Shown one piece after another: positions 1 through 55,585 of a DNA stretch of 55,585 bases. The notes under the pieces are model-generated. The model was not told the origin of the DNA, ran no database searches, and saw only the letters and a list, made by a program, of their open reading frames with translations. The translations under genes and the position numbers were made by a program. This DNA comes from Burkholderiaceae bacterium (lineage in GTDB: Bacteria > Pseudomonadota > Gammaproteobacteria > Burkholderiales > Burkholderiaceae_B), in NCBI GenBank assembly GCA_030728985.1, contig JANQYI010000036.1:1-55585 (forward strand), read 5' to 3'. Every line of letters begins with the position of its first letter. Position 1 is the stretch's first letter.

Positions 1-54
1 CTTGAGGGGGTAGTGGCGAAAGCTGTGCGAGTTCGAGTCTCGCCGTCGGCACCA
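1..54 (+). tRNA. leuU: tRNA-Leu(GAG), 3' part only (cut by window start)
   Basis: The visible part starts at the last base of the 5' anticodon stem. The anticodon loop TTGAGGG (2-8) gives anticodon GAG at 4-6, closed by GGTAG (9-13). A long variable arm follows (14-26), as in class II tRNAs. The T arm is GCGAG / TTCGAGT / CTCGC (27-43). The 3' acceptor strand CGTCGGC (44-50), discriminator A51 and encoded CCA (52-54) complete it. The anticodon and the long variable arm together identify leucine. The 5' half lies outside the window. In Burkholderiales this tRNA commonly sits just upstream of nuoA. Confidence 0.93.
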
Positions 55-87
55 TCAAATCTCTACAGCAGTTTTCATCCCCAACCT

Positions 88-98
88 CCCCCCCCCCC
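88..98. repeat. Run of 11 cytosines
   Basis: An uninterrupted 11-C tract lies 34 bases after the tRNA and 222 bases before the stress-protein gene. Such tracts are prone to slippage. It is not inside any promoter I can recognise, so a role in phase variation is only a possibility. The rest of 55-320 holds a T7 run at 139-145 and A/T-rich sequence, with no gene I can support. Confidence 0.6.
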
Positions 99-320
99 AG
101 CACTTTTCAGCAGCCTCCTTCTTGAGCGCAACCCCACCTTTTTTTGCCGCACTTATTGTTCTTAGTCAATGATTTCAATATTTATCACCATTGACTTAAG
201 ACTTTTTAGGTATGTTGCGAGTCAGTACTTGCGCGGAGTTTTTGTTTAGTTTTTGTGGCTTTAGCGAAGATTTAACTTCGAGGCAAGATTCACTGATGAC
301 AAATAAAGAAGGACTGAATC

Positions 321-749
321 ATGAAAATTCTCGTTGCCTCCGATGGCTCTAAAAATGCGTTGCGTGCAGTCAAATATGCCGCGGACTTACTGAAAAACAG
401 CATTGACAAGACAAAAAGCATCACCCTAATTAGCGTACACGACGATGCCGGTCTGCGTCATGCCAAGGCGTTTGTGGGCAAGGAGGCGGTTGCCGATTAT
501 TTGCGTGAACTCAGCGAAAAAGAGCTCAAGCCCGCCATGAAGGTACTCAACGACCAGGGAATTAAGCACAATATGGTGATGCTGGTCGGCAACGCGTCGC
601 AGGAAATCGTAGCTCAGGGGCAGAAAGGGAAGTACGACATGATTGTGCTGGGCTCCAAGGGACGCAGTGCGCTTGCCGATATGTTGTTGGGTTCTGTCGC
701 TCAGCGCGTGTTGACCCAGGCCAAGCAGCCTGTTGTGTTGGTCAAGTAA
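321..749 (+). CDS. Universal stress protein, UspA family
   Basis: This 142-residue protein is a single Usp domain. These small cytoplasmic proteins bind ATP or AMP and help cells survive starvation, oxidative and other stress. The N-terminus MKILVASDGS is the usual first beta strand and nucleotide-contact loop. The C-terminal motif G-x2-G-x9-G-S, seen as GSKGRSALADMLLGS at about residues 112-126, is the ATP-binding signature of the ATP-binding subgroup. The start is supported by AAGAAGGA about 10 bases upstream. It stands alone between the tRNA and the porin. The exact stress and target cannot be read from sequence. Confidence 0.93.
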   Translation: MKILVASDGSKNALRAVKYAADLLKNSIDKTKSITLISVHDDAGLRHAKAFVGKEAVADYLRELSEKELKPAMKVLNDQGIKHNMVMLVGNASQEIVAQGQKGKYDMIVLGSKGRSALADMLLGSVAQRVLTQAKQPVVLVK

Positions 750-869
750 ATAACCGCTGAACCCCAACATGGGATCGCCCAAGGCGAACTGTTGTCGTCG
801 AGCGACAGCCGTCCGAGGGTAAACCCCCGCTATAAGTCTGGTTTTGACCTGTGGTGTTGCGCTAACCCA

Positions 870-900
870 ACAGAAAAGGCCGCTGCATACGCTTTTCTGT
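870..900 (+). other. Stem-loop in the usp-porin gap
   Basis: ACAGAAAAG (870-878) and CTTTTCTGT (892-900) form a perfect 9-bp stem with a 13-base loop. No U-tract follows, so it is not a classical terminator. It lies about 125 bases before the porin start, so it could end the usp transcript or shape the porin leader. The rest of 750-1026 shows no convincing promoter; a second small stem (973-979 with 984-990) sits 35 bases before the porin start. Confidence 0.35.
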
Positions 901-1026
901 CTAAATACATAGCCACAGCCTCCGAATTTTGATGCAATAGCGTCAACTTCCCTAGCGGAGTTAGGGGGGCGGCAAACAAATGGTTGTTTGTTGCTCTTGT
1001 TACTCAAATACTTGGAGATTTCTTAA

Positions 1027-2178
1027 ATGAAAAAGACTCTGCTCGCCGCCGCCCTGCTTGCCGGCTTTGCTGGTGCCGCTTCGGCCCAATCCTCAGTGAC
1101 AATGTACGGTGTTCTTGATGGTGGTTTGCGTTACAACAAAGTTAGCTTGTCCAATGGTTCAGGCGTGTCAAACTTTGGTTTGGCCTACGGTCAACAGTCC
1201 GGTAACCGTTGGGGTTTAAAAGGTGTTGAAGACATCGGTGGCGGTAACCGTGTCACATTCATGCTCGAAACTGGCTTCGACCTTGGAAATAGTACACTCC
1301 AACAAGGCGGTCGTATTTTTGGTCGTGCAGCTTGGTTAGGTCTCGAAAACAAGTCTTGGGGTCTTGTACGTATTGGTCGCCAGACGAACTATGCATCGCA
1401 ATACGTGACAGGCCCAGTTGATCCTGGTTCTTTAGCTGTTCCTACTTCGATGGGTAAGGCTTTCGGCGTAGGTAATACCGATCGTCTGAGCAATGCCATC
1501 ATGTATCAAACACCTAACATGTCTGGCTTCCAGGCTGGTGTCGGTTACTCGTTTGCTACTGCTAACACTGCATTTTACACAGCTGCAGCTGGCGGTGGCA
1601 CGAGTGGAACAGGCTACAACTTTGCTACTTCAAACAACACTCGTCAGTTGACCTTGGGCGCTAAATACGCTAACGGCCCAATCTACGTTGCTGCATCTTA
1701 CGACAAAATCTATGGTCAAGAGTCGAAGGGCGCAAATGCGTCCATCAGCTCATGGAACCTCTCAGGTTCTTATAACTTTAAAGTCGTGAAGCTTGCTGCT
1801 GCTTACGGTCAGACCCGTGACGGCGTGATCTTGGGCTCTGGTGCAGGTGGATCAGGTGCTTCTATTGCTGGGAACCCGATCGGCAGTGGTGAGTTGGTTT
1901 TTGCTCCCGCAGTTGGCACAAACAGTTACTTGCTCGGTGCAACAATTCCTGTGAATCCAGTTTCAAAGGTATGGTTGTCATGGACCATGTTGTCACCTAA
2001 CTCCTACATGAAAGATGCTTACAACGCACAAAACCAGTCGGCTTACAACCTGGGCTACTCATACAACTTTACCAAGCGTACAAACCTGTATGCCATGTTT
2101 GCTTACATTAACAACGTTGCAACTATCGATACAGCAAAGAGCACATTGTTTACTGTTGGCATGCGTCACATGTTCTAA
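1027..2178 (+). CDS. Gram-negative trimeric porin (porin_4 / OmpC-like family)
   Basis: This 383-residue outer-membrane beta-barrel protein would form general diffusion channels for small hydrophilic solutes. A clear signal peptide, MKKTLLAAALLAGFAGAASA, is followed by QSSVTMYGVLDGGL, the usual first strand of Bordetella and Burkholderia porins. The PxxR-type loop and repeated aromatic strand motifs follow. The protein ends in MRHMF, where the terminal phenylalanine is the BAM assembly signal. GGAG at 1014-1017 fixes the start. It is a single-gene unit with a strong terminator behind it. Codon use is slightly more A/T-rich than the nuo genes, as expected for a highly expressed surface protein. 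Substrate preference cannot be inferred. Confidence 0.95.
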   Translation: MKKTLLAAALLAGFAGAASAQSSVTMYGVLDGGLRYNKVSLSNGSGVSNFGLAYGQQSGNRWGLKGVEDIGGGNRVTFMLETGFDLGNSTLQQGGRIFGRAAWLGLENKSWGLVRIGRQTNYASQYVTGPVDPGSLAVPTSMGKAFGVGNTDRLSNAIMYQTPNMSGFQAGVGYSFATANTAFYTAAAGGGTSGTGYNFATSNNTRQLTLGAKYANGPIYVAASYDKIYGQESKGANASISSWNLSGSYNFKVVKLAAAYGQTRDGVILGSGAGGSGASIAGNPIGSGELVFAPAVGTNSYLLGATIPVNPVSKVWLSWTMLSPNSYMKDAYNAQNQSAYNLGYSYNFTKRTNLYAMFAYINNVATIDTAKSTLFTVGMRHMF

Positions 2179-2235
2179 GCAACCGCTTAGAATGGCAGCT
2201 TAGTTTCGGTTAAGTTGCCGCGAGTAAACGAGTAA

Positions 2236-2272
2236 AAGCGAGCCACTCTGATGAGTGGCTCGCTTATTTTTT
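2236..2272 (+). terminator. Rho-independent terminator of the porin gene
   Basis: AAGCGAGCCACTC (2236-2248) pairs perfectly with GAGTGGCTCGCTT (2253-2265) around the tetraloop TGAT, followed by ATTTTTT. It separates the porin from the nuo operon. Confidence 0.93.
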
Positions 2273-2306
2273 AGCGGGTTTTTCCCGCTGAAACAACTGT
2301 GCGGGA

Positions 2307-2315
2307 TGATATAAT
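2307..2315 (+). promoter_or_regulatory. Likely nuo operon promoter (extended -10)
   Basis: TGATATAAT combines a perfect TATAAT hexamer (2310-2315) with the upstream TG of an extended -10 element. No good -35 is present (CTGAAA at 2288-2293, 16-base spacer), which is normal for extended -10 promoters. It lies 33 bases before the nuoA start, just after the porin terminator. Confidence 0.7.
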
Positions 2316-2348
2316 CATAGAGTTTTGTTCAACAGCTGGAAATGTTCA

Positions 2349-2708
2349 ATGAATCTAGAACAATACTTTCCCGTTTTGTTATTTATCGTAGTGGGGACGG
2401 CTATTGGCTTTGCGCTGATCACGGCCGGTTCACTTATCGGACCACATCGCCCGGATGCACAAAAGCTCTCGCCCTATGAGTGCGGCTTCGAGGCTTTTGG
2501 TGACGCCCGCATGAAATTCGACGTGCGTTATTACCTCGTCGCGATTCTCTTCATTCTGTTCGATCTCGAAATCGCCTTTTTGTTCCCATGGGCGATTGCA
2601 AACGGTTCGGTTGGGATGGTTGGCTTTGTCACAGTCATGATTTTTTTGTCTGTGTTGGTCGTTGGTTTCATCTACGAATGGAAAAAAGGCGCGCTCGATT
2701 GGGAGTAA
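2349..2708 (+). CDS. nuoA: NADH-quinone oxidoreductase subunit A
   Basis: NuoA is a small membrane subunit of respiratory complex I, near the quinone chamber and the junction with the hydrophilic arm. The 119-residue product has three hydrophobic segments and the conserved [12 protein letters not shown] loop, followed by [19 protein letters not shown], both hallmarks of the family. I chose the ATG giving MNLEQYFPV; an in-frame TTG eight codons upstream would add residues not seen in the family. It is the first gene of the complete nuoA-N operon, 25 bases before nuoB. Confidence 0.97.
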
Positions 2709-2732
2709 CCCCTTCGCCGCTAAAAGGCATCT

Positions 2733-3209
2733 ATGGCTATTGACGGTATTCTAAAACAAGGTTTTGTCACCACCAGTGCGGACAAATTCATCAACTGGGC
2801 TAAAACAGGTTCGATGTGGCCGATGACCTTTGGTCTGGCGTGTTGCGCAGTCGAGATGATGCATGCGGGTGCTGCCCGTTACGATTTGGATCAGTTCGGT
2901 ATTATTTTCCGACCCAGTCCGCGCCAATCTGATTTGATGATTGTTGCAGGTACGCTTTGCAACAAAATGGCACCTGCGCTGCGCAAGGTTTACGATCAGA
3001 TGCCAGAACCGCGATGGGTGGTGTCGATGGGTTCTTGCGCCAATGGTGGTGGCTATTATCACTACTCTTATTCGGTTGTGCGTGGCTGCGATCGGATCGT
3101 GCCTGTGGATGTGTATGTCCCGGGCTGTCCGCCAACGGCTGAGGCCCTTGTGTATGGCCTATTACAAATGCAAAACAAAATCCGTCAAACCAATACGATC
3201 GCTCGTTAA
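2733..3209 (+). CDS. nuoB: NADH-quinone oxidoreductase subunit B
   Basis: NuoB holds cluster N2, the last iron-sulfur centre before quinone reduction. The 158-residue protein shows the four expected ligands: the adjacent pair C37-C38 (LACCAVEMM), C102 (MGSCANGGG) and C132 ([11 protein letters not shown]). Its length is normal for betaproteobacteria. It lies 24 bases after nuoA. An inverted repeat follows in the gap before nuoC. Confidence 0.98.
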
Positions 3210-3217
3210 ATCCAAGT

Positions 3218-3248
3218 CGCTGAGCGCACGATCTTTGTGGGCTCAGCG
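3218..3248 (+). other. Intercistronic stem-loop between nuoB and nuoC
   Basis: CGCTGAGC (3218-3225) and GCTCAGCG (3241-3248) form a perfect 8-bp stem with a 15-base loop. It fills the 58-base gap between nuoB and nuoC and has no T-run behind it. It may affect mRNA processing or stability inside the operon. Confidence 0.4.
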
Positions 3249-3267
3249 GATTACTCAGGCTTAAGAC

Positions 3268-3888
3268 ATGTCCAGGCTAGAAAACCTGCAGCAACACTTG
3301 ATCACACTGTTCGGTGAACAGGCCAAGATTACGCTTTCAACGGATGAAATCACGCTTGAGGTCGCCCCCGAGCAATGGCAGTCTTCCTGCCAACGCTTGC
3401 GAGACGAGCCCAGCCTGAAATTTGAAACCTGCATTGATGTATGTGGTTTGGATTATTCGACCTATGGTGCGGGCCGAGTGGGTGAAACGCCTGTAGACAT
3501 TGTCGTCCCACAGGCCCGTTTTGCAGTGGTTGCGCATTTGTTGTCCCTCAAGCACAACTGGCGTTTACGTGTACGCACATTTGCGACCAGTGCAGAGTTT
3601 CCCGTGTTGGATTCTCTTGTCGAAGTCTGGCCCTCGGTGAATTGGTTTGAGCGCGAGGCGTTTGATCTGTTTGGCATCGTGTTCGAAGGGCACCCCGATT
3701 TGCGTCGCATCTTGACGGACTATGGTTTTATTGGACATCCTTTCCGCAAAGACTTTCCGGTTTACGGCAATGTCGAAATGCGTTACGACCCTGAACAGGG
3801 GCGCGTGGTGTACCAGCCCGTTACGATTGAGCCGCGCGAAGTCATTCCGCGCGTGATCCGCGAAGACGGCTATGGAGTAGGGCGCTAA
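3268..3888 (+). CDS. nuoC: NADH-quinone oxidoreductase subunit C
   Basis: NuoC (30 kDa subunit) is part of the hydrophilic connecting arm of complex I and packs against NuoD and NuoB. The 206-residue protein carries the family signature around residues 128-150: [12 protein letters not shown] followed by [11 protein letters not shown], then the GHPFRKDFP segment. It is a separate gene here, unlike the nuoCD fusion of Escherichia coli. Two bases separate its stop from nuoD. Confidence 0.97.
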
Positions 3889-3890
3889 TC

Positions 3891-5147
3891 ATGGCAGAAA
3901 TTAAGAACTACACCTTGAATTTTGGTCCCCAGCACCCTGCGGCCCACGGTGTGTTGCGTTTGGTGCTTGAGCTCGATGGCGAGGTGATCCAGCGTGCGGA
4001 TCCGCACATCGGTTTGTTGCATCGCGGGACGGAAAAGCTCGCTGAAAACCGGACCTATCTCCAAGCCTTGCCTTACATGGATCGTCTCGACTACGTGTCG
4101 ATGATGTGTAATGAGCATGCCTATGTGATGTCCATCGAAAAAATGATGGGTGTGGCCGTTCCCTTGCGCGCCCAGTACATCCGTGTGATGTTCGATGAAA
4201 TCACGCGTTTGCTCAATCACCTGATGTCACTGGGTTCGCATGCGCTTGACGTGGGCGCCATGGCCGTATTTTTGTATGCTTTCCGCGAGCGCGAAGATCT
4301 GATGGATTGCTACGAAGCGGTCTCAGGCGCGCGCTTGCATGCGGCCTACTATCGACCAGGCGGTGTGTATCGCGACTTGCCCGATGCCATGCCGCAGTAT
4401 GGCAAATCCAGCCAGTATCGTTCCGCCAAAGATCTTAAGGCGATGAACGACGCGCGTTCTGGTTCACTGCTGGACTTCATCGAAGATTTCACCAATCGCT
4501 TTCCCGCCTGTGTGGACGAATACGAAACATTGCTCACCGACAACCGGATCTGGAAACAGCGTCTGGTCGGCATCGGTGTGGTCGATCCCGAGCGTGCGAA
4601 AGCCCTTGGTTTTACGGGTCCGATGTTGCGCGGCTCTGGCGTGGCATGGGATCTGCGCAAGATGCAGCCTTACGAGGTATACGATCGCATGCAGTTTGAT
4701 ATCCCAGTGGGTGTCAATGGCGATTCTTATGACCGTTACTTGGTGCGTATCGCTGAAATGCGCGAAAGCAATCGCATCATTGCGCAGTGTGTGCAATGGT
4801 TGCGTAACAATCCAGGCCCGGTGATGATTGACAACCACAAGGTGTCGCCCCCCCATCGCACGGGCATGAAGTCCAACATGGAAGAGTTGATTCACCATTT
4901 CAAACTTTTTACTGAAGGCTTTCATGTGCCCGCTGGCGAGGCGTATGCCGCGGTCGAGCACCCCAAGGGAGAGTTTGGTATTTACTTGGTATCCGACGGG
5001 GCCAATAAGCCTTATCGACTCAAAATTCGTGCGCCTGGCTTTGTGCACTTGCAGGCGCTTGACGAAATGTCACGCGGCCACATGATTGCCGATGCCGTGA
5101 CGATTATTGGTACCCAAGACATTGTTTTCGGCGAGATTGACCGCTAA
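3891..5147 (+). CDS. nuoD: NADH-quinone oxidoreductase subunit D
   Basis: NuoD (49 kDa subunit) forms the quinone-binding pocket together with NuoB. The 418-residue protein starts with the typical [17 protein letters not shown], whose histidines line the quinone site, and continues with [14 protein letters not shown]. It ends in the strictly conserved DIVFGEIDR. Length and both ends match the family, so it is intact. A 58-base gap precedes nuoE. Confidence 0.98.
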
Positions 5148-5205
5148 TCGTATGACTGACACGTTTCATTGCGTTTTGACTTCGCTACACCACCGGATTT
5201 AGATC

Positions 5206-5706
5206 ATGCTGCTCTCTGAACAGGCCTACAAAAGAATTGATCGCGAGATCGCCAAGTATCCGCCAGATCAAAAGCAATCCGCCATCATGGCTTCGCTTGG
5301 TATCGCCCAAGAAGAAAAAGGCTGGGTTTCGCCTGAGGTGATTCAGGACATTGCGGATTACCTGGGTCAGCCTGCGATCGCTGTGCAAGAAAACGCAACC
5401 TTTTACAACATGTTTAATGTGCGTCCTGTCGGTCAGTTCAAAATCACCGTCTGTACCAACTTACCTTGCGCGCTGCGTGATGGCGAAATGACAGCGGATT
5501 ACCTCAAAAAGAAACTCGGTATCGGTTTTCGCGAAACCACGTCTGACGGTGCTTTTACGCTCATGGAAGGCGAGTGCATGGGCGCATGTGGTGATTCGCC
5601 CGTCCTGTTGGTCAACAACAACTACATGTGCGTGCGCATGGAGCGCGAAAAAATTGATTCAATGATTAGCGAGCTGTCTGCAGCCGCCAAAGGAGGCGCA
5701 GCATGA
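5206..5706 (+). CDS. nuoE: NADH-quinone oxidoreductase subunit E (2Fe-2S)
   Basis: NuoE (24 kDa subunit) binds cluster N1a in the NADH dehydrogenase module beside NuoF. The thioredoxin-like 166-residue protein has the four ligands C83, C88, C124 and C128, in CTNLPC and CMGAC. Its stop overlaps the nuoF start by four bases (ATGA), so the two are translationally coupled. Confidence 0.97.
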
Positions 5707-7058
5707 GCGCCGCAATATTATCCAAATACGCACAGGGCTTGGACGCCTCGCCCGGTGCCGATTCCATGGCACTCCACGGTCGTCACCTCGGAGCCCAGAT
5801 CATGGCCGATCTGGACGGCAAAAACTGGGGGCTCGCTGATTACGTCAAGCGCGGAGGCTATGAAGCACTGCGCAAGATTTTGACCCAAGGCATGAGTCAG
5901 GAAGACGTGATCGCCGAGGTCAAGGGCTCGGGTTTGCGTGGTCGAGGTGGTGCGGGTTTTCCGACAGGCCTGAAGTGGAGCTTCATGCCCCGCAGCTTTC
6001 CTGGTCAAAAATATCTCGTTTGTAACTCAGACGAAGGCGAGCCTGGCACCTTCAAAGACCGTGACATCCTTCGACTCAATCCTCATATCGTGATTGAGGG
6101 CATGGCGATTGCAGCTTACGCAATGGGTATTTCAGTTGGTTACAACTATATCCATGGCGAGATCTTTGAGGTCTACAAGCGCTTTGAGGACGCCTTGGAC
6201 GAGGCGCGTGAGGCAGGTTTTCTGGGCGACAACATTCTGGGTTCGAGTTTCAGCTTTCAACTGCACGCGTTCCATGGTTACGGCGCCTATATCTGTGGTG
6301 AAGAAACGGCTCTGCTCGAGTCGCTCGAAGGTAAAAAAGGACAGCCACGCTTCAAGCCGCCATTCCCAGCTAGCTTTGGTTTGTATGGCAAGCCCACGAC
6401 GATTAACAACACCGAGACGTTCGCAGCGGTGCCATGGATTATCCGTAACAGTGGTCAGGCCTATCTTGAGGTGGGCAAGCCCAATAACGGCGGAACCAAA
6501 TTGTTTTCGATCACTGGTGACGTCGAACGTCCCGGTAATTACGAAATCCCGCTTGGCACGCCTTTCTCCAAGTTGCTGGAGCTTGCGGGAGGGATGCGCG
6601 GTGGCTCGACACTCAAAGCGGTGATTCCCGGTGGGTCCAGCGCGCCTGTGATTCCTGGCCACATCATGATGGATACGACGATGGACTATGATGCCATCGC
6701 CAAAGCCGGATCGATGTTGGGATCGGGCGCCGTCATCGTGATGAATGACACGCGCTGTATGGTCAAGTCGCTCTTGCGCCTGTCTTATTTTTATTTCGAA
6801 GAAAGCTGTGGTCAGTGCACCCCTTGCCGCGAAGGCACAGGTTGGCTCTACCGCATGGTTAATCGTATCGAGCACGGTCAGGGTCGTCCCGAAGACCTCG
6901 ATTTGCTTGACTCAGTCGCAGGCAACATCATGGGCCGCACGATTTGTGCGTTGGGTGATGCTGCCGCGATGCCAGTACGTGGTTTCCTAAAGCATTATCG
7001 CGACGAATTTGCACACCACATCGAACACAAGCGATGTGTCGTAGCCCCCTATCTCTAA
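5703..7058 (+). CDS. nuoF: NADH-quinone oxidoreductase subunit F (FMN, NADH site)
   Basis: NuoF oxidises NADH, holds FMN and passes electrons to cluster N3. The 451-residue protein has the glycine-rich nucleotide motif [13 protein letters not shown] and the following [14 protein letters not shown] that contacts FMN and NADH. The N3 ligands are C369, C372, C375 ([11 protein letters not shown]) and C415 (ICALGD). It starts inside the end of nuoE and ends 15 bases before nuoG. Confidence 0.98.
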
Positions 7059-7073
7059 GGTCTGGACAAAGTT

Positions 7074-9401
7074 ATGGTTGAGTTAACCATCGACGGCAAG
7101 AAAGTCGAAGTGCAAGAAGGCAGCATGGTCATGCACGCCGCGCATAAGCTTGGCGTGTACGTGCCGCACTTTTGCTATCACAAGAAATTATCCATCGCAG
7201 CGAACTGTCGCATGTGTCTGGTTGAGGTTGAGAAAGCACCCAAGGCGATGCCCGCGTGCGCAACGCCCGCTACCAATGGCATGGTGGTCCATACCTGTTC
7301 AGAGCGCGCCGTTGCCGCTCAGAAGAGTGTGATGGAGTTTTTGCTGATCAACCATCCCCTTGACTGCCCGATCTGTGATCAGGGCGGCGAGTGCCAGTTG
7401 CAAGACTTGGCGGTGGGTTACGGTGGTTCAACCTCTCGCTACAACGAAGAAAAGCGTGTGGTCTTCCACAAAGAACTTGGCCCCTTGGTTTCCGCCGAGG
7501 AAATGTCGCGCTGTATTCACTGTACGCGTTGCGTTCGCTTTGGTCAGGAAGTCGCGGGCATTATGGAGCTCGGTATGGTTGGCCGTGGCGAACACTCCGA
7601 AATCACGACATTCGTGGGTCGTTCGGTGGACTCCGAACTGTCAGGCAACATGATTGATTTGTGCCCAGTGGGCGCCTTGACCTCCAAGCCTTTCCGTTAC
7701 CAAGCCCGGACTTGGGAGTTGGCACGTCGCCGTTCAGTGTCGCCTCATGACAGCATGGGTGCCAATCTCGTCGTTCAGGTCAAGGGCGATGAGGTGATTC
7801 GTGTCGTACCGTTTGAAAATGACGCGTTGAATGAGTGCTGGATCAGCGACCGTGATCGTTTCTCCTACGAAGGTCTCAATGAGGACCGCTTGACGGTTCC
7901 CATGATCAAGGGTGAGAACGGTCAGTGGCAAGAAGCCACTTGGTCCGATGCCCTTCAAGTGGTCGCCCATGGTCTGATGGATGTACGCGATGCCTCGGGT
8001 GGTGCGCAGATTGGCGCTTTGGCGAGCGAATACTCCACCCTTGAGGAGCTCGCCTTGCTGGGACGCGTGACACGCGGGCTTGGTTCGGAGAATATTGATT
8101 TTCGTCTGCGTCAGACGGATGCCTCACTGGATGCGGCACTGACAGGCGCCCCATGGTTGGGTTTCCCTGTGGCCGAGCTCGATACCTTGGATCGAGTATT
8201 AGTGGTCGGATCCTTCTTGCGCAAAGATCATCCTTTGATGACTCAGCGTTTGCGCCAAGCGGCCAAGCGCGGCACGCAGATTTCCTCGATTGATATTGCA
8301 GGCGATGATCCTTTGCTCAAGCTGACCGCCCGTGCGACGGTATTGCCTGATGCTCTGGCGCAGACTGTCGCACAAGTGGCGGTTGCGCTCTCTAAACTCA
8401 AAGCGCAAGATGTTCCTGCGGTCTTATCGGCTGTGGAGCCTGATGCGGTCGCGCAAGCGATTGCGCAAAGCCTGGCGAGTGGCGAGCGGGTGGCAATTCT
8501 GCTGGGTAATGCGGCTGTCAATGCACCGACGGCAACAACGATTGCAGCAAATGCTCAATTGATCGCCGAGTTAACCGGGGCTAAGTTGGGTTTCCTGACC
8601 TCGGGTGCGAACACGGTGGGTGGTTATCTGGCAGGCGCTGTGCCGGTCAAGGGTGGCAAGGGCGCGGCGGCGATGTTGTCCCAGCCCCTCAAAGCCTATA
8701 TGGTGTTGCATGCCGAGCCTAACTTGGACGCTGATAATGGTGCTCAAGCCTTGGCCACACTTCAGGCTGCAGAGTTCGTCGTTGCGCTGACGCCTTTTGC
8801 CTCTGGCGCGCGCGAGTGGGCAAACGTGATGTTGCCGATCGCCCCGTTTACGGAGACCTCCGGTACCTTTGTCAACGCGCAAGGGACGGCTCAAAGTTTT
8901 AAAGGGACGGCAACGCCTCGCGGACAAAGCCGTCCTGCTTGGAAAGTTTTGCGCGTGTTGGGCAACGTATTGCATCTGGCCGGCTTTGATGATGAGTCTT
9001 CGGAATCGGTGCGTGATGCCGTCATGGCCAACGGTGTGGAAGGACGCTTGTCTAACCAACTTCAAGCTGCGCCGGCGTTGAGTGCGGCTCCGATCCAAGG
9101 CCTGCAACGCGTCACGGATGTGCCGATCTATCGTAGCGATGCATTGGTGCGTCGTGCGCCTGCTTTGCAAGCGACGGCTGCTTCGCGCACGCCGACTGCC
9201 AGAATGCATCCGCAAACACTCGACGGTCTGGGGATCAAGACAGGAGAACAGGTGCGTGTGAAATCGTCGACAGGTCAGGTGAGTTTATCTGCCGAAGTGG
9301 ACAACACAGTGGTGCCAGGCGCGGTACGTATTGCCGCCGCGTTTGAACAAACAGTCGCGCTTGGCAGTGCTTTCGGACAACTTCAAGTGGAGCGTGCCTG
9401 A
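7074..9401 (+). CDS. nuoG: NADH-quinone oxidoreductase subunit G
   Basis: NuoG is the largest iron-sulfur subunit of complex I. The 775-residue protein opens with a 2Fe-2S ferredoxin domain (C34, C45, C48, C62; cluster N1b). Next come the His-Cys3 site of N5 (H94, C98, C101, C107) and the N4 segment CIHCTRC. The remaining two thirds form a molybdopterin oxidoreductase-like domain that no longer binds a cofactor. The C-terminal third is alanine-rich and less conserved, as usual. The stop shares one base with the nuoH start (TGATG). Confidence 0.97.
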
Positions 9402-10474
9402 TGGAGTGGCTCAACGTTCTTGAAACATTTGGCACGGATCTGATCGGTCCGACGCCTTGGTTGGTGGTCTGGACTCTCATCAAGATCCTCGTGATCGCCG
9501 TGCCGATTATTTTGTGCGTGGCTTATCTGACGTATTGGGAACGCAAGATGATTGGCTTTATGCACATTCGTCTCGGACCAAATCGCGTGGGTTTCCGTGG
9601 TTTGCTTCAGCCTTTTGCGGACGTTTTCAAACTGTTGACCAAAGAGGTTGTGGTTCCGAGTCAGGCCAATAAAATTTTATTCATTCTCGCGCCTGTGGTG
9701 ACCCTGATGCCCGCCTTGGCCGCTTGGGCCGTGGTGCCGTTCGGTCCTGAGCTGGTGTTGGCGGATGTCAATGCGGGCTTGCTGTATGTGATGGCGATCA
9801 CCTCGATTGGCGTGTATGGCGTGATCGTCGCGGGTTGGGCGTCCAACTCCAAATACGCTTTTCTGGCGGCGATGCGTGCATCGGCCCAGATGCTGTCGTA
9901 TGAATTGGCGATTGGTTTTGTGCTCGTGACGGTGCTGCTTGTGTCGGGGAGCTTGAACATGACGGAAATCGTCAATGTTCAGACACGCGGTTGGTTCGCC
10001 GACTTGGGACTGAATTTCATGTCCTGGAACTGGTTGCCTTTATTTCCGCTGTTTGTGATTTACGTTATCTCAGCGGTAGCTGAAACCAACCGTCACCCCT
10101 TCGATGTGGTCGAGGGCGAATCTGAGATTGTGGCAGGTCACATGGTTGAATATTCGGGAATGGCTTTCGCGCTGTTTTTCCTGGGTGAATACGCCAACAT
10201 GATTTTCTTGTCCTGCATGGCAGCGATCATGTTCCTCGGCGGTTGGGCTGCGCCAGTGGAATACGCGCCGCTGACTTGGATTCCAGGCTGGATTTGGCTC
10301 GGTCTCAAGACCTTCTGTGTCGTGTCATTGTTTATTTGGTTCCGCGCGTCATTCCCGCGTTACCGCTATGACCAGATTATGCGTTTGGGCTGGAAAATTT
10401 TTATCCCTCTGACAGGTGTGTGGTTGGTCGTCGTTGCGATCTGGATGCAAACACCCTGGAACATCTGGAACTGA
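9401..10474 (+). CDS. nuoH: NADH-quinone oxidoreductase subunit H
   Basis: NuoH is the membrane subunit that joins the peripheral arm to the proton-pumping arm and contributes the quinone entry channel. The 357-residue protein has about eight transmembrane segments. It shows the conserved cytoplasmic loops [20 protein letters not shown] and [18 protein letters not shown], which carry the acidic residues of the E-channel. Its start overlaps the nuoG stop by one base. Confidence 0.98.
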
Positions 10475-10512
10475 CCGCGGCTCGACGCGATAAGACGGCG
10501 AAAAAGGTATTT

Positions 10513-11001
10513 ATGGAAGCGATCAAGGATTTTTTCGGTAGTCTCTTGCTGCTTGAGTTACTCAAGGGCATGAAGCTGACTGGCAAGTATTTTTTCAAAC
10601 GCAAGATTACCTTGCGTTACCCGCAGGAAAAGACGCCAATGTCGCCGCGTTTTCGCGGGCTGCACGCGCTGCGTCGCTACCCCAATGGCGAAGAGCGCTG
10701 TATTGCCTGCAAACTGTGCGAGGCAGTGTGTCCCGCGATGGCGATCACAATTGAGTCGGATATGCGCGAGGATGGTACGCGCCGCACCACACGCTATGAC
10801 ATCGATCTGACCAAGTGTATTTTCTGCGGCTTTTGCGAAGAAAGCTGTCCGGTTGACTCGATTGTTGAAACACATATCCATGAGTACCACGGCGAGAAGC
10901 GTGGTGACTTGTACTTCACCAAAGACATGTTGTTAGCCGTGGGCGATCGTTACGAAGACGAAATCGCCCGTAACCGCGCCATCGATGCGCCTTATCGCTG
11001 A
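10513..11001 (+). CDS. nuoI: NADH-quinone oxidoreductase subunit I (two 4Fe-4S)
   Basis: NuoI carries clusters N6a and N6b and relays electrons toward N2 in NuoB. The 162-residue protein has two ferredoxin motifs, [12 protein letters not shown] and [12 protein letters not shown], at about residues 60-112. I placed the start at the ATG giving [10 protein letters not shown], 38 bases after nuoH. An upstream in-frame GTG would overlap nuoH and add 31 residues not typical of the family. Confidence 0.97.
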
Positions 11002-11022
11002 TCGCCGAGGCTAAAAGAAATC

Positions 11023-11640
11023 ATGTTTATTACTTTTTTGTTCTATGTCCTGGCGATTGTTTTGGTGATCGCGGCGTTTCGAGTCATCACGGCCTCCAGC
11101 CCAGTCACGGCTGTGTTGCATTTGATTCTGGCGTTTGCCAATGCCGCGATGCTCTGGATCTTGCTAGGTGCCGAGTTTCTTGGGTTGTTGCTCGTGTTGG
11201 TCTATGTCGGTGCGGTGATGGTGTTGTTCCTGTTTGTCGTGATGATGCTTGACATCAAAATGGAAGAGTTGCGCACCCAGATCAAAACATACTTGCCGAT
11301 GGGTTTGATTGTTGGACTGATTATGGTGGTCGAGATGTCCTTCGTGCTCGCCACCTCCTGGGGACAGGTCGGACCTGCGGCTGAGAGGGACGATGACTAC
11401 AACAACACGCGTGCGCTTGGCGAACTGATGTACACGGAATATGCCTACGCCGTTGAGGTCGGCGCTGTCTTGTTGTTGGTCGGGATGATCGCAGCGATTT
11501 CCCTGACCTTGCGTAAGCGCCGCGATGTCAAATATAACGATCCCGCCGCCTCCGTGCGAGTGCGCGCGGCCGATCGCGTTCGACTGGTTGACTTGCCTAG
11601 TCAGGAAGCCGTCAACGCAAAGTCGGGAGACAAAGCATGA
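11023..11640 (+). CDS. nuoJ: NADH-quinone oxidoreductase subunit J
   Basis: NuoJ is a membrane subunit of complex I with five transmembrane helices; its third helix takes part in coupling. The 205-residue protein shows the conserved [20 protein letters not shown] segment. The C-terminus is a charged cytoplasmic tail. Its stop overlaps the nuoK start region (ATGATGA). Confidence 0.96.
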
Positions 11641-11948
11641 TGACTCTCACACTTTCTCATTTCTTGGTGCTCGGCGCCATACTGTTTGCCATTGGCGTAT
11701 TCGGGATCTTTTTGAATCGCCGTAATCTGATCGTTCTGTTGATGTCGGTTGAGTTGATGTTATTGGCGGTCAATATGAATTTCGTCGCGTTTTCCACTTG
11801 GATGGGTGACGAGGCGGGTCAGGTATTTGTGTTTTTCATCCTGACGGTGGCAGCAGCCGAGGCTGCGATTGGTTTAGCAATTTTGGTATTGCTGTTCCGC
11901 AATCTCAACACGATCAATGTTGACGAACTTGACCGCCTAAAGGGCTAA
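11637..11948 (+). CDS. nuoK: NADH-quinone oxidoreductase subunit K
   Basis: NuoK is a three-helix membrane subunit with conserved glutamates involved in proton movement, seen in [10 protein letters not shown] and in [10 protein letters not shown]. Two adjacent ATG codons (11637 and 11640) are possible starts. GGGAG at 11625-11629 spaces better with the first, whereas many family members begin like the second (MTLTLSHFL). The product is 103 or 102 residues. It is coupled to nuoJ by overlap. Confidence 0.97.
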
Positions 11949-11965
11949 TCGGGATTTACAAGAAT

Positions 11966-14008
11966 ATGTTTAGCTCACCTAGTCTCTATTTAGCCATTGC
12001 ACTGGCTCCTTTGCTGGGCGCTGTCTTGGCGGGCCTTTTCGGTACAGGTTTCCTCGGTCGTCAAGTGGGGCGACGCACTTCACACATGATCACCATCGCA
12101 CTCGTCGCGTTCTCGGCAGTGGGTTCGGTCTTGGTGCTCGTGGATGTGCTCAACGGTTTACGCTACGACGGTACGGTCTACACCTGGATGATGCTCGGAC
12201 AGGCCAAGCTTGAAATCGGCTTTTTGATTGATCCGTTATCGGCGCTCATGATGGTGGTCGTGACGTCGGTCTCGTTGATGGTGCATATCTACACGATTGG
12301 TTATATGTCAGAAGACCCTGGTTACCAGAGATTCTTCTCCTATATCTCTTTGTTTACCTTCTCCATGCTGATGCTGGTGATGGCCAACAATATGGTTCAG
12401 CTGTTTTTTGGTTGGGAAGCCGTAGGCTTGGTGTCATATCTGTTGATTGGCTTTTGGTATACAAAACCCACGGCAATTTTCGCAAACATGAAGGCCTTCT
12501 TGGTCAATCGCGTGGGTGACTTTGGTTTTGTGTTGGGCATTGGTTTGTTGTTTGCCTATGCCGGAACGATGCATTACGGCGATATTTTTAAGCAGGCCGA
12601 CGATCTGGCCAAGAACACCTTGCCCGGTACGGATTGGATGTTGTTGACCGTGGCTTGTATCTGCTTGTTCATCGGCGCGATGGGTAAGTCCGCACAGGTG
12701 CCACTGCATGCGTGGTTGCCAGACTCCATGGAGGGTCCGACACCGATCTCCGCGTTGATTCACGCGGCGACCATGGTGACAGCTGGTATTTTTATGGTGG
12801 CGCGCTTTTCTCCTCTGTTCGAGCTTTCGGACGTGGCCTTGTCGATGATCATCATCATCGGCGCGATTGGCGCGTTGTTCTTAGGTATCCTGGGCATCAT
12901 TCAAAACGATATCAAGCGCGTCGTGGCGTATTCCACGCTTTCGCAGCTGGGCTATATGACAGTCGCGTTGGGCGCCTCTGCTTATTCGGTGGCGATTTTC
13001 CACCTCATGACACACGCGTTTTTCAAGGCGTTGCTATTCCTGGGTGCGGGCTCGGTCATCATCGGTATGCACCATGATCAAGATATTCGCAATATGGGCG
13101 GGTTACGCAAGTACATGCCGATTACGTGGATCACCTTCTTGATAGGTACCTTGGCGCTTGTCGGGACACCGTTCTTTTCGGGCTTTTATTCCAAAGAACA
13201 TATCATCGAGGCGGCTGCGGCCTCGACCGTTTGGGGTTCGACCTTTGCACAATACGCAGTCCTGATTGGGGTGTTTGTGACCTCGCTGTATTCGTTCCGC
13301 GTTTATTTCCTGGTGTTCCACGGTAAAGAGCGTTTTGACACCTCGGGGGGCCATGGAGATGCCGCGCACGCTGGGCATGCTGCCCACGGTCACGATGCTC
13401 ATGCGGATGATCATGGTCATCATGGTGGTGTACCTCACGAATCTCCCTGGGTGGTCACCTTGCCGCTTGTGCTCTTAGCCATTCCTTCGGTGGTGGCGGG
13501 CGCGTGGCTATGCGATGCGCTGTTGTTTGGTGGCTACTTTAAAGACACCATCGTTGTGCTGGCTCAGCACCCCGCCATGGCGACGATTGCCAAAACATGG
13601 CATGGGTGGCTGGCGTATGGTCTGCACGCGTTTGTGACCGTGCCTTTCTGGCTGATGGTCGCGGGTGCTGTCGTGGCCTGGTATTGCTACCTGATCAATC
13701 CAAAAGTACCGGCTGCGATCCAGAGCAAACTGAAATTTATCAACTGCGTACTCGAAAACAAATACTTCTTTGACTGGTTCTATGAGCAAGTCATTGCGCG
13801 CGGCTCCCGCTTGTTGGGTAAGGGGCTCTGGCAGACGGCTGATCGTGGCTTGATTGATGGCCTTCTGGTGAATGGCTCGGCAAAAGTGATTGGTGCCATC
13901 GCGGCAGTGACCCGTCGCTTGCAGACTGGGTTTATTTACCACTATGCATTTGCGATGATCATCGGTTTGATGGCGGCGATCACCTACATTATCTTTGGTA
14001 CCAAATGA
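11966..14008 (+). CDS. nuoL: NADH-quinone oxidoreductase subunit L (antiporter-like)
   Basis: NuoL is the distal proton-pumping subunit, related to Mrp-type antiporters, and carries the long lateral helix along the membrane arm. The 680-residue protein has about 16 transmembrane segments and the conserved WEAVGLVSYLLIGFWY and GAMGKSAQVPLHAWLPDSM blocks, which include channel lysine and glutamate residues. A hydrophilic loop at about residues 456-487 is very rich in histidine (11 His) and differs sharply from the rest. The stop overlaps nuoM by four bases. Confidence 0.97.
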   Translation: MFSSPSLYLAIALAPLLGAVLAGLFGTGFLGRQVGRRTSHMITIALVAFSAVGSVLVLVDVLNGLRYDGTVYTWMMLGQAKLEIGFLIDPLSALMMVVVTSVSLMVHIYTIGYMSEDPGYQRFFSYISLFTFSMLMLVMANNMVQLFFGWEAVGLVSYLLIGFWYTKPTAIFANMKAFLVNRVGDFGFVLGIGLLFAYAGTMHYGDIFKQADDLAKNTLPGTDWMLLTVACICLFIGAMGKSAQVPLHAWLPDSMEGPTPISALIHAATMVTAGIFMVARFSPLFELSDVALSMIIIIGAIGALFLGILGIIQNDIKRVVAYSTLSQLGYMTVALGASAYSVAIFHLMTHAFFKALLFLGAGSVIIGMHHDQDIRNMGGLRKYMPITWITFLIGTLALVGTPFFSGFYSKEHIIEAAAASTVWGSTFAQYAVLIGVFVTSLYSFRVYFLVFHGKERFDTSGGHGDAAHAGHAAHGHDAHADDHGHHGGVPHESPWVVTLPLVLLAIPSVVAGAWLCDALLFGGYFKDTIVVLAQHPAMATIAKTWHGWLAYGLHAFVTVPFWLMVAGAVVAWYCYLINPKVPAAIQSKLKFINCVLENKYFFDWFYEQVIARGSRLLGKGLWQTADRGLIDGLLVNGSAKVIGAIAAVTRRLQTGFIYHYAFAMIIGLMAAITYIIFGTK

Positions 14009-15507
14009 TGGCGAGCGAGATGGCTTCTTTTTCTACCCCTTGGCTCACGCTTTCGATTTTTGTTCCGATCGTTTGCGGTTTGATTGTGCTGGCGCTAGGG
14101 CGCGATGATCGACCTGGCTTGACGCGCAGCCTTGCCTTGATCGGCGCGATTGTCAGTTTTTTAGTGACGATCCCTTTATATCTGGGCTTTGATAGCTCGA
14201 CGGCTGCGATGCAATTCGTTGAGAAATCGATCTGGATCGAAGCCTTCGCCGTGTATTACCACTTGGGTGTCGATGGCATCTCTTTATGGTTCGTCTTGCT
14301 GACGGCATTTATTACGATTATTGTGGTGGTGGCAGGGTGGGAGGTGATTACCTCACGCGTTTCCCAGTACATGGCCGCCTTCCTGATTTTGTCAGGCTTG
14401 ATGATCGGAGTGTTTGTCGCGCTCGATGGTTTGCTGTTCTACATCTTCTTCGAAGCCACGCTCATTCCGATGTACATCATCGTGGGCGTGTGGGGTGGCC
14501 CCAATCGCGTCTATGCCGCCTTCAAGTTTTTCTTGTATACGCTGATGGGTTCGTTGTTGACGCTGGTCGCGTTCCTGTACCTTTGGAATGCTTCGGGTGG
14601 ATCATTCGATATCCTGACTTGGCACACGCTACCGCTGGAATCAACGCCACAGCTGTTCATTTTCTTTGCTTTCCTAGCGGCGTTTGCGGTCAAGATTCCA
14701 ATGTGGCCCGTCCATACTTGGTTGCCTGATGCTCACGTCGAGGCACCCACGGGTGGTTCGGTGGTGCTGGCCGCCATCATGCTCAAACTGGGCGCCTATG
14801 GTTTCCTGCGCTTGTCCTTGCCGATCGTCCCCGATGCCGCGGCAAGCATGGCGGGCTTGATCATTGCCTTGTCCTTGATCGCGGTGATTTATATCGGTCT
14901 GGTTGCGTTGGTCCAAGATGATATGAAAAAACTAGTGGCGTATTCGTCCATCGCGCACATGGGTTTTGTCACACTCGGCTTGTTTATTTTCAATACCGCA
15001 GGCGTTGAGGGTGCGATCGTTCAGATGGTCTCGCACGGCTTTGTGTCTGCCGCGATGTTCTTGTGTATCGGGGTGCTGTATGACCGGATGCATAGTCGTC
15101 AGATTGCTGATTACGGTGGTGTGGTCAACACCATGCCCAAGTTCGTGACCTTTTTTGTGTTGTTTTCCATGGCGAATGCTGGATTGCCCGCGACCAGCGG
15201 TTTCGTGGGCGAGTTCATGGTCATCATGGGCGCGGTGGAATACAACTTCTGGATTGGCTTGTTGGCCGCGACGGCGCTGATTCTGGGAGCGGCTTATTCG
15301 CTCTGGATGGTCAAGCGCGTGGCCTTCGGCGAAGTCGCCAACGACCATGTCAAAGATTTGCAAGATTTGTCCTCTCGCGAGTTCGTGATGCTCAGCATCA
15401 TGGCGATCGCAGTGATTTTCATGGGTGTTTATCCCAAGCCCTTTACCGACGTGATGCACGTTTCGGTTGAAGCCCTGTTGCAACACGTGTCTATTTCAAA
15501 ACTGTAA
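14005..15507 (+). CDS. nuoM: NADH-quinone oxidoreductase subunit M (antiporter-like)
   Basis: NuoM is the second of three antiporter-like proton-pumping subunits. The 500-residue protein has about 14 transmembrane segments. It shows the conserved [18 protein letters not shown] and [19 protein letters not shown] blocks with the key Glu and Lys residues. Three in-frame ATG codons lie at the start (14005, 14008, 14020). The first gives the ATGA overlap with nuoL used elsewhere in the operon. Confidence 0.97.
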
Positions 15508-15515
15508 GCCTCGCC

Positions 15516-17003
15516 ATGATGCAATCCCAATTCGATTTCGCCCTGGCCGCACCAGAAATTATTTTGCTGGTGTTGGGTATGGTCATCCTGATTCTGGACG
15601 CCTTCAGCCAGTCGCCGCGCCGCACACTGGCTTATGGTTTGTCGTTGCTGACACTCGCGGTGTTGACTGTGGTCTCAGTTTGGCAGCTTGTTTCCGGTAT
15701 GGTCGGTGAGACGTTCTCTGGTCTTTATGTGGCAGATCCGTTCGCCCATATCCTCAAAATCGCTTCTTACATAGCTGTCGCTCTCACGCTCATCTACGGT
15801 CGTGAGTACATCCAGTCGCGCGATATCTTGCGGGGCGGAGAGTTTTACGTCTTGGTGCTGTTTGCGTTGCTTGGTCAGATGGTGATGATTTCGGCAGGTA
15901 ATTTCCTGACGATTTATCTGGGTCTGGAGTTGATGTCTCTGGCCCTGTATGCGTTAGTGGCGATGCGTCGCGACCATGCGCAGTCGACCGAAGCCGCGAT
16001 GAAGTATTTCGTGCTGGGTTCGCTGGCATCTGGCTTCATGCTTTACGGCATGTCCATGATGTATGGCGCGACCGGCAACTTGGACCTGCGCAATATTGCA
16101 GACGCGGTGGGTTCTGGTCAGATTGACTATTTGCCTTTGGCTTTCGGCGTTGTATTTCTTGTTGCAGGATTAGCGTTCAAATTAGGTGCGGTGCCTTTCC
16201 ATATGTGGGTGCCCGATGTTTATCAGGGCGCGCCCACGGCTGTCACGCTCGTTTTGGCCGCCGCACCCAAACTCGCCGTGTTCGCGATCGTTGTGCGCAT
16301 GCTGATCGTGGGCTTTGGTGACTTAGCCGTGCATTGGCAGCCCATGCTGTTGATCCTCGCGGTGCTGTCTCTCGCGATCGGAAATTTGACCGCGATCATG
16401 CAGACAAACTTCAAGCGCATGTTGGCCTATTCGACGATTGCCCATATGGGTTTTGTGATGCTTGGCCTAGCCTCGGGGTCGCTGGATGGTGACATTCAGG
16501 CCGATACGTCCGCCTATGGCTCGGCATTGTTCTACATGCTGACCTATGTGTTAACGACACTGGCTAGCTTTGGTTTGATGATGTATCTATCCCGCGAAGG
16601 TTTTGAATGTGAAAACATCGATGACCTTAAGGGGCTAAATCGCCGGAGTCCTTGGCTCGCTGCCATGGTACTGATCTTAATGTGTTCGTTGGCTGGCTTG
16701 CCGCCGCTGGTGGGCTTCGACGCCAAGCTCCTGATTTTGCAGGCTTTACTGCAGTCGGATCGACTCTGGCTTGCAGTGGTGGCGGTGTTGTTCTCTCTGA
16801 TCGGTGCTTTCTATTACTTGCGCGTGATCAAGGTGGTGTATTTCGATGAGCCCGCTGAGCCGGTGGTGCCTGTGCCCGCGATGGGTTTGGTGCCAAATGG
16901 GTTGTTACTCATCAATGGTTTATTGGTGCTACTTCTTGGTTTGATGCCCGGCGCCTTGATTGCAATGTGTCTACAGGTGATGCATATTACGCTTTCTTAC
17001 TGA
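15516..17003 (+). CDS. nuoN: NADH-quinone oxidoreductase subunit N (antiporter-like)
   Basis: NuoN is the third antiporter-like pump of complex I, next to NuoK and NuoM. The 495-residue protein has about 14 transmembrane segments, with [18 protein letters not shown] near residue 130 and [20 protein letters not shown] near residue 225. It is the last nuo gene and lies 52 bases before the DUF2818 gene, so all 14 subunits are present in the standard order. Confidence 0.97.
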
Positions 17004-17055
17004 GGCCTCTGGCATGCTGTGCATGCTTGTTGGTTTCCAAAAGAGGTCATGATTG

Positions 17056-17367
17056 ATGAATCAAACGGCGGCAATCTGGTTGTTGATCGTTTTAGCGTGT
17101 GTCGCAGCAAACTTGCCTTTCATCAATGAAAGATTGTTTGCTGTGTTCCCGGTCAAACAGTTTGCTAAGGGCATCAAGCCTTTTTACGTGCGTGTGTTTG
17201 AATTTTTAGTCTGGTATGCCGTGATTGGTTTAGTCGGTATGCTGTTTGAACGCATGATTGGCAATCCCTTTAATCAGGGGTGGGAGTTTTACGTCACAGC
17301 GCTGAGCTTATTTATTGTCTTGGCTTTCCCAGGTTTTGTCATACGCTATTTGCTCAAGCGAAATTAA
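17056..17367 (+). CDS. DUF2818 family small membrane protein
   Basis: This 103-residue protein has three hydrophobic segments: residues 5-22, a segment around VFEFLVWYAVIGLVGMLF, and FYVTALSLFIVLAFPGFVI. It ends in the basic tail RYLLKRN. Proteins of this family of unknown function are typically encoded right after nuoN in betaproteobacteria, so a link to complex I assembly or stability is a reasonable inference without proof. AAGAGG at 17041-17046 supports the ATG at 17056. It converges on serB with a 26-base gap that has no clear terminator. Confidence 0.85.
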   Translation: MNQTAAIWLLIVLACVAANLPFINERLFAVFPVKQFAKGIKPFYVRVFEFLVWYAVIGLVGMLFERMIGNPFNQGWEFYVTALSLFIVLAFPGFVIRYLLKRN

Positions 17368-17393
17368 CGCCTCCATTCGAATCGCGCTTGCGC

Positions 17394-18251
17394 TTAACGT
17401 TCAAACCAATGCAGTACGCCATCGAGTCCCGCGACATTGAGCGTATAGCGAGCTTGAGCCCGCACGACGGGCTTGGCACGGTAGGCGACTGAATAGTCCG
17501 CCAAGCCAAGCATCTTGAGGTCATTGGCGCCATCACCGATGGCAATGATTTGCGCGGGGCTCGCGCCAAGTGCTTGAGCGAAGGCGAGCAAAGTATCCGC
17601 TTTACCTTGCGCATCCAAAATTCTGCCTTGCACTTGGCCCGTCAACAGACCGTCTGAGGCCTCGAGCACATTGGCGTGGGCAGCGTCGAGGCTCAGCAGT
17701 TGCTTGAGCTTTTCCGTGAAAAACGTAAATCCCCCCGACACGAGCAGCACTTTTAAACCCGCTTGCTGCGCGGCTTGAATCAAGGTCTCGGCACCAGGGT
17801 TGAGGCGAAGCTTTTGCTCATAGACGGCTTGTAGAACGTCTGTGGATAAACCTTTTAAAAAGGCAACGCGGCGGGTCAGGCTGTCGGAAAAATCCTTGAT
17901 TTCTCCGCGCATCGCCGCTTCGGTGATGCTGGCAACTTGTTCTTTTACTCCACCAAAAGCAGCGATTTCGTCGATGCATTCGATATTGATGAGCGTTGAG
18001 TCCATATCCATCGCCAACACTTTACAGTCGGTGAGACGCGTACCGGCATTGACGTAGGCACAATCGACGTTGACACGTTCACCCCAGAGCCGAACCTCTT
18101 CGCGGATGGACGCCTCAGCGTTCACTCCTAAAATGCGAGCGGCCGTGGTGCCAAGACGCTGAACGCCGGAGGCCTCCGCAATCGCCGCGGCGTGTTCGAT
18201 TAACTCCCCAGAGAGGGCTGGCGACTGTATGACAAGATTTTGAGTGGTCAT
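17394..18251 (-). CDS. serB: Phosphoserine phosphatase
   Basis: SerB removes phosphate from O-phosphoserine, the last step of serine synthesis. The 285-residue cytoplasmic enzyme has an N-terminal regulatory region of about 75 residues and then a HAD hydrolase core. The nucleophile motif is DMDST, with D82 as nucleophile and D84 as acid/base. The later motifs are LLVSGGFTFF and GDGANDLKML, which binds Mg2+. It lies 66 bases downstream of mfd on the same strand and may be co-transcribed with it. Confidence 0.96.
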   Translation of the reverse strand: MTTQNLVIQSPALSGELIEHAAAIAEASGVQRLGTTAARILGVNAEASIREEVRLWGERVNVDCAYVNAGTRLTDCKVLAMDMDSTLINIECIDEIAAFGGVKEQVASITEAAMRGEIKDFSDSLTRRVAFLKGLSTDVLQAVYEQKLRLNPGAETLIQAAQQAGLKVLLVSGGFTFFTEKLKQLLSLDAAHANVLEASDGLLTGQVQGRILDAQGKADTLLAFAQALGASPAQIIAIGDGANDLKMLGLADYSVAYRAKPVVRAQARYTLNVAGLDGVLHWFER

Positions 18252-18317
18252 AGTAGCTGTGATGAAGGGTGGGTCATGGATGTTAGGTCTAATAATCTCA
18301 GGTTCTCAGCGATCGCG

Positions 18318-21300
18318 CTACTGTAACGCCCGAAGCACAGCACGGGTCGCGTCGAAACGGGCGGGGACATCGGATGCTTTGATTTCTACACGCAGCTTGT
18401 CCTGGCCTGAAAAGCGAATATGGCGCTGTTTTTGAACAAGTTCAATCAGTTTAAGCGGATCGACCGGGGTATTTTGTTTGAAATGCAGCACGATCTGTGT
18501 TTCGCTCGCATCGATTTTTTGTAATCCCAAGGGAAGACCAAGCAGTCTGAGTTTATGCGTTGAAATCAGTGTGCGGGTGGGCTCTGGGAGTTTGCCAAAA
18601 CGATCGATCAGTTCTTCTTGAATGGCAATGAGATCGTCGTCGTTCTTGGTGTTTGACAGCCGTTTGTAGATGGACAGGCGTGCGTGCACATCGCCGCAAT
18701 AGTCGGCTGGTAATAAGGCAGGCGCATGCAGGTTGACTTCGCAACCTGCGCTAAAGGGAGCATCTAGATCGGGCTCGACACCAGCTTTCAAGGCGCGGAC
18801 CGCCTCGTTGAGCATGTCGTTATACATTGAGAAACCGATTTCTTGAATGTTGCCGGATTGAGATTCGCCGAGAACCTCGCCGGTGCCGCGAATTTCCAGG
18901 TCATGCATCGCGAGAAAGAAGCCAGAACCGAGCTCTTCCATTGCCTGAATGGCTTCGAGTCGTTTCTTGGCGTTTTTCGTGATCGCGTCTTCGCCGGGGG
19001 TCATGAGATAGGCATACGCTTGGTGGTGCGAGCGCCCGACACGACCGCGTAGTTGGTGTAATTGCGCGAGACCGAAACGGTCAGCCCTGTGAATGATAAT
19101 GGTGTTGGCACTCGGCACATCGATACCAGTTTCAATAATCGTCGTACAAAGCAGAACATTAAAACGTTTTTGGTAAAACCCCTTCATGACTTGCTCGAGG
19201 TCGCGCTCGCCCATTTGACCGTGTGCCACGGCAATACGGGCTTCGGGCACGAGTTCCTCGAGACGAGCGCGTCGGTTGTGGATGGTGTCGACTTCGTTGT
19301 GCAAGAAATACGCTTGTCCGCCACGTTTTAGTTCGCGTAGTAGTGCTTCGCGCATGGTGCTGTTGTCTTCGCGACGCACAAAGGTTTTGATCGCGAGACG
19401 TTTTTGTGGCGCGGTGGCAATGACAGAAAAGTCACGGATACCCTCGAGAGACATACCCAGCGTCCGCGGAATCGGGGTCGCCGTCAGCGTCAAGACATCA
19501 ACCTCGGCGCGCAAGGACTTGAGTGCTTCTTTTTGTCGCACGCCAAAGCGGTGCTCCTCGTCGATGATGACGAGACCGAGGCGTTTGAACTGTACATCCT
19601 TGGATAGGATTTTGTGGGTGCCAATGACGATATCTGCGGTGCCGTCCGTGATACCTGCGATCGCGCTTTTAACTTCTTTGGCGGAACGAAAACGCGACAG
19701 TTCGACGACTTTGACAGGCCAGTCCGCGAAACGATCCGCGAAGGTTTGAGTGTGCTGTTCTGCCAACAGCGTGGTCGGGCAGAGCAGTGCGACTTGTTTG
19801 CCATTGGCGATCGCGAGGAAGGCGGCGCGCAAGGCGACTTCGGTTTTACCAAAGCCGACATCGCCACAGACTAAACGATCCATCGGGCGACCTGAGGTCA
19901 TGTCTTCGATCACACATTGGATCGCGGCCGCCTGATCGGCGGTCTCGTCAAAGCCAAATCCCTCGGCGAATAAATCGTAATCAGAAAGCGGCAGTTTGAA
20001 GGCAAACCCTTGGCGCGCGGCGCGTTTGGCGTAGAGGTCCAGCAGTTCGGCCGCGGTGTCGCGCACTTGTTGGGCGGCCTTGCGCCGCGCCTTGTCCCAT
20101 TGGCCGGAGCCCAGCAGATGCAGAGGTGCTGATTCGGAGTCAGTGCCACTGTAGCGGGCGATCACATGCAGTTGCGAGACTGGAACGTAGAGGGTCGTTT
20201 TATTGGCGTATTCAAGAAAGAGAAACTCCATCTCGCCTTCGCCCATGTCCAGATTGACCAGACCGTGATAGCGACCAATACCGTGCTGCGCGTGGACGAC
20301 GGGGTCGCCTTCGCGCAGTTCGGAAAGATCCCGCACCATCGCTTCGACGTTACTGGCCCGTTCTTGATCGCGTTTGCCTCGTCTGGCCGTGCCGCCGTGG
20401 CCCGGGTACAGATCGTTTTCGGTTAAAAACAATAAGCCTTGGGCTGGAACGGCAAAGCCAGTAACCAGGGGAGCCACCGTGATGCCAAAGTGCGCTTCTG
20501 CCTCAAGAAAGAGGGCGACGGATTCAGTTTGAGCGTCTGGTGCCAGACCGTGTTCAGCCAGCATTTGCACAATGGTTTCACGTCGACCGTGGGAATCCGT
20601 ACACAACACAATGCGGCTGGCGTGAGCGCCTTTGACGTCGCTTGACCGCGAGGACTGTGTCGAGCGCGTCAGCAATTCGCGCAGTTTAGCCAGAGGATCT
20701 TCAGCTCGCCTAGAAATGCCAATATCGGGCGCGGCGACAAAGTCTGGGTGTGTATGGTCGGCGGTGAACGCGAGTCTGGGAAAGACTTTGAGATGCTCGA
20801 ACAACGCTTCGTTTTGCAAAAAAAGTGTTTCGGGAGGAAGCACCGGTCGCTCGCGATCGCTTTTTAAAAAGTTGTAGCGTGTCGCCGTGTCCTGGGTAAA
20901 ACGCCGCATGGCATCGTCGATATCGCCGAGCGTCACGATGATGGTTTCGTTTTTTAAATAATCAAAGAGCGTGGCCGTCTGCTCAAAAAATAAGGGCAGG
21001 TAATATTCGACTCCGGCGAATGGGATGCCATTGCCCATATCGCGATAGGGCAAGGCGCGTGAGGGGTCGCCTTCGAAGACTTCGCGAAAAGTCGCCCGAA
21101 AATGATTGCGTGCGGCTTCGTCCATCGGAAACTCGCGTCCGGGCAGAAGCTGGACCTCGCCGACGGGGTAGAGGCTGCGTTGTGTGTCGATATCAAAGGC
21201 CCGGATCGACTCGATCTCGTCGTCGAACAAATCAATGCGGTAGGGGACGACCGACCCCATGGGGAAGAGGTCGATCAGACTGCCTCGAACGCAAAATTCG

Positions 21301-21794
21301 CCTGGTGCCGTGACCTGGGAGACGTGCGCATAGTTGGCCAGCGTCAATTGTTGACGGAGCGCGTTTTCATCGAGCTTATCCTTTTGTTTAAAGGAAAAGG
21401 TATAGGCGGCAAGAAAACTTGGAGGCGCGAGGCGATAAAGTGCTGTGGTGATGGGAACGGTCAGGACATCGACTTCGCCCAACATCAGGGCATGTAAAGT
21501 GCGCAACCGTTCGGAAATCAAATCCTGGTGCGGGGAAAAACTGTCATAGGGCAGTGTTTCCCAGTCCGGAAAGGGGCGGACCCTAAGGGTCGGGGCAAAG
21601 ATCGGGATTTCCTCTGTTAGGCGCTGCGCCTCGAGCGGTTCGGCAGTCAAAATGACGAGTGTCTTACCGCTGGCGCTCGCAAGCTTGGTCAAGAGCCATG
21701 CGTCTCCGGATCCGGCGGGCGTGGGTTGGGCGAAGCGCAGACCGGGCTTGAGCGAGGCGAGCAGGGTGGAAACAGAAAGAGAGGCAGCCGACAT
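18318..21794 (-). CDS. mfd: Transcription-repair coupling factor
   Basis: Mfd is a DNA translocase that removes RNA polymerase stalled at lesions and recruits UvrA. The 1158-residue protein has the UvrB-like N-terminal region, then the polymerase-interaction domain (starting around GDPVVHAQHGIGRY). The RecG-like translocase follows, with Walker A GDVGFGKTEVA and the DEEH box IIDEEHRFGVRQKE. The TRCF C-terminal domain is last. I chose the ATG giving MSAASLSVST; upstream ATG (21824) and TTG (21836) codons in frame would add 10 or 14 residues, and none has a clear Shine-Dalgarno sequence. Confidence 0.96.
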   Translation of the reverse strand: MSAASLSVSTLLASLKPGLRFAQPTPAGSGDAWLLTKLASASGKTLVILTAEPLEAQRLTEEIPIFAPTLRVRPFPDWETLPYDSFSPHQDLISERLRTLHALMLGEVDVLTVPITTALYRLAPPSFLAAYTFSFKQKDKLDENALRQQLTLANYAHVSQVTAPGEFCVRGSLIDLFPMGSVVPYRIDLFDDEIESIRAFDIDTQRSLYPVGEVQLLPGREFPMDEAARNHFRATFREVFEGDPSRALPYRDMGNGIPFAGVEYYLPLFFEQTATLFDYLKNETIIVTLGDIDDAMRRFTQDTATRYNFLKSDRERPVLPPETLFLQNEALFEHLKVFPRLAFTADHTHPDFVAAPDIGISRRAEDPLAKLRELLTRSTQSSRSSDVKGAHASRIVLCTDSHGRRETIVQMLAEHGLAPDAQTESVALFLEAEAHFGITVAPLVTGFAVPAQGLLFLTENDLYPGHGGTARRGKRDQERASNVEAMVRDLSELREGDPVVHAQHGIGRYHGLVNLDMGEGEMEFLFLEYANKTTLYVPVSQLHVIARYSGTDSESAPLHLLGSGQWDKARRKAAQQVRDTAAELLDLYAKRAARQGFAFKLPLSDYDLFAEGFGFDETADQAAAIQCVIEDMTSGRPMDRLVCGDVGFGKTEVALRAAFLAIANGKQVALLCPTTLLAEQHTQTFADRFADWPVKVVELSRFRSAKEVKSAIAGITDGTADIVIGTHKILSKDVQFKRLGLVIIDEEHRFGVRQKEALKSLRAEVDVLTLTATPIPRTLGMSLEGIRDFSVIATAPQKRLAIKTFVRREDNSTMREALLRELKRGGQAYFLHNEVDTIHNRRARLEELVPEARIAVAHGQMGERDLEQVMKGFYQKRFNVLLCTTIIETGIDVPSANTIIIHRADRFGLAQLHQLRGRVGRSHHQAYAYLMTPGEDAITKNAKKRLEAIQAMEELGSGFFLAMHDLEIRGTGEVLGESQSGNIQEIGFSMYNDMLNEAVRALKAGVEPDLDAPFSAGCEVNLHAPALLPADYCGDVHARLSIYKRLSNTKNDDDLIAIQEELIDRFGKLPEPTRTLISTHKLRLLGLPLGLQKIDASETQIVLHFKQNTPVDPLKLIELVQKQRHIRFSGQDKLRVEIKASDVPARFDATRAVLRALQ

Positions 21795-21860
21795 TGATAG
21801 TGAATCGCAGGAGTATTCGCGCATTAAAAAGCGCAAGGATTGCGCGACGGGAGGGTGATT

Positions 21861-21889
21861 GTGACACCGGGTAATCAGATGATTATAAA
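21861..21889 (+). promoter_or_regulatory. Likely ispD promoter
   Basis: GTGACA (21861-21866) and TATAAA (21884-21889) are separated by exactly 17 bases, a good sigma-70 fit. The expected start of transcription near 21896 leaves only about five bases before the ispD ATG at 21901. There is no Shine-Dalgarno sequence in that leader. Confidence 0.6.
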
Positions 21890-21900
21890 ATCAAGCGTAT

Positions 21901-22659
21901 ATGACGTCTGTTAAGCCCTCTTTTGATGTTCCGTTTCGCATTGTCGCACTCGTTCCTGCGGCCGGTATTGGTGCGCGAGCAAACCATGCCGGGCATGCGC
22001 AAACGCCCAAACAATATCGAGTGTTGGCCGGGCAAGCGATGCTGAGACATTCGGTGCAGGCGTTATTGGCGGATGCTCGGGTACAGGAGGTTCGGGTCGC
22101 GGTCGCACCGGGTGACGCCGAGGCTTTGACGGTCCTCGAGGGCTTACCAAGGACACATTGTTCACCCTGCGGCGGCGCCACGCGTGCTCAAACCGTTTTA
22201 AACGCCCTGCGCGAGGCGCAGCTCTCTCCAGAGGATTGGGTCCTGGTGCATGACGCCGCACGCCCTGGATTGCCTTTGGAAGCCTTGGAGCGTCTAATTG
22301 ACGCCTGTCTCGATCACGATGTGGGTGGCTTGCTCGCAATGCCCGTGGCCGATACCCTCAAAATGGCACGCCTTGACGAGGCACACCTCAACGGGGCGCC
22401 TGATCCGTCATCGCAGGTTGCCCGCACAGTGCCACGCGAGGGGCTCTGGCAGGCGCAAACCCCCCAGATGTTTCGGGCGGGCTTACTGCTCGAAGCCTTG
22501 ACGCGTGCCATGATCACACCTGAGGGTACCGAGGCTCCAACAGATGAGGCTCAGGCTATGGAGGCGCTGGGCTATGCGCCGATTTTGGTGCGGGGTTCGG
22601 GTAGAAACACCAAAATTACCTGGCCCGAGGATGTTCACTGGGTGGAGTCGTGGCTATGA
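21901..22659 (+). CDS. ispD: 2-C-methyl-D-erythritol 4-phosphate cytidylyltransferase
   Basis: IspD joins CTP and MEP to form CDP-ME, the third step of the MEP isoprenoid pathway. The 252-residue protein has the glycine-rich nucleotide loop [11 protein letters not shown] and PKQY near the N-terminus, [11 protein letters not shown] in the middle and the [11 protein letters not shown] segment near the end. The spacer between AGIGAR and PKQY is a little longer than in Escherichia coli. Its stop overlaps the ispF start (ATGA), so the two genes form an operon. The upstream promoter suggests a very short mRNA leader. Confidence 0.96.
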
Positions 22660-23144
22660 GTGATTTTTCCTTTCGCATTGGTCAGGGCTTTGACGTGCAC
22701 GCCCTGGTCGAGGGACGTCCCCTGATTCTGGGTGGCGTGACGATTGCGCACACGCATGGTTTGCAAGGCCACTCGGATGCGGACGCTTTGCTGCACGCGA
22801 TCACCGATGCTTTATTGGGTGCCGCTGGTCTGGGCGATATCGGGCGTCTATTTCCCGATACGGATCCACAATTTAAAGGCGCCGATAGTAGGTTACTGCT
22901 GCGAGAAGCTTATCGGCGTGTGCAGGCCTCTGGCTGGCAACTGGTCAATGTGGATGCCACGATCCATGCCCAGGCGCCTAAAATTGGACCCTATTCAGGG
23001 GCGATGGCCGCCAACATCGCCAGCGACTTGGGTGTCGCACTCGCCGACGTCAATATCAAAGCAAAAACCAACGAAGGCCTCGGACATTTGGGTCGCAAGG
23101 AAGGCATCGCGGCCAACGCCGTGGTCTTGCTGCGAAAAGGTTAG
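22656..23144 (+). CDS. ispF: 2-C-methyl-D-erythritol 2,4-cyclodiphosphate synthase
   Basis: IspF closes CDP-ME 2-phosphate to the cyclic diphosphate, the fifth MEP step, and works as a trimer with Zn2+. The 162-residue protein shows the metal ligands D13 and H15 in GQGFDVHAL, the [19 protein letters not shown] signature and the C-terminal [18 protein letters not shown] use the ATG overlapping the ispD stop rather than the GTG two codons earlier. It converges on and overlaps the kinase gene by four bases. Confidence 0.97.
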
Positions 23145-24580
23145 CCATCGACGTGGTCGGTAAAGATTTCGACCTGCGCTGTGAGGCCCCCGCCGGGTCG
23201 GGCGCTAAACGTCAGTTCGCCTTCCATGTGTTGTAGCAAGCGGTCAACAATCGCCAGACCAAGCCCCGTACCGGAGGCACCCGTTCTCGCCACGTTACCT
23301 CGCCAAAAGGGCTTGCGCACGCGAGGAATATCGTGAACGGGGATGCCTGGGCCTCGGTCGGAAACCTTAATTTTGAACGAATCGCTATTTCCCTCCAAGA
23401 CGACTTCGAGCTGGGGGACTTCGTGGTCAATGTTTCCGTAGCGGCGTGCGTTTTCGATCAAATTAGTCAAAATACGTCGTAGATCGGTTGCGGATACACG
23501 CGCAGTGATGCCCGCCTGGATGGAGGTGGTGAGTGTTCCCCCTGTATGCTTGGTTAGACAACGTTCGCGCTCAGTCAACTCGGTCAGCAAGCTTGAAACA
23601 CTGAGCGCCCGGGGTGCCTCAAGGCTGGCGGGGCGAGCATAGTCCATCAGTTGAGCGAGCGAGTGCTCGATTTGGGCTAAATCTTGATCAATCGCTGACT
23701 TCCCTGTTTCATGCATGGCGCTGAGTTCGACCTCTAAGCGCATGCGCGTCAAAGGCGTGCGCAAGTCGTGAGAAATGCCCGCCAACATTAAAACTCGATC
23801 GGCATTGGCCTGGTGGAGGTCGCGAGCCATTCGATTAAAGCTACTGTTGAGTGTGCGCAGCTCGCGCGCACCGGTTTCAGGCAAAGGTGGGGGTGACGCG
23901 CCTTTGGATAAAAGCTGTGCCGAACGTGCTAGACGCGCCAGTGGTCGATTGATGTAGGACACACCGATGGCCGCGCCTATCAGTGACAGCAGCAGCGCTG
24001 CGGCCCCCCAGCTTAGCCATTCTATTCCCCCGGTGAACCTGATTTCGTGACGATCAAAAGACAGCCAATATTTTTCATTGTCGAGACGAAAGCTGACCCA
24101 AAACCCAGGCACATCATTGACGGACCATGCAAGGATCGTCTCCTCTCCGAGCTGGGCACGCACGAGCTTAGCGACGCGCTGCCAATATCTGCCTGAGGGA
24201 AGCGGTTCGATCTCATCGAGACCGATGCGCATGGAAACATCCAGACCTTCGCGTAAGGATAACGAACGCAAGACAGCTTGCCGTTTCGCAATCGGCGTGT
24301 AGGTCAGGGTCGAGCGCGTCAGATTAACCGAGGTTGCGATGCGCTGACTCATTTGGGCGGCGCGCGGCCCCATTTCAAGGCTAAAAAAAATCAGTACCCA
24401 GGCCCCAAGGCTTGCGAGCATGAGTGCGGAGAGCAGTAAAAAACTCCGGGTAAAAAGATCGACTTGAGAGAGCGCCTGCGTCAACCAGGTTCCACGCTGT
24501 CGAAGTGTCGCGCACCAGAGTTTCGCCTGTTGTCTGACGTGCTGGTGGAGTGGGTGTTTGAGCGCGTTAATTTCGACCAT
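23141..24580 (-). CDS. risS: Sensor histidine kinase, RisS/EnvZ-like
   Basis: This 479-residue inner-membrane kinase pairs with the overlapping response regulator. Two transmembrane segments (around [18 protein letters not shown] and [14 protein letters not shown]) flank a periplasmic sensor of about 130 residues. A HAMP region follows, then the H-box [16 protein letters not shown] with the phosphorylated His, the N-box [10 protein letters not shown] and the ATP lid motifs DRGPGIP and GTGLGLAIV. The H-box and pairing resemble EnvZ and Bordetella RisS. The ATG at 24580 lies inside the end of the regulator gene; a TTG three codons earlier is less likely. The signal sensed is unknown. Confidence 0.9.
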
Positions 24581-25301
24581 CCGGCACAAACACGTAGCCT
24601 AAGCCCCAGACGGTTTGAATAAAGGCCGGTTTGCTCGGATTGATTTCGATGAGTTTGCGTAGTCGGGAAATCTGGACGTCCAGACTGCGATCGAAGGCTT
24701 CGTATTCGCGACCGCGGGCGAGTTCCATGAGCTTGTCCCGCGAGAGAGGAATCTTGGGATGTCGCGCAAAGACTTTTAAAACAGAAAACTCACCGGTCGT
24801 GATGGGTACCAGCTGTTGGTCTCGCGACAGGCAACGCGTGGCGAGATTGAGGGTATAGGGGCCGAAAATCACGGTTTCATTTTCCTGACCCGGAGCGCCC
24901 GGGTGCTCATCCGTATTGCGGCGACGCAAGACGGCATTGATGCGGGCAAGGAGTTCGCGGGGATTGAACGGTTTGGATAAATAATCATCGGCTCCCATTT
25001 CGAGCCCGATGATGCGATCAATCTCCTCGGCTTTCGCCGTGAGCATAATGATGGGCGTCCGGTCGTGGGTTGCCCTCAGGCGTCGACAAACAGACAGACC
25101 GTCCTCGCCCGGTAGCATCAGGTCGAGGACGAGCAAATCGATGTGTTCGCGCTGCCAGATCTTGTTCATTTCTCTGGAGTCTTCGGCTGTGAGCACGAGA
25201 AAGCCTTGCTCGGTCAGGTATCTGCGTAACAAGTCCCGTAATCTCGGGTCATCGTCCACAACCAAAATTTTTCGTGTGCAATGTGTATTCAAAATATTCA
25301 T
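24567..25301 (-). CDS. risA: Response regulator, RisA/OmpR-like
   Basis: This is a 244-residue DNA-binding regulator. The receiver domain has the acidic pocket VVDDD (16-18), phosphoacceptor D60 in LLVLDLMLPGEDG and the conserved lysine in LSKPF. The C-terminal OmpR-type winged helix includes DRSLDVQISRLRKLIE and the end motif TVWGLGYVFVP. The start gives MNILNTHCTRKILVVDD; longer in-frame versions add residues absent from the family. It is first in a two-gene operon with the kinase (14-base overlap). In Bordetella the homologue controls acid and intracellular survival genes, but its targets here are unknown. Confidence 0.92.
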   Translation of the reverse strand: MNILNTHCTRKILVVDDDPRLRDLLRRYLTEQGFLVLTAEDSREMNKIWQREHIDLLVLDLMLPGEDGLSVCRRLRATHDRTPIIMLTAKAEEIDRIIGLEMGADDYLSKPFNPRELLARINAVLRRRNTDEHPGAPGQENETVIFGPYTLNLATRCLSRDQQLVPITTGEFSVLKVFARHPKIPLSRDKLMELARGREYEAFDRSLDVQISRLRKLIEINPSKPAFIQTVWGLGYVFVPDGRN

Positions 25302-25448
25302 AGACAAAAATGTAACCGTGCTCCCTTGCTTGAAGGTGCGAATCTCACAAGGTTTTACAAACGCTGACAGATGCTTAACGTCCTGTGACAAATTGTTTCA
25401 AAAAGAATGTTTAGGGGTTCGGGGCTCGAGGTTCATTACAATGGCCTG

Positions 25449-26684
25449 ATGACAAGCATTCTGGCATTTGAAACCTCGACCTCGACGGGGACAGTCGCGC
25501 TATTGACCGGGCAAGGGGAGACCTTTGCAGTGACCCAACGAACGATCGAGGGGACGGCAGGGCACGCCTGCGGGATACTCCCTCTGGCGACAGCCATTTT
25601 AACTGAGCTCAATCTGACGCAAAAAGAGGTGACCGCGGTGGCGTTTGGTCAGGGACCCGGTGCGTTCACGGGCGTGCGTGTCGCATGCGGCGTGGCACAA
25701 GGTATCGCATTGGCGCTTGACATCCCTGTGATACAAGTGGGTGCCTTACCAGCCGTGGCGGCGCTCGCGTTGGCACGACACCCCGAGGCGATGTTGTATG
25801 TCTCACTAGATGCGCGAATGGATGAAGTGTATTTTGGTGTGTATGCGCGCTCGCCTTTAGGTCAACTCGTCGCGATTCAACCCCCTGTGTTGCTTGCGGC
25901 AGCCGACGTGTTGCTGTTCATCTCGCAGCGCCAACCCTTTTGGCAGACGCGCTTTCACGGGGAGCATGGGGTGACACTCGTCGGTGAAGGATGGAGTGTT
26001 GTACAACGTCACGTTACTTGCGCTGAGCTGCCCAAGGCATGGTTCCTGGACGACTTGCAAGCGCGACCCGAGGCGCGTGCTGTCGCCACGTTGGCGCTGC
26101 AGGCCTTGAAAGCGGGAGTCACTGTGTTGCCAGAGCATGCCGCCCCTTTATATTTACGAGACAAGGTGGCGTTCACCAGCTTGGAGCGTGCGCGTGGCGA
26201 TGGTGGCAATCCACGCGCCAAGGTTCCGGGCGCTGCGGCGTTATTGCCGATGTTGAATACGGATTTGCGCGAGGTGGTAGCGTTGGAGGCCGCGGTCCAG
26301 TCTTTTCCTTGGACATTGAAGAATTTTGAGGATGCGCTCGCGGCGGGTTATGAAGCTTGGGTGCTCCGTTCAAAAGAAGGTCTGTTAGGTTTTTCTATCT
26401 CCATGCTGGCGCCCGATGTGACGCATTTACTGGTGATCGCTGTGGCACGAGACGTCCAACGTCGCGGTGTTGGCAGACAACTGCTTGAGCACGTCACGCA
26501 TTTGGCGCGAGCCGCGGGTACCGAAGGCATTGTGCTGGAGGTTCGACCCTCCAATCAGACGGCTCTGGCGTTTTATCGTGCGGACAGTTTTGAACAGATT
26601 GGTGTCAGAAGGGATTACTATCCTTCGGCAAAGGGCCAGCGGGAGGACGCCTTGATTCTTAAAAAGAGTTTTGACAGCCTATGA
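25449..26684 (+). CDS. tsaB-rimI: Fused TsaB / RimI protein
   Basis: One 411-residue frame encodes two usually separate proteins. Residues 1 to about 230 are TsaB, the partner that stabilises TsaD when tRNA A37 receives threonylcarbamoyl. Evidence is ILAFETSTSTGTVAL at the start, GQGPGAFTGVRV and the terminal APLYLRDKVA. After a short linker, about residues 262-411 are a RimI-type GNAT acetyltransferase that acetylates the N-terminal alanine of ribosomal protein S18. It has the acetyl-CoA loop RRGVGRQLL and the EVRPSNQTALAFYR block. The frame is continuous with no stop, so this is a true fusion. The udg start overlaps its stop. Confidence 0.92.
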   Translation: MTSILAFETSTSTGTVALLTGQGETFAVTQRTIEGTAGHACGILPLATAILTELNLTQKEVTAVAFGQGPGAFTGVRVACGVAQGIALALDIPVIQVGALPAVAALALARHPEAMLYVSLDARMDEVYFGVYARSPLGQLVAIQPPVLLAAADVLLFISQRQPFWQTRFHGEHGVTLVGEGWSVVQRHVTCAELPKAWFLDDLQARPEARAVATLALQALKAGVTVLPEHAAPLYLRDKVAFTSLERARGDGGNPRAKVPGAAALLPMLNTDLREVVALEAAVQSFPWTLKNFEDALAAGYEAWVLRSKEGLLGFSISMLAPDVTHLLVIAVARDVQRRGVGRQLLEHVTHLARAAGTEGIVLEVRPSNQTALAFYRADSFEQIGVRRDYYPSAKGQREDALILKKSFDSL

Positions 26685-27517
26685 AAGTACCTCAACCAAG
26701 CGCGCTTCAGTATTCGGCCTTGCAACTCGCTTGGTTGCAAGAGCTCGGCATCGAAAAACCTTGGTTGCCAAGCGAGCAAGTCGCGGCAAAAAAAAGCAAC
26801 CCTCCCCTTGCGGTAACAGCAGTGACTCACGCGCCTACGCGAGTGCCGTTGCGACCAAGCGGTGTAACGCCGTCTCGTCCAGCGGTCCGAGCGGCCTCTG
26901 CATCCCAGTCTGCTGCTGAGCTTGTGATGGATACAAACGCGCTAGCCGCAAGCGCGCACGATTTAACGACCTTGGCGAAACAGATCGCTGGGTGTACGGC
27001 ATGCGGTTTGTGCCGTGGACGTCAGCAGGCGGTCCCGGGTGAGGGTATTATGCAGCCCTCTATCATGGTGATTGGCGAAGCGCCGGAGGCGCTCGATGAC
27101 CGCGAAGGTCGGCCCTTTGTGGATCGCCCCGGATTGATGCTCGATAACATGCTGACAGCGATTCAAAGTAGTCGCGCGCACAATGTGTATGTCAGCAATA
27201 TGGTCAAATGTCGACCTCCCGGCAACCGTAACCCCAAGCCAATTGAACTGCAGGCGTGCAAGCCTTTTTTGATGAGGCAAATCGAGCTTGTCCGACCCTT
27301 CAGTATTTTGGCGGTTGGGCGTGCGGCGCAGTCCTTGCTTGAAACGCAGGAGCCTCTCGACCAGCTCCGTCAAGTGACGCATTCATTGACGGTGGTGGGA
27401 CAAAAAATCCCACTCATTGTGACCTACCACCCAGCACTTCTGCTGAATCACCCCGGAGAAAAGGCTGCTGTTTGGCAGGATCTTCAGCTTCTCAAGACTG
27501 TTTCAGGCATGTCATAG
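26681..27517 (+). CDS. Uracil-DNA glycosylase, family 4 (Fe-S)
   Basis: This enzyme removes uracil from DNA in base-excision repair. The 278-residue protein has a variable N-terminal extension of about 95 residues and then a UdgA-like domain. The four cluster cysteines are seen: CTACGLC holds the first pair, KCRPPGNRNP the third and ELQACKPFL the fourth. Motif 1 reads GEAPEALDDREGRPFVDRPG, which differs from the family norm GEGPGxxED...FVGRAG at several positions. The catalytic-site TYHPALLL motif near the end is present. It overlaps the tsaB-rimI stop by four bases, and its end overlaps the converging lplT gene by six. Confidence 0.9.
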   Translation: MKVPQPSALQYSALQLAWLQELGIEKPWLPSEQVAAKKSNPPLAVTAVTHAPTRVPLRPSGVTPSRPAVRAASASQSAAELVMDTNALAASAHDLTTLAKQIAGCTACGLCRGRQQAVPGEGIMQPSIMVIGEAPEALDDREGRPFVDRPGLMLDNMLTAIQSSRAHNVYVSNMVKCRPPGNRNPKPIELQACKPFLMRQIELVRPFSILAVGRAAQSLLETQEPLDQLRQVTHSLTVVGQKIPLIVTYHPALLLNHPGEKAAVWQDLQLLKTVSGMS

Positions 27518-28846
27518 CGCCTTGCCATGCCCTTCTTGGCCAATTTCATCTAGCAAATGGGGTTGCTTGTTGAGATTACTGCGGTTCCAGCGCATCATGA
27601 CCACCATCAGTGACGCTACGAATCCGCCAAAAAGCCAGATGATGACATCGATCGACATGTTGGCCCACAAAAACAGGGTGTAAACGGCCACCATGACCAA
27701 AATGTTGAGTTGTTCATTAAAGTTTTGGACTGCAATCGAGTGACCTGCCGACAACAACACATGGCCTCGATGCTGCAGCAACGCATTCATCGGCACCACA
27801 AACAAGCCGGAAGTCAACCCAATGAGGATGAGAAGCGCATAGGCGACCCAGGGTAATTGCAGACCCATGAAGGTGATGCTCATCGAACTGTTCACAAAGG
27901 GCATCAGCATGACAATAAAGCCCATGGCTATGCCCAAGGGGAGAACTTTAAGCGCCTTGGGCAAGGCAATACGACCCGCCAAAATGGATCCCACGATCGT
28001 TCCTAACGCGGTGATGCCCATGAGAATGGAAGCTTGGTCTAGTCGGTAACCGAGGTGATTTTTACCCCATTCGATGACGATTAGCTGGAGTGTGGCACCT
28101 GCGCCCCAAAAAAGCGTCGTGACACCAAGAGAAATTTGACCCAGTTTGTCATTCCAAAGGATACGAACGTAACCGGCGAAGGTTTTGACCAGTTTGAATG
28201 GGTTTTTGTTTTGCTTTGGATAGACGATATTCGTACTCGGAATCAACAAGTTGCAGAGCGCTGCAGCGATATAAACAAAGGCAATCATCAAAATCGCGGC
28301 CTCGGCAGGTGTGTCCACTAAATTGCTAATCCAATCATGGCTGAGCAGCCAGGCGGATACGGTGGGCGATACCAAGACGCCGCCCACCACGGTACCCATA
28401 ATGATGGACAAAATCGTCAGGCCTTCAATCCAGCTATTACCTTTAACGAGTTGCAGAGGGTGAAGCATCTCGGTGACGATGCCGTATTTGGCGGGTGAGT
28501 AGGCGGCCGCGCCAATGCCGACTAGCGCATAGGCTGCGCATACCAGCGCGACCTGGCCTTCTTGTGACAATCCGAACAGGGCATAAGAAAACATGAGTAG
28601 ACAGCCGCTGACCTTGATGGCATTGGTGAAAAACATCACCCGACCCTTTGGAAACGAGTCGGCGAACGCGCCGACAAAGGCTGCCAGCAAGACATAAGAG
28701 GCGGCAAACCACCATTTCATCATTGGCGCCATCCAGTCCGGGCCGTGAAGCTCCAGAATCAGTGCGATTGCAGCGATAAACAACGCATTATCAGCCAGGG
28801 AGGACAGTGCCTGCGCAGCCATGACGGTATAAAAGCCTCGATTCAA
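27512..28846 (-). CDS. lplT: Lysophospholipid transporter
   Basis: LplT is an inner-membrane flippase of the major facilitator superfamily. It returns lysophospholipids to the cytoplasmic leaflet for reacylation. The 444-residue protein has about 12 transmembrane segments, the conserved SLADNALFIAAIALI near the N-terminus and YSPAKYGIVTEMLHP in the first half. I chose the TTG giving (M)NRGFYTVMAAQAL, since homologues begin this way and GGGAA lies seven bases upstream. A more upstream TTG at 28885 would add 13 residues. No acyltransferase gene adjoins it here. Confidence 0.9.
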   Translation of the reverse strand: MNRGFYTVMAAQALSSLADNALFIAAIALILELHGPDWMAPMMKWWFAASYVLLAAFVGAFADSFPKGRVMFFTNAIKVSGCLLMFSYALFGLSQEGQVALVCAAYALVGIGAAAYSPAKYGIVTEMLHPLQLVKGNSWIEGLTILSIIMGTVVGGVLVSPTVSAWLLSHDWISNLVDTPAEAAILMIAFVYIAAALCNLLIPSTNIVYPKQNKNPFKLVKTFAGYVRILWNDKLGQISLGVTTLFWGAGATLQLIVIEWGKNHLGYRLDQASILMGITALGTIVGSILAGRIALPKALKVLPLGIAMGFIVMLMPFVNSSMSITFMGLQLPWVAYALLILIGLTSGLFVVPMNALLQHRGHVLLSAGHSIAVQNFNEQLNILVMVAVYTLFLWANMSIDVIIWLFGGFVASLMVVMMRWNRSNLNKQPHLLDEIGQEGHGKAL

Positions 28847-29034
28847 GATAGTTTCCCGAAAAAGTGAACGTGCGCCACAATGCAATATTGCGCATCATAA
28901 AAGAATGAGGGATTCTTCGCAGATTTAACCCTTCGGTCCATCAATTGTTGAGCGTTTTGAGGTTGAGGTACGCCAGTTTTAGGCTCAGGCTGCGTTATGA
29001 TCACGCTGATGACATTTGAAATTGTGCCTATATT

Positions 29035-32000
29035 GTGCGTCTGACCCAGATCAAACTAGCAGGATTCAAGTCCTTCGTCGATCCGACCGTGATTCCGACC
29101 CCGAGCCAGCTCGTGGGTGTCGTGGGTCCGAATGGCTGCGGTAAATCCAACATCATCGACGCCGTGCGCTGGGTGATGGGCGAAAGTCGAGCGTCAGAGT
29201 TGCGTGGCGAATCCATGCAAGATGTCATTTTTAGCGGCTCGGGTCAGCGCAAGCCTTCGGCGCGGGCATCGGTCGAATTGGTGTTCGACAATAGTGATGG
29301 TCGCGCGGTGGGACAGTGGGCCACCTATGCCGAAATCGCGGTTCGTCGCATCTTGACCCGTGATGGCACGAGCAGTTATTTCATCAATAACCAGCAAGTC
29401 CGTCGCCGCGACGTGAATGACATTTTCTTGGGTACAGGTTTGGGCGCCCGGGGTTATGCCATTATCGGTCAGGGCATGATCAATCGTCTGATCGAGGCCA
29501 AGCCCGAAGAGCTCCGTGTTTATCTCGAAGAAGCCGCCGGGGTATCACGCTACAAAGAGCGACGCCGCGAAACTGAAAACAGGCTCTCCGACACGCGTGA
29601 AAATCTGGTGCGTGTAGATGATATTTTGCGTGAATTGACTTCCCAGCTAGAAAAGTTAGAGTCTCAGGCTGAAGTGGCGCGTGAGTATCGCGCTTTGCAG
29701 GCTGAGGGGGAAGGTAAGCAAAATGCACTATGGTTCCTCAAGGAAGCCGCGGCCCACGAAGAGCGCGCACGCACCCAGCAAGACATCGAGCGGGCGCAGA
29801 CCGCGCTCGAGGCCTCGATGGCTAGTTTGCGCGCCAGCGAGGCCGCACTCGAAGCGCGTCGTCAGGCGCATTATGCAGCCGGCGATGCGGTGCACGCCGC
29901 TCAAGGGTTGCTCTACGAGTCCAACGCCAAGGTCAGTAGCCTCGAAGCGGAAATCCGTCATGTTGTCGAATCGCGCAACCGTGTTCAAACACGACGTGCG
30001 CAATTGCAAGTGCAAATGACGGAGTGGGATGCGCAAAAAGAACACTGCGTTGCGCAAATTCAAGAAGGTCAAGAAGAATTAACGACCAGTGCCTCGCGTG
30101 CCGAACAGGCGCGTGAGCTGGCGCTAGCCGCTCAAGAGGGCTTGCCCGATATCGAAGCGCGGGTGCGGCATGCCGCGGCGCAACGCGAGGAAATGCGTAC
30201 GTCACTCGCGCGCGTCGAGCAGAGCCTGGCCTTGGCGGCGCAGACGCAGCGGGATTCGGATCGTCAATTGCAAACGCTTGAGCTGCGTCGCGAGCGACTC
30301 CAACAAGAATTGCAGGGTGTAGAAGCACCTGATGTCCAAGCGCTTGAGCGTTTGACAGGTGATAAGCTTGTCGCCGAAGAGTCGCTCGAAGAGGCACAAG
30401 GCGCGCTCACCGAACTCGAAGACAAATTGCCCGAGGCGGATCTAAGACGCACCAAAGCGCAACAACAAGCGCAAGCCGAAGCAGAGTCGCTCGCCCGGTT
30501 GGATGCGCGCTTGACCGCCTTGGTTCGCTTGCAAGAGGATGTGCAGAAAAAAGGCAGCCTCGAGCCTTGGCTCGCCAAGCACGAGTTGACATCGTTGGCG
30601 CGTCTTTGGCAAAAACTGCATGTCGAACCAGGTTGGGAAACCGCTCTAGAGGCCGTACTCAATGAGCGCATGACGGGTCTCGAGGTGCGCAATCTTGACT
30701 GGACCCGCGCTTTCGCAAGCGATGCTCCCCCTGCCCGTTTGACGTTTTATCAACTGCCGCCCGCTGCGCCCGTGGCGTCAGCGCCTGCCGGACTGAATCC
30801 GCTGGCTTCCGTGTTGCGCATAACCGATCCTGAGTTGCGGACGTTGCTGCAGGGTTGGTTGGGCAATGTCTACATTGCCAAGGATGTGACCGAGGCGCTC
30901 TCCGCTCGCTCGAGCTTGCCTGCTGGCGCGATGCTGGTGGTGCAGGGTGGTCATTTAATCGATGCTCATAGTGTGCGGTTTTACGCACCCGATTCGGAGC
31001 AGGCGGGCCTGCTCGCGCGTCAACAGGAAATCGAAAACCTTCAACGCGAAATCAAAGCGCATCAAATCATCGCGGATCATTCGCGCTCTGCGGTCGCGCA
31101 GGCAGAGTCCGCTTGGCAGCAGATCTCGCAGGCATTCCCTTCTGCGCGTCAACGAGTTGCAGAAATCACACGACGTTTGCATGATTTGCAACTCGAACAT
31201 ACGCGCTTACAACAGCAAGTCGAGCAAACTCGCGAGCGTTCTGGACGTCTTGAGCAAGATATTGCCGAAGTGATTTCTCAGCAAGAGGAACTCACCGCGG
31301 CCAAACTCGAAGCAGAAGCGCGCTTTGAGGAATTAGACGCTGAGCTTGGTGTTCTGCAAGAAACCTATTCCGAAGCAGAAATGGCGGGCGAGGTGCTTTC
31401 CGAAGAAGCTGAGACGGCGCGTAATCGCCTGCGTGATCAAGAGCGTGGCGCTCAAGAGGCGGAGTTTGCCGAGCGCGGTATACGCGCCCGTATTGCCGAG
31501 CTGGAACGTAACTTGCAGCTTGCGAATGAACAAGGAACGCGTGCGCAGCAGGAGTTATTGTCGCTCGAATCGGAGCTCTCGACCTTGGATGCTGCCGCGG
31601 CCGAGGCAGGTTTGCAAGAGGCGCTTGAATTCCGTGCTGAACGCGAGGAAGCCCTGGGTCGCGCGCGTATTGAAATGGATACCTTGGCAGCACAACTGCG
31701 CGAGGCCGACGAAGAGCGCATGACGATCGAACGCGCGCTACAGCCTCATCGTGAGCGCATCATGCAACTCCAGTTGCAGGAACAGGCCGCGCGCTTGGCG
31801 ACAGAGCAGTTCGCTGAACAACTTAACGAGCGACAAGTCGATCGTGCCGCGGTGCAAACTTCACTGGCTGAGCAACCCGAGGCGTGGCAGCGTCCCGCAT
31901 GGTTGCAGTCCGAAGTTCAGCGCATCACTAAAAAGATTGAAAGTCTTGGCTCGGTCAATTTGGCAGCCTTAGACGAACTCACCGCGTCTCGTGAACGCAA

Positions 32001-32565
32001 AGACTATCTCGACGCCCAGTATATGGATTTGCAGACCGCCATCAATACACTGGAGGATGCGATTCGCAAGATTGACCGAGAGACGCGCGATTTGTTGCAG
32101 ACCACGTTTAATGAAGTCAATGGACATTTTGGCGAGCTGTTTCCAAAGCTGTTCGGAGGCGGCGAAGCGCGCTTGATGATGACGGGCGATGAGATTTTGG
32201 ATGCGGGCGTTCAAGTGATGGCCCAGCCTCCGGGCAAGCGCAACACATCTATTCATTTGCTTTCCGGTGGAGAGAAAGCTTTAACAGCGACCGCGTTGGT
32301 CTTTGCACTGTTCAAGCTCAATCCTGCGCCTTTTTGTTTGCTTGACGAGGTGGATGCGCCGCTCGATGATGCAAATACTGAGCGTTATACCAATCTCGTG
32401 AGTAGTATGGCCGACCACACACAGTTTTTGTTCATCTCGCATAACAAAATCGCCATGCAAATGGCACGTCAACTTGTGGGCGTGACCATGCAGGAGCAAG
32501 GCGTATCGCGTATTGTGGCCGTTGATATCGAATCCGCATTGCAGCTTGCTGCCGAAGCTGCGTGA
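29035..32565 (+). CDS. smc: Chromosome partition protein SMC
   Basis: SMC is the ATPase of bacterial condensin, which loops and compacts DNA with ScpA and ScpB. The 1176-residue protein has Walker A GPNGCGKSNII in the N-terminal head, a long coiled coil (about 170-500), a hinge (about 515-650), a second coiled coil, then the signature LLSGGEKAL and Walker B FCLLDEVDAPLDD. The start is GTG, giving (M)RLTQIKLAGFKSF, the conserved beginning of the family. No clear Shine-Dalgarno sequence precedes it. It heads a likely operon with zipA and ligA. Confidence 0.97.
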   Translation: MRLTQIKLAGFKSFVDPTVIPTPSQLVGVVGPNGCGKSNIIDAVRWVMGESRASELRGESMQDVIFSGSGQRKPSARASVELVFDNSDGRAVGQWATYAEIAVRRILTRDGTSSYFINNQQVRRRDVNDIFLGTGLGARGYAIIGQGMINRLIEAKPEELRVYLEEAAGVSRYKERRRETENRLSDTRENLVRVDDILRELTSQLEKLESQAEVAREYRALQAEGEGKQNALWFLKEAAAHEERARTQQDIERAQTALEASMASLRASEAALEARRQAHYAAGDAVHAAQGLLYESNAKVSSLEAEIRHVVESRNRVQTRRAQLQVQMTEWDAQKEHCVAQIQEGQEELTTSASRAEQARELALAAQEGLPDIEARVRHAAAQREEMRTSLARVEQSLALAAQTQRDSDRQLQTLELRRERLQQELQGVEAPDVQALERLTGDKLVAEESLEEAQGALTELEDKLPEADLRRTKAQQQAQAEAESLARLDARLTALVRLQEDVQKKGSLEPWLAKHELTSLARLWQKLHVEPGWETALEAVLNERMTGLEVRNLDWTRAFASDAPPARLTFYQLPPAAPVASAPAGLNPLASVLRITDPELRTLLQGWLGNVYIAKDVTEALSARSSLPAGAMLVVQGGHLIDAHSVRFYAPDSEQAGLLARQQEIENLQREIKAHQIIADHSRSAVAQAESAWQQISQAFPSARQRVAEITRRLHDLQLEHTRLQQQVEQTRERSGRLEQDIAEVISQQEELTAAKLEAEARFEELDAELGVLQETYSEAEMAGEVLSEEAETARNRLRDQERGAQEAEFAERGIRARIAELERNLQLANEQGTRAQQELLSLESELSTLDAAAAEAGLQEALEFRAEREEALGRARIEMDTLAAQLREADEERMTIERALQPHRERIMQLQLQEQAARLATEQFAEQLNERQVDRAAVQTSLAEQPEAWQRPAWLQSEVQRITKKIESLGSVNLAALDELTASRERKDYLDAQYMDLQTAINTLEDAIRKIDRETRDLLQTTFNEVNGHFGELFPKLFGGGEARLMMTGDEILDAGVQVMAQPPGKRNTSIHLLSGGEKALTATALVFALFKLNPAPFCLLDEVDAPLDDANTERYTNLVSSMADHTQFLFISHNKIAMQMARQLVGVTMQEQGVSRIVAVDIESALQLAAEAA

Positions 32566-32580
32566 TCATTGAGACAATAC

Positions 32581-33651
32581 ATGAGTGAATTACAGATTTA
32601 CCTCATTGTCATCGGTGCAGCCATTATTGTGCTGCTACTCGGCTTCAATTGGTTTCAGGATCTCCGTGTCCGACGCCGGATGCAGGCGGAAATGCCTGTC
32701 ATCGAACAAGATCCTTTACTTGGCCAGGCGTTTGCTGCAAGCGGGGAGGTCAGACGCGAGCCTGGTTTGGGTAGTGTGCTTGCGGCCGATGACATACGCG
32801 ACGTTTCCACGTTGGGCGAGACTCAGGAACATCCCGAAGCCACTTCGGATGAGCTTGGGCCCGATCCCTCAACTGAGGTGGTGATTGAACTCACCTTTCA
32901 GGGACCGATGTTGGGTGAGGATCTAGCGCCACTATTGCAGCCCCTGCGAAGTGCAGGTCGTAAATCTGTGCGTATCTTTGCGCAGGATATCGAGGGTCAA
33001 CTCGATGCGCGTTTACGCTTGGATGGTCAGTATGCGTCCGTGCACTTAGCCGTTTTGCTCGCGAATCGAAGTGGTCCCCTCAGCGCAATCGAGTGGTCCC
33101 AAATTTGGAATCGTGCTCAGGCCTTAGCTGAGCAGCTAGAGTCCGGCATAGAAGGACCCGATCAACAATATGTGCTTGACGCCGCTTCGCGACTGGATGA
33201 TGCCTGTGCTGCTTTGGACACCCAGGTAGGTCTGACTTTGTTGTTGGGAAGTATGCGCCCCGTTTCCGAGGTCACCACAGCAGCTAAAAACATGGGGTTT
33301 GTTCCTTTTGAGGGTGGACTCGCCTGGTTGGGTGATTATGGCTTGGTCTGCTTCAGTTTGTCGCGTGCCGATACTGAGTCGATTGACGCCGGTATGGCGA
33401 GTGTGGATCGGTTGACTATGTTGCTCGACGTACCGTGTAGTCCAGTCGATACCAGAGCCTTTGGAAAGATGTCCGAAGTTGGTTTTGAGCTGGCGCGCCG
33501 TCTTGGTGGCGAGTTGGTTGATGATCAACTGCGTCCGTTGCAGCAAGGGGCGGATGTGGCGATCGATGAGAAACTCAAGGTCTTGTATTCGCAACTCGAA
33601 AAAGCGGGTTTTGCGGCAGGCAGTCCTCGTGCAAGACGTGTCTTTGCTTAA
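32581..33651 (+). CDS. zipA: Cell division protein ZipA-like
   Basis: ZipA anchors FtsZ at the inner membrane during division. The 356-residue protein starts with a single transmembrane segment (LIVIGAAIIVLLLGFNW, about residues 7-23) and a basic stretch RVRRR. A charged linker of about 90 residues follows, then a ZipA C-terminal domain of about 200 residues that binds the FtsZ tail. Similarity in the linker is low, so the call rests on architecture and on position between smc and ligA, which is the usual betaproteobacterial order. A TTG four codons upstream is a less likely start. Confidence 0.85.
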   Translation: MSELQIYLIVIGAAIIVLLLGFNWFQDLRVRRRMQAEMPVIEQDPLLGQAFAASGEVRREPGLGSVLAADDIRDVSTLGETQEHPEATSDELGPDPSTEVVIELTFQGPMLGEDLAPLLQPLRSAGRKSVRIFAQDIEGQLDARLRLDGQYASVHLAVLLANRSGPLSAIEWSQIWNRAQALAEQLESGIEGPDQQYVLDAASRLDDACAALDTQVGLTLLLGSMRPVSEVTTAAKNMGFVPFEGGLAWLGDYGLVCFSLSRADTESIDAGMASVDRLTMLLDVPCSPVDTRAFGKMSEVGFELARRLGGELVDDQLRPLQQGADVAIDEKLKVLYSQLEKAGFAAGSPRARRVFA

Positions 33652-35718
<2,067 letters not shown>

Positions 35719-36492
35719 TTAGTCGATCTTAGCTTTGCTGCGCAGTTGGGCCTGGTAGGCGGCCAATGCTTGCTCACGCATCACCTGTTCGAGCTCTTTA
35801 CGAACCTGATCAAGAGCTGGAAACTCAATCGGACGAATGTCCATCACCTCAATCACGTGCCAGCCAAATTGCGACTGGACAGGTTTGTCCGCCAGTTGGC
35901 CTTTTTTGGTGGCAGCCACGGCTTTGGCGAAAGGTTCGACATAGTTCGTGTCGGGAGCCCAACCAAGTTCGCCGCCTTTAGCGCCGCTGCCCGTATCTTT
36001 GGACTGTTTGGCCAGATCTTCGAACTTGGCTGATTTTTTCTTGAGTTTGTCCTGAATGTCATTGGCAGTTTTTTCGTCATCGACCAGAATGTGGCGTACG
36101 TTGTACTCAAACTTGCCGGCCTCAGCTTTTTTCAGCTTGTCATATTCGGCTTGAATCGTAGCCTCAGTAATGGGGTTCTTTTTCAAATAGTCGGCCATCA
36201 GGGCTTGTACCAAAATCCCTTGGCGGGCGAGTTCGAGTTCGATCGCGACGGTGGGATCCTTGGTGATACCTGCGGCATCAGCGGCCTGTACCATCACTTG
36301 ACGGTTAATCAGCTCTTGTTTGATTTGATCGCGCATTTCAGGCGTGTCTTTTGCACCGCGTGCAACCAAGAGTTTGACAAACTGATCGACGTTCGCCTGA
36401 GTGATTGCTTTGCCATTCACGCTGGCAACGTTCTGAGCATGAAGAGGTGCAACCAGCACGAGTGCGGCGGCGAGCATAACGAGACGTTTCAT
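35719..36492 (-). CDS. Periplasmic parvulin-type peptidyl-prolyl isomerase
   Basis: This 257-residue protein has a signal peptide (MKRLVMLAAALVLVAPLHAQ), a SurA_N-like helical region and a parvulin domain. The domain begins at VRHILVDDEKTA and includes GAKGGELGWAP and the end block FGWHVIEVMDIRP. Such proteins help fold outer-membrane and secreted proteins by turning proline bonds. It is the last gene of the msrB-yciB-bolA unit and overlaps bolA by four bases. It is PpiC/PrsA-like rather than full-length SurA. Confidence 0.93.
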   Translation of the reverse strand: MKRLVMLAAALVLVAPLHAQNVASVNGKAITQANVDQFVKLLVARGAKDTPEMRDQIKQELINRQVMVQAADAAGITKDPTVAIELELARQGILVQALMADYLKKNPITEATIQAEYDKLKKAEAGKFEYNVRHILVDDEKTANDIQDKLKKKSAKFEDLAKQSKDTGSGAKGGELGWAPDTNYVEPFAKAVAATKKGQLADKPVQSQFGWHVIEVMDIRPIEFPALDQVRKELEQVMREQALAAYQAQLRSKAKID

Positions 36493-36773
36493 GAATTTCC
36501 TTTGGAGGGCGCCCGAGTGGTCAGCGCAAGCGCATGGATCGGGTGTGGGATTAAATCGCGCAAAAGATCATACACCATCCGATGTTGCGCAATCATCGGT
36601 CGGTTGTTAAAACATTGCGCCACAATCGTGGCACGGAAATGACAGGCATTGCCCGGATTGCCGGAGTGTCCTGCGTGCAGGTGTGACTCGTCGACGATGT
36701 CGAGCTCAAGGGCATTGAGGGAAGTAAGACGCTCGCGCAACAGACTTAAATGTGGATTGATTGCGGAGGTCAT
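36489..36773 (-). CDS. bolA: BolA family protein
   Basis: This 94-residue protein is a BolA/YrbA-type domain. Family members partner with monothiol glutaredoxins in iron-sulfur cluster handling and affect cell shape. The conserved core is DESHLHAGHSG, FRATIVAQCF and the C-terminal HRMVYDLLRDLIPHPIHAL; the invariant histidine before ALAL is present. It overlaps both neighbours by four bases, giving tight coupling. Confidence 0.94.
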   Translation of the reverse strand: MTSAINPHLSLLRERLTSLNALELDIVDESHLHAGHSGNPGNACHFRATIVAQCFNNRPMIAQHRMVYDLLRDLIPHPIHALALTTRAPSKGNS

Positions 36774-37372
36774 GGCTTGTTTTCCTTGGCGTCTGTTGGA
36801 GGTAACGCTGCTGTAGGCAACACTTCGGACCCTTCGTCCTGCTGCATATGTTTACCCAACCAGATGGACTGTGCGATAACAAAAACAATGAGCAGAGCCA
36901 TCAGGCCGAAGACCTTGAAGTTGACCCATTGGCTTTCACTAAAAAGTCCGGAGAAAGCGACAAAAAGATTGAGTCCGCCCGCGACCATAAAAAAAAGTGC
37001 CCAGCTTAGATTGAGTTTGTTCCAAGCAATATCTGGCATGGACACTTTTGCACCCAGCAATTTTTGTATCAAGTTTTTATTCAACAAATACTTGCTGACT
37101 AGTAAAACGGCACCAAACAACCAATAGAGCACGGTTGGTTTCCATTTGATAAAGGCTTCGTTTTGCAGCCAGAGTGTGGCGCCCCCAAAAAAGACGATGA
37201 CGGCGAAGTTGACCCAGTGCATCGTTTCAATCGGTTTGCGCGTGAGCTTGATCCAGAGAATTTGAAGCACTGCGGCCGCGATGGCGACAGCGGTTGCAAC
37301 ATAAATATCCGCCAGGCGATAGGCGACAAAAAACAGAATAAGCGGAAAAAGGTCGAAGAGAAATTTTTTCAT
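36770..37372 (-). CDS. yciB: Inner membrane protein YciB (septation protein A)
   Basis: YciB is an inner-membrane protein linked to envelope maintenance and septation. The 200-residue product has five to six transmembrane segments and starts with [15 protein letters not shown], as in the family. [13 protein letters not shown] is another conserved block. An in-frame start 14 codons upstream would overlap msrB further and is unlikely. It overlaps msrB and bolA by four bases each. Confidence 0.94.
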
Positions 37373-37767
37373 GGTTTGACAGGTTCGAACGTCAGCGACA
37401 GCGAGTTGATGCAATAGCGCCGCCCCGTAGGTGGGGGACCATCCGGAAAAACATGTCCGAGGTGACTGTCACAGACATTGCACATGACTTCGGTGCGCAC
37501 CATACCATGCGTCATGTCGGTTTCTTCTTTGACATTCTTCGGATCAATGGGCTCAAAGTAGCTGGGCCAGCCACAACCCGCGTCAAACTTCGTATCGGAG
37601 GCAAACAAAGCCGTGTTGCAGCCTACGCAGCGATATATGCCATATTCGCGATGATCCCAGTACTGGCCCGTGAAGGCGCGCTCGGTTCCTTTTTGGCGGG
37701 CAACGTAATATTGTTCAGAGGAAAGCTGAGCTTTCCATTCAGCGTCGGTTTTATTGATTTTTGACAT
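37369..37767 (-). CDS. msrB: Peptide-methionine (R)-S-oxide reductase
   Basis: MsrB repairs methionine-R-sulfoxide in proteins using thioredoxin. The 132-residue enzyme has the structural zinc ligands C47 and C50 (CVGC) and C96 and C99 (CNVC). GCGWPSY holds C65, the position of the resolving cysteine. The catalytic cysteine C119 sits in RRYCINS. I use the ATG giving [11 protein letters not shown]; a GTG two codons upstream is possible. It is the first gene of a four-gene operon and diverges from bioM with only a 52-base gap. Confidence 0.96.
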
Positions 37768-37819
37768 ATACACTTGGAGTGACAGATTTAGAAAAGGTTC
37801 TCATGCATAATCTTTCAAC

Positions 37820-38497
37820 ATGTTAATCGAGTTTAAAAATATCTTTGTCGAACGCGGGGGCCGTCCAATCTTGGACGGTCTGAGCTTAAGTCTGTCTGAG
37901 CGTCGTATTGGAATCATCGGCCCTAATGGTTCGGGTAAGAGTACCTTTATTCGCTTGATCAATGGCTTATTGATCCCCAAAAGAGGACAAATTTGCGTCG
38001 ACGGGCTCGATACGCGAACCGAAGTTGAAAAGATACGCAGCAAAGTGGGCTTTGTCTTTCAAAACCCTGATAATCAAATCGTTTTTCCCATTGTGAGTGA
38101 GGATATCGAGTTTGGCCTTAAACGTCGTGTTCCCGAGGCTGGCATACGTCACCAGCGGATGCAGGAGGCTTTGCGTCAGCTTGACGTACAGCATTTGCAG
38201 GATCGCTCGATTCACACCCTTTCAGGGGGTGAAAGACAGTTGGTCGCCTTAGCAGGCGTCTTGGCGACAAAGCCTGAGATTTTGGTCTTTGACGAGCCGA
38301 CTACGCAACTTGACTTGCGTTTGCGCAACCGTTTTGAGCAGCATCTATCGGCCTTACCTCAGCCTGCGTTGATTGTGAGCCATGATCTTGAGTTGATGAA
38401 CACGATGGACCGTGTGCTGGCCATTGTTGCGGGCCGCCTCGCTTTCGATGGTGCGCCAGCCGCCGCCACGGCCTGGTACAGGATGCATTGCGGCTGA
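37820..38497 (+). CDS. bioM: Biotin ECF transporter ATPase BioM
   Basis: BioM is the cytoplasmic ATPase that powers biotin uptake with BioN and BioY. The 225-residue protein has Walker A GPNGSGKSTF, the Q-loop FQNPDNQIVFP typical of ECF ATPases, signature LSGGERQLVALAGVLA, Walker B ILVFDEPTTQLDL and the H-loop VSHD. Its stop overlaps the bioN start (TGATG). The biotin assignment comes from the BioY partner downstream; taken alone it could be a cobalt or nickel ECF ATPase. Confidence 0.93.
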   Translation: MLIEFKNIFVERGGRPILDGLSLSLSERRIGIIGPNGSGKSTFIRLINGLLIPKRGQICVDGLDTRTEVEKIRSKVGFVFQNPDNQIVFPIVSEDIEFGLKRRVPEAGIRHQRMQEALRQLDVQHLQDRSIHTLSGGERQLVALAGVLATKPEILVFDEPTTQLDLRLRNRFEQHLSALPQPALIVSHDLELMNTMDRVLAIVAGRLAFDGAPAAATAWYRMHCG

Positions 38498-39087
38498 TGG
38501 GTTCTTTTTATTTTCCGGGTAATAGTTGGTTGCACCGATCGCCGGCTGGGGTCAAGCTCGCGGTTTTGATGTTAGCGGGTGCTGGCCTAATGTGGGTGCG
38601 CGACTGGACGATCTTATTGTTGGTGCTGACGGTGGTTTTGGTATTACTCTACCAGTCTGGCGTCGGCGTTCAGCAGCTGTGGCTTCAGCTCAAGACTTTG
38701 AGTTGGCTCGTCCTAGTCCTTGTTCTCTTTACCGCTATTGCGCAATCACCGCTAGTCGCGCTCGAGGTCGGGTTGCGGATTTGTGCCTTATTGCTTGGCG
38801 CACTCCTAGTCTCGATGACAACCTCGATCGCGCGCATGATGGAGGTCTTGATCTGGCTTTTGCAGCCCTTGCAAAAGCTGGGATGGGTCAATAGTGAGCG
38901 TGTGGCGCTGGTGTTTGGACTGACGCTGCGTTTGATACCGGAGCTCTCAGTGCAGTGGCAGGAGATTCGAGAAGCGCAGGCGGCGAGGGGCCTCAGCGCG
39001 AATCCTTTTACAATGGGCGTGCCGATGTTGTTGCGCACGCTCAGGCGGGCTCAAGATATTGCTGACGCGTTAGACGCAAGACAGTAG
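38497..39087 (+). CDS. bioN: Biotin ECF transporter transmembrane subunit BioN
   Basis: BioN is the T component that links the ATPase to the substrate-binding membrane protein. The 196-residue protein has four to five hydrophobic segments. It also carries the two short Ala-Arg coupling motifs of the family: EAQAARG at about residues 160-166, and ADALDAR at the very C-terminus. I use the ATG overlapping the bioM stop; a TTG three codons earlier is less likely. Confidence 0.92.
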   Translation: MGSFYFPGNSWLHRSPAGVKLAVLMLAGAGLMWVRDWTILLLVLTVVLVLLYQSGVGVQQLWLQLKTLSWLVLVLVLFTAIAQSPLVALEVGLRICALLLGALLVSMTTSIARMMEVLIWLLQPLQKLGWVNSERVALVFGLTLRLIPELSVQWQEIREAQAARGLSANPFTMGVPMLLRTLRRAQDIADALDARQ

Positions 39088-39165
39088 GTACACAGTCACC
39101 GCCCCCGATCCTCCTAGCATTTCCGTGAACTGCGGTCCCATGATTTATCCTTGATTGGAGCTTCA

Positions 39166-39741
39166 ATGTTGAAAACAAAAGATCTCGTCTTGGTTGCGCT
39201 GTTTACCGCGATGATTATTGTGCTGGGGCTCATTCCACCTGTTCCGGTTCCTTGGGTGCCCGTGCCGATTACCTTGCAGACCTTTGGGGTGATGTTGGCG
39301 GGTTTGATCTTGGGACCTTGGCGAGGCGGTTTGGTGGTCTTGACCTATGTGCTAATCGCCATGGTGGGCATCCCGGTGCTACCGGGTGGGCGTGCGGGCC
39401 TGGCTGTGCTGGCGGGCCCGACAGGTGGGTTTTTAATAGGGATGATCCCGGGTGCTGTAATCACGGGTTGGCTTGCGGGTGCTTTACCCCGCGGCGAGAC
39501 GTCGCACACACAGCAGGGATGGAAAGCGGTTGCGCCTCAGGTGTTTCGCTGCTGGATTGCCAGTATCGTGGGTGGTTTGCTTGTGGTCTATGCCTGCGGG
39601 ATCCCTTGGCTCGCCACCGTGACCGGAATGGGACTCAGCAAAGCCGCCTGGGCCGTCGTTGTATTTTTGCCTGGTGATCTGCTTAAAGCACTTGTCGCCA
39701 GTCTCGTCGCACAACGCGTGCGACGACTCGAGCTGATTTAA
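39166..39741 (+). CDS. bioY: Biotin transporter substrate-binding subunit BioY
   Basis: BioY is the S component that binds biotin in the membrane. The 191-residue protein has six hydrophobic segments and the family hallmarks: PWVPVPITLQTFGVMLAG near the N-terminus, then GLAVLAGPTGGFLIGMIPGA. GGAG at 39157-39160, six bases before the ATG, fixes the start. It follows bioN after 78 bases that hold no gene. Its end nearly meets livM. Confidence 0.95.
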   Translation: MLKTKDLVLVALFTAMIIVLGLIPPVPVPWVPVPITLQTFGVMLAGLILGPWRGGLVVLTYVLIAMVGIPVLPGGRAGLAVLAGPTGGFLIGMIPGAVITGWLAGALPRGETSHTQQGWKAVAPQVFRCWIASIVGGLLVVYACGIPWLATVTGMGLSKAAWAVVVFLPGDLLKALVASLVAQRVRRLELI

Positions 39742-39754
39742 ACCCTAGGCTGCC

Positions 39755-39789
39755 TTGGTTATTTGAGCGCTTTACGGCGCTCAAACCAA
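39755..39789. other. Stem-loop at the bioY/livM convergent junction
   Basis: TTTGAGCGC (39762-39770) pairs perfectly with GCGCTCAAA (39777-39785) around TTTACG. The stem extends past a three-base bulge through TTGG and CCAA. It sits between the two stop codons and inside the last livM codons. No U-tract follows on either strand, so it may be a weak bidirectional barrier rather than a proper terminator. Confidence 0.4.
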
Positions 39790-40739
39790 GCGCTTAACTC
39801 ACCTACGATTCCGCGTCGGAATGCTAAGACGCAGATCACGAAAATGAGTCCGATCACAATGGTGACCGATTCGCCAAGTCTTTGAAACCACTCAATCCCG
39901 GTCCATTGTGTCAGGATCGCACCTAAATCGCCGACTTTGTTTTCGAGCAGGACAACAATAAAGGCGCCGATTACAGGGCCTACCAGAGTGCCTAGACCGC
40001 CGATCAGGGTCATCAAAATCACCAGCCCTGACATTTGCCAGGTTGCGTCCGTCAGAGTCGCCGAGACAAAAATGAGCATCTTGGTGGAGCCTGCCAGACC
40101 CGCCAGCATGGCTGAAAGAACAAAAGCCAGTAGTTTGAAACGGTCGACGTCATAGCCGAGCGAGGTCGTGCGGGCTTCGTTTTCGCGAATGGCTTTAAGG
40201 ACTTGTCCGAAAGGGGAGTGTACGGTTCGCCAGACTACGAAGTATCCAAACACAAAAATCGCCATCACGACATAATAAAGATTGAGGTCGCTTTTTAAAT
40301 CAATCAAACCGAACAGTGTGCCGCGGGGTACCCCTTGAAGGCCGTCTTCGCCACCCGTGAATTTGGCCTGCAGAAAAAAGAAGTAGACCATCTGAGAAAG
40401 CGCCAGCGTGATCATCGCAAAATAGATGCCGCTGCGACGAATCGCCAGGGCACCCATCGCCAAGCCCATCACCCCAGCTACCAATACGCCAAAGGCCAGG
40501 CCGACTTCGGTGGAGAATCCCCACATTTTGATGGCATGCCCAGAGGCATAGGCCGCACTTCCGAGAAAGGCGGCGTGTCCAAAGGAAAGTAGACCCGTGA
40601 AGCCCAACAAAAGATTGAAGGCGCAGGCAAAGAGCGCGTAGCACATGATTTTCATGACAAAGACGGGATAAATCCCCGTCAACGGCACAAGGGCCAGAAG
40701 GACCAGCGCAATAAGATATCCGAGATTCTGACGATTCAT
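39759..40739 (-). CDS. livM: Branched-chain amino acid type ABC transporter permease LivM
   Basis: This is one of two membrane subunits of a HAAT-family importer. The 326-residue protein has about ten transmembrane segments, the conserved FNLLLGFTGLLSFGHAAFLG near the N-terminus and AIRENEARTTSLGYDVDRFK, which contacts the ATPase. I use the ATG giving MNRQNLGYL, overlapping livH by four bases. It is the last gene of the cluster. Substrates of this family include branched-chain amino acids, amides and urea. Confidence 0.93.
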   Translation of the reverse strand: MNRQNLGYLIALVLLALVPLTGIYPVFVMKIMCYALFACAFNLLLGFTGLLSFGHAAFLGSAAYASGHAIKMWGFSTEVGLAFGVLVAGVMGLAMGALAIRRSGIYFAMITLALSQMVYFFFLQAKFTGGEDGLQGVPRGTLFGLIDLKSDLNLYYVVMAIFVFGYFVVWRTVHSPFGQVLKAIRENEARTTSLGYDVDRFKLLAFVLSAMLAGLAGSTKMLIFVSATLTDATWQMSGLVILMTLIGGLGTLVGPVIGAFIVVLLENKVGDLGAILTQWTGIEWFQRLGESVTIVIGLIFVICVLAFRRGIVGELSAWFERRKALK

Positions 40740-41623
40740 TTTTCTTTTCCGAACAAGCCGGCAGGGCGAAGCAGCAATACGATCGCCATGATGATAAACA
40801 CAACCGTGCTCGATGCTTCGGGCCAAAAGACCTTAGTCAGTCCCTCGATGACACCGAGTCCGAGACCGGTGACGATGGCACCTAGGATTGAACCCATTCC
40901 GCCAATCACCACAACGGCAAACACCACAATAATGAGGTTAGAGCCCATAAGCGGCGAGACTTGGATAATCGGGGCCGCTAACACGCCAGCAAAGCCCGCC
41001 AAAGTGACACCGAAGCCATAGGTCAAGGTGATCATGAGTGGAACGTTGACCCCAAAGGCTTCGACGAGTCTGGGATTTTCTGTACCCGCGCGCAAAAGCG
41101 CACCGAGTTTTGTGCGCTCGATCACAAACCATGTGATCAAGCACACCGTGAGTGATGCCACGACAACCCATGCGCGGTAATTCGGCAGCATCATGAAGCC
41201 GAGGTTTGTGGCGCCACGTAAGGCCTCGGGAGCCGAATACGGCTGTCCGGAGGCACCATAAAAACTGCGAAATAAACCTTCGATCAAGAGCGTAATACCA
41301 AAGGTTAATAAGAGACCATAGAGGTGATCAAGCTTGTAGAGATGCTTGAGCAGACATTTTTCAATCAGAATGCCGAATAAGCCGATCAGAATAGGGGCGA
41401 CGATTAGCATCACCCAGTAATTGAGACCAAGGTAGTGCAAACCCATCCAGGCTAAAAAAGCACCCAGCATATACAGTGCGCCGTGCGCGAAATTAATGAC
41501 GTTGAGTAAACCGAAGATGACGGCTAAGCCCAGCGATAAGATGGCATAGAAGGACCCGTTCACCAGGCCAAGCAGAAGCTGACCGAGAAACGCTTGCAAG
41601 GGAATACCAAAAATAGTGATCAT
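40736..41623 (-). CDS. livH: Branched-chain amino acid type ABC transporter permease LivH
   Basis: This is the second membrane subunit. The 295-residue protein has about eight transmembrane segments, GLVNGSFYAILSLGLAVIFG at the N-terminus and the ATPase-contact loop RAGTENPRLVEAFGVN. It ends in the usual LLLRPAGLFGKE. It is separated from livK by 96 bases that contain a GC-rich stem-loop. Confidence 0.94.
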   Translation of the reverse strand: MITIFGIPLQAFLGQLLLGLVNGSFYAILSLGLAVIFGLLNVINFAHGALYMLGAFLAWMGLHYLGLNYWVMLIVAPILIGLFGILIEKCLLKHLYKLDHLYGLLLTFGITLLIEGLFRSFYGASGQPYSAPEALRGATNLGFMMLPNYRAWVVVASLTVCLITWFVIERTKLGALLRAGTENPRLVEAFGVNVPLMITLTYGFGVTLAGFAGVLAAPIIQVSPLMGSNLIIVVFAVVVIGGMGSILGAIVTGLGLGVIEGLTKVFWPEASSTVVFIIMAIVLLLRPAGLFGKEK

Positions 41624-41678
41624 CGTCTGCCTACTTCATGAAGCCAATTGCTATTACAGAGCCATACACAGAGTCATA

Positions 41679-41709
41679 CCCCCTGGCAGACTGACGCGTC
41701 GCCAGGGGG
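41679..41709 (-). other. Stem-loop between livK and livH
   Basis: CCCCCTGGC (41679-41687) and GCCAGGGGG (41701-41709) form a perfect 9-bp GC-rich stem with a 13-base loop. It lies ten bases after the livK stop in the direction of transcription, with no U-run behind it. Such elements between binding-protein and permease genes often protect the upstream mRNA and lower downstream expression. Confidence 0.6.
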
Positions 41710-41719
41710 GTGAGTCTGT

Positions 41720-42931
41720 TTACTTCTTGATAAGTTTGCAGTTGGATTCGGAGAGCTTGGTAAACACCTCTTCACCTGGCAGGACTGCGATTTGCTTGTA
41801 GTAGTCCCACGGTCCTTTTGACTCGCTTGGTTTTTTAACTTCCATCAGGAACATGTCATGGATCATGCGGCCGTCTTCGCGGACATAGCCATTTTTGGCA
41901 AACATATCATTGACTTTGTTGGATTTCATCCATTTCATGATGGTGTCGCCATCATCACTATTTGTAGCTTTGATGGCATTCAGGTAGAACGATACCGCTG
42001 AATAGTTGCCCGCTTGAATCATCGAAGGCTTACGCTTGACACGTGCTTCGAATTTTTTAGACCAAGCGCGTGTTTCATCATTTTGATCCCAATACCAGCC
42101 GTCGGTGAACTGCATGCCTTGAGTAGCCTGAAGACCGAGCGAGTGAATATCGTTGATAAAAATCAGCAGGCCGGCCATTTTCATCGTCTTGCCAATGCCG
42201 AACTCGTTGGCGGCTTTGATCGAGTTAATGGTGTCACCCCCCGCATTTGCCAAGCCTAGGATCTGTGCCTTGGAGCTTTGGGCTTGCAACAAAAAGGAGG
42301 AGAAGTCTGAGGAGTTCAGGGGCGCGCGCACCTGGCCTTTGACTTCACCGCCTGCATCTCTGACGACCTTGGCGGTATCGCGTTCAAGTGCGTGACCAAA
42401 GGCGTAGTCAGCCGTCAAGAAGTACCAAGTTTTGCCACCCGCCTTGACAACGGCAGAGCCTGTGCCACGGGCTAAGGCCACGGTGTCATAGGCCCAGTGG
42501 ACGGTATAGGGCGTACATTGCGCACCTGTCAGGTCCGAGGCTGCAGCGCCAATGGCGAAAAAGGGCTTCTTCTTTTGAGCGGCGATACCAGCCAAGGCAA
42601 GGTTGACTCCGGAGTTCGTGCCACCCATTAGTAAGTCGATCTTTTGCTGGTCGAACCATTCCCGCGCACGCGCAGCTGCGACGTCCGCTTTGTTTTGGTG
42701 ATCCGCAAACAAAAGCTCAATCTTTTTTCCGTTGATTTGGCCGCCTGCATCGGCAATGGCCATGCGGACTGCCTCAACGCCGCCTGCGCCATCAATATCT
42801 GAATAGACGCTTGCCATATCGGTGACGAAACCGATCCGAATGACGTTGTCGGTAACATTAGCTTGTGCAGTGTGGCCAACAAGACCGAGACCCGCGATCA
42901 TGAGCGAAGCGCTTAGGGTACGAAGTTTCAT
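41720..42931 (-). CDS. livK: Periplasmic substrate-binding protein of the Liv transporter
   Basis: This 403-residue type I periplasmic binding protein delivers the substrate to LivH/LivM. A signal peptide (MKLRTLSASLMIAGLGLVGH, cleaved after AQA) precedes the Peripla_BP_6 fold, which begins IRIGFVTDMASVYSD. The IDLLMGGTNSGVNLALAG and YFLTADYAFGHALERD blocks are typical. AGGAGA upstream supports the start. The ligand cannot be read with confidence; this subgroup includes branched-chain amino acid, amide and aromatic-compound binders. Its position between the ATPase and permease genes is unusual. Confidence 0.9.
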   Translation of the reverse strand: MKLRTLSASLMIAGLGLVGHTAQANVTDNVIRIGFVTDMASVYSDIDGAGGVEAVRMAIADAGGQINGKKIELLFADHQNKADVAAARAREWFDQQKIDLLMGGTNSGVNLALAGIAAQKKKPFFAIGAAASDLTGAQCTPYTVHWAYDTVALARGTGSAVVKAGGKTWYFLTADYAFGHALERDTAKVVRDAGGEVKGQVRAPLNSSDFSSFLLQAQSSKAQILGLANAGGDTINSIKAANEFGIGKTMKMAGLLIFINDIHSLGLQATQGMQFTDGWYWDQNDETRAWSKKFEARVKRKPSMIQAGNYSAVSFYLNAIKATNSDDGDTIMKWMKSNKVNDMFAKNGYVREDGRMIHDMFLMEVKKPSESKGPWDYYKQIAVLPGEEVFTKLSESNCKLIKK

Positions 42932-42970
42932 TTAGTTCTCCTAGGGGTTGCTGCGATTAAAATTTTATTG

Positions 42971-43681
42971 TTAGACACCGAGTAATTCATTTAATACAGA
43001 TTGCTTTTCCTTGAGTTCGCTAGCATCAAAATGTTCAACGATTTGCCCGTGCTCCATGACATAGAATCGATCTGCCAAGGGCGCGGCAAAGCGGAAATTT
43101 TGCTCCACCATGACAATGGTGTAGCCCTTGTCTTTGAGCATTTTGATCATTCGACCCAGCGCTTGCACAATCACTGGCGCAAGCCCTTCGGAAATTTCGT
43201 CCAGCAAGAGCAGATTCGCACCCGTGCGCAAAATGCGCGCGACCGCTAGCATTTGTTGCTCACCACCTGATAGCCGAGTGCCGGGAGAGTGACGTCGCTC
43301 TAACAGGTTGGGGAACATTTCATAAATTTCGGCAAGCGTCATGCCACCGCCAGGGACGCCCACAGGGGGGGGTAAGAGGAGATTTTCCTCGCAGGACAAG
43401 CTAGCAAAGATACCGCGCTCTTCTGGGCAATAGCCGATCCCGAGATGTGCGATTTTGAAGGTAGGCATATCGATCGCTTCTTGCCCGTGAATACGGACGG
43501 ATCCTTTGCGAGAGCCCGTCAGACCCAAGATCGCGCGCAAAGTCGTGGTCCGTCCCGCGCCATTACGACCTAGTAGGGTGACGACTTCGCCTTTATTTAC
43601 CGTGAGGTTGACACCATGCAAAATGTGAGACTCGCCGTACCAAGCTTGCAGATCTTTGATTTCGAGTGCGCTCGTACTCAT
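42971..43681 (-). CDS. livF: ABC transporter ATP-binding protein LivF
   Basis: This is one of two ATPases of the importer. The 236-residue protein has Walker A GRNGAGRTTTL, in which arginine replaces the usual lysine, plus signature LSGGEQQMLAVARIL, a Walker B with LLLDEISEGLAP and the H-region MVEQN. The Arg codon (CGG) is clear in the DNA. Everything else is normal, including the LivF-specific DEISEGL. Whether it hydrolyses ATP well is open. It overlaps livG by four bases. Confidence 0.93.
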   Translation of the reverse strand: MSTSALEIKDLQAWYGESHILHGVNLTVNKGEVVTLLGRNGAGRTTTLRAILGLTGSRKGSVRIHGQEAIDMPTFKIAHLGIGYCPEERGIFASLSCEENLLLPPPVGVPGGGMTLAEIYEMFPNLLERRHSPGTRLSGGEQQMLAVARILRTGANLLLLDEISEGLAPVIVQALGRMIKMLKDKGYTIVMVEQNFRFAAPLADRFYVMEHGQIVEHFDASELKEKQSVLNELLGV

Positions 43682-44451
43682 CCGTGCGCTCCCTCAAGCT
43701 CGCCCTCAGTCGTACCCATATAGGCCTCCATCACAGCAGGGTCTTTTGAAACGTGGGCATAGTTGCCCTCAGCCAACACTGAGCCGCGCGCGAGTACGGT
43801 AATCGTGTCGGCGATCGAAGACACGACATTCATGTTGTGTTCAACCATCAAAATCGTTCGGCCGACACTGACGCGCTTAATGAGTTGCGTCACGCGATCG
43901 ACGTCTTCGTGGCCCATGCCTTGGGTGGGTTCATCGAGCAACATGAGTTCAGGCTCCATCGCTAAAGTAGTAGCGATTTCGAGTGCGCGTTTGCGTCCAT
44001 AAGGAAGGTTGACCGTCATTTCGTTTGCGAAATCGCCGAGATCGACTTGCTCGAGGAGTTCTCGGGCGCGCTCGTTCAAGGCGTTCAGTCTCTGATCGCT
44101 TTGCCAAAAATTAAAGGAAAGACCCGTCTCGCGTTGTAGTCCAATCCTGACATTTTCAAGAACAGAAAGATGCGGAAAGACAGCGGAGATCTGAAAGGAG
44201 CGAATAATGCCTCGTCGGGCAATGTGCGCTGGAGTGTCACGTGTGATGTCGAGGCCATTAAAGGTAATGCTTCCACGCGTGGGCGTTAAAAACTTGGTCA
44301 GTAAGTTAAAGCACGTGGTCTTACCTGCACCATTGGGGCCGATTAGCGCGTGGATCTGACCGCGCTGTATGCGCAGAGATACTTCATTGACTGCTACAAA
44401 ACCACGAAATTCTTTTGTGAGCCCTCTCGTCTCAAGAATGATGTCTTGCAT
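43678..44451 (-). CDS. livG: ABC transporter ATP-binding protein LivG
   Basis: This is the second ATPase. The 257-residue protein has a normal Walker A GPNGAGKTTCFN, a Q-loop region with IIRSFQISAVFPHLSV, the LivG-type signature region LPYGRKRALEIATTLA, Walker B LMLLDEPTQGMG and the MVEHNM H-loop. The signature reads YGRKR rather than SGGQ, as is common in LivG. The ATG giving MQDIILETRG is the natural start. It is first in the cluster, 89 bases after nth. Confidence 0.94.
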   Translation of the reverse strand: MQDIILETRGLTKEFRGFVAVNEVSLRIQRGQIHALIGPNGAGKTTCFNLLTKFLTPTRGSITFNGLDITRDTPAHIARRGIIRSFQISAVFPHLSVLENVRIGLQRETGLSFNFWQSDQRLNALNERARELLEQVDLGDFANEMTVNLPYGRKRALEIATTLAMEPELMLLDEPTQGMGHEDVDRVTQLIKRVSVGRTILMVEHNMNVVSSIADTITVLARGSVLAEGNYAHVSKDPAVMEAYMGTTEGELEGAHG

Positions 44452-44540
44452 GCAGCAACCCGCCCAAATAATTTTAGATTTGATGGCTAAGTATTGCGCA
44501 CACAAGCGGCAAAGCTCAATGAGGGTTTGCCTTAGGGTTG

Positions 44541-45176
44541 TTAACCCTTGGTTTTTTTTGTGTACTCGCACAGATCAGAAATGCCGCACTGAGGGCATTT
44601 TGGCGTACGCGCGACACAAATGTAACGGCCATGCAAAATGAGCCAGTGATGCACATCAAGCTTGAATTCGTCGGCAACGAACTTTTCTAGCCCTTTTTCG
44701 ACGGCGACGACGTCTTTGCCGGGGGCGATTTTGGTCCGATTGGCGACTCTAAAAATATGGGTGTCGACGGCGATGGTCGGCTGGCCAAACGCTGTGTTCA
44801 ACACCACGTTGGCCGTTTTGCGACCCACCCCAGGGAGAGCTTCGAGCGCTTCGCGCGTCTGGGGAACCTTGCCCCCATGCTGCTCGAGCAATATTTTGCA
44901 GGTGGCAATCGCGTTTTTCGCCTTGGTTTTAAACAGGCCGATGGTCTTGATGTAGGCCATGAGTTTTTCTTCGCCGAGTGCCAGAAGAGCTTTGGGCGTG
45001 CCGTAGCGAGGGAAAAACTTTCGGGTGGCGATATTGACGGCCTTGTCGGTCGTTTGTGCCGAGAGCAACACGGCGATCAGTAGCTGAAAATCGCTGCCGT
45101 ATTCCAGCTCGGTCGTCGGGTTGGGATTGGCCGCACGCAGGCGGGTAAAAATTTCTTTGCGTTTTTGAGGGTTCAT
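44541..45176 (-). CDS. nth: Endonuclease III
   Basis: Nth is a DNA glycosylase/AP lyase that removes oxidised pyrimidines. The 211-residue protein has the helix-hairpin-helix [14 protein letters not shown] with the catalytic lysine and [11 protein letters not shown] with the catalytic aspartate. Its C-terminal 4Fe-4S loop has the exact C-x6-C-x2-C-x5-C spacing ([17 protein letters not shown]). It overlaps rnfB by four bases. The 3' end contains an eight-A run encoding lysines. Confidence 0.97.
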
Positions 45177-45787
45177 GGCGTGCTGGCATTGCGCCGAGCG
45201 CGTGCGCGCGCAAGCGCGGCTTGGGCGGCTGTGCGTTTGTCTTCGGTCGTATTGACGATAGATGCGGTCTGAAGGGGGGGCTCGTCAGTGCTTCTTAAGC
45301 TGGCGGGTGTTTTGTTGAGCCTTGTGATGCGGCGCTCATAGCGCGCGCGTGCCTGATTGGCATCGTCCCGGGTCCAAGCCCGTGTCGGCTCGACATTGAC
45401 CATGTCGATGCAATCCACCGGGCAAGGGGCCACACATAAATCACAGCCCGTACAGTCAGCTGCGATGATGGTGTGCATAACTTTTGAGGCGCCCAAAATA
45501 GCGTCGACAGGACAAGCCTGGATGCACAGTGTGCAGCCGATGCAAAACTGCTCGTCGATCACAGCAACCTGAAGAGGCACGTGGGGACCGCAACTTTGAT
45601 CGAGAGGCAGTATGGGCTTGTTAAGCAGTTGGGCCAACGCGGCGATCCCGGTGTCGCCGCCAGGAGGGCAGCGATTGATGGGGGCGCTACCTTCGGCGAT
45701 GGCGCGCGCGTAGGGCGCGCAGCCCTCAAACCCACATTTCGTACATTGAGTCTGCGGTAGCAGACGATTGATACGTTCTGCCAGCAT
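45173..45787 (-). CDS. rnfB: RnfB/RsxB-like ferredoxin, standalone
   Basis: This 204-residue iron-sulfur protein has the RnfB cysteine pattern CTKCGFEGC plus a fourth cysteine 16 residues later. Two 4Fe-4S motifs follow, [12 protein letters not shown] and [12 protein letters not shown]. It lacks the N-terminal membrane anchor of classical RnfB. No other rnf genes are present, so it cannot be part of a local Rnf pump. I use the ATG overlapping the phaZ stop (TAATG). The C-terminal 60 residues are basic and alanine-rich. Its electron partner is unknown. Confidence 0.88.
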
Positions 45788-47013
45788 TAGACCCGACGGA
45801 TAAATTCCGCGATTTGTGGGCAGATGGTCGTGCGCCAACGGCGTCCCGAAAAAATACCGTAGTGACCACAGTCCGGTGCCGTGAAGTGTTGCTTGCGTTT
45901 GGCGGGGATCCCGGAGCAGAGTGTTTGCGCCGCGCGTGTTTGACCCTCGCCTGAGATGTCATCAAGCTCGCCTTCGATGGTGAACAAGGCGACGGATTTG
46001 ATGTCGGCGGGACGAACAATCTGACCATCAACTTCCCACGTGCCGTTGGGTAAATCGAAATCCTGAAACACAACGCGAATCGTATCGAGGTAAAAATCGG
46101 CGGACATATCGAGTACGGCGTTGTACTCGTTGTAAAAGCGGCGATGCGCCTCGGCATCCTCGTCATCGCCACGCAATAAGTCTAGATAAAAATCATAATG
46201 TGATTTGAGATGACGATCCGGGTTCATCGACAAAAAGCCGGCGTGTTGCAAAAAGCCAGGATAAACGCGACGACCCGCGCCGGGGTACTGCGCTGGGACG
46301 GTATGAATGAGCTTTTCTTCGAACCATTCGAAAGGCTTGGTTGTGGCCAGTCGGTTGACTTGCGTGGGTGAGCAGCGTGGGTCGATTGGCCCACCCATCA
46401 TCACCATGCTGCGCGGCAAGCAGGGATCTTTGTTGGTCGCCATCAGTGAGATCGCCGCAAGTGCGGGCACAGTGGGCTGACACACGGATATCACGTGCAC
46501 ATCGGGGCCAAGGTGGCGAATAAAGTCCTGAACGTAATGGACGTAGTCATTTAAATGGAAGGGACCCGCGGATAGGGGCACCATGCGGGCATCGATCCAG
46601 TCGGTGACATAAACCTCGTGCTCAGGCAGTAAGGCGCGCACGGTGTCACGCAACAGCGTTGCGTGGTGGCCAGACATCGGTGCGATCATCAGTATTTTAG
46701 GTGTCGCTTTACGAAGCTTTTCGGAAATATCGCGTTTGAAATAAATCAGATTACAGAAAGGCTTGGCGTAAACAATCTCTTCGCTGACGGCGACGGGTTT
46801 GCCGTTGACTTCAGTCGTAGGTAAGCCCCAGGCAGGCTTTTCGTACTTTTTACCAAGGCGATGAATGAACTCATAGCCGGCAGCCATCTGTCGCGCCATC
46901 GGCGAGTAGGCGAGAGGACTGGCGGGGTGAGAGAAGAGTTTGGAACCCACTTCGGTGAAGTGTGCAAGAGGCGACATGAGGGCCCGGTGCATTTCATGCA
47001 GATCATAAAGCAT
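45787..47013 (-). CDS. phaZ: Intracellular polyhydroxybutyrate depolymerase
   Basis: PhaZ degrades stored PHB granules to 3-hydroxybutyrate units. The 408-residue protein belongs to the intracellular PhaZa type, where a cysteine replaces serine in the lipase box: [12 protein letters not shown] with C178 as nucleophile. The C-terminal [15 protein letters not shown] supplies the catalytic histidine. No signal peptide is present. No PHB synthesis genes occur in the window. A 19-bp palindrome lies about 78 bases upstream. It overlaps rnfB by one base. Confidence 0.93.
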
Positions 47014-47090
47014 GCGTCATTCCAAAATTGTCATGTGATAGCGCATTATGCGCCTGATCTGAACGCAGTTGAGCGACTGAGTGCAGGTTA

Positions 47091-47109
47091 TTTGTTGCGA
47101 CGCAACAAA
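47091..47109. promoter_or_regulatory. Perfect palindrome upstream of phaZ (possible operator)
   Basis: TTTGTTGCG-A-CGCAACAAA is a perfect inverted repeat with 9-bp arms in the 126-base gap between fpr and phaZ. No T-run follows on the phaZ strand, so it is unlikely to be a terminator. A second perfect repeat, GCGCAT-T-ATGCGC, lies at 47041-47053. TGC-rich palindromes are known operators of PhaR, the PHB-sensing repressor, so a PhaR site is a reasonable guess. Confidence 0.5.
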
Positions 47110-47139
47110 ATGTCGTTTAGTCGCCACGACCGCGCGGGT

Positions 47140-47988
47140 TTACCAGTAGTTTTCGACGGCAAGATTGCCCGCAACCCCACGACGACCCGGAGCAAAGCCA
47201 CGTTCGGCGAGCAAACCTCGCATTTCCGTCACCATCGCGGGATTGCCGCACAGCATGATGCGCGAGCGGGTGGGCTCGAGGGCAACCCCTGCACGTTGTT
47301 CGAGTTCGCCGCTATTCAGTAATGTGGTGAGGCGGGCCGGGTTCAGCCATTGAGACTTGATCGAAGGAGAGAGTTCGCGACTCAAGGCTTCCTGAGATGT
47401 CACGGGCAGGTAAATCAATTGAGCCCGCTGAGGGTCAACGAGGTTGGCGAGTGCCAAAAGTTCTTGGCGGTAGGCAAGTTCGCTGGATGTTCTGACACCA
47501 TGCAGCAAAACGATGTGTTTAAAACGGTGCCATGTGGCCGGATCCCGCAACATGGATAAATAGGCGGAGAGCCCAGTACCCGTCGCGACAAGCCAGAGAT
47601 CCTCGCCATCAACGAAGCGCTCGAGCGTCAAAAATCCAAAAACAGACTTGTCGATCCAGAGCGCATCGCCAAGTTGGAGACGAGACAAAGCAGGGCTGAA
47701 CTTGCCGTCAGGCACGACCACTGAGAAAAACTCAAGCTCGTCGGCATCGGGTTTAGACACCATCGAATAGGCTCGCCATTCGTTCGGTATGGGCGCAGCC
47801 TGTGGGGCGGCTGATTCAGGCGAGCCCACACACAAGCCTAAACGGGCAAACTGTCCTGGCAGAAAGGCAAAACCCGGCGGACGTGTGACGGTGATGGAAA
47901 ACAGTTTGTCCTCAAGCCAGGTCGTCTTGGCCAGCACAGTTTGCTGCGTATAGCGTGACTCGCTGGACTTGGTGGCTTGATCAGTCAT
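47140..47988 (-). CDS. fpr: Ferredoxin-NADP+ reductase
   Basis: Fpr moves electrons between NADPH and ferredoxin or flavodoxin. The 282-residue FAD protein has the FAD-binding RAYSMVS motif, the NADP-binding segment LVATGTGLSAYLSML and CGNPAMVTEM. It ends in the VENYW tail typical of the bacterial Fpr subgroup. It lies 26 bases downstream of fdxA on the same strand, so the two probably form a redox pair. Confidence 0.94.
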   Translation of the reverse strand: MTDQATKSSESRYTQQTVLAKTTWLEDKLFSITVTRPPGFAFLPGQFARLGLCVGSPESAAPQAAPIPNEWRAYSMVSKPDADELEFFSVVVPDGKFSPALSRLQLGDALWIDKSVFGFLTLERFVDGEDLWLVATGTGLSAYLSMLRDPATWHRFKHIVLLHGVRTSSELAYRQELLALANLVDPQRAQLIYLPVTSQEALSRELSPSIKSQWLNPARLTTLLNSGELEQRAGVALEPTRSRIMLCGNPAMVTEMRGLLAERGFAPGRRGVAGNLAVENYW

Positions 47989-48014
47989 GGGCGCGATGCA
48001 CTCGGCAGAAACGC

Positions 48015-48338
48015 TCAGCGTTCAAGATGCTTGAGCTTGTCGGGCATGCCGTTCCAGTTGTCCGCGTCTTCGAGAGGTTTTTTGGAGCGACTGATGCTCT
48101 TGAAGCTTGGGGAAAGTTCGGCATTGAGCGCGATGAACTTCATCTGATCCTGAGGCACGTCTTCTTCGGCAAAAATGGCATTGGCCGGGCACTCGGGAAT
48201 ACAAACGGCACAATCGATGCACTCATCCGGATCAATGACCAGAAAGTTGGGTCCTTCGCGGAAACAATCGACAGGACACACGTCCACACAGTCAGTGAAC
48301 TTACATTTAATACAATTTTCCGTCACGACATGCGTCAT
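48015..48338 (-). CDS. fdxA: Seven-iron ferredoxin FdxA
   Basis: This 107-residue ferredoxin carries one 3Fe-4S and one 4Fe-4S cluster for low-potential electron transfer. The N-terminus [20 protein letters not shown] and the second motif [12 protein letters not shown] give the seven-iron pattern of the Azotobacter FdI type. The basic C-terminal extension (about residues 60-107) is typical. A GTG three codons upstream is less likely as the start. It diverges from pncB across a 122-base gap. Confidence 0.95.
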
Positions 48339-48460
48339 GTGTTTCACCAGAATACAAATAAGATGGTTATATTTTACCCAAACCGATCACGCGTGTTCGG
48401 GATACCCCTAAGAGGTGAGGTGGCTGTGCTAATGTTCAAAAAAATGACTAAAAATAGCCC

Positions 48461-49636
48461 ATGATCATTAAATCTCTGCTGGATACTGACCTCTACAAGT
48501 TCACCATGATGCAGGTGGTGTTACACCATTTTCCTGCAGCGCAGGTCGAATATCGCTTCAAGTGCCGCACGCCTGGGGTCGATTTGCGTCCCTATCTGGA
48601 TGAAATTCGCACTGAGATCCATCTCTTGTGCCAGTTGCGTTTTAGCGAAGACGAGCTCGCCTATCTGGGCGGGTTGCGCTTTATCAAGAGCGATTTCATT
48701 GACTTTCTGGGTTTGTTTCATCTGCCAGAAAAGTGCATCATAGTTTCCGAGGGTGCCTTGCCAGGAGAGATTGACATTCAAGTCAAAGGATCCTGGCTGC
48801 ACACAATTTTGTTTGAGATCCCGGTGCTGGCGATTGTCAACGAGGTGTATTTCCGTCGGACTTGTACGAATCCAGACTGGGAAGAAGGCCGAGAGCGACT
48901 TCAAACAAAAATGAAGCTCGTGCTCGAAGCGACGGATCTCGATGATTTCAGGGTGGCCGAATATGGCACGCGACGCCGGTTTTCGCGCGAGTGGCACGAG
49001 GAGGTCGTCATCACCATGAAAGCCCAGATGGGCAAGCACTTTGCCGGCACCAGTAATGTCTGGTTCGCGATGCGTCATGGTGTGTTGCCATTGGGTACGA
49101 TGGCGCATGAGTATTTGCAGGCGTGTCAAGCTCTCGGCCCACGGTTGCGTGATTCGCAAGTATTTGCATTGGATGTTTGGGCCAAGGAGTATCGGGGAGA
49201 TCTCGGAATCGCCCTCTCCGATGTGTATGGCGTCGCCGCATTTTTACGCGATTTCGATATGTATTTTTGCAAGCTGTTCGACGGCGCGCGTCATGACTCT
49301 GGTGATCCCTTCGATTGGGGCGAGCGCATGATCGCGCATTACAAAGTGAATCGTGTCGACCCCCGGACCAAGACCTTGATTTTTTCAGATGCGTTAACAT
49401 TTCCACGTGCGATTGAGTTGACCCGTCGCTTTTCTGGACGCTGTAAAACTGCGTTTGGTATTGGTACGAATTTGACCAATGATTTAGGTCATGAACCGCT
49501 GCAGATTGTGATGAAGATGGTGCGCTGTAACGGACAACCCGTGGCAAAAGTGTCCGACGCGCCTGAAAAAACGATGTGCGACGACAAAGCCTATCTCGCA
49601 TACTTGCGACAGGTCTTTGAACTCCCGCCCGCCTAA
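48461..49636 (+). CDS. pncB: Nicotinate phosphoribosyltransferase
   Basis: PncB makes nicotinate mononucleotide in the NAD salvage pathway. The 391-residue protein starts [20 protein letters not shown] and includes EYGTRRRFS, the [12 protein letters not shown] phosphoribosyl-binding block and [12 protein letters not shown], all family hallmarks. Length is normal. It is the first gene on the plus strand after the fdxA-phaZ block and is followed after 52 bases by a RidA-family gene. Confidence 0.96.
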
Positions 49637-49688
49637 GCAGTCCAACCCTTTGGTGCACAAAGCGCCATTTTCAATTCAAGGAAAAACA

Positions 49689-50039
49689 ATGAGCAACATC
49701 AAACGTGTCAACGTCGGCAAGCGACTCTCCGATATGGCGGTTTATAACGGCGTCGCGTATCTGGCAGGACAGGTTGCCAACGATACCAAGCAAGACGTGA
49801 CCGGACAAACAGCCCAGGTGTTGGCTACCATTGACGCCTTGCTCGCAGAAGCAGGTACCGATAAAACCCGCATTTTGATGGCGCAAGTATTTGTTGCCAA
49901 TATCGTCGAGTACGACGGCATGAACAAGGCGTGGGAAGCTTGGGTGCCCGCCGGTAACGCGCCACCGCGCGCTACGATCGAAGCGCGTCTCGCGGGTCCC
50001 GACTATAAAGTTGAAATCGTCGTGACTGCCGCTGTTTAA
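49689..50039 (+). CDS. RidA (YjgF/YER057c/UK114) family protein
   Basis: This 116-residue protein has the RidA trimer fold. Canonical members hydrolyse reactive enamine/imine products of PLP enzymes. The core YLAGQVANDT and the terminal PPRATIEARLAGPDYKVEI are present, including the arginine that binds the substrate carboxylate. The divergent N-terminus (MSNIKRVNVGKR) suggests a RidA subgroup rather than archetypal RidA, so the substrate is uncertain. AAGGAAA ahead of the ATG supports this start over one inside pncB. Confidence 0.88.
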   Translation: MSNIKRVNVGKRLSDMAVYNGVAYLAGQVANDTKQDVTGQTAQVLATIDALLAEAGTDKTRILMAQVFVANIVEYDGMNKAWEAWVPAGNAPPRATIEARLAGPDYKVEIVVTAAV

Positions 50040-50064
50040 ATCCCGTCCCTTTTCTTCTGCAAAC

Positions 50065-52347
50065 TTGGTATCGCCTGAGCAACCATTTGATGTAGCCACC
50101 CTGACCGTCGACATGAAAGAAGACGATCAGGCGTTGTTTCGCCAGGCCGTACAGTGGGCCAGCCAGGCGCTGGGCGACCGGTGCACACCCACGGGTGAGC
50201 GGCTGATGGATCATGCGCTTGGTTCGGCCAGTATTTTGTCCGGGATGCAGGCTGATCCCGCGACCTGCACGGCTGCGCTATTGGTGTCGTCCTCCGAAAT
50301 ATTGCAGCCCGACCTGAATCGGGGTCGTCACAACGATCCCATCAAGGAGGAATTTGGTCCCGAAGTTGCTCGTCTCGTGCAAGGCGCGCGCGAGTTATTG
50401 CGTCTAAGTGGTATTGCGAGTGGAGCGAGTGAGGGTTCTGAAGACGCCCCTTTGCAAAAAGAGATGCTGCGCAAAATGCTGCTGGCCATGGCCGCGGATT
50501 TGCGCATCGTGCTGCTCAGGCTCGCCTCGCGGCTGCAGACATTGCGCTGGCATGCCAGTAGCAAAGTGCCCTGCAGGCCTGATCTTGCCCGCGAAACGCT
50601 GGATCTCTACGCGCCCCTCGCCAATCGCCTGGGTATTTGGCAGATTAAATGGGAAATGGAGGATTTGTCGTTTCGTTTTACGGATCCTGCGCGTTACAAA
50701 GAAATTGCGGGCTTGTTGGAGGAAAAGCGCGCAGAGCGCGAACTCTTCATCGCGCAAACCGTTGAGCAGTTGACAGCGGAGCTCAAAAAAATGGATATCG
50801 CCGCGGACATTACCGGGCGACCCAAACATATTTACAGCATCTACAACAAGATGCGACAGAAAGAACTCGACTTTAGTCAATTGTTCGATGTGCGTGCAAT
50901 GCGGATCATCGTGCAAACGGAAAGAGATTGTTATAGCGCGCTAGGACTGGTTCACGAGCTCTGGGTGCCGCTGGCCGACGAGTTCGATGACTACATCTCG
51001 CGTCCTAAGCCCAACGGCTATCGCTCACTGCATACGGTCGTTGCCGATGAGAGTGGCCGACCGTTCGAGGTGCAAATACGGACACGCGCCATGCACGAAT
51101 TTGCAGAGTTCGGGATGGCCGCCCATTGGCGATACAAGGAAAGTCCGCACCCTGGCGCAAATGAGGCGACGGCGGCGACGGATCAATATGATCGTCAGCT
51201 GGCGTGGATGAGACAGCTGTTGGCCTGGAACACTGAGGCAGCGCAACGACCAGGAGGTGGTGCCGGAACGGCGGCCGCCTCGACGTTGGACTCTGGCTCG
51301 GTGACTGAGCAGAGTTCTGCCGTTCGTTTGTCCAAACCGCCCGAGGAACGCATTTACGTCCTGTCGCCGCAGGCGCGTGTGATTGAGTTGCCTGCGGGCG
51401 CGACCCCGGTTGATTTTGCTTATTACCTGCATACGGATTTGGGACACCGCTGCCGCGGTGCGCGCATCGATGGTCAGATGGTGCCTCTGCAAACACAATT
51501 GCAAACGGGGCAGACAGTCGAGATCGTCACCACCAAATCGGGCGGTCCGTCTCGAGACTGGATTAATCCTCAGCTCGGGTTTCTGGCGAGTCCTCGGTCT
51601 CGGGCCAAAGTGCGCGCATGGTTCAGCGCGATTGAGCTTCAACAACGCATCACTCAAGGTCAGACGCTCGTTGAAAAGGAGTTGCAACGGCTTGGCAAAA
51701 CGGCCGTTAATTTAGAGCACCTTGCGCAACAACTTGGTTTTGCCCAGGCCGATGACTTGTATGTTGCGGTTGCCAAAGAAGAATGCAGTTTGCGACAAAT
51801 CGATGCCGTGTTTCAGCCGGTCGCGGTTGTGGCTGAGCCTAGCCTCGAGTCTCTGATTGTGCATAGTTCACGGGCTGAGCGTGGCGGTGCGGGTACAAAA
51901 AGCGGCGTCTTGGTGGTTGGCGTTGATTCTCTGATGACGCAGTTGGCGAGGTGCTGCCGGCCTGCGCCACCCGATGCCATTACGGGGTTTGTGACGCGGG
52001 GGCGGGGAGTATCGATTCACCGAGCCGATTGCGCAAGCTTTTTGGCGCTAAAAGCCCGGCAAGCGGAACGTGTGATTGATGTGACGTGGGGGCAAGCAGA
52101 GGCTCAAACTCTTTATCCTGTCGATTTGCATGTACAGGCGCAGGATCGTGCTGGCTTGCTGAGGGATTTGTCCGAGGTCTTTGCCCGGCTCCGTTTGAAT
52201 GTGGTGGGGGTCAATACCCACAGCAAGGCCTCCATGGCCTATATGTCCTTTACGGTTGAAATCCGCGATGGCGGTGAATTGCAACGTGTTTTGGTGGCGT
52301 TGCGAGAGGTAAGTGGTGTATTGACAGCAGAAAGGCGTGTAACCTGA
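50065..52347 (+). CDS. relA: GTP pyrophosphokinase RelA
   Basis: RelA makes (p)ppGpp on amino-acid-starved ribosomes. The 760-residue protein has an N-terminal HD-type domain whose catalytic HD pair is lost (AALLVSSSEI near residues 71-79), so hydrolysis is unlikely. The synthetase domain has RPKHIYSIYNKM and DEFDDYISRPKPNGYRSLHT; the acidic EFDD is the RelA-type version. TGS, zinc-finger (ARCCRPAPPD) and ACT domains follow. The start is uncertain: TTG at 50065 or ATG at 50113, neither with a clear Shine-Dalgarno sequence. Confidence 0.95.
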   Translation: MVSPEQPFDVATLTVDMKEDDQALFRQAVQWASQALGDRCTPTGERLMDHALGSASILSGMQADPATCTAALLVSSSEILQPDLNRGRHNDPIKEEFGPEVARLVQGARELLRLSGIASGASEGSEDAPLQKEMLRKMLLAMAADLRIVLLRLASRLQTLRWHASSKVPCRPDLARETLDLYAPLANRLGIWQIKWEMEDLSFRFTDPARYKEIAGLLEEKRAERELFIAQTVEQLTAELKKMDIAADITGRPKHIYSIYNKMRQKELDFSQLFDVRAMRIIVQTERDCYSALGLVHELWVPLADEFDDYISRPKPNGYRSLHTVVADESGRPFEVQIRTRAMHEFAEFGMAAHWRYKESPHPGANEATAATDQYDRQLAWMRQLLAWNTEAAQRPGGGAGTAAASTLDSGSVTEQSSAVRLSKPPEERIYVLSPQARVIELPAGATPVDFAYYLHTDLGHRCRGARIDGQMVPLQTQLQTGQTVEIVTTKSGGPSRDWINPQLGFLASPRSRAKVRAWFSAIELQQRITQGQTLVEKELQRLGKTAVNLEHLAQQLGFAQADDLYVAVAKEECSLRQIDAVFQPVAVVAEPSLESLIVHSSRAERGGAGTKSGVLVVGVDSLMTQLARCCRPAPPDAITGFVTRGRGVSIHRADCASFLALKARQAERVIDVTWGQAEAQTLYPVDLHVQAQDRAGLLRDLSEVFARLRLNVVGVNTHSKASMAYMSFTVEIRDGGELQRVLVALREVSGVLTAERRVT

Positions 52348-52425
52348 GCATTCAGCTTTTGCGCGTTAAGTCCCGTTAAAAGCGCATGAATTGAGGGATT
52401 GAGTCCGGATTTTCTAGTGACTCAC

Positions 52426-52434
52426 TGGTAAAAT
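52426..52434 (+). promoter_or_regulatory. Likely trpB promoter (extended -10)
   Basis: TGGTAAAAT is a TG-n extended -10 with hexamer TAAAAT at 52429-52434. No good -35 is seen. The palindrome AGTGA-C-TCACT (52416-52426) overlaps it and could be an operator. Transcription would begin near 52441. The remainder of 52348-52425 shows no gene. Confidence 0.5.
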
Positions 52435-52445
52435 CAATGTTTTAT

Positions 52446-52511
52446 ATGGCTTTACGCGCTTGGCATATTGTTGCCGGTGTAGCTCGGTCTGATCTGGAGA
52501 TCCGGTCATGA
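52446..52511 (+). CDS. Short upstream frame (21 codons) overlapping the trpB start
   Basis: An ATG at 52446 opens 21 codons ([19 protein letters not shown] and two more residues) that end in TGA exactly overlapping the trpB ATG (ATGA at 52508-52511). It has one tryptophan, at codon 6. It begins about five bases after the predicted transcription start and has no Shine-Dalgarno sequence, so it could be read as a leaderless frame. I do not recognise the peptide. It may couple translation to trpB, or be chance. Confidence 0.35.
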
Positions 52512-53707
52512 AACCCTATGACTTTCCCGATGCCAAAGGGCATTTTGGTCCCTACGGCGGTGTATTCGCAGCAGAAACCCTCATGCAGGCGATCGAGGAG
52601 TTGCGCTTGTCCTATGACAAGTACCGCAACGATCCCGATTTCTTGGCGGAGTTCGAGTATGAGCTCAAGCACTTTGTCGGTCGTCCGACGCCGGTTTATC
52701 ACGCGCGTCGTTGGTCCGAGGAGCTCGGCGGTGCGCAAATCTGGTTCAAACGCGAAGACTTGAACCACACAGGCGCCCACAAGATCAACAACAGTTTGGG
52801 TCAGGCCTTGCTCGCGCGTCGGATGGGCAAACGCCGCATCATTGCCGAAACGGGTGCCGGCCAGCATGGCGTGGCGACGGCCACGGTATGCGCGCGCTAT
52901 GGCATGGAGTGCGTAGTCTACATGGGCAGCGAAGACGTCAAGCGTCAGTCGCCCAACGTCTTTCGGATGAAGCTTCTCGGTGCAACGGTTGTGCCTGTTG
53001 AGTCTGGCTCCAAGACCCTCAAAGACGCGTTGAACGAAGCGATGCGAGACTGGGTCACGAACGTCGATGACACGTTTTACATCATTGGCACCGTGGCAGG
53101 ACCGCACCCCTATCCGATGATGGTCCGTAATTTTCACTCTGTGATCGGTCAAGAGTCGATCGAGCAGATGCCTTTGTATGCGGGACGTCAACCCGACTAC
53201 GTGTTGGCTTGCGTGGGCGGTGGCTCAAACGCCATGGGTATTTTCCACCCATATATTCCTTATGAAAACACCAAGCTCGTGGGCGTCGAAGCCGCGGGTG
53301 AGGGCGTTGAAACCGGCAAACACTCTGCTTCACTGACCGCTGGGCGTGTTGGTGTGTTGCATGGCAATCGCACCTATGTTTTGCAGGATGAAAACGGCCA
53401 GGTCGCTGAGACACACTCAGTCTCGGCGGGCCTGGACTATCCAGGCGTCGGCCCAGAGCACGCTTGGCTCAAAGACAGCGGTCGTGCCTCCTACGTGAGC
53501 GTGACGGACGATGAGGCGTTGGCAAGTTTCCACCACTGCTGTCAGATCGAAGGCATTATTCCTGCGCTTGAAACGTCGCATGCGCTGGCCTATGCCGCCA
53601 AACTCGCTCCCACGCTTTCCAAAGATCAGGTCATTCTGATCAACTTGTCTGGACGTGGTGATAAGGATATCAACACAGTCGCGCAACGTGCGGGCATGGT
53701 GCTCTAA
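52508..53707 (+). CDS. trpB: Tryptophan synthase beta chain
   Basis: TrpB condenses indole with serine to form tryptophan, using PLP. The 399-residue protein has the PLP lysine K92 in [14 protein letters not shown], the phosphate-binding GGGSNAMG and the C-terminal [14 protein letters not shown] at 52496-52500 lies seven bases before the ATG. It is followed by trpA after 23 bases. trpF, often found directly upstream in this order, is not in the window. Confidence 0.98.
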
Positions 53708-53730
53708 GGTTTTAAAGGTTTTCAACTCAT

Positions 53731-54588
53731 ATGGCTCAACACACAGATCGCATCGCTGCTGCGTTTGCTCGCGCGGCGCAACAGAAACGCGCTGCGCTGA
53801 TTCCTTATATTGCAGCGGGTAACCCACTGCCCGAAACCACCGTGCCTTTAATGCATGCGTTGGTCAAGGCAGGGGCTGATGTCATCGAACTTGGTATTCC
53901 TTTTTCAGATCCGATGGCAGATGGTCCCGTGATTCAGCGTGCTGCTGAGCATGCCATCGCCCAAGGCATAGGACTCAAGCATGTGTTGGTGATGGTGGCG
54001 GAGTTTCGCAAACAAGACCAAGCCACACCAATTGTGTTGATGGGTTATGCCAATCCGATCGAAAATATGGGTCAACAAGCCTTCGCCGAACAGGCTGAAA
54101 AAGTAGGTGTCGATGGTTTGTTGACGGTGGACTACCCGCCCGAAGAAATTGACGACTTTGTGGGCTTGCTCAATCAACACCATATCGCGCCGATTTTCTT
54201 GTTAGCGCCGACCTCTACCGAGACGCGTATTCGCGCTGTGGGCAAAATCGCGCGTGGTTATGTTTATTACGTCTCACTCAATGGTGTGACGGGTGCTGGC
54301 CACCTTGACACCGCGGATGTGGCGATGCGCCTCAAGTCAATTCGCCAGCATGTTGCTTTGCCGGTCGGTGTAGGTTTTGGTATCAGTGACGCAAAAAGTG
54401 CGCAGAGTATTAGTCTCGTGGCCGATGCGGTTGTGATTGGTAGCAAACTGATCGATACGATGACCAAAGCCGCTGCAGGTCTGCCTATGGCTCAACAATC
54501 CCAGGCTGCGATAGATGCGGGAGCGGGTTGGTTGGCGGGCATTCGCCAAGCATTAGATGTGGCGCGATCTGCGGAGCATGCTACATGA
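53731..54588 (+). CDS. trpA: Tryptophan synthase alpha chain
   Basis: TrpA cleaves indole-3-glycerol phosphate and passes indole through a tunnel to TrpB. The 285-residue TIM barrel has the catalytic residues E53 and D64 in [16 protein letters not shown] and the phosphate-binding [11 protein letters not shown] block. Its stop overlaps the accD start by four bases. Confidence 0.98.
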
Positions 54589-55472
54589 GCTGGCTCGGTA
54601 AGCTCCTTCCCCCCCGCATTAACAAGGCTCCAGGCCAGGAAACCGTCACCGTCAGCAAACGTGTCCCTGAAGGACTTTGGGTCAAGTGTCCCTCTTGTGA
54701 ATCGGTGCTCTACAACGAAGATCTTGCAGCGAATTTACATGTGTGTCCTAAATGTGATCACCACATGCGTATCGGATCCCGTGCCCGCATCGAATCTCTT
54801 CTGGATATCGAGGGTCGCGTCGAGATCGGTTCAAACACGCGATCGATGGATCCTTTGAAATTCAAGGACTCGCGCAAATACCCAGAACGCGTTCAAGAAG
54901 CAGTTCGTCAAACAGGCGAAACAGACGCGTTAGTCGTGGTCAGTGGTGCAATCCGCAGCGTTCCGTGTGTACTGGCTTGTTTTGAGTTTGAGTTTATGGG
55001 CGGCTCGATGGGTTCCGTTGTTGGTGAGCGTTTCGTGCAGGGCGTACAAGCAGCGATTAAAAACAAGGTCCCTTTCATCTGCGTCGCGGCTTCGGGTGGA
55101 GCGCGCATGCAGGAGAGTTTGTTCTCTCTGATGCAAATGGCTAAAACCAATGCGATGCTGACTCGACTCTCAGACGCCAAACTTCCCTTCATCAGTGTTC
55201 TGACGGATCCCACCATGGGTGGCGTTTCCGCAAGTTTTGCATTCATGGGCGATGTCGTGATTGGAGAACCCAAAGCCTTGATCGGCTTCGCAGGGCCCCG
55301 CGTGATCGAGCAAACCGTACGAGAAAAGTTGCCAGAGGGTTTTCAGCGCTCGGAGTTCTTACAGCAAAAAGGTGCTATCGATATGGTGCTGGATCGCCGT
55401 CAGTTGCGCGAAGAGCTCGCGCGCTTGATGGCGATCATGACCAATCAGCCCATGGACAGTGTCGCTGCCTAA
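54585..55472 (+). CDS. accD: Acetyl-CoA carboxylase carboxyltransferase subunit beta
   Basis: AccD pairs with AccA to transfer the carboxyl group from biotin to acetyl-CoA, making malonyl-CoA for fatty acids. The 295-residue protein has the zinc ribbon C35, C38, C54, C57 (CPSC and CPKC) and the carboxyltransferase core, including [18 protein letters not shown] and [12 protein letters not shown]. The ATG overlaps the trpA stop. A strong terminator follows 20 bases after its stop, so folC, often next, is not co-transcribed through this point. Confidence 0.98.
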
Positions 55473-55492
55473 AAGATTATTTGGGTGAATAA

Positions 55493-55528
55493 AAAAGCGG
55501 TACATCAACTCGTTGATGTACCGCTTTT
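55493..55528 (+). terminator. Rho-independent terminator of trpBA-accD
   Basis: AAAAGCGGTACATCAA (55493-55508) and TTGATGTACCGCTTTT (55513-55528) form a perfect 16-bp stem around CTCG. The U-rich end of the stem is TTTT followed by AACTT. The hairpin directly precedes the group II intron. Confidence 0.93.
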
Positions 55529-55533
55529 AACTT

Positions 55534-55585
55534 GTGCGCCCAGCATGGGCGCACTCTTGCGGGTGCAAGTCCCGCCGTAAGTTGA
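55534..55585 (+). mobile_element. Group II intron, class C (IIC), 5' end only (cut by window end)
   Basis: The sequence starts with the group II 5' splice motif GTGCG. The next 50 bases, GCCCAGCATGGGCGCACTCT then GGGTGCAAGTCCCGC, match position by position, with compensating changes, the start of domain I of IIC introns as I recall it from the Oceanobacillus iheyensis intron (GUGUGCCCGGCAUGGGUGCA...GGGUGAGAGUCCCG). GCGCCC/GGGCGC and GCGGG/CCCGC form the expected first helices. It begins five bases after the accD terminator stem, the known target type of IIC introns. Domains II-VI and the reverse transcriptase gene are beyond the window. Confidence 0.85.

Follow-up and report, generated by a model that had tools for sequence, protein, structure and literature searches.

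The accD contig of a Burkholderiaceae genome bin probably ends inside a two-copy group IIC intron

The window is a stretch of 55,585 nucleotides that comprises the whole of contig C36 in a Burkholderiaceae genome bin (G000; 44 contigs, 2.35 Mb, 86.66% complete), and its final base, 55585, is also the final base of the contig. Close to this end lies accD, which encodes acetyl-CoA carboxylase carboxyltransferase beta (54585–55472, forward strand; TIGR00515, 410 bits against a cutoff of 317) and whose terminator is the insertion target. The terminator hairpin, i.e., the intron target motif, occupies positions 55493–55528 on the same strand with a 16-bp stem and a 4-nt loop, and RNA folding assigns it −23.2 kcal/mol (z = −8.5). 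A T-run hairpin likewise lies 3′ of accD in the relatives L060–L063. The accD hairpin is absent from the output of a simple terminator scan that needs at least five T in the eight bases 3′ of the stem, though RNA folding gives it, because the T-run pairs with an A-run inside the stem and leaves a short tail. The hairpin is followed on the forward strand by AACTT (55529–55533), the 5′ exon bases that adjoin the intron and presumably hold IBS1; the second copy of the genome, behind rplI, has GTCTT instead. The remaining 52 bases (55534–55585, forward strand) correspond to the 5′ end and the start of domain I of a group IIC intron, which the contig end cuts off, and the last 55 bases (55531–55585, forward strand) recur exactly as the last 55 bases of another contig in this genome, C12, where the assembly breaks at a repeat. 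The first-pass annotation had described the 16-bp hairpin, AACTT and the 52 bases 3′ of accD, and both coordinates and folding agree with it to the base.

The 52 bases are identical at every position (52/52) to the 5′ end of a complete intron of 1855 nt from the same genus, L036. Three same-genus genomes (G001, G003 and G004) carry matches of 100% over 52–54 query bases, five in all, with a best E value of 4e-22, and matches at E ≤ 0.01 occur in 27 of 101 genomes, the own genome included. The same bases match 207 plasmid records (E ≤ 1) and 67 of 5426 E. coli genomes, with an identity of about 79–81% among the matches listed, while the first 300 nt of L036 match 246 plasmid records, 148 of them over at least 80%. 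The matches to the 52 bases lie far above the chance level. Rfam returns no match reaching its gathering score on the window end. Two matches at E ≤ 1 are found, and the better one, Spd-sr07, would fit the view that the 52 bases belong to a different conserved RNA, a small RNA or a repeat, that does no more than resemble a group IIC 5′ end; this match, however, reaches 32.8 bits, short of the gathering score of 55, and is confined to the terminator hairpin and the A-rich stretch. Moreover, the 52 bases run on into complete maturase-bearing introns in L036, L039 and L040, which refute this view; it was rejected, with a residual probability close to nil. The window end is thus best read as the start (5′ end) of a group IIC (class C) intron that the genome carries in two copies, with a probability of about 0.95.

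The complete relatives also settle the class that the first-pass annotation had proposed, since the introns to which the 52 bases are identical match the Rfam families RF02001 and RF01998. L036 (G003:C414), the same intron as L093 in the record CAIPID010000414.1 of an uncultured beta proteobacterium MAG, reaches 117.6 bits with RF02001 (cutoff 32) and 43.9 bits with RF01998. The Rfam families for group II domains D1–D4 match 6 of 12 scanned relative loci, and the remaining six hold short or rearranged pieces only. The 469-aa frame of L036 and the protein of L040 score 405 and 400 bits, respectively, with TIGR04416 (cutoff 300); both carry RVT_1 and the GIIM maturase domain and have no endonuclease domain, and the closest solved chain to the L036 protein is the GsI-IIC reverse transcriptase (RT; E 1e-128). 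At its 3′ end, L036 folds into a domain V-like hairpin that bears a 2-nt bulge, followed by domain VI, and ends in AU. No Rfam family, RF00029 included, matches this 3′ end (L036:2782–2856) at E ≤ 1. In a single-contig genome (G050), the copies L039 and L040 agree over about 1.86 kb save for one base and then diverge. L036 is the one complete intron among three longer copies from the genus: L047 carries internal deletions, and in L038 the match is limited to the first 593 nt.

The bin holds two intron 5′ ends, one at the window end and the other closing contig C12, where it follows the terminator of rplI (TIGR00158), as expected from the earlier suggestion that further copies might sit behind other terminators. 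In both cases, the intron lies in the sense direction directly behind the terminator stem-loop. Two intron 3′ ends are also present, one at the end of contig C33, where it lies just past the rne 3′ end and runs on the other strand from rne, and one in the first bases of contig C23, before dnaB; both hold the final bases only, i.e., the 3′ strand of domain V and domain VI. C36 and C12 share exactly their last 55 bases, and C33 and C23 likewise share exactly 55 end bases. End overlaps of the maximal k-mer length at repeats are reported for metaSPAdes and MEGAHIT in a passage of PMC10914622, and exact sharing of 55 bases is what an assembly interrupted by a two-copy repeat leaves behind. The window would therefore stop at intron base 52 because this repeat defeated a de Bruijn assembler run at k = 55, and the intron interior was presumably left out of the bin. 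Intron 5′ or 3′ pieces are also seen at contig ends in G001, G003 and G080 and in many public contigs. It appears that multi-copy group IIC introns break assemblies and leave a short intron piece behind a terminator at contig ends.

The arrangements accD–intron–rne and rplI–intron–dnaB are proposed from synteny rather than from reads, and the accD–rne join is the stronger of the two. Of 29 same-genus accD loci, 20 have a convergent rne 3′ end no more than 1.5 kb beyond accD, and in the other nine it was not found. When the window flank and the C33 flank are joined, the product aligns with L060–L063 over the hairpin and the rne end. By synteny, then, the gene that follows the insertion, for which the first-pass annotation had placed the element between accD and its next neighbour, would be a convergent rne, and because rne converges on accD, the insert would also separate rne from the accD hairpin. 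Among the relatives, the 23-base 5′ signature of the intron finds at most 16 matching letters in each of the 28 same-genus accD loci with downstream sequence, of which four extend over 254–872 nt instead of about 1500, one locus with a single base (L088) being left out. Upstream of dnaB, the signature likewise finds at most 14 of 23 letters in 26 same-genus loci, two of which (L222 and L223) have less than 100 nt upstream, and rplI lies upstream of dnaB in 22 of these 26. In one of them (G015, L213), rplI is about 0.12 kb from dnaB, and the site directly behind the rplI terminator has no intron. The rplI–dnaB interval measures about 0.9–1.15 kb in the other 21 loci (from the L210–L235 set) and would, by synteny, be short in the window genome. 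None of the accD or dnaB loci covered shows the intron, and such empty sites point to past insertion or loss only.

What the two copies contain between their ends is less certain. The first-pass annotation had expected a maturase/RT frame, which is present in L036 and L040, but the RVT_1 profile has no match in the bin, where the interior is missing. Similarly, a whole domain V-like hairpin is predicted by folding in L036, while RF00029 (domain V) has no match in the bin and matches in 5 of 14 control genomes; this negative carries little weight, because Rfam finds nothing in the complete L036 3′ end either. Since the bin lacks the interior, with the RT and the larger part of domain V, both copies could be internally deleted, ORF-less group IIC introns that moved in trans or are dead. 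The missing RVT_1 match would fit such copies, as would the internal deletion of L047 in the same genus and the existence elsewhere of RT-less copies that keep both ends (about 178–699 nt). Yet the bin is 86.66% complete, a short repeat contig that was not binned would account just as well for the absence if the intron is full-length, and L036, from the same genus, has a whole RT frame; internal deletion is accordingly regarded as unlikely. Its more specific form, in which the genome has no group II RT of its own and both copies spread in trans, therefore depending on a borrowed or lost RT, is somewhat less probable still. Among the ORF-less copies with both ends, one of 653 nt is present twice in a single Zoogloea MAG, at different sites (L089 and L162), which suggests that it may have moved in trans; another, of 699 nt, comes from a Rhodoferax MAG (L111), and miniature copies with both ends measure about 414 nt (L249), 223 nt (L252) and 178 nt (L251). 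An E. coli plasmid (L240) also carries what was judged by eye to be an ORF-less or miniature group IIC intron.

A different possibility is that accD and rplI are followed by no more than the beginning of the intron, as solo 5′ fragments. Such pieces exist: of 38 copies that are not cut by the end of their stretch, 12 stop within 150 nt among the matches listed, a count that includes L189 and L129, with only 292 and 613 nt behind their start. Among the first 12 relatives, L043, L044/L051, L046 and L049 are also 5′-only behind terminators, with an intron match that ends at 69–102 nt. Two intron 3′ ends at syntenic partners in the same bin nevertheless argue against solo fragments, which would moreover put the same 55-mer at the start of the downstream chromosome, and the bin holds no contig of that kind. 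This possibility is thus considered very improbable, and two introns interrupted by the assembly remain the preferred reading. Solo 5′ fragments, often of 36–150 nt and with no recognisable 3′ end, were also seen at L107, L124, L150, L158, L172, L208 and others, and the L049 fragment sits on a 149-kb contig of a three-contig genome (G079:C2). Short fragments are expected to be over-represented, because the assembler resolves pieces below about one k-mer and breaks at longer repeats, so the excess of 5′-only fragments is likely inflated by assembly bias and is not claimed as a new phenomenon. Pieces with only a 3′ end could not appear, because the search was seeded with the 5′ end; a 3′-end search of the same 101 genomes matched 21, and 12 places were compared with two introns. 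For one fragment on a Klebsiella plasmid, the empty site was not found: 8 of 3839 matching records cover at least 80% of the query, and among the best 60 of the 3839 nearly all cover at most 40%. The literature consulted on truncation of such introns held nothing that settles the question of the 5′ fragments, and no claim is made that they are unpublished.

The association with terminators extends well beyond the accD and rplI copies. A scan of genome contigs yielded at least 120 stretches with at least 121 copies; seven complete introns among them doubled as the comparison panel, with 3′ ends set by motif. Among the matches listed, 109 of the 119 copies preceded by 50 nt or more have a hairpin directly upstream (a stem of 7 bp or more, with four or more G-C pairs, in the 50 nt that precede the intron), compared with 11 of 117 control places located 250 nt further upstream, and 108 of those 109 hairpins end within 11 nt of the intron. 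A run of at least four T in the last 20 nt is likewise found in 99 of 119 copies against 6 of 117 controls (among the matches listed). Together with the two copies of the window genome, these counts bear out the insertion behind terminators that had been recognised at accD. Much as in the window, 83 of 121 copies among the matches listed break off within the intron where the stored stretch ends, a few of them perhaps at chunk ends. The 5′ exon ends of 41 copies from six hand-picked genomes read TCTTT in 9 of 10 Herbaspirillum copies and TTTTG in 3 of 3 Azoarcus copies and are mixed in Chitinimonas and Hydrogenophaga, a pattern that seems compatible with a short IBS1.

Passages of PMC4424553, PMC8919778 and PMC3522654 describe class C introns as inserting behind intrinsic terminators with no endonuclease domain, and the same passages hold that these introns are thought to prime from the replication fork. 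By analogy with the class, the intron RNA and its RT/maturase would reverse-splice into DNA at the terminator stem-loop and a short IBS1, and the insert would then be copied into DNA using replication-fork primers. The host would be little harmed, because the transcript of the host gene would end before the intron. For the two copies of the window genome, it is seen directly that they lie behind terminators and that relatives have intron-free sites, and we infer from the class their reverse splicing, their priming and any present activity.

These observations add a two-copy group IIC intron, and intron-free counterparts of both its sites, to a betaproteobacterial genus represented largely by draft genomes. 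They also indicate that multi-copy group IIC introns can scar assemblies, such that a contig ends one k-mer into the intron behind a terminator and the RT is missing from the bin. An RT-based intron survey would miss G000 for this reason, and RF00029 negatives are weak evidence where introns of the L036 family are concerned.

Compared with known systems, the intron is an ordinary group IIC intron and shows no departure from known members of the class. The closest counterpart, L036, has the same first 52 bases and also lies behind a terminator hairpin, and its 3′ end is 98% identical over 54 bases to the 3′ ends of the window genome; it differs in its site and in that its interior is known, whereas the interior of the window copies is absent from the bin. 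The likeness to class C introns of the GsI-IIC type lies in terminator targeting and, for the relatives, in a protein that combines RT and maturase domains in the absence of an endonuclease domain. This similarity holds at the level of the family only, and the window copies are known here by their sequence. The group IIC-attC introns of integrons, as treated in part of PMC4424553, belong to the same ribozyme class, whereas the target used here is the terminator hairpin behind accD and rplI.
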